Shown piece by piece: positions 1-33,530 of a stretch of 33,530 nucleotides of DNA. This stretch comes from an uncultured Hungatella sp. (lineage in GTDB: Bacteria; Bacillota; Clostridia; Lachnospirales; Lachnospiraceae): positions 1-33,530 of the forward strand of contig CAMTAF010000034.1 of NCBI GenBank assembly GCA_947066955.1, read 5' to 3'. A program made the position numbers and the translations under genes. The notes under the pieces are model-generated. The model saw only the letters and a list, made by a program, of their open reading frames with translations, was not told where the DNA came from and ran no database searches. Within the stretch, counting starts at the first letter, position 1, and each line of letters opens with the position of its first letter.

Positions 1-76
1 GCGGGGGAGTTTATCAATATAGTTTAGTTATATATCAATATGTCAGTACACTAGTTGGGGAACTAATTATCATGAT

Positions 77-3000
77 TTGAAATTTGGCTTAAAAGCTCTT
101 GCGAACAAGAGAGTTTTTCATGGACTCGACAATAATGGGGTTAGAACAGATGGTCAATTACCGACATCAGATGATGAAGAGGATCATAATTCTTACTTTG
201 GTATGACGTTCCATGCGGATTTTGTTGTTGACCCGGGATATATAGCACCTTTGCGTTATTTTTTCTTTGGGGATGATGATCTATGGGTATTTAAGTCAGA
301 AGTTGTTACTGATGAGAACGGCATTGAAAGGCTTGAGAATACAGAATTGATCGCCGATATGGGGGGTGTGCATCCCTCTATTGGTGAGTATGTAGATTTA
401 TGGGATTATATTGATCCTATCGAATATTTTGATGCTACTGGAGCTCCCAATAACTCTAAGAAATACCGTTTAACCTTTTACTATACTGAGCGTGGCGCAT
501 CAGGGTCTACTTGTTATATGAGATTTTCTTTGCCATTTGAGTCCTTGGTAACTGAACCGCCCAGCCATGAAAATAAGCTGAGAATTGAAAAAAATATCGA
601 GTCAGTTGATTCAGCAGTGGATAAACTTGGGGAATACGATGAATTTGTGTTTGAGTTACATCTTTTTAATGAAAATGAGACAGAATTTGTGAATCGATAT
701 CCTTATAAACGTTATAAAAAAGATGGTACTGAAATAGAAACATCGCATGACTATATGTTCACAAATGCCGAGTTTTATCTTAAAGATGGAGAATATATTA
801 TTATAGATAATCTCCCTGCTGGTATGACTTATACGGTAAAAGAGCTTAATGAGATTAGGAATGAACAGACAAAAGAGAAAAGGACTTACGCCTCTACTGC
901 GTTTTATACTGGCACTATTGAAGATGGAATTGACAATAATGTTAGGGTAGAAGGTAAGGAAGTCAGCGGAAGAGTAGATGATAAAGCTCATATCGAATTG
1001 CCTAAGATGAATTATGTTGCATATGTCAATGCCCTTAACCCAGGGGTCCTGACTCTGAAAAAGCAGATGACAGGTGATAATATTCCTGTAGGAGAGCATA
1101 GTTTTAAGTTTAATGTTACACTTACAGATAGTAATGGTACACCTGTTCCTAAATTGTCTTGGTTGAAATATGTATCTGAAGATAATGGTAAACCAGATTC
1201 CCCAATGAAGAAGCAGGAGGACATTGAAAGTAGTTCCGGGCAATATGTTTTCGATTTAGAAGCCGGTGAGAAGATCATGCTTTACAACTTGCCGGTAGGC
1301 ACAAAGTATACAATCAAGGAAGAACCTGATGAGCATTTCCCATTGAATAAAGTTGAAGTCAATGGAAATAGGATTACCTCAAATAATAATATGATTGAGG
1401 GTTCTATAGCGGACAATTCTACCAGAGTTGACGTAGTGTATACTAATACCGCAGAGGTTTCGATTGAAAAGTCACAGGCGAAAGTCGTTGATGGTGAAGA
1501 GAACAGATTTACTACAGACGTTCTGACTGTGGAAGAGGGAAATAAAGTCGCGTATCGGCTTACTGTAAAAAATAATAGTAAAGTGTCTGTTCAGAATTTA
1601 ACTGTGGAGGACAAAATTCCTCTTGATAATAAGAATGGAAACAGGTTGATATTAGTGCAGGACACTATTACTGGGAACGGGAGTCTACAAGATGATGGCG
1701 AGACAATTCTTTGGACGATAGAGGAAATAGAATCTGGTGGATATGTAAATCTGGAGTTTCAGGTAGAAGTGCCAGAGGTTAGCGAAAGCCAAAGCTGGAA
1801 AAACATAGCGGTTTTGAAAGAACCAGATAGGCCAGATGTACCAGATGAACCTTCTAACCCTGTATATATTGCTCCGAAGCTGGAAATTAAAAAGGATCAG
1901 TCCAGAAATGGAGGAACGAGAACCACAGATATTTTAGGAGTAAATCCAGGTGACGAGGTTACTTACTACATTACTGTAAAGAACAATAGCGAAGGTGACG
2001 CTAAAGATGTGACTGTGACTGATGAAATCCCGCTCAGTGATAAGCCAGAGGGTGAAAACAAATATCGCCTGGAGAACGCGGTATCCATTAAAGGTAAGAT
2101 TCTTGAAACAGACAAGGTGTTCGGCGGCAAGCAGGAAGGCGACACCATCAAATGGGATCTGTTTGATTTGGCAGCAGGACAGACGGCGGAATTAGAGTTT
2201 ACAGTTACAGTTCCGGAGAATGGTTATCACTGGAAAAATGTGGGCTATGTAAGTTACACTCCAGATGTGGAACAAGATCCTAATGATCCCGATGCGCCAA
2301 AACCAGGCCCGACTTCTCCAGAGCCGACCAATGAGGTAGAGATCGAGAAGGGCATTGTAATTAAGAAAGCCCAAAAATTGAATGATGAGGGCAATTTTGA
2401 GTCAAATCCTTTGGTTGTAAAAGAGGGAAGTATTGTAACTTATCAGATTACAGTACAAAATGATCGCGATGCTACGGTTCGCAATCTGGTGATAGAGGAC
2501 GAGATTCCACTTGACGACACCGGGGCTAACCGTCTGAAACTTGTAGAGGGTTCTATCAACGCAGGAGGAACTCTTGACAGCGATGGAAAAACTATTCGAT
2601 GGTTGATTTCAGAGTTAGAGCCTCAGAAGGATGTAAAACTGGAATTTAAGGTTGAAGTGGAAAAGATCGGAGAAAGTCAGAGCTGGAAGAATATAGCGAT
2701 ACTTAAAGAACCTGATAAACCCGATAAACCATCCAACCCAGTGTATGATGTCCCCGGTCTCGTGATCAGTAAAGATCAGTCACGAAACGGAGGAGACAGA
2801 ACTACAGATACTCTGACAGTAAAAGCAGGGGATAAAGTCACCTATTATATTACTGTATTTAATAACGGAAAAGGCGACGCGAAAGATGTAACAGTAACAG
2901 ATGAGATCCCACTTAATATTTTGCCGGCGGATGACAAAAATCACCGTCTTGGACCGGTGGAGGAAGGTTCTATCAAGGGAACGGTCAATGGGACAGACCA

Positions 3001-6000
3001 AAACTTTGGCGGTTCTCAAGATGATACTGTTATTAAATGGGATAAATTCAATTTGAAAGCTGGTCAGACAGCTACACTGCAATTTACAGTTAGTGTTCCG
3101 GAAAAAGGTTTCCATTGGAAAAATGTGGGTTATGTGAGTTATACACCAGATATAAAACCAGACCCAGATGATCCCAATCCGCCAAAACCAGAGCCGACTA
3201 AGCCAGAACCTACTAATATAGTAGAGATCGAAAAGCCAGAGATCAGTATTCGAAAGACCCAGTATGTAGGAGACAACACTGCTGGAGAAACCGATAAACT
3301 GTTGAACGTAAAACCGAGTGATGTGATTACCTACTGCCTGACCGTATCCAATGGGTCAGACAAAGACGCCACAGATGTGATCATCACAGACCAGATCCCA
3401 GATGGCCTGACTCTTGTAAGTGGTTCCATCAGCGATGGAGGAACCATGGGAAGCAATAACACCATTACCTGGAAGTTTGTAACCCTGGGAGCCCACGATA
3501 GCAAAAAGCTTCAGTTCAAGGCTATCGTACCGCAGGTGGATCAAGCAGCTAAGTGGACGAATATCGCCTATGTGACCAGCGGAAATCCGGATCCCGATCC
3601 TGAGAAAGATCCCAAGACCCCATCCAATGAGGTAGAGGCGATTCCAGGTATCATCATCGAGAAGACCCAGCAGCTGAACGGGAAAGGCGAGCCCACCAAG
3701 GATCTGCTTCATGTGAAGAAGGATGATCAGGTGACCTACTATCTGACTGTCACCAATATCAGCGATGTCACGGCATTTGACGTGTATGTAAAAGATACGG
3801 TGCCGACAGATGATGCAGGAAATGAACTGAAATTGATAGAGGACTCTGTAAAAGGAGGAACCAGCCACACCGTCGCTAACAACAAGAGAGACATTACCTG
3901 GAAACTGGGAAATCTGAAGGCCGGAGAGAGCAGAACCGTAGAGTTCACCGTGATCGTTCCCGCAGGAGGAACCCACTGGATCAACGGAGCGTCCACAAAC
4001 TATATCCCGCCGGATCCCGAGAATCCCGACGAGCCAGGACCGGAAGACGACCGGACACCGGATATCCCCTCCAATGAAGTGGAGATCGAGAAACCCGAGA
4101 TCAACATCCGAAAGACTCAGTACATAGGAAACAATGCCGCAGGAGAGACCGATCAACAGCTGAACGTAAAACCGGGCGATGTGATCACCTACTGCCTGAC
4201 CGTATCCAACGGTTCAGACAAAGATGCCACTGACGTGATTGTCACCGATCAGATTCCAGAGGGACTGACTCTTGTAAATGGTTCCATCAGCGATGGAGGA
4301 ACCATGGGAAGCAATAACACCATTACGTGGAAGTTTGTAACCCTGGGAGCCCACAATAGCAAAAAGCTTCAGTTCAAGGCTACCGTACCGCAGGTGGATC
4401 AAGCAGCTAAGTGGACGAATATCGCCTATGTGACCAGCGGAAATCCGGATCCCGATCCTGAGAAAGATCCCAAGACCCCATCCAATGAGGTAGAGGCGAT
4501 TCCAGGTATCATCATCGAGAAGACCCAGCAGCTAAACGGGAAAGGCGAGCCCACCAAGGACCTGCTTCATGTGAAGAAGGATGATCAGGTGACCTACTAT
4601 CTGACTGTCACCAATGTCAGCGATGCCACAGCATTTGATGTGGTTGTAAAGGATACGGTGCCAACAGACAACGCAGGAAATGAACTGAAATTAGTGGAGA
4701 ACTCTGTAAAAGGAGGAACCAGCCACACCGTCGCTAACAACGATAGAGACATTACCTGGAAACTGGGAAATCTGAAGGCCGGAGAGAGCAGAACCGTAGA
4801 GTTCACCGTGATCGTTCCCGCAGGAGGAACCCACTGGATCAACGGAGCGTCCACAAACTATATCCCGCCGGATCCCGAGAATCCCGACAATCCGGGACCA
4901 GAGGAAGACCGGACACCGGATATCCCCTCTAATGAGGTGGAGATCGAGAAACCGGAGATCAACATCCAGAAGACCCAGTACATAGGAAACAATGCCGCGG
5001 GAGAGACCAAAGATCTGCTGAGCGTAAAACCAGGCGACGTGATCACCTACTGTCTGACCGTATCCAACGGATCAGACAAAGACGCCACAGACGTGATTGT
5101 CACAGATCAAATTCCAGATGGCCTGACTCTTGTAAATGGTTCCATCAGCGATGGAGGAACCGTGGGGAGAGATCAGATCATCACCTGGAAACTTGGAACT
5201 CTGAAAGCCCATGACAGCAAGAAGGTTCAGTTCAAGGCCACTGTGCCGCAGGTGGATCAAGCAGCCAGATGGACCAATATCGCCTATGTGACCAGCGGAA
5301 ACCCGGATCCCGATCCTGAGGAAGATCCCAAGACTCCCTCCAACGAGGTAGAGGCGATTCCAGGCATCACCATCGAGAAGACCCAGCAGAGGAACGGGGA
5401 AGGCAAGCCCACCAAGAATCTGCTCCATGTAAAGAAAGACGATCAGGTGACTTACTATCTGACCGTCACCAACACCAGCGACGCTACGGCATTTGACGTG
5501 GACGTAAAGGATACGGTGCCAACCGATGACGCCGGAAATGAGCTGGGATTGCTGGCCGACTCCGTAAAAGGAGGCGAAAGCCACGAGATCAGCGGAAGAG
5601 AGATCACCTGGCATCTGGGAGATCTGGCTCCGGGAGCCAGTGAGGTGGTAGAGTTCACAGTGGTGGTACCGGCAGAGGGAACCCACTGGATCAACGGGGC
5701 CTCCACCAGCTACATTCCGCCGGATCCCGAGGATCCCGGCAAGCCAGGACCGGAAGAAGACCGGACACCAGATATCCCATCCAATGAGGTGGAGATCGAC
5801 AAGCCCGAGATCAAGATCCGAAAGACCCAGTACGTGGGCGACAACGTGGACCAGGCTACAGTAGATCTGCTGAGTGTAAAACCCGGCGACGTGATCACCT
5901 ACAGCCTGACCGTAACCAATGAGTCTGACACAGAAGCAACGGATGTGATTGTCACCGACCAGATCCCCGAGGGCCTGACTCTTGTAAATGGTTCTGTCAG

Positions 6001-8578
6001 CGATGGAGGAACCGTGGGAAGAGATGGGATTATCACCTGGAATCTGGGAACCATAGGAGCTCACGGCGAGAAGAGAGTGACATTCAAAGTCACGGTGCCT
6101 CAGACAGATCAGTCAGCCAGATGGCGCAATATCGCCTATGTGACCAGCGGAAACCCGGATCCCGATCCGGAAGAAGATCCCAAGACCCCGTCCAACGAGG
6201 TAGAGGCGATTCCAGGCATCACCATCGAGAAGACCCAGCAGCGGAACGGAGAAGGCGAGCCCACCAAGAATCTGCTTCATGTGAAGGCTGATGACAGGGT
6301 AACCTATTACCTGACCATTATCAACACCAGCGATGCCACTGCATTTGACGTGATGGTAAAGGATACGATCCCGACAGATAACGCCGGCAATGAACTGCAG
6401 CTTGTGGCGGATTCCGTAAAGGGAGGAACCGGACACGAAATCAACGGTCGGGAGATCACCTGGACTTTGGGAGATTTGAAGGCCGGAGAGAAGCAAACCG
6501 TAGAGTTCACTGTGACAGTTCCCGCAGGAGGAACCCACTGGATCAACGGAGCGTCCACCAATTATATCCCGCCGGATCCGGAAGATCCGGAGAAACCAAG
6601 CCCGGATCCAGAGAGGACACCGGATATCCCCTCCAATGAGGTGGAGATCGACAAGAGCGACGCCAATGTTGCAGTCCGCAAACTCCAGTCCCTCAACGGC
6701 GGAGAGGCGACACTCAAAGTACTCAATGTAAAACCCGGCGATGTGATCACCTACCGTCTGGTGGTGAGCAATGAGTCGGAAAATCCTGTAGATGATGTGA
6801 TCGTCACTGATCCGGTGCCCGAGGGCCTGCTCCTTGATGAAGGCTCCATTGTACCGGAAGGAACCATTGAAACCAGCCAGAACGGTCAGCAGACCATCAC
6901 CTGGAAGCTTGGGACTCTGCAAGCAGGGGAAGAGAAGACTCTTGAATTCAAGGTCACTGTACCCAAGGCAGAGAAAGCAGCCAGATGGACCAACATCGCC
7001 TATGTGACCGAGGGAGACCCGGACCCCGATCCGGAAGATCCCAAGACCCCGTCCAACGAGGTAGAAGCTGTGCCAGGCATCGCGATTGAGAAGGAGCAGC
7101 AGGTCAACGGGCAGGGAGAGCCCACCAAGGAAACTCTCCATGTACAGAAAGGCGACCAGGTGACCTATTATCTGACCGTCACCAACATCAGCGAGGCAAA
7201 GGCATTTGACGTAATTGTAAAGGATCAGATTCCAGAGGACAGTGCCGGAAATCAGCTGGAGCTGGTGGAGGGCTCCGTAGAGGGAGGCGAAAGCCACACA
7301 GTCAGCGGAAGAGTCATCACCTGGAATGTGGGAGACTTGGAAGCAGGCCAGAGCCAGACCTTGAAGTTTACGGTGAAAGTGCCGTCAGACGGAAGCCGCT
7401 GGAAGAACATAGCAACCACCAGTTATGTGCCCGGAGATCCTGACGATCCCGAGAACCCGGATCCTGAGAATCCAGGTCCCGAGAGGCCGAACCCGGACGA
7501 TCCGGAGCCGGAGAGAACCCCGGATATCCCATCCAACGAGGTGGAGATCGAGGCAGGAACAACCAGGATCCAGCTGAGAGCCAGGAAAGTATTAAACGGA
7601 GCGAATCTGATCAATGGTCAGTTTACCTTCCGGATTCAGGGAATCAGCGCTGAGATCGTAGAAGAAGCTGAAAATGAGACTGAGAGGTCCGAGACCTCCC
7701 AAAAGCCGGAAGAGGCTGGAGAAGCCACCCCATCCAACGCGGAGCGTCAGGAAAGCGAGACCGGGGACAACGGCGGTGAGTCCGGAGGCCTGTTGAGAAT
7801 AGGCGGAAAGACCGTCACAGGCAAGGTTCTGTTCCAGGCCCGGGCCTTAGTGAAGAGAGACGAGATGAGCGTCGGAAACCACACGGTTCCCATGCCGGCC
7901 GTCAACACAGCTACCAACAACGAGGATGGAGAGATCCTGTTCGGAGAGATCGAGTACTCTCTGCCGGGAACCTACACCTACAAGATCACCGAGGTGAGGG
8001 AGAACCGGAGAGGCTACACCTTCGACACCACAGAGTATATCGTGGAAGTATTGGTAACCCGCGATGACGCCACCGGAGAGCTGAGAGCCCAGGTCCAGAT
8101 CGTGAAGCCGGAGGGAGCAGATGAGATTCTGTTTACCAACCGCTACAGAAGATCCAGCGGCGGGGGCGGCGGCAATCCTGGCGGAGGCGGCGGCGGAGAC
8201 CCGCAGCCAGGTCCGGGAACCGATCCTACGCCGGAAAATCCGGATACCCCGAATCCAGATCCAACCCCGGAGAATCCAGAGAACCCACAGCCAACGCCAG
8301 ACACCCCGGCTTCGGTGCTGCCGGATCCCAACGATCCCAACAGCCCGCCGACGGTGACCATAGAGGAGAACGGAGTCCCCAGAACCTATGTAAAGGTATG
8401 GGATCCGGTGAATGAAGAATTCATATACATCCCAGAAGAAGACGTGCCGCTGTTCGGCCTGCTTCCCAAGACAGGGGAGGAAGACCGGAGGAGATGGCTG
8501 GGAGTCCTCCTGGCATTATCCTTAGCAGGAATCGGAACCCTGACTATGGAAGAACGCCGGAGAAAGAAAAAAGAATAA
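77..8578 (+). CDS. Giant LPXTG-anchored DUF11-repeat surface adhesin, 5' end truncated or outside frame
   Basis: The 2833-residue frame opens at a TTG and lacks any signal peptide, so this is probably the 3' part of a longer gene. Residues 40-155 resemble the fibro-slime/PA14-like head (GDDDLWVF at 65-72, DMGGVH at 94-99, ERGAS at 138-142). Residues about 165-300 and 320-455 look like Cna-B/SpaA-type isopeptide domains. From residue 461 to about 2490 there are 14 DUF11 domains in alternating A and B types, giving a long stalk. Residues about 2495-2685 resemble an FctA-type pilin domain. A Gly-rich then Pro-rich linker leads to LPKTG (2796-2800), a hydrophobic helix and a basic tail, the classic sortase signal. 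No sortase gene is in the window. The expected role is a surface-anchored adhesive fibre; the ligand is unknown. The first 2 kb is visibly more AT-rich than the repeats. The frame is open upstream only to a TAG at 20-22 and has no better start. Confidence 0.85.
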   Translation: MKFGLKALANKRVFHGLDNNGVRTDGQLPTSDDEEDHNSYFGMTFHADFVVDPGYIAPLRYFFFGDDDLWVFKSEVVTDENGIERLENTELIADMGGVHPSIGEYVDLWDYIDPIEYFDATGAPNNSKKYRLTFYYTERGASGSTCYMRFSLPFESLVTEPPSHENKLRIEKNIESVDSAVDKLGEYDEFVFELHLFNENETEFVNRYPYKRYKKDGTEIETSHDYMFTNAEFYLKDGEYIIIDNLPAGMTYTVKELNEIRNEQTKEKRTYASTAFYTGTIEDGIDNNVRVEGKEVSGRVDDKAHIELPKMNYVAYVNALNPGVLTLKKQMTGDNIPVGEHSFKFNVTLTDSNGTPVPKLSWLKYVSEDNGKPDSPMKKQEDIESSSGQYVFDLEAGEKIMLYNLPVGTKYTIKEEPDEHFPLNKVEVNGNRITSNNNMIEGSIADNSTRVDVVYTNTAEVSIEKSQAKVVDGEENRFTTDVLTVEEGNKVAYRLTVKNNSKVSVQNLTVEDKIPLDNKNGNRLILVQDTITGNGSLQDDGETILWTIEEIESGGYVNLEFQVEVPEVSESQSWKNIAVLKEPDRPDVPDEPSNPVYIAPKLEIKKDQSRNGGTRTTDILGVNPGDEVTYYITVKNNSEGDAKDVTVTDEIPLSDKPEGENKYRLENAVSIKGKILETDKVFGGKQEGDTIKWDLFDLAAGQTAELEFTVTVPENGYHWKNVGYVSYTPDVEQDPNDPDAPKPGPTSPEPTNEVEIEKGIVIKKAQKLNDEGNFESNPLVVKEGSIVTYQITVQNDRDATVRNLVIEDEIPLDDTGANRLKLVEGSINAGGTLDSDGKTIRWLISELEPQKDVKLEFKVEVEKIGESQSWKNIAILKEPDKPDKPSNPVYDVPGLVISKDQSRNGGDRTTDTLTVKAGDKVTYYITVFNNGKGDAKDVTVTDEIPLNILPADDKNHRLGPVEEGSIKGTVNGTDQNFGGSQDDTVIKWDKFNLKAGQTATLQFTVSVPEKGFHWKNVGYVSYTPDIKPDPDDPNPPKPEPTKPEPTNIVEIEKPEISIRKTQYVGDNTAGETDKLLNVKPSDVITYCLTVSNGSDKDATDVIITDQIPDGLTLVSGSISDGGTMGSNNTITWKFVTLGAHDSKKLQFKAIVPQVDQAAKWTNIAYVTSGNPDPDPEKDPKTPSNEVEAIPGIIIEKTQQLNGKGEPTKDLLHVKKDDQVTYYLTVTNISDVTAFDVYVKDTVPTDDAGNELKLIEDSVKGGTSHTVANNKRDITWKLGNLKAGESRTVEFTVIVPAGGTHWINGASTNYIPPDPENPDEPGPEDDRTPDIPSNEVEIEKPEINIRKTQYIGNNAAGETDQQLNVKPGDVITYCLTVSNGSDKDATDVIVTDQIPEGLTLVNGSISDGGTMGSNNTITWKFVTLGAHNSKKLQFKATVPQVDQAAKWTNIAYVTSGNPDPDPEKDPKTPSNEVEAIPGIIIEKTQQLNGKGEPTKDLLHVKKDDQVTYYLTVTNVSDATAFDVVVKDTVPTDNAGNELKLVENSVKGGTSHTVANNDRDITWKLGNLKAGESRTVEFTVIVPAGGTHWINGASTNYIPPDPENPDNPGPEEDRTPDIPSNEVEIEKPEINIQKTQYIGNNAAGETKDLLSVKPGDVITYCLTVSNGSDKDATDVIVTDQIPDGLTLVNGSISDGGTVGRDQIITWKLGTLKAHDSKKVQFKATVPQVDQAARWTNIAYVTSGNPDPDPEEDPKTPSNEVEAIPGITIEKTQQRNGEGKPTKNLLHVKKDDQVTYYLTVTNTSDATAFDVDVKDTVPTDDAGNELGLLADSVKGGESHEISGREITWHLGDLAPGASEVVEFTVVVPAEGTHWINGASTSYIPPDPEDPGKPGPEEDRTPDIPSNEVEIDKPEIKIRKTQYVGDNVDQATVDLLSVKPGDVITYSLTVTNESDTEATDVIVTDQIPEGLTLVNGSVSDGGTVGRDGIITWNLGTIGAHGEKRVTFKVTVPQTDQSARWRNIAYVTSGNPDPDPEEDPKTPSNEVEAIPGITIEKTQQRNGEGEPTKNLLHVKADDRVTYYLTIINTSDATAFDVMVKDTIPTDNAGNELQLVADSVKGGTGHEINGREITWTLGDLKAGEKQTVEFTVTVPAGGTHWINGASTNYIPPDPEDPEKPSPDPERTPDIPSNEVEIDKSDANVAVRKLQSLNGGEATLKVLNVKPGDVITYRLVVSNESENPVDDVIVTDPVPEGLLLDEGSIVPEGTIETSQNGQQTITWKLGTLQAGEEKTLEFKVTVPKAEKAARWTNIAYVTEGDPDPDPEDPKTPSNEVEAVPGIAIEKEQQVNGQGEPTKETLHVQKGDQVTYYLTVTNISEAKAFDVIVKDQIPEDSAGNQLELVEGSVEGGESHTVSGRVITWNVGDLEAGQSQTLKFTVKVPSDGSRWKNIATTSYVPGDPDDPENPDPENPGPERPNPDDPEPERTPDIPSNEVEIEAGTTRIQLRARKVLNGANLINGQFTFRIQGISAEIVEEAENETERSETSQKPEEAGEATPSNAERQESETGDNGGESGGLLRIGGKTVTGKVLFQARALVKRDEMSVGNHTVPMPAVNTATNNEDGEILFGEIEYSLPGTYTYKITEVRENRRGYTFDTTEYIVEVLVTRDDATGELRAQVQIVKPEGADEILFTNRYRRSSGGGGGNPGGGGGGDPQPGPGTDPTPENPDTPNPDPTPENPENPQPTPDTPASVLPDPNDPNSPPTVTIEENGVPRTYVKVWDPVNEEFIYIPEEDVPLFGLLPKTGEEDRRRWLGVLLALSLAGIGTLTMEERRRKKKE
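3239..7554 (+). repeat. Tandem long repeats of about 858 bp encoding DUF11 A/B domain pairs
   Basis: Equivalent points in successive A-type domains fall at 3239, 4097, 4955 and 5807, and in B-type domains at 3661, 4519, 5377, 6229 and 7090, giving periods of 852-861 bp, always a multiple of three. The first two units are nearly identical at DNA level: only scattered single differences occur between 3541-3780 and 4399-4638. Later units diverge, and the two pairs before 3239 are much more diverged and AT-richer. This pattern suggests recent duplication or gene conversion. The two domain types differ at their ends: A-type domains close with a WTNIAYVTSGNPDPDP-like segment and B-type with HWINGASTNYIPPDPE-like. 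Confidence 0.9.
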
Positions 8579-8587
8579 AAGATGTAA

Positions 8588-8618
8588 AAAAGGGGCAGCC
8601 TTTGGCTGCCTCTTTTTA
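8588..8618 (+). terminator. Rho-independent terminator of the adhesin gene
   Basis: A perfect 7-bp stem GGCAGCC (8594-8600) / GGCTGCC (8604-8610) with a TTT loop, preceded by an A-run and followed by TCTTTTT. It lies about 15 nt after the adhesin stop codon. Confidence 0.92.
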
Positions 8619-8836
8619 CAGTCTTGTATTTTTTGCATGTCCATGGTAAAATGTGGACAGAGCAAAGATTTCTCACAACCCTGACAGAAAGTCAGGCGTA
8701 CAGGCGGCAGGAGCCGTGTCTTGAAAATTCTCATTTTCTATAGAAATCATGTGCTTTAAATCCATATGTAAAACCAAAACCGCCGCGCTATTGTTGCGGA
8801 GGAAAAAGGTATCCAAAAGAAAAGAGAGGAGAAGGG
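8619..8836. other. Intergenic stretch with small inverted repeats; no clear promoter
   Basis: Contents are a dyad TGTCCA (8638-8643)/TGGACA (8654-8659), a hairpin CCTGAC-AGAAA-GTCAGG (8680-8696) and a 12-bp palindrome TTTCTATAGAAA (8735-8746). A TTGAAA at 8721 and a TATAGA at 8739 are only 12 bp apart, too close for a standard sigma-A promoter. No gene was found here. Confidence 0.5.
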
Positions 8837-9949
8837 TTGAAAAAGGAAAAAATACAGTGGCATCCAGTGTTCTGCGCAGCTCTGGAGGTGGAACTGGAGA
8901 GCGTGGATGGGATTCAATTCCATCGGGAATATAACCTGACCAGAAAGCCGCTCCAGATAGACATCGTCATCGTAGATGAGGAGGAAGGCAAAGACGAAGC
9001 GTTTTTAGGATGCCCTCTACCGACTTGGCAAGGTCCGCGGAGCGGGGCATGCCGTACCGATAGAGAGGAAGGCAAAGGCGAAGCGTTTTTAGGATGTCTT
9101 CCATCGACATGGCAGGGACCGCAAAGCGGGGTGTGCCGTACCGGTACGAGAGAGAAAGAAGAAAGAAGGAAAAAAAGACACAGGGAAGGTCTGCCCGGGA
9201 TTCTGCGCAGGTATAATATCATCGAATATAAGAGCCCTGACGATACCTTGAGCGTCAATGATTTCTACAAGGTGATGTCCTACGCAGGGCTATTCAAATC
9301 AGAGAGCCCGCGGGAAGATGAGATAAAGGCCGGAGATATAGCCGTGATCTTGGTAAGCTCCAAAAGGCCGCTTAAGCTCTTGAAATATCTGAGGGATTAT
9401 TGTAGGATGAAAGTAGAAGAGGTGGAAAAGGGGATTTATGAGTGCAAGGGGAATTGGATATTTAAAACCTATGTAGTCATAGCGCATCCCCGCTATGGAG
9501 GAGCTTACCCATGGCTGAACAGCCTGAGCAAAGAGCTGAAAATGAATGACAGAAAAAAGATTGAGAGGCTGCTGGAAGAGGCGGACGAGAGGAAGGACAG
9601 CAAGAGAGACGCGATTTTAGAACTGGTCCTCAAAGCCAATCCAGAGATGGCCGGAAAAATGAAGGAGGACGATGATATGAGGGCGATTCAAGCGCTTTTC
9701 GCGCCAGAGCTTGCGGCAGCGGAAGAAAGAGCGGAAAAGCGAGGAGAAAAACGAGGGCAGAACAGCAAGCTGGTCAGTCTGGTATGCAGGAAACTGAGGA
9801 AAGGGAAAGGACAGGAAGTTATCGCAGAAGAACTGGAGGAGGACCCGGGGCTGATTAAAGTCATATGCCAGGCAGCGAGGATTTTCGCGCCGGAATATGA
9901 GGAGGAGAAGGTTTTTGGGGAATTTACGAAGATTTTGGAAAAGCAGTAA
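8837..9949 (+). CDS. PD-(D/E)XK nuclease-fold protein (Lachnospiraceae expanded family) with in-frame repeat insertion
   Basis: This 370-residue protein starts at TTG 8837 behind a GAGAGGAGAAGGG ribosome site and opens with KIQWHP, typical of a family present in many copies in Lachnospiraceae and often misannotated. The PD-(D/E)XK core is visible: D42 in LQIDIVIV, then E130 and K132 in NIIEYKSPDD, followed by NDFYKVMSYAGLFK. In relatives as I recall them, only a short loop joins the D strand to the ExK strand. Here about 75 extra residues (roughly 48-122) lie between them, mostly made of two copies of a 28-residue unit encoded by a dispersed DNA repeat, plus a very basic stretch (REKEERRKKRHRE). 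The C-terminal half has a charged helical region and EKRGEKRGQ-type motifs seen in Rpn/transposase-like nucleases. Whether the product is active is uncertain. Biological role unknown; likely a mobile or selfish gene. Confidence 0.72.
   Translation: MKKEKIQWHPVFCAALEVELESVDGIQFHREYNLTRKPLQIDIVIVDEEEGKDEAFLGCPLPTWQGPRSGACRTDREEGKGEAFLGCLPSTWQGPQSGVCRTGTREKEERRKKRHREGLPGILRRYNIIEYKSPDDTLSVNDFYKVMSYAGLFKSESPREDEIKAGDIAVILVSSKRPLKLLKYLRDYCRMKVEEVEKGIYECKGNWIFKTYVVIAHPRYGGAYPWLNSLSKELKMNDRKKIERLLEEADERKDSKRDAILELVLKANPEMAGKMKEDDDMRAIQALFAPELAAAEERAEKRGEKRGQNSKLVSLVCRKLRKGKGQEVIAEELEEDPGLIKVICQAARIFAPEYEEEKVFGEFTKILEKQ
8981..9062 (+). repeat. Dispersed two-hairpin repeat element, copy A (inside nuclease gene)
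   Basis: Copy A begins GAGGAAGGCAAAG and carries hairpin 2 at 9027-9053: GGCA, four bases, CCGC, loop GGA, GCGG, four bases, TGCC. Hairpin 1 (GGAAGGCA with the downstream TGCCCTCT) is imperfect here. It is read in frame as EEGKDEAFLGC... followed by TWQGPRSGACRT. It forms a direct tandem repeat, period 84 bp, with copy B. Confidence 0.85.
9065..9146 (+). repeat. Dispersed two-hairpin repeat element, copy B (inside nuclease gene)
   Basis: Copy B begins 84 bp (28 codons) after copy A with the same GAGGAAGGCAAAG start. Hairpin 1 is GGAAGGCA paired with TGTCTTCC. Hairpin 2 spans 9111-9137: GGCA, four bases, CCGC, loop AAA, GCGG, four bases, TGCC. Many of the differences from copy A fall in third codon positions or in hairpin loops. 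Confidence 0.85.
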
Positions 9950-10015
9950 GTGTATAGAAGATGCCAGGATCGAAAGAACGATATAAGAGTATTTTTAGAG
10001 GGAGGAGACGTTTTC

Positions 10016-11154
10016 GTGGGCATATATGTGAATCCGAGGAATACTTTGTTTCGTAAGATTTTAAACGGGGATATCTATATTGACAAGACGGATTTGATCT
10101 CAAGTACAAACGCCAAAATAGACAAACCAGACTGCTATATGTGCGTGAGCCGTCCCCGCCGTTTTGGGAAATCTATGGCTGCGGACATGCTAGTGGCCTA
10201 TTACAGCAGAGGATGTGATTCAGAAAAGCTGTTCGCCGGAAAGAAGGCTGAGAAAACGGGAAGTTTTAAAAAACATCTAAACCAGCACAATGTGATCCGC
10301 CTGGATATACAGCAGTTTTTGTTTGAAGAATCGCACCTTGACATTTTTATCAGAAAGATTCAGGACGCAGTCATCAAAGAGCTGAAAGAAGAAATGGGAG
10401 ACTGTTTCGAGGAGGATGAATATGGACTTCCGGGAGTTTTAAGGCAGATTTATGCTAAGACAGAGGAAGGATTCATCTTTATCATTGATGAGTGGGATTG
10501 TGTGTTCCGTATGGCAAAGGAACGAAAGGATATCCAAAAAGAGTATTCTTCCAATCAAGAAATATGGGGAGCAATCAGCCATTAATATTTTTGCTGAATA
10601 CTCTATGGTTGATCCTAAAAATCTGGGTTCCTATTTTGGATTTACTAGTGAAGAAGTGCAGGAACAGTGCAGACAGAGGAATGTGGATTACTGTGAGATC
10701 GAAAAATGGTATGATGGATATCTATTAGGAGGGTGCCACATTTACAATCCAAAGTCTGTTGTTGATGCGTTGACCTGGAAAAAGATAAAAAGCTACTGGA
10801 CAGGTACCGAGACTTATGAGGCACTGAAAATCTACATTGACATGAATTTTGACGGTCTGAAGGAATCAGTTATTACGATGCTGGGGAGTGGACGGTGTAA
10901 AATTAACACTCGGAAATTCCAAAATGACATGACCACATTTTCCACAAAGGATGATGTGCTTACGCTGCTGATCCATCTGGGCTATCTGACTTATGATGAG
11001 AAGATGGAAGAGGTTTATATTCCTAATCAGGAGATAGCGGAGGAATTTTTAAATGTGGTAGACGAACCAGGCTGGGACGGGCTTGTCCGGGCCCTTAGCC
11101 GCTCAGAGGAACTAAAAAAAGATTCACGAATGCCTGATTGAAAAATTTAAATAA
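10016..11154 (+). pseudogene. Decayed AAA-ATPase-like / DUF1703 (PD-(D/E)XK) protein gene
   Basis: The N-terminal part starts at GTG 10016 after a GAGGGAGGAGAC ribosome site and reads GIYVNPRNTLFRKIL, YIDKTDLI, then the P-loop-like SRPRRFGKSMAADML and the Walker-B-like FIFIIDEWDCVF. This matches the AAA-ATPase_like (PF09820) plus DUF1703 family, normally about 520-570 residues. Near 10545 the frame breaks after RKDIQKEY; the homologous sequence resumes in another frame as ILPIKKYGEQSAINIF, so about 20 codons seem deleted. The second segment runs to SRSEEL near 11115. A third frame then gives KKIHECLIEKFK and a stop at 11152-11154, resembling the family's usual C-terminus, so most of the DUF1703 nuclease domain is deleted. 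The gene therefore reads in three frames and cannot give a full product. These families behave like selfish elements in Lachnospiraceae. Confidence 0.85.
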
Positions 11155-11155
11155 C

Positions 11156-13555
11156 ATGGAGAAAGGGCTGATCCATCCAGTGGAAACCACAGAGGCAAGA
11201 AATAAGAAAATCCGCGTATCGGTCCGCAATCTTGTGGAGTTCGTCATGCGGGGCGGTGATTTAGACAACCGCCAGACAGCGTCAGCCCAGAAAAATGCCA
11301 TGGAGGCGGGGAGCCGGATCCACAGAAAGATCCAGCGGTCCATGGGGCCGTCCTACAGGGCGGAGGTGGCCATGAAATATACGGTGGATGAAGGGGAGTT
11401 CCAGATCGCCGTGGAGGGCCGGGCGGACGGGATCATCACGGAGCCGTCCGGGGTCACGGTTGATGAGATCAAAGGGGTATATATGGACCTCCGCCGCCTG
11501 GAGGAGCCGGTGGAAGTCCACTTGGCCCAGGCCAGATGCTATGGGTATATCTATTGCTGTGACCATAACCTGTCCTCCATAACCATCCAGGTGACCTACT
11601 GCGGCCTGGAGACAGAGGAGATCCGGCGGTTTTCTAAGGAATATAGTTTTGAGGAGCTTAAGGAGTGGTTTGGGGAGCTGATCCGGGAGTATGCCAAATG
11701 GGCCGGCTATCTGTACCATCACGGCTTAGAGAGGGATGAGTCTTTAAAGAAGCTGGAATTTCCCTATCCCTACAGGGAGGGGCAGAAGGACCTGGCGGTG
11801 TCGGTTTACCGGGCCGCGGCCAGGGGGTGCAATCTGTTTATTCAGGCCCCCACAGGGGTGGGAAAGACTCTGTCCACGGTATACCCGGGGCTTAAGGCCA
11901 TGGGGGAGGGGCATGTGGAAAAGATCTTTTATCTCACGGCCAAAACCATCACCAGGAGGGTGGCGGAGGAGACGTTTGCTCTGTTGGAGGAGAAAGGCAT
12001 GGATCTGAGGACCGTGACCATTACGGCCAAGGAGAAGCTGTGCTTTTTAGAGGAACCTCAGTGCAACCCGGAAGCCTGTCCCCGGGCCAGAGGACATTTT
12101 GACCGGGTCAATGACGCGGTGTACGAGATCATCCACAAGGAGACGAGCATCACCAGGGACAAGGTTATGGAGTACGCTGCCCGGTATCAGGTGTGCCCTT
12201 TTGAGTTCTGTCTGGATATCACCAACTGGGCTGACGGGATTATCTGTGATTACAACTATGTATTTGACCCAAATGCCAGGCTGAGAAGGTATTTTTCCGA
12301 TAACATGGGGGGAGAGTACCTGTTTCTCATAGATGAGGCCCACAACCTGGTGTCCAGGGGAAGGGAGATGTACAGCGCCGCCCTGTTCAAAGAGGATGTG
12401 CTGGCAGTTAAAAGAGCGCTGAAGGGAAAGGCCCCTAAGGTCTGTAAGCTGCTGGACCGGTGCAATGGGGAGCTTCTGGAGATGAAGAGGGAGAGCGAGA
12501 CCTATGTGCTCCGGGACAATGTTAATCACCTGATGTCCACGGCCATGTCTTTGTTTGGAGAGCTGGAGACTTACATGGATGAGAACCGGGAATTTGAGGA
12601 CCGGGATCTGGCGCTGGATTTTTATTTTCAGCTGAGGGATTTTATCAACATCTTTGAGACCATGGATGAGGGCTACCGGATCTACTCGGAGCTTTTGCCA
12701 AATGGGCGGTTTATGGTGAAACTGTTCTGCGTGAACCCGGCGGCGCATTTGAAGGAGTGCCTTGAGAAGGGCAGAGCAGCTATCTTTTTTTCCGCGACCC
12801 TCCTGCCGGTGCGCTATTACAAGGAGCTATTAAGCGGCAACACGGAGGATTACGCAGTGTACGCGCTGTCTCCATTTCCCCAGGAAAACCGCCTCCTGGC
12901 AGTGGCCCGGGATGTGAGCAGCCGGTATACCAGGAGGAACCGCAGAGAGTTTGGGAAGGTCCTCGCCTATATCCTGGAGGTGGCGGGCAGGAAGAAGGGC
13001 AACTATATGGTGTTTTTTCCCTCCTATCAGTACATGGAACAGGTGGAGGCTCTGTGGAAGGAGCAGGAGGGCCGGGGGGACCGAAGGCTTGAAAAGATCC
13101 GCCTGATTGCCCAGAGCAGCCGCATGGACGAGAGGGAGAAGGAGGAATTTCTGGACAATTTTGAGGCCCCGGGCAGGGATACCCTGGTGGCTTTCTGCGT
13201 CATGGGAGGGATTTTTTCCGAGGGGATTGATCTCAAGGAGGACCGTCTCATCGGTGTGATGGTGGTGGGAACCGGGCTTCCCATGGTGTGCACGGAGCAG
13301 GAGATCTTAAAGGGGTATTTTGATGAGAAAAATGGCAATGGATTTGACTATGCCTACCAGATTCCGGGGATGAATAAGGTGATGCAGGCGGCGGGGAGAG
13401 TCATAAGGACCATGGATGACCGGGGGATTGTGGTGCTCATGGATGACCGGTTTTTGCGGAGCGAATATCAGGCCCTGTTTCCCAGGGAGTGGCAGCCCTA
13501 TCAGGTGGTGGATATGGGAAGCGTGGGTCAGGCGGTGGGGGAGTTCTGGAGCTGA
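11156..13555 (+). CDS. ATP-dependent DNA helicase, XPD/DinG (DEAH, Fe-S) type, with N-terminal Cas4-like nuclease domain
   Basis: A 799-residue protein. Residues about 20-190 form a PD-(D/E)XK domain: D91 in GRADG, E104 and K106 in DEIK, and a QxxxY motif (Q125, Y129). Walker A is APTGVGKT (K237). Cysteines 296, 303, 308 and 347 (or 352) sit where XPD-family helicases hold a 4Fe-4S cluster. DEAHNL is at 393-398 and the motif VI region reads AAGRVIRTMDDRG. The role is 5'-3' DNA unwinding with probable coupled nuclease activity, in repair of damaged or structured DNA. I chose ATG 11156; the frame also allows TTG 11138. Neither has a clear ribosome site, because the start abuts the decayed C-terminus of the preceding pseudogene (its relic stop is at 11152-11154). 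The upstream expression signals may therefore have been remodelled. A terminator follows at 13608. Confidence 0.9.
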   Translation: MEKGLIHPVETTEARNKKIRVSVRNLVEFVMRGGDLDNRQTASAQKNAMEAGSRIHRKIQRSMGPSYRAEVAMKYTVDEGEFQIAVEGRADGIITEPSGVTVDEIKGVYMDLRRLEEPVEVHLAQARCYGYIYCCDHNLSSITIQVTYCGLETEEIRRFSKEYSFEELKEWFGELIREYAKWAGYLYHHGLERDESLKKLEFPYPYREGQKDLAVSVYRAAARGCNLFIQAPTGVGKTLSTVYPGLKAMGEGHVEKIFYLTAKTITRRVAEETFALLEEKGMDLRTVTITAKEKLCFLEEPQCNPEACPRARGHFDRVNDAVYEIIHKETSITRDKVMEYAARYQVCPFEFCLDITNWADGIICDYNYVFDPNARLRRYFSDNMGGEYLFLIDEAHNLVSRGREMYSAALFKEDVLAVKRALKGKAPKVCKLLDRCNGELLEMKRESETYVLRDNVNHLMSTAMSLFGELETYMDENREFEDRDLALDFYFQLRDFINIFETMDEGYRIYSELLPNGRFMVKLFCVNPAAHLKECLEKGRAAIFFSATLLPVRYYKELLSGNTEDYAVYALSPFPQENRLLAVARDVSSRYTRRNRREFGKVLAYILEVAGRKKGNYMVFFPSYQYMEQVEALWKEQEGRGDRRLEKIRLIAQSSRMDEREKEEFLDNFEAPGRDTLVAFCVMGGIFSEGIDLKEDRLIGVMVVGTGLPMVCTEQEILKGYFDEKNGNGFDYAYQIPGMNKVMQAAGRVIRTMDDRGIVVLMDDRFLRSEYQALFPREWQPYQVVDMGSVGQAVGEFWS

Positions 13556-13565
13556 AACTACCCCA

Positions 13566-13594
13566 TTGACAAAATCAGGAATATGGGATATATT
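13566..13594 (+). promoter_or_regulatory. Sigma-A promoter for the ATP-grasp operon
   Basis: TTGACA at 13566-13571 and TATATT at 13589-13594, separated by exactly 17 bp, starting 11 bp after the helicase stop. This is the best consensus promoter in the window. It sits before the terminator hairpin at 13608-13638, so transcripts starting near 13600 would meet that hairpin at once. Confidence 0.7.
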
Positions 13595-13605
13595 TGTAAC
13601 AGGTA

Positions 13606-13638
13606 AAGGCGCTCAGATTGTATTTGGAGCGCCTTTTT
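13606..13638 (+). terminator. Rho-independent terminator after the helicase, possibly an attenuator for the next operon
   Basis: Stem GGCGCTC (13608-13614)/GAGCGCC (13627-13633) with a 12-nt loop and a TTTTT tail. It can end helicase transcripts. Because a consensus promoter lies just upstream at 13566-13594, it could also act as an early transcription checkpoint for the ATP-grasp operon. Confidence 0.85.
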
Positions 13639-13645
13639 ATGCACA

Positions 13646-13718
13646 CGGGCCCCGAGAGGAGATTTATCAGCAGAGCTGACCAGGGCCCGGCGCGGCGAGC
13701 AGGGGAAACGCTTCCCCT
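13646..13718 (+). promoter_or_regulatory. Structured leader upstream of the ATP-grasp operon
   Basis: Two further hairpins follow the terminator. One pairs CGGGCCC (13646-13652) with GGGCCCG (13683-13689). The other is AGGGGAA (13701-13707), loop ACGC, TTCCCCT (13712-13718). I recognise no known riboswitch or T-box signature. The 5' leader from the predicted start would be about 160 nt. Confidence 0.45.
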
Positions 13719-13763
13719 ACTTGATTCGCTGTCAAACACATTGGGAGAAAGGAATGAGGGGAA

Positions 13764-15077
13764 ATGTATGAATTGGTAGACCACACAGAGGATATTAATC
13801 GTCTTCTTGCGAGGTACGGGGTGAAGTTTGGGATCTATAAAAACAATGAGTTTCATGAACAGCTCTTTCCGTTTGATCCCCTGCCAAGGATCATACCGGC
13901 AGAGGAGTTTGAGTTCCTGGACAGGGGGCTGTCACAGAGGGTTACGGCGCTGAATCTGTTTCTGGCGGATATCTACTCAGATAAGAAGATCATCAAGGAC
14001 GGGGTGATTCCGGAGGATTTTGTGTATTCTTCCAAGGGCTATCTGCCTCAGTGCGAGGGGATCGTGCCGCCGGGGCGGATTTACAGCCACATCTCGGGGA
14101 TCGACCTGGTCCAGGGAAAGGACAAGAACTGGTATATCCTGGAGGACAATTTAAGAATACCGTCAGGGGCTTCCTACCCCATGATTGCCAGGGAACTGAC
14201 CCGGAGAGCCGCGCCGTCCACATTTTCCAGGACCCACATCAGCGACAACCGGAACTACGCGGCTATGTTAAAGGAGACTCTGGACTATGTGAACACGGGA
14301 GGGATCAATGTGGTCCTGACGCCGGGGCGGTACAATGCGGCGTTTTTTGAACACTCCTACTTAGCGGAGCGGTCCGGCGCTGTTTTGTCCATGCCCCAGG
14401 ATCTGTTTGTGGAAGAAAACAGGCTGTACTACCGCCAGTACGGGGGAAAGAAGCTGCAGGTGGGGGCGGTGTACCGGAGGCTTTCCGATGAGTACCTGGA
14501 TCCTCTGACCTTTTTGCCCCAGTCCCTGATCGGGGTGCCGGGAATTATGGACGTGTACCGCAAGGGCAATGTGGCGATCGTCAATGCTCCGGGCAACGGC
14601 GTGGCGGACGATAAAGGTATTTACTACTTTGTGCCTCGTATGATAAAATATTATCTGGGTGAGGAGGCTATCCTGAGCAATGCTCCCACCTATCTCGCGT
14701 TTTATGAGAAAGACCGCAGCTTTATCCTGGAACATTTGGACCGCCTGGTGGTAAAGGATGTGTCCGAGGCAGGGGGCTACGGAGTTATATTTGGAAGTGA
14801 TCTGACAAAGGAGAAGCTGGGGGAGCTGGCAAAGGTGATCCAGGCAGAGCCCAGAAGATTTATCGCCCAGGAGGTCATCGATTTTATCGACTTAGATATC
14901 GTGGAGGGGGACCACGCGGTGCCCAGAAAAGCGGATCTAAGGGCTTTTGTGCTGGCTGGGGAGAAGACCAGGGTGTGGCCCAGCGGGCTTACCAGGTTTT
15001 CCAGAAACCCGGATTCCTTTGTGGTTAACTCATCTCAGGGAGGAGGATTTAAAGATACATGGGTGCTATCTCGATAG
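13764..15077 (+). CDS. Circularly permuted ATP-grasp ligase-like protein (COG2308, DUF404/DUF407)
   Basis: A 437-residue protein with the signature segments of the circularly permuted ATP-grasp family: ILEDNLRIPSGASYP, AIVNAPGNGVADDKG, and VVKDVSEAGGYGVIFG near the C-terminal side. The family is predicted to form amide or peptide bonds using ATP; the substrate is not known. It starts at ATG 13764 after a GAGGGGA ribosome site and overlaps the next gene by 19 nt, so the two are probably translationally coupled. Comparative work by Iyer, Aravind and colleagues predicted that such ATP-grasp proteins work with alpha-E proteins and transglutaminase-like peptidases, and exactly that order is seen here. 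It is slightly shorter than proteobacterial relatives, which are around 470-480 residues as I recall. Confidence 0.88.
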   Translation: MYELVDHTEDINRLLARYGVKFGIYKNNEFHEQLFPFDPLPRIIPAEEFEFLDRGLSQRVTALNLFLADIYSDKKIIKDGVIPEDFVYSSKGYLPQCEGIVPPGRIYSHISGIDLVQGKDKNWYILEDNLRIPSGASYPMIARELTRRAAPSTFSRTHISDNRNYAAMLKETLDYVNTGGINVVLTPGRYNAAFFEHSYLAERSGAVLSMPQDLFVEENRLYYRQYGGKKLQVGAVYRRLSDEYLDPLTFLPQSLIGVPGIMDVYRKGNVAIVNAPGNGVADDKGIYYFVPRMIKYYLGEEAILSNAPTYLAFYEKDRSFILEHLDRLVVKDVSEAGGYGVIFGSDLTKEKLGELAKVIQAEPRRFIAQEVIDFIDLDIVEGDHAVPRKADLRAFVLAGEKTRVWPSGLTRFSRNPDSFVVNSSQGGGFKDTWVLSR

Positions 15078-15733
15078 AAAAGGCAGACCGGATGTTCTGG
15101 CTGGGGCGGTACGCGGAGCGGGTGCTTACCACTCTGATAACGTATTTTGATTTTTATGATGAGATGATCGACGGGGATGAGGAGGCCTACCGGACTTTCT
15201 GCGACAAGATCGCCATCCCTGACATTTACGGCAGCAAGGAGAATTTCCAGCAGAGGTATCTCTTTGACCAGGAGGACCCCAACTCTATCTTAAGCAACAT
15301 GGAGAGGGCCTTTGACAACGCGGTGGTCATGAGAGACGAGCTGGGCACTTACACGCTGGCCTATATCCAGATGTCCCTTGATGTGCTGAAAGGGGAGGGG
15401 GGGAGGACCGATGCCCCTGTGTACGATCTCCAGCAGGTGATCGACTACCTCAACGCCTTCTGGGGCTGCATGGATGACCAGGTGGAGGATGAGGTGTGCC
15501 GCAATATCATAAAGTGCGGCAAATATTTGGAGCGGCTGGATCTGTACATGCGGCTGGGCTATCCCGCAAAGGCTGTGGAGAAGGAATTCAGCAAGTTTAT
15601 AAACAGGCTCCACCGGTCCGGCCTTTCTTACAGAAAAGAAAACGAGGAAAAACTGGCACAGATCATAGACCTTGGGGAGGCCTGGACGGACCGGGGCGAG
15701 GAAGCCCTTGAGGCCTTGTGGAATCTATTTTGA
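15059..15733 (+). CDS. Alpha-E domain protein (COG2307, DUF403)
   Basis: A 224-residue, mostly helical protein that opens with ISIEKADRMFWLGRYAERVLTTL, close to the conserved N-terminus of the alpha-E family (RTADNLYWLARYMERAE-like). An NSILSNMERAFDNAVVMRDEL segment matches the family's second motif. It is shorter than the usual length of about 310 residues, which may be a clostridial form. The start ATG 15059 lies within the end of the ATP-grasp gene, with AGGAGG at 15041-15046. Alpha-E proteins have no known catalytic activity and are thought to partner the ATP-grasp enzyme. Confidence 0.85.
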   Translation: MGAISIEKADRMFWLGRYAERVLTTLITYFDFYDEMIDGDEEAYRTFCDKIAIPDIYGSKENFQQRYLFDQEDPNSILSNMERAFDNAVVMRDELGTYTLAYIQMSLDVLKGEGGRTDAPVYDLQQVIDYLNAFWGCMDDQVEDEVCRNIIKCGKYLERLDLYMRLGYPAKAVEKEFSKFINRLHRSGLSYRKENEEKLAQIIDLGEAWTDRGEEALEALWNLF

Positions 15734-15744
15734 GGTGATGGGAT

Positions 15745-16611
15745 TTGAAAAGACTGAGGTTTCATTATGATATGGAACTTACGTTCAGCAATCCGGTGGC
15801 GGAGCACCATTATGTGTTCCGCTGTTTTCCCATGGAGGACAGGCAGCAGAGATGCTACGGCCTTCGGTACAGCATTGAACCGTCGGGAAGGCTCCTGGAG
15901 CTCAGCGATGGGTTCGGCAACAGGACCTGTGTGGGGGAGGCCATGGAAGCTCATGACAGCCTTAAGGTGCAGGTATCGGGGACGGTTTTTGTGGACAGGA
16001 GCGAGGCGGGAGAAAGGGCAGACAGTGTCCATCCCCTGTTTCGCTTTCCGTCCGTGTACACCATGCCCGACGAGAGGCTGCGCCGATATCTGGAGGATGC
16101 GAAGAAAGCGTGGGAGTCAAAAAGCTTTTCGGGCGCAGGAACCAGTGAGGCCGGCAGGGCCGATGCCGTGGGGGGAAAAGAAAGCCGCGGGAGCGTGGGA
16201 GGCCGGATGGGAAGAGATTTCCTCGTGTATCTCATGAACACCCTCTACAGCTATTTTTCATACGTGCCGGGAAAGACCGACGTGTCCACCACGGCGGCCA
16301 AGGCCCTGGAGGGCGGCGGGGGAGTGTGTCAGGATTACGCCCACATCTTCCTGGCCCTGTGCCGCCTGGCAGGCTTTCCGGCCCGGTATGTGGCGGGCAT
16401 GATGGTGGGGGAGGGCGCTACCCACGCATGGGCCGAGGTCTGGATAGACGGGGCCTGGGTGGGATTCGACCCTACCAACAACCGGATGGCGGGGGATTCG
16501 TACATCAAGCTGTCCCACGGAAGAGATTTTGGAGACTGTACCATTGATAAAGGCTGTTTTAAGGGGTTTGCTGCCCAAAAACAGAATATTTACGTAAAGG
16601 TAGAGGAATAA
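15745..16611 (+). CDS. Transglutaminase-like cysteine peptidase with bacterial N-terminal domain
   Basis: A 288-residue protein. The N-terminal half (MKRLRFHYDMELTFSNPVAEHHYVFRC) is the beta-rich domain found before many bacterial transglutaminase-like domains. The catalytic triad is clear: C195 in GGGVCQDYAH, H227 in THAWAEVW and D242 in GFDPTNN. No signal peptide, so cytoplasmic. It starts at TTG 15745 with a GAGGTGATG ribosome site, 11 nt after the alpha-E gene. By family knowledge it could cut or transfer amide bonds on the product of the ATP-grasp enzyme; that is inference. Residues 125-155 form a low-complexity Gly/Ser-rich linker. Confidence 0.88.
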   Translation: MKRLRFHYDMELTFSNPVAEHHYVFRCFPMEDRQQRCYGLRYSIEPSGRLLELSDGFGNRTCVGEAMEAHDSLKVQVSGTVFVDRSEAGERADSVHPLFRFPSVYTMPDERLRRYLEDAKKAWESKSFSGAGTSEAGRADAVGGKESRGSVGGRMGRDFLVYLMNTLYSYFSYVPGKTDVSTTAAKALEGGGGVCQDYAHIFLALCRLAGFPARYVAGMMVGEGATHAWAEVWIDGAWVGFDPTNNRMAGDSYIKLSHGRDFGDCTIDKGCFKGFAAQKQNIYVKVEE

Positions 16612-16612
16612 T

Positions 16613-17551
16613 ATGGTAAAGACTGTCGTTTCCGTCGGGCTTCCGGTAGACGAAAGACTGCAGATCCGCAAGCAGGTGATCGAGCCGGAGGGATATGACG
16701 GAAAAGGAAAGAGAATCTGTATTGTAACGGGAACCCACGGAGATGAGCTGGAGGGCCAGTATGTGTGCTATGAGCTTGGCCGCAGGGTCAGAGAACAGCC
16801 GGAATGCTTAAGAGGGTCCGTGGAGATCTACCCGTCTTTAAACCCTCTGGGGATGGACTCCATAACCAGGGGCATTCCTATGTTTGATTTGGACATGAAC
16901 CGGATCTTTCCTGGAAGCGAGGAGGGGCCTGTTCCTGAGTACGTGGCTTCCAGGATCATCAAGGACATCGAGGGGGCGGATCTGTGCATCGACATCCATG
17001 CCAGCAACATTTTCCTGAGGGAGATTCCCCAGGTGCGCATGAGTGAGATGACCGCCCAGAACCTGCTTCCCTTTGCCAGAAGGCTGAACATTGACTATGT
17101 GTGGGTCCACGGGGCAGCCACGGTTCTGGAAGCGACCCTGGCCCACAGCCTGAATACTATCGGGGTGCCGACCCTGGTGGTGGAGATGGGAGTGGGGATG
17201 AGGATCACTACAGAGTACGGCTGCCAGCTGGTGGATGGGATCTTCTGCGTGATGAAGGACATGGGGATCTGGACAGGGGAGACCATAGAGCCAAAGAAGC
17301 CCATCATTTCCACGGACGGACAGGTGGGCTTTGTCAATGCCAACCATTCGGGCATCTTTATTCCCCAGGTGGACCACTGGGACAGCATCCACCAGGGTGA
17401 GGTGATCGGGGAGATCTTAAATCCTCTGGAGGGAAAGGTGGAGGAGGTGCTCCACGCGCCCTGCGACGGCATGGTGTTTACCCTGCGGGAATATCCTATC
17501 GTCAACAGCGGCTCCCTCATCGCCAGGGTACTGGGAGGTGACTACCATTGA
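16613..17551 (+). CDS. M14-family zinc amidohydrolase/carboxypeptidase, succinylglutamate desuccinylase/aspartoacylase (AstE/AspA)-like
   Basis: A 312-residue protein with the full active-site set: H42 and E45 in GTHGDELEG, H129 in CIDIHAS as zinc ligands, and E191 in TLVVEMG as likely catalytic glutamate. The substrate-binding DMNRIFPG motif is present (94-101). The C-terminal 80 residues form the small beta domain typical of AstE/AspA. It starts 1 nt after the transglutaminase stop. The predicted activity is hydrolysis of an N-acyl or peptide-like amide bond; the true substrate cannot be told from sequence. The context suggests it trims or recycles a product made by the ATP-grasp partner. 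Confidence 0.88.
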   Translation: MVKTVVSVGLPVDERLQIRKQVIEPEGYDGKGKRICIVTGTHGDELEGQYVCYELGRRVREQPECLRGSVEIYPSLNPLGMDSITRGIPMFDLDMNRIFPGSEEGPVPEYVASRIIKDIEGADLCIDIHASNIFLREIPQVRMSEMTAQNLLPFARRLNIDYVWVHGAATVLEATLAHSLNTIGVPTLVVEMGVGMRITTEYGCQLVDGIFCVMKDMGIWTGETIEPKKPIISTDGQVGFVNANHSGIFIPQVDHWDSIHQGEVIGEILNPLEGKVEEVLHAPCDGMVFTLREYPIVNSGSLIARVLGGDYH

Positions 17552-18483
17552 GAAAAGAGATCATCTATCAGATGGGCAATACATACCGGGACGACTTAAA
17601 CGTCTACGGCTATTATTTTGGAAAAGGGGAGAAATCCGCCTGCATCGTGGGGGCCATGAGGGGCAATGAGGTGCAGCAGATGTATGTGTGCTCCCAGCTG
17701 GTGAAGACCTTAAAGAGGCTGGAGGAGCGGGGAGCTTTTGTTTCAGGCAATGAGGTTTTGGTGATTCCGTCGGTGAACCACTCGTCCATGAACATCGGCA
17801 AACGGTTCTGGGCAGTGGACAATACGGATATTAACCGCATGTTCCCGGGCTATGATCAGGGGGAGACCACCCAGAGGATTGCTGCGGGAGTTTTTGACGT
17901 GGTGCAGCATTACAGCTACGGCATCCAGTTTCCAAGCTTTTATATGCCAGGGGATTTCATCCCCCATGTGCGGATGATGGAGACCGGGTTTCAGAATCCC
18001 AGCCTGGCCAATCTCTTCGGCCTTCCCTATGTGGTGATCCGCAAGCCGAAGCCGGTGGACACCACCACCCTGAACTACAACTGGCAGATCTGGGACACCA
18101 GCGCGTTTTCCATATATACCAATGCCACGGACCGGATCGACGAGGCCTCCGCTAAGCAGGCAGTGGCCTCGGTATTAAGATTTCTGGTGCGCATGGGCAT
18201 CCTGCGGTACACCAGCCACAGCGGCTATATCGCCACGGTGCTCCACGAGGAGGATCTGCGGAATGTGAAGTCCGATGCTGCCGGAATATGCAGGCGGCTG
18301 GCAGAGCCGGGGGAGGAGGTTCAGAGAGGGGATGTGCTGGCTGAGGTCCTGGATCCCCTGGAGGGAGAGGTCATAAGCAGGATCCTGTCTCCGGCCGGAG
18401 GGATCCTCTTCTTTGCCCACAACGGACCCCTGGTGATGGAAGGGACCATTGTGTTTAAGATCATAAAGAGGCTTCACCAGTGA
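17548..18483 (+). CDS. Degenerate AstE/AspA-like paralogue (probable pseudoenzyme)
   Basis: A 311-residue protein that aligns end to end with the preceding gene's product: AMRGNEVQQ against THGDELEG, INRMFPGY against MNRIFPGS, and a shared C-terminal domain ending in VMEGTIVFKIIKRL. The key zinc-binding histidines are missing: R38 replaces the first His, and the DIHAS segment is replaced by GIQFPS (F128 at the His position). Only E41 remains of the metal site, and no VVEMG-like catalytic motif is visible. It begins with a TTG whose TTGA overlaps the stop of the upstream gene, with GGGAGGTG before it. The intact reading frame and tight coupling suggest a kept non-catalytic role, perhaps as a subunit of a heteromeric complex. 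Confidence 0.82.
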   Translation: MRKEIIYQMGNTYRDDLNVYGYYFGKGEKSACIVGAMRGNEVQQMYVCSQLVKTLKRLEERGAFVSGNEVLVIPSVNHSSMNIGKRFWAVDNTDINRMFPGYDQGETTQRIAAGVFDVVQHYSYGIQFPSFYMPGDFIPHVRMMETGFQNPSLANLFGLPYVVIRKPKPVDTTTLNYNWQIWDTSAFSIYTNATDRIDEASAKQAVASVLRFLVRMGILRYTSHSGYIATVLHEEDLRNVKSDAAGICRRLAEPGEEVQRGDVLAEVLDPLEGEVISRILSPAGGILFFAHNGPLVMEGTIVFKIIKRLHQ

Positions 18484-18537
18484 CCCAAGGAAACATCAGG
18501 GCGCTGGCAAAATGAGACGGATAAGGAGTCAGGCGGA

Positions 18538-19050
18538 ATGCAGGAAGACATTTTTCAGATGTATCTGGAAGAACTTAAGGGCATCGAAAGCTGTGATGAG
18601 GAGGAGAATGACAGACTTTTAAAGGCCCTGGCCTCGGGAGATCAGGGGGCAGGGGACAGGCTTATTGAGGGAAACTTAAAAGCGGTCCTGGAGGTGGTGA
18701 AGGACTATCTCAACCAGGGCGTCCCGGCCGGGGATCTGGTCCAGGAGGCCAACATGGCCCTTGTCATGGCTGTCAGGGAATATGAAGGCGGCGGCTTTGA
18801 AAGTTTTTTTAGAGAGCAGGTGAAGGCGGCCCTCTTAGCGGCAGTGGAACAGCAGTCCATGGAGAAACGGACTGCCCAGAAGATGGCGGACAGGGTGAAC
18901 CGGCTCCAGGATATTTCCACGGAATTGGCGCAGGAGCTGGGCCGGGAGGCTACGGTGGAGGAGCTGGCCAGGCGCATGGAGCTGACGGCGGAGGAGGTCC
19001 GGGATGCCATGAAGGTGACCATGGATGCCATGACGCTGGTGGAGAGATAG
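18538..19050 (+). CDS. Sigma-70-like protein with regions 1.2-3 and no region 4
   Basis: A 170-residue protein. Residues 1-35 resemble sigma region 1.2 (DIFQMYLEELKGI). Residues 36-105 follow region 2 (AGDRLIEGNLKAVLEVVKDYL, DLVQEANMALVMAVREYE), and 120-160 follow region 3 (ELAQELGREATVEELARRME). The region 2.4 helix normally reading YATWWIRQAI is replaced by REQVKAALLAAVEQQ, and the -35-binding region 4 is absent. It could be a stand-alone sigma-like regulator, an RNA polymerase-binding modulator or a decaying sigma factor. It lies 54 nt after the M14 pair, with AAGGAG upstream of ATG 18538. Confidence 0.7.
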   Translation: MQEDIFQMYLEELKGIESCDEEENDRLLKALASGDQGAGDRLIEGNLKAVLEVVKDYLNQGVPAGDLVQEANMALVMAVREYEGGGFESFFREQVKAALLAAVEQQSMEKRTAQKMADRVNRLQDISTELAQELGREATVEELARRMELTAEEVRDAMKVTMDAMTLVER

Positions 19051-19155
19051 AGGCACGGCGGGCGTCAGGAGGGGCAAAAGGCTGCTTCCCTGGCCGGGAT
19101 GGGCATGGAGCGCAGGCAGAATACAGGCAGAGACCGGGTTGGAGGAGAAGAACAG

Positions 19156-19770
19156 ATGAAACTGTATTTGATACGCCACGGGCAGACGGACTGGAATGTG
19201 GCGGGAAAGATCCAGGGGAGCACGGACATCCCCTTAAATGACATGGGAAGGAGACAGGCGGCCTGTCTGGCCAGGGGCATGGAGAGGCGGCCTGTGGAGA
19301 AAGTCTATACCAGCACCTTGTCCAGGGCCTATGAGACCGGGCTGGCCATCGGAAAGAGCCAGAATGTTCCGGTGGTGCAGCTGAAAGGCTTGGAGGAAGT
19401 GGGCTACGGCGTGTGGGAAGGCATGACCATGGAGGAGATTCAGGAGAAATATCCAAAAGAGCTGGAGCAGTGGTACAACAGTCCCGTGGATGTGGCACCC
19501 CCGGAGGGGGAGAGCCAGGTTCAGGTGTACGAGAGGTGCGGCAGGGCCTTGGAGACCATACTGGCCCAGTCCCACGGTGATGTGGCCATTGTGTCCCACG
19601 GGGCCACGGTGGTGTTTCTGCTGGAGTATCTGCTCCGGGATACCAGAAGAGATGAGGACGAGGACATCATTGTGGGGAACGCAAGCATCTCTACCATAGA
19701 GTATAACCCTAAGACCAAGGTGTTCCGGCTTGCGCAGCTCAACGACAGGAGTCATCTGGAGGGGCTGTGA
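19156..19770 (+). CDS. Histidine phosphatase family protein (phosphoglycerate-mutase-like)
   Basis: A 204-residue protein beginning MKLYLIRHGQTDWN. R7-H8-G9 is the phosphohistidine motif, H148 in IVSHGA is the second catalytic His, and E81 in the LEEVGYGVWEG segment is the probable acid. I chose ATG 19156, which has GGAGGAG before it; the frame is open from 19099, but the extra residues are not family-like. Members include cofactor-dependent mutases, alpha-ribazole phosphatase and broad phosphatases; the exact substrate cannot be fixed. Confidence 0.88.
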   Translation: MKLYLIRHGQTDWNVAGKIQGSTDIPLNDMGRRQAACLARGMERRPVEKVYTSTLSRAYETGLAIGKSQNVPVVQLKGLEEVGYGVWEGMTMEEIQEKYPKELEQWYNSPVDVAPPEGESQVQVYERCGRALETILAQSHGDVAIVSHGATVVFLLEYLLRDTRRDEDEDIIVGNASISTIEYNPKTKVFRLAQLNDRSHLEGL

Positions 19771-19826
19771 CAGGCTGGTCCTAAAGGCGGCGCAAAAGAG
19801 GCAGAGAGCGTCGGCGCGGAGAGAAT

Positions 19827-20105
19827 ATGTTTAGTCAGTTAAAGACGCCTGGCGAGGTGGCCAGGGAGATTGGGGCCAGGGAGAAGGCCAGGAGAAAACA
19901 GAAGAAGCTGACTCAGGCGGAGTTAAGCGCCAAGGCGGGGGTCAGCTTGTCCTCTTTAAAGAGGTTTGAGCAGAGCGGCGAGATTTCTTTTGTATCGCTT
20001 TTGAAGATTGCGGCTGTTCTGGGCGAGACAGAGGTTTTTGACAGCCTTTTTGAGAGGCGGGGATACAGTTCCATACAGGAGGTTATCGATGAATGGGATG
20101 CGTAG
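19827..20105 (+). CDS. hipB: HipB-like XRE-family antitoxin / repressor
   Basis: A 92-residue protein with an XRE helix-turn-helix at about 28-80 (KKLTQAELSAKAGVSLSSLKRFEQSGEISFVSLLKIAAVLG). It overlaps the following hipA by 17 nt, the standard antitoxin-first order. By family knowledge it binds DNA and HipA and represses its own operon. No clear operator was seen in the 56 nt upstream. Confidence 0.85.
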   Translation: MFSQLKTPGEVAREIGAREKARRKQKKLTQAELSAKAGVSLSSLKRFEQSGEISFVSLLKIAAVLGETEVFDSLFERRGYSSIQEVIDEWDA

Positions 20106-21213
20106 TCTTGCTGTGGAGTATCACGGGAGAAGCGTGGGGACTCTGGCCTGGGCAAAGAGGGGTCTGTGCGCGTTTCAATATGACAGACAGTGGCTGGAGG
20201 ACGGATTTTCCATAAGCCCTTTTAGCCTTCCCCTGACAGGGGAAGTTTTTTTGCCCAGGACGGATGTACTGGAGGGATTGTTCGGAGTGTTTGCGGACAG
20301 CCTTCCGGACGGGTGGGGAAGACTTTTGGTGGATCGTCTGCTCCTGTCTAAAAAGGTCTCCCCTTCCAGCGTAAATGCCCTGGAACGCCTTGGAATTGTG
20401 GGGGCAGGAGGCATGGGAGCCCTGGAGTATTTTCCGGAGCTGCTGCACACGGAGGAGAGAGAGAAGATTGATTTTGATCAGCTTTCCCGGGAGTGTGAAA
20501 AGATCTTAAAAGAGAAAAGAAGTGAAGATCTGGACCTGCTGTTTCAGATGGGCGGATCTTCCGGGGGAGCCAGGCCCAAAGTGCTGGTCCGGATAGAAGG
20601 GGAAAGCTGGATTGTCAAGTTCCCGTCTTCTGGCGACCGCGCAGCGATCGGGGAAGAAGAATACCGGTATATGAAATGCGCCCAGGCATGCGGAATCCAG
20701 GTGCCGGGGGCAAAGCTTTTTCCGTCTAAAAAGAGCAGAGGATATTTTGGGGTAAAACGGTTTGACAGGGATGGGGGAAAAAAGATCCATATGGTTACGG
20801 TCAGCGGGCTCTTAGAGACATCCCATCGGATTCCCAATCTGGATTATCACGATCTGATGAAACTGACAGCTCTCCTGACAAAGGACAGCCGGCAGACAGA
20901 GGAGATGTACCGGAGGATGTGCTTCAATGTGTATGCCCATAACCGGGACGACCATTCAAAAAATTTTTCCTATCTATATGAGGAGAAGGAAGGAAAATGG
21001 AAACTGACGCCGGCTTATGATCTGACCTACAGCAGCTCCATAGGAGGGGAGCATGCCACCTGCGTGGACGGCAATGGGAGAAATCCCGGATTGAAGGAAT
21101 TGGAGGCTGTGGGGACAAAGGCAGGCCTGGACAGGACAAAGGCCCGGCAGATCGCCGGAGAAATCCAGGAGACCGTGAAATCACACTTGACAGACATCCT
21201 GAAGTCATATTAG
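20089..21213 (+). CDS. hipA: HipA-family serine/threonine kinase toxin
   Basis: A 374-residue protein with the full HipA layout: an N-terminal subdomain (about 5-105, with FGVFADSLPDGWGRLL), the Gly/Ser loop SSGGARPK at 157-164, a kinase core with VKFPS, catalytic D287 in NRDDHSKNFS, and D311 in PAYDLTYS for metal binding. The start ATG 20089 follows AGGAGG with a 6-nt gap and lies inside hipB. HipA toxins phosphorylate targets such as glutamyl-tRNA synthetase and cause dormancy; the target here is unknown. All visible key residues are intact, so it should be active. Confidence 0.9.
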   Translation: MNGMRSLAVEYHGRSVGTLAWAKRGLCAFQYDRQWLEDGFSISPFSLPLTGEVFLPRTDVLEGLFGVFADSLPDGWGRLLVDRLLLSKKVSPSSVNALERLGIVGAGGMGALEYFPELLHTEEREKIDFDQLSRECEKILKEKRSEDLDLLFQMGGSSGGARPKVLVRIEGESWIVKFPSSGDRAAIGEEEYRYMKCAQACGIQVPGAKLFPSKKSRGYFGVKRFDRDGGKKIHMVTVSGLLETSHRIPNLDYHDLMKLTALLTKDSRQTEEMYRRMCFNVYAHNRDDHSKNFSYLYEEKEGKWKLTPAYDLTYSSSIGGEHATCVDGNGRNPGLKELEAVGTKAGLDRTKARQIAGEIQETVKSHLTDILKSY

Positions 21214-21219
21214 GATAAG

Positions 21220-21298
21220 GAAGAAGGCAAATGGGTCGCATTTTAGGATGCCTTCCGACGACCTGGCAGGTGACGCGAAGCGGCGCGTGCCGAACCGA
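21220..21298 (+). repeat. Dispersed two-hairpin repeat element, copy C (upstream of purL)
   Basis: Hairpin 1 pairs GAAGGCA (21223-21229) with TGCCTTC (21249-21255). Hairpin 2 is 21265-21291: GGCA, GGTGA, CGC, loop GAA, GCG, GCGCG, TGCC, again 27 nt. The TTTTAGGATGCC core is shared with copies A and B. It fills most of the gap between hipA and purL. Confidence 0.85.
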
Positions 21299-21326
21299 AC
21301 CCTTAAAAGGAGGAGACACTACATGA
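21231..21326 (+). CDS. Possible 31-residue upstream ORF made from the repeat, overlapping purL start (ATGA)
   Basis: ATG 21231 opens a 31-codon frame, preceded by AAGGAAGAAGG, that ends in TGA at 21324-21326 and overlaps the purL ATG at 21323 as ATGA. The peptide (MGRILGCLPTTWQ..., then SGACRT) uses the same reading frame as the insertions in the nuclease gene at 8981-9146. It could be a leader peptide coupled to purL or a chance frame within the repeat. No homology is known to me. Confidence 0.3.
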   Translation: MGRILGCLPTTWQVTRSGACRTEPLKGGDTT

Positions 21327-24300
21327 GTGTAAAGAGGATTTACGTTGAGAAAAAGCCGGATTTTGCGGTAAAAGCCCGCGAGTTATGGGGAGAGATCAAA
21401 AGCTATCTGGGGATCGATTCCGTGACCGGCGTCCGTGTGTTGATCCGTTATGATATTGAAAATCTGTCCAAGGAGACTTATGAGGCAGCCCTGGGAACCA
21501 TCTTCTCGGAGCCGCCGGTAGATCATCTGTATGAGGAGGACTTTCCCAGAGATGAATCGGACCTGGTGTTTTCCGTAGAATACCTGCCCGGCCAGTTTGA
21601 CCAGAGGGCCGACTCTGCGGAGCAGTGCGTGAAGCTTTTGCGGGAAGATGAGGAGCCGGTGATCCGCACAGCCACCACCTATGTGATCTCGGGAACGGTC
21701 ACAGAGGAACAGGCCCGGGCCGTGAAGGCCTTCTGCATCAACCCGGTGGATTCCAGGGAAGCGGACAGCGCCAAGCCGGACACCCTGGTGGCGGTGTTTG
21801 AGGTTCCCGCTGACGTGAAGGTGTTTGACGGTTTCTGCGGTTTTGACCAGGCGGCTTTAAGGGAGCTGTATGATTCCCTGAACCTGGCCATGACTTTTAA
21901 AGATTTTGAACATATCCAGAACTATTTTGCCGGGGAGGAGCACAGGGACCCTACCATGACGGAGATCCGCGTCCTGGACACCTACTGGTCGGACCACTGC
22001 CGCCACACCACCTTCCAGACAGAGTTAAAGGATGTGACCTTTACGGATGGGGCTTACAAAGCGCCGATTCAGAAGGTCTACGAGCAGTATCTGGCTGACA
22101 GGGAGGAGATCTACAGAGGGAGGAAGGACAAGTTTGTCTGCCTCATGGATCTGGCCCTCCTGGCTATGAAGAAGCTGCGCAGGGAAGGAAAGCTGGAGGA
22201 TTTGGAGGAGTCTGACGAGATCAATGCCTGCAGCATCGTGGTTCCCGTGGAAATCGACGGAAAGGAAGAGGAGTGGCTGGTGAATTTTAAAAATGAGACC
22301 CACAACCACCCCACGGAGATCGAGCCTTTCGGCGGCGCTGCCACCTGTCTGGGCGGCGCGATCCGGGATCCTCTTTCCGGAAGGACTTACGTGTACCAGG
22401 CCATGCGGGTCACCGGCGCGGCGGACCCCAGGAAACCGCTGGCCGAGACCCTTCACGGCAAGCTGCCTCAGAGAAAGCTGGTGACAGGGGCAGCCAAGGG
22501 GTACAGCTCCTACGGCAACCAGATCGGCCTTGCCACCGGCTATGTAAAGGAGATTTACCACCCGGACTATGTGGCGAAGCGTATGGAGATCGGCGCGGTT
22601 ATGGGGGCGGCCCCGAGGAAAGACGTGATCCGCGAGACCTCTGACCCGGGCAATATCATCATCCTCCTGGGCGGGCGCACGGGAAGGGATGGCTGCGGCG
22701 GAGCCACAGGTTCATCCAAGGTTCACACGGAGAGCTCCATCGAGACCTGCGGGGCAGAGGTGCAGAAGGGCAACGCCCCCACGGAGAGAAAGCTCCAGAG
22801 GCTGTTCCGCCGCCCGGAGGTAAGCAGCATCATCCGCAAGTGCAATGACTTCGGCGCGGGAGGAGTGTCCGTGGCCATCGGCGAGCTGGCAGAGGGCCTT
22901 GAGATCGACCTTGACAAGGTGCCGAAGAAATACGCGGGCCTGGATGGGACGGAGATCGCCATCTCCGAGTCCCAGGAGCGCATGGCAGTTGTTGTGGATA
23001 AAAAGGATGTGGATTTGTTCTTAAGCTATGCGGCCCAGGAAAACTTGGAAGCCATCCCGGTGGCAGTGGTCACCCCCAAGCCCCGCCTGGTGATGAACTG
23101 GAGGGGAAAGGCCATCGTGGACATCAGCCGGGCATTTTTGGACACCAACGGCGCTCATCAGGAGGCCTCGGTGATCCTGGAGGTTCCGGGCAGGGAGGGC
23201 AATCCTTTTGAAGACCGCCCCGACATCCCGGATGTAAAGGGAAAATGGCTTGACACCCTGTCTTCTCTCAATGTGTGTTCCCAGAAGGGCCTGGTGGAGA
23301 TGTTCGACGGCTCCATCGGAGCCGGCTCCGTGTTCATGCCTTACGGCGGGCGCTATCAGCTGACCGAGACCCAGACCATGGTGGCAAAGCTTCCGGTGCT
23401 GAGGGGAAAGACGGACACGGTTACCATGATGAGCTACGGATTTGACCCCTATCTGTCAAGCTGGAGCCCCTTCCATGGAGCCATCTACGCGGTGGTGTCC
23501 TCTGTGGCCAAGATCGTGGCCTCTGGCGGAGATTATGAGAAGATCCGCTTCACGTTCCAGGAGTATTTCCGCAGGATGAGCCAGGATCCGGCCCGCTGGA
23601 GCCAGCCCTTTGCCGCTCTTTTGGGCGCCTACAGCGCGCAGCTGGGCTTTGGGCTTCCCTCCATCGGAGGCAAGGACAGCATGTCGGGAACCTTCAATGA
23701 CATTGACGTTCCCCCCACTCTGGTGTCCTTTGCCGTGGATGTGGCCAGCTATAAGCAGATCATCACTCCGGAGTTTAAGAAGCCGGGCAGCAAGATCGTG
23801 GTCTTCCGCATGGAAAAGGACCAGTATGATTTGCCGATATATGAGCAGCTCATGGACGGATATGGTAAGCTGGCGAAAGATATCAAGGCGGGCAGGGTCA
23901 TCTCCGCCTACGCGGTGGAGGGCCACGGCATGGCGGAAGCGGTGAGCAAGATGGCTTTCGGCAACAAGCTGGGGGTGAAGATCGAGCACAATGTGGATCC
24001 GAGAGACTTCTTTGCGCCGGAATGGGGCAGCATTGTGTGCGAGGTCCCTGACGGCAAGGTGGGACAGCTGTCCATCACTTACACGGTGATCGGCGAGGTG
24101 ACGGACCGTGGTGTTTTTGAGTACGGCAGCACGGCAATCTCCATGGAAGAGGCCCTTGAGGCGTGGACCGGGACTCTGGAGGATGTGTTCCCCACCGTGT
24201 CAGGGGTGGAGCAGGCGCCTGTGCCTGATGAGACTTACGATGCCGCGAAGAAGGGACAGAAGGTCTATATCTGTAAACATAAGGTAGCCAAGCCCCATGT

Positions 24301-25087
24301 GTTCATCCCTGTGTTCCCGGGAACCAACTGCGAGTACGACAGCGCCAGGGCCTTTGAGAGGGCAGGGGCAACGGTTTCCGACAGAGTGTTTAAGAACCTA
24401 AGCCCCTCCGATATCCGGGATTCTGTGGAGGAATTTAAAAAGGAGATCGCCAAAGCCCAGATCGTCATGTTCCCGGGAGGCTTCTCCGCCGGTGACGAGC
24501 CCGAGGGCTCTGCCAAGTTCTTCGCGGCAGTGTTTAGAAACAGGGTGATCCGGGAGGAGATCCGGAAACTGCTGAACGAGAGAGACGGCCTGATGCTGGG
24601 GATCTGCAACGGTTTCCAGGCCCTGATCAAGCTGGGGCTGGCCACGGAGGGAGATATCGTGGAGCAGCATTCCGACTCGCCCACCCTGACCATGAACACC
24701 ATTGGCCGCCATGTGTCCAAGATGGTGTATCTCAAGGTGATGACCAACAAGTCTCCCTGGCTTGCGGGGGCCAAGCTTGGCGGCGTGTACTGCAACCCGG
24801 CTTCCCACGGCGAGGGGCGGTTTGTGGCCAATGAGCAGTGGCTTAAGAAGCTCTTTGAAAACGGCCAGGTCGCCACCCAGTATGTGGATGACAAGGGAAA
24901 TCCCACCATGGACGAGTTCTGGAACCCCAACGGCTCCTACATGGCCATCGAGGGCATCACAAGCCCTGACGGAAGGATCCTGGGCAAGATGGCCCACTCC
25001 GAGAGACGGGGCGAGGCCGTGGCCATGAACATCTGCGGAGAACAGGACATGAGGCTGTTTGAGTCAGGGGTAGCGTATTTTAGGTGA
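21323..25087 (+). CDS. purL: Phosphoribosylformylglycinamidine synthase, long single-chain form
   Basis: This 1254-residue enzyme converts FGAR, glutamine and ATP to FGAM in purine synthesis. The synthetase part has TYWSDHCRHTTF, ETHNHPTEIEPFGGAATCLGGAIRD and two AIRS-like halves. The C-terminal glutamine amidotransferase has FPGTNCEYDSARAFE, FPGGFSAGDEPEGSA, nucleophile C1095 in GICNGFQ, and H1225/E1227 in AHSERR. The start ATG 21323 follows AAAGGAGGAG; the frame is open back to 21248, but those residues come from the repeat. No other purine gene is adjacent and no purine riboswitch was recognised upstream. Confidence 0.97.
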   Translation: MSVKRIYVEKKPDFAVKARELWGEIKSYLGIDSVTGVRVLIRYDIENLSKETYEAALGTIFSEPPVDHLYEEDFPRDESDLVFSVEYLPGQFDQRADSAEQCVKLLREDEEPVIRTATTYVISGTVTEEQARAVKAFCINPVDSREADSAKPDTLVAVFEVPADVKVFDGFCGFDQAALRELYDSLNLAMTFKDFEHIQNYFAGEEHRDPTMTEIRVLDTYWSDHCRHTTFQTELKDVTFTDGAYKAPIQKVYEQYLADREEIYRGRKDKFVCLMDLALLAMKKLRREGKLEDLEESDEINACSIVVPVEIDGKEEEWLVNFKNETHNHPTEIEPFGGAATCLGGAIRDPLSGRTYVYQAMRVTGAADPRKPLAETLHGKLPQRKLVTGAAKGYSSYGNQIGLATGYVKEIYHPDYVAKRMEIGAVMGAAPRKDVIRETSDPGNIIILLGGRTGRDGCGGATGSSKVHTESSIETCGAEVQKGNAPTERKLQRLFRRPEVSSIIRKCNDFGAGGVSVAIGELAEGLEIDLDKVPKKYAGLDGTEIAISESQERMAVVVDKKDVDLFLSYAAQENLEAIPVAVVTPKPRLVMNWRGKAIVDISRAFLDTNGAHQEASVILEVPGREGNPFEDRPDIPDVKGKWLDTLSSLNVCSQKGLVEMFDGSIGAGSVFMPYGGRYQLTETQTMVAKLPVLRGKTDTVTMMSYGFDPYLSSWSPFHGAIYAVVSSVAKIVASGGDYEKIRFTFQEYFRRMSQDPARWSQPFAALLGAYSAQLGFGLPSIGGKDSMSGTFNDIDVPPTLVSFAVDVASYKQIITPEFKKPGSKIVVFRMEKDQYDLPIYEQLMDGYGKLAKDIKAGRVISAYAVEGHGMAEAVSKMAFGNKLGVKIEHNVDPRDFFAPEWGSIVCEVPDGKVGQLSITYTVIGEVTDRGVFEYGSTAISMEEALEAWTGTLEDVFPTVSGVEQAPVPDETYDAAKKGQKVYICKHKVAKPHVFIPVFPGTNCEYDSARAFERAGATVSDRVFKNLSPSDIRDSVEEFKKEIAKAQIVMFPGGFSAGDEPEGSAKFFAAVFRNRVIREEIRKLLNERDGLMLGICNGFQALIKLGLATEGDIVEQHSDSPTLTMNTIGRHVSKMVYLKVMTNKSPWLAGAKLGGVYCNPASHGEGRFVANEQWLKKLFENGQVATQYVDDKGNPTMDEFWNPNGSYMAIEGITSPDGRILGKMAHSERRGEAVAMNICGEQDMRLFESGVAYFR

Positions 25088-25178
25088 TGAAAGAAGGCCG
25101 TGGGAATGACGGAGGCCGTGGGGCGGCAGGGACGCAGAACTTCAAGGAAAGACAGCAGGAAGGTGGGAGGAACCCCGT

Positions 25179-26090
25179 ATGCTTGTAAAAGAAAAGCTTC
25201 AGGATCGGGAACATTTTTCAGACATCGACAGCCGGATCGCGGATTATATGCTGGAGCGGCAGGAGAGCCTCAAGGAGGACAGTGTGCGCCAGATCGCCAA
25301 AAAGCTCTACGTAGCCCCCTCTACGGTGATCCGGTTCTGTCAGAAGCTGGGGTATGAGGGCTTCAATGAGCTGAGGGAAGAGTACTTGAGAGAGCTTTTG
25401 TACCTGTCCTCCCACTTTCAGTCCGTGGATCCCAATTTCCCCTTTGACAGACAGGACAAGGACATGACGGTGGCCAACAAGATCGGAGCTCTGTATGAGG
25501 AGATCCTTCGTGACTGTCAGTCCCTCCTGGATGGGGAGGTGCTGGGGAGGGTCATCGGGATGCTTGAGACTTCCCCCAATATATACATCTGCGCGTCCAG
25601 CGCCCAGCTGGGGGTGGCGGAGGTGTTCCGGGACAAGATGATGAAGATCGGCAGGCTGATCCATATCTGCACTCAGCCGGACGAGGGGTTTTATCATGCC
25701 TCCTACTGCGGCGGGGACAGCCTGTTTTTTTTGATCTCATACACCGGAGAGACGAAAAAGGTGCTGAAAGTGGCCAGGAAAGTGAAAGAGCGGCGCCTTA
25801 AGTCTGTGGCGGTAACGTCTTATGGCAGCAACACACTGTCCTCCATGTGCGTCTGCAGCCTGTATGTGTCTACCAGGGAGAAGCTCATCAGCAATCTGGG
25901 ATCTTTTGGGATCAATGTGTCGGTGATGTACCTTCTGGACGTGGTCTACGCAGGGTATTTTAACCGGCATTATGACAGACACCTGACGGATAAGATCCGA
26001 TATTCCGGGGAGTCTGAGCATACGGGAGAGCGGGAGGGGAGATACTCGGACAATCCCATCCTGAAAGACAGCCCCGTTTTGAGGAGGTAG
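25179..26090 (+). CDS. RpiR-family transcriptional regulator (HTH + SIS)
   Basis: A 303-residue protein. The N-terminal HTH_6 domain is seen at SVRQIAKKLYVAPSTVIRFCQKLGYEGFNEL (about 35-65). A sugar-isomerase (SIS) domain at about 115-250 holds the NIYICASSAQLGVAEVFRDKM and FFLISYTGETKKVLKVARKVKE segments that bind phosphosugars. Start ATG 25179 with GGGAGGA upstream. It is followed by a GH4 phospho-glycosidase, so it probably senses the phosphosugar and controls that gene. No terminator was seen between purL and this gene. Confidence 0.9.
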   Translation: MLVKEKLQDREHFSDIDSRIADYMLERQESLKEDSVRQIAKKLYVAPSTVIRFCQKLGYEGFNELREEYLRELLYLSSHFQSVDPNFPFDRQDKDMTVANKIGALYEEILRDCQSLLDGEVLGRVIGMLETSPNIYICASSAQLGVAEVFRDKMMKIGRLIHICTQPDEGFYHASYCGGDSLFFLISYTGETKKVLKVARKVKERRLKSVAVTSYGSNTLSSMCVCSLYVSTREKLISNLGSFGINVSVMYLLDVVYAGYFNRHYDRHLTDKIRYSGESEHTGEREGRYSDNPILKDSPVLRR

Positions 26091-26091
26091 G

Positions 26092-26146
26092 GAACATTGT
26101 TCTCTTTTTCTGCCTCTGCAAACCATAAATCAGGAGAACACTGTAC
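26092..26146. promoter_or_regulatory. Candidate RpiR operator pair upstream of the GH4 gene
   Basis: A perfect palindrome GAACATTGTTC (26092-26102) and a similar GAACACTGTAC (26136-26146, 9 of 11 identical) are 44 bp apart, about four helix turns, just after the RpiR stop and just before the probable GH4 promoter. Confidence 0.4.
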
Positions 26147-26164
26147 CTATTGCACAGAGAACCA

Positions 26165-26193
26165 TTGACAAACAGGCAGAAATCCGTGAAAAT
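26165..26193 (+). promoter_or_regulatory. Probable promoter of the GH4 gene
   Basis: TTGACA at 26165-26170 with GAAAAT at 26188-26193, spacing 17 bp. The -35 is perfect and the -10 is weak, which would suit an activated or derepressed promoter. Confidence 0.45.
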
Positions 26194-26204
26194 AGAGACA
26201 TCAA

Positions 26205-26246
26205 AAGACGACCTGGCAGGTTCCGCTTTGCGGGGCATGCGGTTGC
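26205..26246 (+). repeat. Dispersed repeat element, copy D (shortened; only hairpin 2)
   Basis: Only the 3' half of the element is present: GACGACCTGGCAGG followed by hairpin 2 at 26215-26241 (GGCA, four bases, CCGC, loop TTT, GCGG, four bases, TGCG). It ends about 6 nt before the AGGAGG ribosome site of the GH4 gene, so it lies in the 5' leader. Confidence 0.75.
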
Positions 26247-26263
26247 AAAAAAGGAGGACAATC

Positions 26264-27667
26264 ATGGAAAAGAAACCTGTAAAGATCGTAACTATCGGCG
26301 GCGGCAGCAGCTACACACCAGAATTGATGGAAGGCTTTATCAAACGTTATGAGGAGCTTCCCATCAAGGAGATCTGGCTGGTGGATATTGAGGATGGAAA
26401 AGAGAAGCTGGAGATCGTGGGCAAGATGGCGCAGCGCATGTGGGATGCTTCCCCTTATGACGTGAAGGTGCATCTGACTCTGGATCGCAGAGAGGCTCTT
26501 CCGGGAGCGGACTTTGTCACCACCCAGTTCCGCGTAGGCCTTTTGAACGCCAGGATCAAGGACGAGAGAATTCCCTTATCCTACGGCATCTTAGGCCAGG
26601 AGACCAACGGCGCCGGCGGTATGTTCAAGGCCTTCCGGACCATCCCGGTGATTTTAAGCATTGTTGAGGATATGAAGGAGCTGTGCCCCGATGCCTGGCT
26701 TGTAAACTTTACCAACCCCAGCGGCATGGTTACCGAGGCTGTTATCCGCTACGGCAAGTGGGACAAGGTCATCGGTCTGTGCAACGTGCCTGTAGGCGCC
26801 ATGATGAAGGAGCCCAAGATGATCGGCAAGACTTTAGACGAGCTGATCTACAAGTTCGCGGGACTGAATCATTTCCACTGGCACAAGGTATTTGACTTGA
26901 ACGGCAAGGATGTAACCCCTGAGATCATCGACAAGCTCTATGACCCCAACACGGATTCCGGCGTTCCGGCCAACATCTTTGACGTGAAGTTCTTTAAAGA
27001 GCAGCTTGACCAGATGGGCATGATCCCCTGCGGATATCACAGATACTACTACCGCCAGGAGGAGATGCTCAACCACATGATCGAGGAGTACAATGATCCC
27101 GAGAAAGGCACCCGTGCCCAGCAGGTGAAGAAGACCGAGGCGGAGCTGTTTGAACTGTACAAGGATCCCAACTTAGATCACAAGCCTGAGCAGCTGGCCA
27201 AGAGGGGCGGAGCTCACTACTCCGACGCTGCCTGCGAGACCATTGCTTCCATCTACGGCAACAAGAACACCCACATCGTGGTTTCCACCAGAAACAACGG
27301 CGCGGTACCGGATCTTCCTCCTGAGTGCGTGGTGGAGGTGTCTTCCCACATCGGAGCCTGCGGCGCTCTGCCCATCGCTTTCGGACCTCTTCATCCCGCG
27401 GAGAGAGGCTGGCTGCAGGTGATGAAGAACATGGAGCTGTGCGTGTGCGAGGCTGCCGTTACCGGCAACTACGGGATGGCTCTTCAGGCCTTTATCCTGA
27501 ATCCTCAGGTTCCCTCAGGCACAACCGCCAAGAGGGTTCTGGATGAGCTGCTCATCGCCCACAAGAAATACCTTCCCCAGTTTGCCCAGAAGATCGCCGA
27601 GCTGGAGAAAGAGGGCGTTACCATCAAGGACGATATCGCGAGAGAACTGACCGAGCAGGGATTATAA
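26264..27667 (+). CDS. Glycoside hydrolase family 4, probable 6-phospho-beta-glucosidase
   Basis: This 467-residue NAD+/Mn2+-dependent enzyme would split 6-phospho-beta-glucosides in the cytoplasm. It has KIVTIGGGSSYTPELMEGF at the dinucleotide fold (7-25), NPSGMVTEA, C173-N174 in GLCNVP, and H203 in AGLNHFHW. The CNVP form, rather than CDMP or CHS, points to phospho-beta-glucosidase specificity. I chose ATG 26264, which has AAGGAGG 8 nt upstream; the frame is open from 26150, but that part is repeat and promoter. No PTS transporter genes are next to it. Confidence 0.92.
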   Translation: MEKKPVKIVTIGGGSSYTPELMEGFIKRYEELPIKEIWLVDIEDGKEKLEIVGKMAQRMWDASPYDVKVHLTLDRREALPGADFVTTQFRVGLLNARIKDERIPLSYGILGQETNGAGGMFKAFRTIPVILSIVEDMKELCPDAWLVNFTNPSGMVTEAVIRYGKWDKVIGLCNVPVGAMMKEPKMIGKTLDELIYKFAGLNHFHWHKVFDLNGKDVTPEIIDKLYDPNTDSGVPANIFDVKFFKEQLDQMGMIPCGYHRYYYRQEEMLNHMIEEYNDPEKGTRAQQVKKTEAELFELYKDPNLDHKPEQLAKRGGAHYSDAACETIASIYGNKNTHIVVSTRNNGAVPDLPPECVVEVSSHIGACGALPIAFGPLHPAERGWLQVMKNMELCVCEAAVTGNYGMALQAFILNPQVPSGTTAKRVLDELLIAHKKYLPQFAQKIAELEKEGVTIKDDIARELTEQGL

Positions 27668-27698
27668 TAAGAAGACAGTTTTTCCAAGGCTGACAAGA

Positions 27699-27737
27699 GC
27701 CGCCATACCAGGGGGATTTGGTATGGCGGCCTTTTGT
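27699..27737 (+). terminator. Rho-independent terminator after the GH4 gene
   Basis: An 11-bp perfect stem GCCGCCATACC (27699-27709)/GGTATGGCGGC (27720-27730) with a 10-nt loop and a T-rich tail CTTTTGTTT. Confidence 0.93.
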
Positions 27738-27770
27738 TTGTTGTTCTGTTTTCGTGGGAAAATCGAAAAT

Positions 27771-27789
27771 AGTGTGACTTCATAACACT
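27771..27789. promoter_or_regulatory. Candidate LysR-type operator upstream of the flavin reductase gene
   Basis: Inverted repeat AGTGT (27771-27775), 9-nt spacer, ACACT (27785-27789), centred about 54 bp before the predicted transcription start, a place typical for LysR activation. The spacing differs from the strict T-N11-A rule. Confidence 0.4.
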
Positions 27790-27798
27790 TTTTCGGAC

Positions 27799-27827
27799 AG
27801 GACAAATCCCGTGCGAAATGATATAAT
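27799..27827 (+). promoter_or_regulatory. Promoter of the secreted flavin reductase
   Basis: Perfect -10 TATAAT (27822-27827) with AGGACA (27799-27804) 17 bp upstream. The weak -35 suits an activator-dependent promoter. Confidence 0.6.
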
Positions 27828-27858
27828 TATTTTTACAAAAAGAGAGAGGAGCTATGAA

Positions 27859-29922
27859 ATGAAAAAAGAGATATCATTTATGTTGGCGGCTGCTATGTGT
27901 ATGAATTTGGCTGCCTGCGCGGGCAGTTCGGATACTCCGGCTACAGAGGCAGCGGCTACGACAGCAGCTACGGAGGCAGTCAAGGAAGCCTCTTCTGAAG
28001 CCCCCAAAGAGACTGCGGCGACAGAGGCAGGAAAGACTCCTATGAAGGCGGGAACCTATATTGCCAGCGCTCCCGGCATGAACGGTGACGTGACAGTGGA
28101 GGTAACGGTGACAGAGTCCGCCATAGAGGCGGTAAAGGTTACAGAGGAGCAGGAGACTGTGGGAATTGGCTCTCCTCTGTGTGACAAGAACGGCAAGGTG
28201 CTGCTGGTCGGAGGAGAAGCTCCGGTAACCCTGGTGCCGTCGGAGATTGTTGAAAACCAGAGTGTCAAAGTGGATACCGTCTCAGGCGCTACCATCACCA
28301 GCTACGCGGTGATCAACGCGGTAAAGGACTGTCTGACTCAGGCAGGAGCCGATTTAAACCAGTGGCAGGAGGAGCAGGCCCCCGGGAAACTGGCGGAGGA
28401 CGCCACTGCCGACGTGATCGTCATCGGCGGCGGCGGAGCCGGACTTGCAGCGGCCATTTCCGCGGAGCAGAGTGGGGCATCCTCGGTGATTGTTCTTGAG
28501 AAAAGCGGAATGGTAGGAGGAGACACTCTGGTCAGCGGCGGTGTTTATAATAATCCTCACGAGGAACTGCAGAGCCAGGTGGAGATGACGGATTCCCTGA
28601 AAGCTGTCGTTGAGGCGGCTCTCGCGGAGGAACCGGTAAATGACGATCACAGGGAACTGCAGGCAGAGGTAAAGAAACAGTGGGACGAGTATCTTGCCTC
28701 CGGCAAGACCAGCCTTTTTGACAGCCCACAGTGGTTCGCCCTTCAGACCTGGATCAATGGCGACAAAGTAGGCAATATGGATCTGGTTAAGACGATGACG
28801 TACAACGCCATGGATGGATTTGAATGGATACAGAGCATAGGTATGGAATATACAGGTGTCATGGGTCAGGCGGCAGGAGCGCTCTGGCAGCGGACTCATT
28901 CTTCTGTTATGAATATGGGAACCGGCATGATCTCCACTTATGTACAGAACGTGGAAGCCTCCGACAAGATTACGATCATGACCAATGTCAGCGGTAAGGA
29001 ATTGATTCAGGATAGCACGGGAAAAGTCACAGGCGTGGTGGCGGAGGACAAATTTGGCAATCGCTGCACATTAAGTGCCAACATGGGAGTGGTTCTGGCA
29101 ACCGGTGGTTTTGCGGCCAACAGCAAGATGGTGCAGGAGTACAATACTTCCGGAAAATGGGATGATTTGTCCAAGGTTATGACAACCAACCGTTACAGCA
29201 GTTCCCAGGGAGACGGAATTTCCATGGCAGTGGCGGCAGGCGCCTCTCTTACGGATATGGACCAGATTCAACTTCTGTATCTGGGCAACGTAAAAGATGG
29301 TTCCATGACAAAATATCCTCCTCGTTGTCTCACTGGTACCAACCAGGTAATCTTTATTAACAAAGAAGGCAAACGCTTTGTTCAGGAAGACGGACGCCGG
29401 GATCAAATCTGTTTAGCTGTCTTGCAGCAGCCGGACAGTATGTACTATATTCTGGAGTCAGGGGACGGAGATTATGTGGACCTGGATCAGGCAGTATCCG
29501 GTGACGGTTTTGACTTCAAATATCTGGAAGAAAACGGTTTTATCGTAACCGGAGAGACTCTGGAGGAGCTGGCGGAGAAACTGGATATGGACTATGAGAC
29601 ATTGCAGGCCACGGTCGATACATTCAACAAAGATGTAGAGGCAGGCAAAGATGAAGAGTTTGGAAGGGCGCTGTTTTACTGCGGACTGGAAAAGGGACCA
29701 TGGGTGGCGACAGCCCGTACCGCCTGTATTCATCACACCATGGGCGGTGTAACCATTGATACAGAAGGACATGTTCTGGCAGAGGATGGGACCGTGATTC
29801 CGGGTCTGGTAGCTGCCGGTGAAGTGACAGGTGGAATCCACGGAGGGAACCGCCTGGGAGGCAACGCCATCGTAGATACAGTGGTATTTGGTAAAATAGC
29901 CGGCGAGACTGTCACCAAATAA
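27859..29922 (+). CDS. Secreted FMN/FAD-dependent reductase lipoprotein (fumarate-reductase-like flavoprotein)
   Basis: A 687-residue protein. The signal peptide ends in lipobox LAAC (C20), followed by an Ala/Thr/Glu linker, so it should be a cell-surface lipoprotein. Residues about 60-160 form an FMN-binding domain with SGATITS (142-148), whose T145 is the expected site of covalent FMN attachment by ApbE. The FAD fold begins at VIVIGGGGAGLAAAISAE (187-204). Near the C-terminus, HHTMGGV (625-631) and HGGNRLGGNA (R665) match active-site motifs of fumarate, urocanate and related reductases. It probably uses an external organic electron acceptor in anaerobic respiration or flavin-based extracellular electron transfer; the acceptor is not predictable. 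ATG 27859 follows AGGAG. Neither ApbE nor a membrane electron donor is in the window. Confidence 0.9.
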   Translation: MKKEISFMLAAAMCMNLAACAGSSDTPATEAAATTAATEAVKEASSEAPKETAATEAGKTPMKAGTYIASAPGMNGDVTVEVTVTESAIEAVKVTEEQETVGIGSPLCDKNGKVLLVGGEAPVTLVPSEIVENQSVKVDTVSGATITSYAVINAVKDCLTQAGADLNQWQEEQAPGKLAEDATADVIVIGGGGAGLAAAISAEQSGASSVIVLEKSGMVGGDTLVSGGVYNNPHEELQSQVEMTDSLKAVVEAALAEEPVNDDHRELQAEVKKQWDEYLASGKTSLFDSPQWFALQTWINGDKVGNMDLVKTMTYNAMDGFEWIQSIGMEYTGVMGQAAGALWQRTHSSVMNMGTGMISTYVQNVEASDKITIMTNVSGKELIQDSTGKVTGVVAEDKFGNRCTLSANMGVVLATGGFAANSKMVQEYNTSGKWDDLSKVMTTNRYSSSQGDGISMAVAAGASLTDMDQIQLLYLGNVKDGSMTKYPPRCLTGTNQVIFINKEGKRFVQEDGRRDQICLAVLQQPDSMYYILESGDGDYVDLDQAVSGDGFDFKYLEENGFIVTGETLEELAEKLDMDYETLQATVDTFNKDVEAGKDEEFGRALFYCGLEKGPWVATARTACIHHTMGGVTIDTEGHVLAEDGTVIPGLVAAGEVTGGIHGGNRLGGNAIVDTVVFGKIAGETVTK

Positions 29923-29985
29923 AGATTTTGACAGACAGTGCATGGCAATGAGGATAAGCTGAAGAGAAAAACCACGGAGGAACAC

Positions 29986-30909
29986 ATGAACACAAAACAA
30001 CTTACCACATTTGTCACACTGACGGAAACTGGCAATTATCTGAAGGCTTCGGACCGCCTCAGCTATGCGCCGTCCACCCTGGCGAAGCATATCCATAGCC
30101 TGGAAAATGAATTGGGAGTCAAATTGGTAGAGTATGGAGGGAATAAGATATGTCTGACAGCAGACGGCCAGAAATTTCATGGGTATGCTATGAAGATGCT
30201 GGAAACTTATTGGGCGGCCACAGAGGAATTCAGCACCTCGGGAAGCCAGCAGGGGTCTATACGGGTGGCAGGGGGAGAACCTATAGCCGGGTTTAGCCTG
30301 TCCAAACTTTTCATGGATTTTTCTGCGCGGTACCCTAATGTGTATACCAGTGTGCAGATCATTAACTGTGCCCGGATCCCGGCGTGGATTCGGGAGCGTG
30401 AGGTGGATATGGGGTACACCTATGAGATGGAGCTGCTGAACAATGATATTTTTGAGAGTATCCCCTTGTTTAATGAGCCCATCTGTTTTATGACGACGAA
30501 AGAAAATCCCTTGGCTTCCTATGAAAAAGTGTACTATCAGGATTTAAAAGGCCAGAAATTCGCGTTTACTTATGACGACTGCTGTTTCACCATGGTATTC
30601 CGCAACCGGATGCGCAGAGAAGGTGCTCTCCCATCTTCTGAGCTGTTTCTGGGCAGTGAGTCGGCGATTATGAACAGCGTCCACCAGGACAACCGGATCG
30701 CGCTGGTTCCCTTGACATCTGTGCCGCTGCTGCAAAATGACAGACTGGTCTGTCTCAAGTGGGCTGATGAGCCGCTGCGGTCGTGGGTTCAGATTTTGTA
30801 TGACCGCAACCGTCGATTAAGCTCTGTTGAGAAAGAACTGATTTGTCAAACCAGGCATTATGTAGAGAAACTGATCAGCCAGAACAAAGATCAGCTTCTG
30901 GTGGTATAA
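29986..30909 (+). CDS. LysR-family transcriptional regulator
   Basis: A 307-residue protein. The winged HTH is at residues 1-60 (MNTKQLTTFVTLTETGNYLKASDRLSYAPSTLAKHIHSLENELG), and a substrate-binding domain follows from about 90. Start ATG 29986 has GGAGGAACAC upstream; the frame is open from 29938, but the extension is not family-like. It lies 63 nt after the reductase gene and probably controls it in response to the electron acceptor or a related molecule. Confidence 0.9.
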   Translation: MNTKQLTTFVTLTETGNYLKASDRLSYAPSTLAKHIHSLENELGVKLVEYGGNKICLTADGQKFHGYAMKMLETYWAATEEFSTSGSQQGSIRVAGGEPIAGFSLSKLFMDFSARYPNVYTSVQIINCARIPAWIREREVDMGYTYEMELLNNDIFESIPLFNEPICFMTTKENPLASYEKVYYQDLKGQKFAFTYDDCCFTMVFRNRMRREGALPSSELFLGSESAIMNSVHQDNRIALVPLTSVPLLQNDRLVCLKWADEPLRSWVQILYDRNRRLSSVEKELICQTRHYVEKLISQNKDQLLVV

Positions 30910-30937
30910 GATCCTGTGGACAGAATTTGGACAGCTG

Positions 30938-30978
30938 CACCGGGTTCTCGGATTTGAGAGGACCCGGTGTAAGTTTTT
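30938..30978. terminator. Terminator between lysR-type gene and pepC (convergent)
   Basis: Stem CACCGGGT (30938-30945)/ACCCGGTG (30962-30969), extended by TCTC/GAGA. The T-run AAGTTTTTC follows on the + strand, so it serves the LysR gene best; the - strand side is not T-rich. Confidence 0.8.
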
Positions 30979-30995
30979 CAATCGGCTTTTATCGG

Positions 30996-32330
30996 TCAGG
31001 CCAGAGACCCCATAGGATCCCAGGGCTTCAGCACGATGGCCTCCGTGTCCAGGATATCCAGCTGCGCTCTGGTCAGATATTTCTTGTTCACCACCACCTG
31101 GTACATATACTCGTCAAACCACTGGTCGCTCATGACAAAATACCCTTTCTTTCCCGGCTCCTCGCCCCAGCTGTTCTCCACTCTCCACCGGTCAGGCTCT
31201 CCGTTGTCGGTGAGGTTTACGCCCTGGAACACCATGGCGTGGGTCATGAGGCTCTGGCCGTAGTCCAGGCGCTGGCCCTTGTCCATGGGAAACTGTACCT
31301 GGAAGAAATCGGAGAAGTCATAGACCTCAGGGTCCATGATGCCGGAGTCCCGGTTTACGAAAGGACCCATGTCACAGCCAAACCACACCGGCTCCCCATC
31401 CTTTAACTGGGCAATGGCGGCTTTTTTCAGCTCCTCGATGGGAAGATTGAGATAACACACCGGATTGCCCTCCTTCACATTGCCCAGCATGCTGACCGTG
31501 TATTTGTGATAGAAGGGCTTGTCGGCAGTGGGGGCATTGATCAGGCTTATGTAGTCCTTTAAATCCATGTTCACGTATTTTTTGAAAAATTCCATGGGAG
31601 TTAAGCCTCTCTCACAGATGAAGCCCCCGTCCTTGTCCCGTGCCTCCATATCCACGGTTTTTGGCGGTTCCCCCAGACAGATGCAGAGCATGCGGTACAC
31701 GTCTTTGAGCATGTCCTCTTTCTTTGCCTCCAAAGCCCCGCGGTCACAGCCGTCCTTTGCGGCCTGGCGCAGGGCGCAGGCGTCATTTCTCAAAAGCTGG
31801 GTCATGACCCGGTTCATCTCCCTGGTGCTGCCGGACACCGCGGTCTCAGGCATGCTGTATTTGGGGACCACGCCGTACTTGGATACTAAGTTGGCCATCA
31901 TGTCCCACTGGCCGCCGTCGCCCAAGGGATCTGACAGCAGATGGCAGATGACGCGGCTGTCCGTGGGCTCCTCTAAGGTGTCCAGGATATTCTCCAAAAA
32001 CCAGTTGGATTTCTCCAGCTTGTCCCAGAATAAAAGATAGCTCTGGGACAGCTCGAAATTCTCCAGGTTATACTTTTTGATGATCCGGAAACGCATGACG
32101 TTGGTGGCGGCGAAGAGCCAGCACCGGCCGCTCTGTTTCTGGTGGGTGATGGCGCCCTGCTTTAAGGTCAGGGAGAATTCGTAGTTGTCTCTCCGGGAAA
32201 TCATGGGATTCTGGCAGGTTTTGAGAAGCCCGCCGGATGTGACCGCATCCCGGGCAACCCGGCTGGCCCGGTCTCCGTTAAAGTCGCTGCTGTACCGGGC
32301 AAGGGCGTCCGGGGTGATATGTTTGCTCAT
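30996..32330 (-). CDS. pepC: Aminopeptidase C (bleomycin hydrolase-like, peptidase C1B)
   Basis: A 444-residue cytoplasmic cysteine aminopeptidase of normal family length. Catalytic C70 lies in QKQSGRCWLFAATN with Q64 forming the oxyanion hole; H364 lies in LMTHAMVFQG and N386 in VENSWG. The C-terminal tail that acts as an exopeptidase stop in this family is present (LKPWDPMGSLA). The chosen start (32330) has AAGGAGG just upstream on the - strand; the longer frame to 32390 lacks one. It takes part in breaking down peptides to amino acids. Confidence 0.95.
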   Translation of the reverse strand: MSKHITPDALARYSSDFNGDRASRVARDAVTSGGLLKTCQNPMISRRDNYEFSLTLKQGAITHQKQSGRCWLFAATNVMRFRIIKKYNLENFELSQSYLLFWDKLEKSNWFLENILDTLEEPTDSRVICHLLSDPLGDGGQWDMMANLVSKYGVVPKYSMPETAVSGSTREMNRVMTQLLRNDACALRQAAKDGCDRGALEAKKEDMLKDVYRMLCICLGEPPKTVDMEARDKDGGFICERGLTPMEFFKKYVNMDLKDYISLINAPTADKPFYHKYTVSMLGNVKEGNPVCYLNLPIEELKKAAIAQLKDGEPVWFGCDMGPFVNRDSGIMDPEVYDFSDFFQVQFPMDKGQRLDYGQSLMTHAMVFQGVNLTDNGEPDRWRVENSWGEEPGKKGYFVMSDQWFDEYMYQVVVNKKYLTRAQLDILDTEAIVLKPWDPMGSLA

Positions 32331-32392
32331 GGTCAGAGCCTCCTTTTTCGTGTGTTGTATTTTGCGGAAGTTTGGCCTCCCAGCCATCATTT

Positions 32393-32421
32393 ACTATAAC
32401 TCAGAAAGACCGATTTGTCAG
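32393..32421 (-). promoter_or_regulatory. Promoter of pepC
   Basis: On the - strand, CTGACA (complement of 32416-32421) and TATAGT (complement of 32393-32398) are separated by 17 bp, about 63 nt before the pepC start. Confidence 0.6.
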
Positions 32422-32447
32422 CTGGATTTTTTCACTGGATTTTGTCC

Positions 32448-32476
32448 TTGCCGTAGTTTCCGGATGTGTGTAAAAT
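32448..32476 (+). promoter_or_regulatory. Probable promoter of the small lipoprotein gene
   Basis: TTGCCG (32448-32453) and TAAAAT (32471-32476) with 17-bp spacing, 37 nt before the gene start and divergent from the pepC promoter. Confidence 0.5.
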
Positions 32477-32513
32477 AGAAAGAGAAAAATCAGTCTGAAT
32501 GGGGGAAAGGAAC

Positions 32514-33191
32514 ATGAAAAAATATAGCTGGGCAGGGATGGCGGCGGTTTTGCTTTCTGTGGCTTTGACAGGAGGCTGCGCGCCGGCGGCCGGGGAGACA
32601 CCAGAAAAGGATAAGGTCAGCCTTTATGACAGGGGGCTTCGCATTATAGAGCAGATGGATACCATGGCGGAGTGCGAGGAATACTGGAACATGATGACAT
32701 CCTCAGAGGAGATGGGCGCGGTGATAAGGGAGATCGGAGCCCAGGATTACTCCAGTCCCAGGGCTGTATACCAGATCAAGCAGTCAAAAGAGAGCATGGA
32801 CCTTCTGATAAATTATTTAGGGGGAGAGTCTTCGTACAATGAGCTTCCTCAGGAGCTGAGGACAGAGCTGGAGCGCCGCCTGACCTCTTCCATCGCCAGC
32901 AGGTTCAGCGCCATGGCGGGGGTGGAGGCCCTGGGGGCCGCCAGCGTAATCTCGCTCAGCGATCATTTTATTGACAGCAGCCTGACGGAAAATCTCACTT
33001 ACTTTTATATCTATGACAGCGGGTACTGGGGAGCGGTGACGTTTCTGCCTTATGAGGAAGGCATTGTCCACGCCTCAGGGCTGATGATCAAAAGCGATGG
33101 CTTTGGAGGGGCAGACGAAGAGGAACTGTTCCGGGAATTTATGGAAAACGGAGGTCTGACAGAGGGAGATTTCTCGAGAATCTACCCGTAG
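32514..33191 (+). CDS. Small predicted lipoprotein, function unknown
   Basis: A 225-residue protein with a KK-start signal peptide, a hydrophobic core and a lipobox-like ALTGGC (C22), so it is probably anchored to the outer face of the membrane. The mature part is acidic and mixed alpha/beta, with an ALGAASVISLSDHFIDSSL segment and a C-terminal YFYIYDSGYWGAVTFLPYEEG strand pair. I do not recognise the family. ATG 32514 with GGGGGAAAGG upstream is preferred over ATG 32499. Confidence 0.75.
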   Translation: MKKYSWAGMAAVLLSVALTGGCAPAAGETPEKDKVSLYDRGLRIIEQMDTMAECEEYWNMMTSSEEMGAVIREIGAQDYSSPRAVYQIKQSKESMDLLINYLGGESSYNELPQELRTELERRLTSSIASRFSAMAGVEALGAASVISLSDHFIDSSLTENLTYFYIYDSGYWGAVTFLPYEEGIVHASGLMIKSDGFGGADEEELFREFMENGGLTEGDFSRIYP

Positions 33192-33358
33192 AGAGCTTCT
33201 GCGGAAGGGATGCCCCAGGCGGTGGCGGCATGGGGCTGGGCTGTCTGGAGGGACCATGGGCGCGGAAAAAATAAAACATGTTTTTGAGAAATAATCTGCG
33301 CCATCCTGGGCATGATAATCCTGTAAGATGTACTTTAATATTGCAGGAGGAAATGATC
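33192..33358. other. Intergenic region before the DUF1540 gene
   Basis: Contains a weak GC-rich inverted repeat, GCCCCA (33212-33217)/TGGGGC (33231-33236), without a T-run. An AT-rich stretch at 33260-33340 has GATAAT (33314-33319) but no well-spaced -35. No confident promoter or terminator. Confidence 0.4.
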
Positions 33359-33530
33359 ATGACAAAATTGGATTGCAATGTAACAAACTGTCTTCATAAC
33401 TGCGACAACCACTGCTGCAAGCAGGCCATCGTCGTGGACGGAAGCAAGGCAAAAGACTGCTGCGACACCTGCTGCGGGAGCTTTGACGAGAACAAGGACG
33501 GAGCCTTCCACAACCTGTTCAAGACTCCGG
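33359..33530 (+). CDS. DUF1540 cysteine-rich protein (3' end beyond window)
   Basis: Fifty-seven codons are visible, starting at ATG 33359 with GCAGGAGG eight nt upstream (an in-frame ATG at 33353 is too close to that site). Cysteines at 6, 11, 15, 19, 20, 34, 35, 38 and 39, with CNVTNCLHNCDNHCC then CCDTCC, fit a DUF1540 domain, small cysteine-rich proteins common in Clostridia and presumed to bind metal. The function is unknown and the gene is cut by the window end. Confidence 0.85.
   Translation, partial: MTKLDCNVTNCLHNCDNHCCKQAIVVDGSKAKDCCDTCCGSFDENKDGAFHNLFKTP

Follow-up and report, generated by a model that had tools for sequence, protein, structure and literature searches.

How does a tandem repeat come to lie in frame between the catalytic residues of a nuclease-like protein while the gene remains open? 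The question is raised by a reading frame of 370 codons on a contig of an uncultured Hungatella sp. (the window, in what follows, is the whole stretch of 33,530 nucleotides that was analysed). An earlier note on this DNA had drawn attention to two 84-bp copies within the frame, and had compared them with the Rickettsia palindromic elements (RPEs), which create new peptide segments inside genes. Our analysis indicates that the insert very probably consists of two tandem, decayed copies of GA-cis (Rfam RF02987), which were captured by an already existing gene of the PD-(D/E)XK family. The features on which the argument draws are collected in Table 1.

Table 1. Coordinates of the host gene, of its insert and of related repeats (window positions unless a contig or locus is given)
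Feature	Position	Strand	Remarks
Host ORF, 370 aa, PD-(D/E)XK-like	8837..9949	+	TTG start at 8837; homologues share the start position
Purine-rich ribosome-binding site ahead of TTG	about 8824-8834	+	
D42 codon, on strand 39-47	8960..8962	+	invariant in 70 sequences
E130-Y131-K132 codons (ExK motif), strand 126-131	9224..9232	+	invariant in 70 sequences
Decayed GA-cis unit 1, in frame	8979..9062	+	reads EEGKDEAFLGCPLPTWQGPRSGACRTD; RF02987 25.9 bits
Decayed GA-cis unit 2, in frame	9063..9146	+	reads EEGKGEAFLGCLPSTWQGPQSGVCRTG; RF02987 19.1 bits
Purine-rich flank	9147..9190	+	encodes basic stretch REKEERRKKRHREG; similar flank behind the paralogue's single unit
GA-cis unit before AGGAGG and ATG of 1254-aa PurL-type gene	21218..21292	+	
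GA-cis 3' half unit before AAGGAGG and ATG	26207..26243	+	
Near-perfect second GA-cis in C-terminal part of paralogue	G000:C111:496-577	-	at the junction of AAGATGA and AGGAGGACG; breaks the frame
50-bp repeat	G000:C111 about 1020-1080	-	also e.g. L162:11-177; L116:1078-1186 (-)

No Pfam or NCBIfam family names the host protein. In a model built from an alignment of 70 sequences, the core has pLDDT values mostly of 85-98, and the conserved D...ExK motif, with D42, E130 and K132 invariant, is found on adjacent strands. Comparison of model residues 2-231 with known structures by VIA-align gave EndoMS/NucS as the top matches (Z of 9.4 and 9.3), and the matches below these are largely other PD-(D/E)XK enzymes. 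As the Foldseek list for the modelled protein contains no match below 0.001, the PD-(D/E)XK assignment rests on this aligner together with the invariant D and ExK. On this model the core fold resembles that of PD-(D/E)XK nucleases, the nuclease activity being putative. When the window gene was compared with a paralogue on another contig (C111), the core gave a dN/dS of 0.11 at a dS of 0.57 over 145 codons, and at the codon level the core shows purifying selection. Elsewhere in the window, positions 77-8578 hold an ORF of 2833 aa in which a repeat of about 858 bp occurs four to five times, and which encodes an LPKTG-like motif towards its end (8460-8480); judged by these features it is probably a surface protein anchored by sortase.

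The insert proper is a head-to-tail pair with a period of 84 and 84% identity (8981-9152, detected by Tandem Repeats Finder and by a repeat finder), and the ORF crosses both units without a stop, reading EEGKDEAFLGCPLPTWQGPRSGACRTD / REEGKGEAFLGCLPSTWQGPQSGVCRTG and then the basic stretch TREKEERRKKRHREG. If the insert is translated, DEAFLGCPLPTWQGPR would be a tryptic peptide derived from it. Repeat finders, reading frame and protein alignment thus confirm the position that the earlier note had given to the copies, in frame between D42 and E130/K132. Its statement that each copy spans exactly 28 codons is true and unremarkable, for tandem periods in the repeat family vary between 75 and 93, and 26 of the 61 are divisible by three. 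The Cys- and Trp-containing repeats and the basic stretch which it described are indeed added to the protein, the Cys/Trp motif being the product of the consensus repeat itself in that frame.

Alignment to relatives lacking the segment, and prediction of the structure with and without it, give a consistent picture of what was added. The spacing from D to E amounts to 88 residues here, as against 27 in 67 and 26 in 2 of the 69 homologues, and the insert is absent from every one of these; of the 61 extra residues, 56 come from the two units and the others from a short basic stretch. In a model of an insert-free homologue the helices and strands follow one another identically, and a coil of 17 residues takes the place of the insert, so that the two predictions have their core in common. 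Residues 60-101 of the window protein have pLDDT below 50; the loop is predicted to be disordered, and the units are probably translated as an additional, floppy loop of the protein. The insertion point, GTAGATGAGGAGGAAGG, is a purine run resembling a Shine-Dalgarno sequence, and a second purine-rich run follows the units. No close insert-free relative was found, so that the exact empty site is not visible, and the two-copy state rests on one assembly, a draft of 240 contigs and 4.22 Mb that is 92% complete.

The insert as a BLAST query recovers copies from its own genome at E-values down to 5e-37, and these matches bear directly on the view that the segment is an ordinary domain of a subfamily, with a DNA likeness to the repeat that arose by chance. 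The paralogue has the segment too, as that view would expect. It is hardly credible all the same, because the 69 homologues lack the insert and the DNA matches non-coding, intergenic copies at an E-value of about 1e-37. The observation that the earlier note had named as decisive against an inserted repeat, namely many species carrying the segment as an ordinary domain, was searched for and no such case was found.

The identity of the repeat emerges from its sister copies in the genome, which score up to 50.7 bits against RF02987, where the gathering score is 34.7. Both window copies fall below this score (Table 1); since the segment matches the genomic copies to 5e-37 and the sisters reach 50.7 bits, the window units are, by sequence descent, GA-cis derivatives even under the Rfam threshold. 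GA-cis was reportedly described in 2017, as a cis-regulatory RNA and not as a spreading repeat; it is also named in the Rfam 15 paper. Its unit comprises 81 nt, begins with AGGAGG and folds into two hairpins, and the aligned genomic copies have AGGAGGAAGGCAAACGCGNAGCGTTTTTAGGATGCCTTCCGACGACNTGGCAGGTGNCGCGAAGCGGCGCGTGCCGATACC in common. Covariation supports this structure: 97.6% of cells are paired with 29 double changes, compared with 94.3% and 7.9 in shuffles, and in controls with the structure slid along the alignment pairing falls to about 30-50%. The two-hairpin structure with compensatory changes is found in the repeat family as a whole and also between species, in which the hairpin sequences are wholly different and the pairing is retained. 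Palindromy is not the defining trait of the unit, which consists of two separate hairpins behind AGGAGG. At what is apparently one site in three species (loci L105, L106 and L110) the arrays vary in copy number, and the units within an array resemble each other, which looks like local homogenisation.

A covariance model made from 43 copies gave at least 156 matches in the genome, a lower bound for which only 150 candidates were scored. In 1.22 Mb of sequence, chosen for containing GA-cis copies, 221 hit units form 160 arrays, of which 107 are single, 45 double and 8 triple. When the arrays at contig ends are set aside, 148 remain; 138 of these are followed within 30 nt by a Shine-Dalgarno-like motif, and in 121 a start codon comes next that opens an ORF no shorter than 60 aa. 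In the same DNA, 501 of 2059 AGGAGG motifs are followed by such a start. Given this background, genuine translation starts are favoured by the process, or else copies that inserted elsewhere have been lost. An upstream ORF is detectable for 85 arrays, and in 17 of them the first base of its stop codon immediately precedes the unit, giving TAGGAGG. In-frame coding copies were found among the 148 arrays only in the window gene and its paralogue, and the window copies (8979-9146) are not followed by a Shine-Dalgarno motif and start codon, in departure from the upstream-of-gene placement. The notion that the family mainly makes peptides inside genes, which the RPE comparison carried with it, is not supported, with 121 of 148 arrays directly before a Shine-Dalgarno motif and start codon.

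For an ORF to capture such a unit, little more is required than a length that is a multiple of three, because 143 of the 169 units from the genome are open in the frame used in the window. Two further candidates for coding roles were rejected: 1) a conserved short peptide encoded in the repeat, as its frame stands in a near-random relation to that of the gene downstream (39/35/22) and stops are common; and 2) a second in-frame case at locus L153, with an open frame of 564 aa, the longest other one through a unit, whose upstream part, judged by eye, is not gene-like. At sites downstream of arrays in the same genome, the bases after GGAGG resemble the start of the repeat, with GGAGGAAGGCA following GGAGG in 13% of them vs 1.4% at other Shine-Dalgarno sites; in sequence it is as if some such sites were remnants of lost copies.

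Comparison with relatives indicates how these copies came to be where they are. A unit precedes purL here and is absent in all 22 readable congeners, where the Shine-Dalgarno sequence alone is kept; two units precede guaA here and none in 19 congeners, again with the Shine-Dalgarno sequence kept; and a gyrB/parE-type gene has a partial copy in this genome only, with none at the other 19 of 20 loci. Because GA-cis is present at these sites only in its own genome, the comparison of orthologues shows gain in one lineage at three sites, and hence that the repeat spreads. By Rfam score RF02987 is patchy: among 299 genomes sampled across the taxonomic family, 21 have it. The model made from this genome detects copies in 16 of 25 other members of the genus and in 1 of 90 other relatives searched. 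In other genera, the start codon of an open frame longer than 60 aa lies within 45 nt in 19 of 22 sites.

The means of spread was sought among several candidate movers. A Y1 transposase was rejected, with no PF01797 match in this 92% complete genome and 5 of 14 control genomes positive; two reverse transcriptases are present, neither with GA-cis nearby; and carriage on phages, plasmids or viral contigs gave no match. No target-site duplication was found beyond AGGAGG: the sequence ahead of the first AGGAGG resembles that ahead of the downstream AGGAGG no more than shuffled pairs resemble each other, so that transposition by a defined reaction is not demonstrated. We found no described dispersed repeat that targets Shine-Dalgarno sequences in the literature. 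We infer that AGGAGG is the target of GA-cis.

The paralogue on C111, with a core 77% identical to that of the window gene, supplies the order of events. At the codon where the window gene carries its insert, the paralogue has one degenerate unit, so the insertion is older than the duplication of the gene, and a second unit occurs in the window copy only; one unit first and two later would be the sequence of states. The paralogue is itself broken, by a frameshift in a G-run and two insertions, and therefore is no witness that the insert is compatible with function. One of these insertions is a second GA-cis (Table 1), located at an AGGAGG within the gene that, with the ATG behind it, imitates a translation start; the other is a different repeat of 50 bp with TATAAT on both sides. 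This breakage of a sister gene by frameshift, TATAAT-flanked insertion and second GA-cis lends some plausibility to the idea that the window gene, too, is drifting to a pseudogene and its insert is yet to be purged; we consider it improbable, given that all 370 codons of the window ORF are intact, that its start is plausible, and that the core has the low dN/dS reported above.

The coding copies have decayed further than their relatives. Identity to the genomic consensus is 79% for unit 1, the lowest of 169, and 80% for unit 2, against a median of 94%. The window copies fold at -28 to -29 kcal/mol and typical copies at -40 to -45, and the folding energy z-scores, which are -5.1 and -6.1 in typical copies, come to -1.0 and -2.7 in the two window units and to -0.1 in the paralogue's copy; in the coding copies the RNA fold has mostly been lost and the frame preserved. 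This loss tells against the copies still acting as GA-cis RNA in the mRNA, for instance as an internal translation-start or regulatory element. Unit 2 does surpass all but 1 of 200 shuffles in folding, and elsewhere the element is located at translation starts, but with the lack of a Shine-Dalgarno-preceded start codon after the units and a homologous frame that runs on past the insert, such a role is very unlikely.

A different possibility is that the insert was recruited, the loop having a function and its amino-acid sequence being held by selection; candidate roles would be contact of the basic stretch with nucleic acid, a site for a partner, or a disulphide or metal site formed by the Cys residues. 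Between units 1 and 2 there are 6 synonymous and 6 non-synonymous differences, the neutral expectation being 23% synonymous (p = 0.04), the frame is kept in both although they are the most diverged of 169, and the basic stretch flanks them. The first of these signals weakened when non-coding copies served as the control: read in the same frame they already have a low ratio of 0.54, from which the 0.30 of the window copies does not differ significantly (p = 0.16), so that selection on the insert is not supported. The paralogue's unit has a ratio of 0.96 against the consensus, and the insert is predicted to be disordered. When substitutions are placed at random on the consensus, two units stay open in 38% of cases after 20 changes and in 24% after 30, and the open frame alone is therefore weak evidence of selection. 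Recruitment thus seems unlikely to us, and we infer that the protein tolerates the loop without benefiting from it.

Capture of decayed GA-cis by the nuclease-like gene, the reading we favour, would then have proceeded in the following steps. 1) GA-cis has multiplied to more than 150 copies, nearly all on the sense strand just before a Shine-Dalgarno sequence. 2) One copy would have entered the gene at a purine-rich run, GATGAGGAGG, resembling such a sequence. 3) The entry site would correspond to the loop between the strand of the catalytic Asp and that of the ExK motif. 4) The unit, open in the host frame by chance, would have added a peptide loop and left the gene unbroken. 5) The gene would subsequently have been duplicated, and in the window copy the unit doubled to two. 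6) The RNA fold has largely decayed with the frame kept, and on the prediction the protein core folds as usual, with a disordered loop of some 61 residues emerging from it.

The 50-bp repeat seen in the paralogue is dispersed in this genome and has no Rfam name. It reads AGGAAGTGCGCTGATGCGCACGCAGGTCAGCACCCTGACGGGTGGTGACA, usually with TATAAT or TACAAT before it and the same motif a few bases after, and gave 36 hits in the fetched loci of this genome, on TATAAT/TACAAT boxes and also in tandem; from this context it appears to be located on -10 promoter boxes, with TATAAT restored on the far side. As far as their surroundings tell, two unrelated small repeats occupy two start signals of gene expression in this genome, and both also land on look-alikes within genes. 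A more general proposal, on which we find the scales evenly balanced, is that GA-cis is a mobile repeat that lands on the Shine-Dalgarno AGGAGG and preserves the signal on its far side, that a look-alike inside a gene yields a new loop instead, and that the second family may likewise exploit -10 boxes.

The locus offers a traceable case in which a non-coding structured repeat would have become protein sequence in a predicted enzyme, with 69 insert-free homologues and a paralogue to give the order of events. It would also recast the GA-cis of Rfam as a spreading repeat, gained at the Shine-Dalgarno sites of single genes and missing in relatives. Landing at such sites, if true, lets GA-cis spread with little harm, and would explain hundreds of repeat copies in a compact genome without gene breakage.

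With respect to known systems, the likeness to GA-cis RF02987 lies in sequence, in the two-hairpin structure and in the pre-gene placement of the sister copies above the gathering score; the window copies differ in being inside coding sequence, below threshold and with most of the fold lost. RPEs are short, dispersed, structured repeats found in frame in ORFs, where they add peptide to conserved proteins (PMC3733652), and the window locus is likewise a short structured repeat in frame within an otherwise conserved protein. The comparison drawn in the earlier note holds for the locus, as a dispersed hairpin-forming repeat that entered a pre-existing gene in frame, and not for the family: in-frame insertion is the exception here (one gene and its paralogue vs 121 of 148 arrays at translation starts), and insertion into many different ORFs, as known for RPEs, was not observed among the 148 arrays. 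The taxon is another one, GA-cis carries its own AGGAGG, and the likeness is drawn from the description of RPEs, not from their sequence. REP/REPIN elements with their RAYT are similar to GA-cis in that it is short, palindrome-rich, high-copy and mostly extragenic, and REPs inside genes have been reported (PMC3733652); however, the GA-cis genome is without a Y1 transposase match, and GA-cis lies before Shine-Dalgarno sites, whereas REP/REPIN are mostly downstream of genes. With PD-(D/E)XK nucleases (EndoMS/NucS, McrC, LmuA and others) the host protein shares its predicted core, at the Z-scores given above, and the invariant D and ExK, and it differs from them in its unusually long D-to-E loop and in belonging to no named Pfam or NCBIfam family. 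In-frame insertion of short repeats is thus already known (PMC3733652); what the present locus would add is the identity of the repeat, its tie to translation starts, and a protein family in which the states before and after insertion are well resolved.
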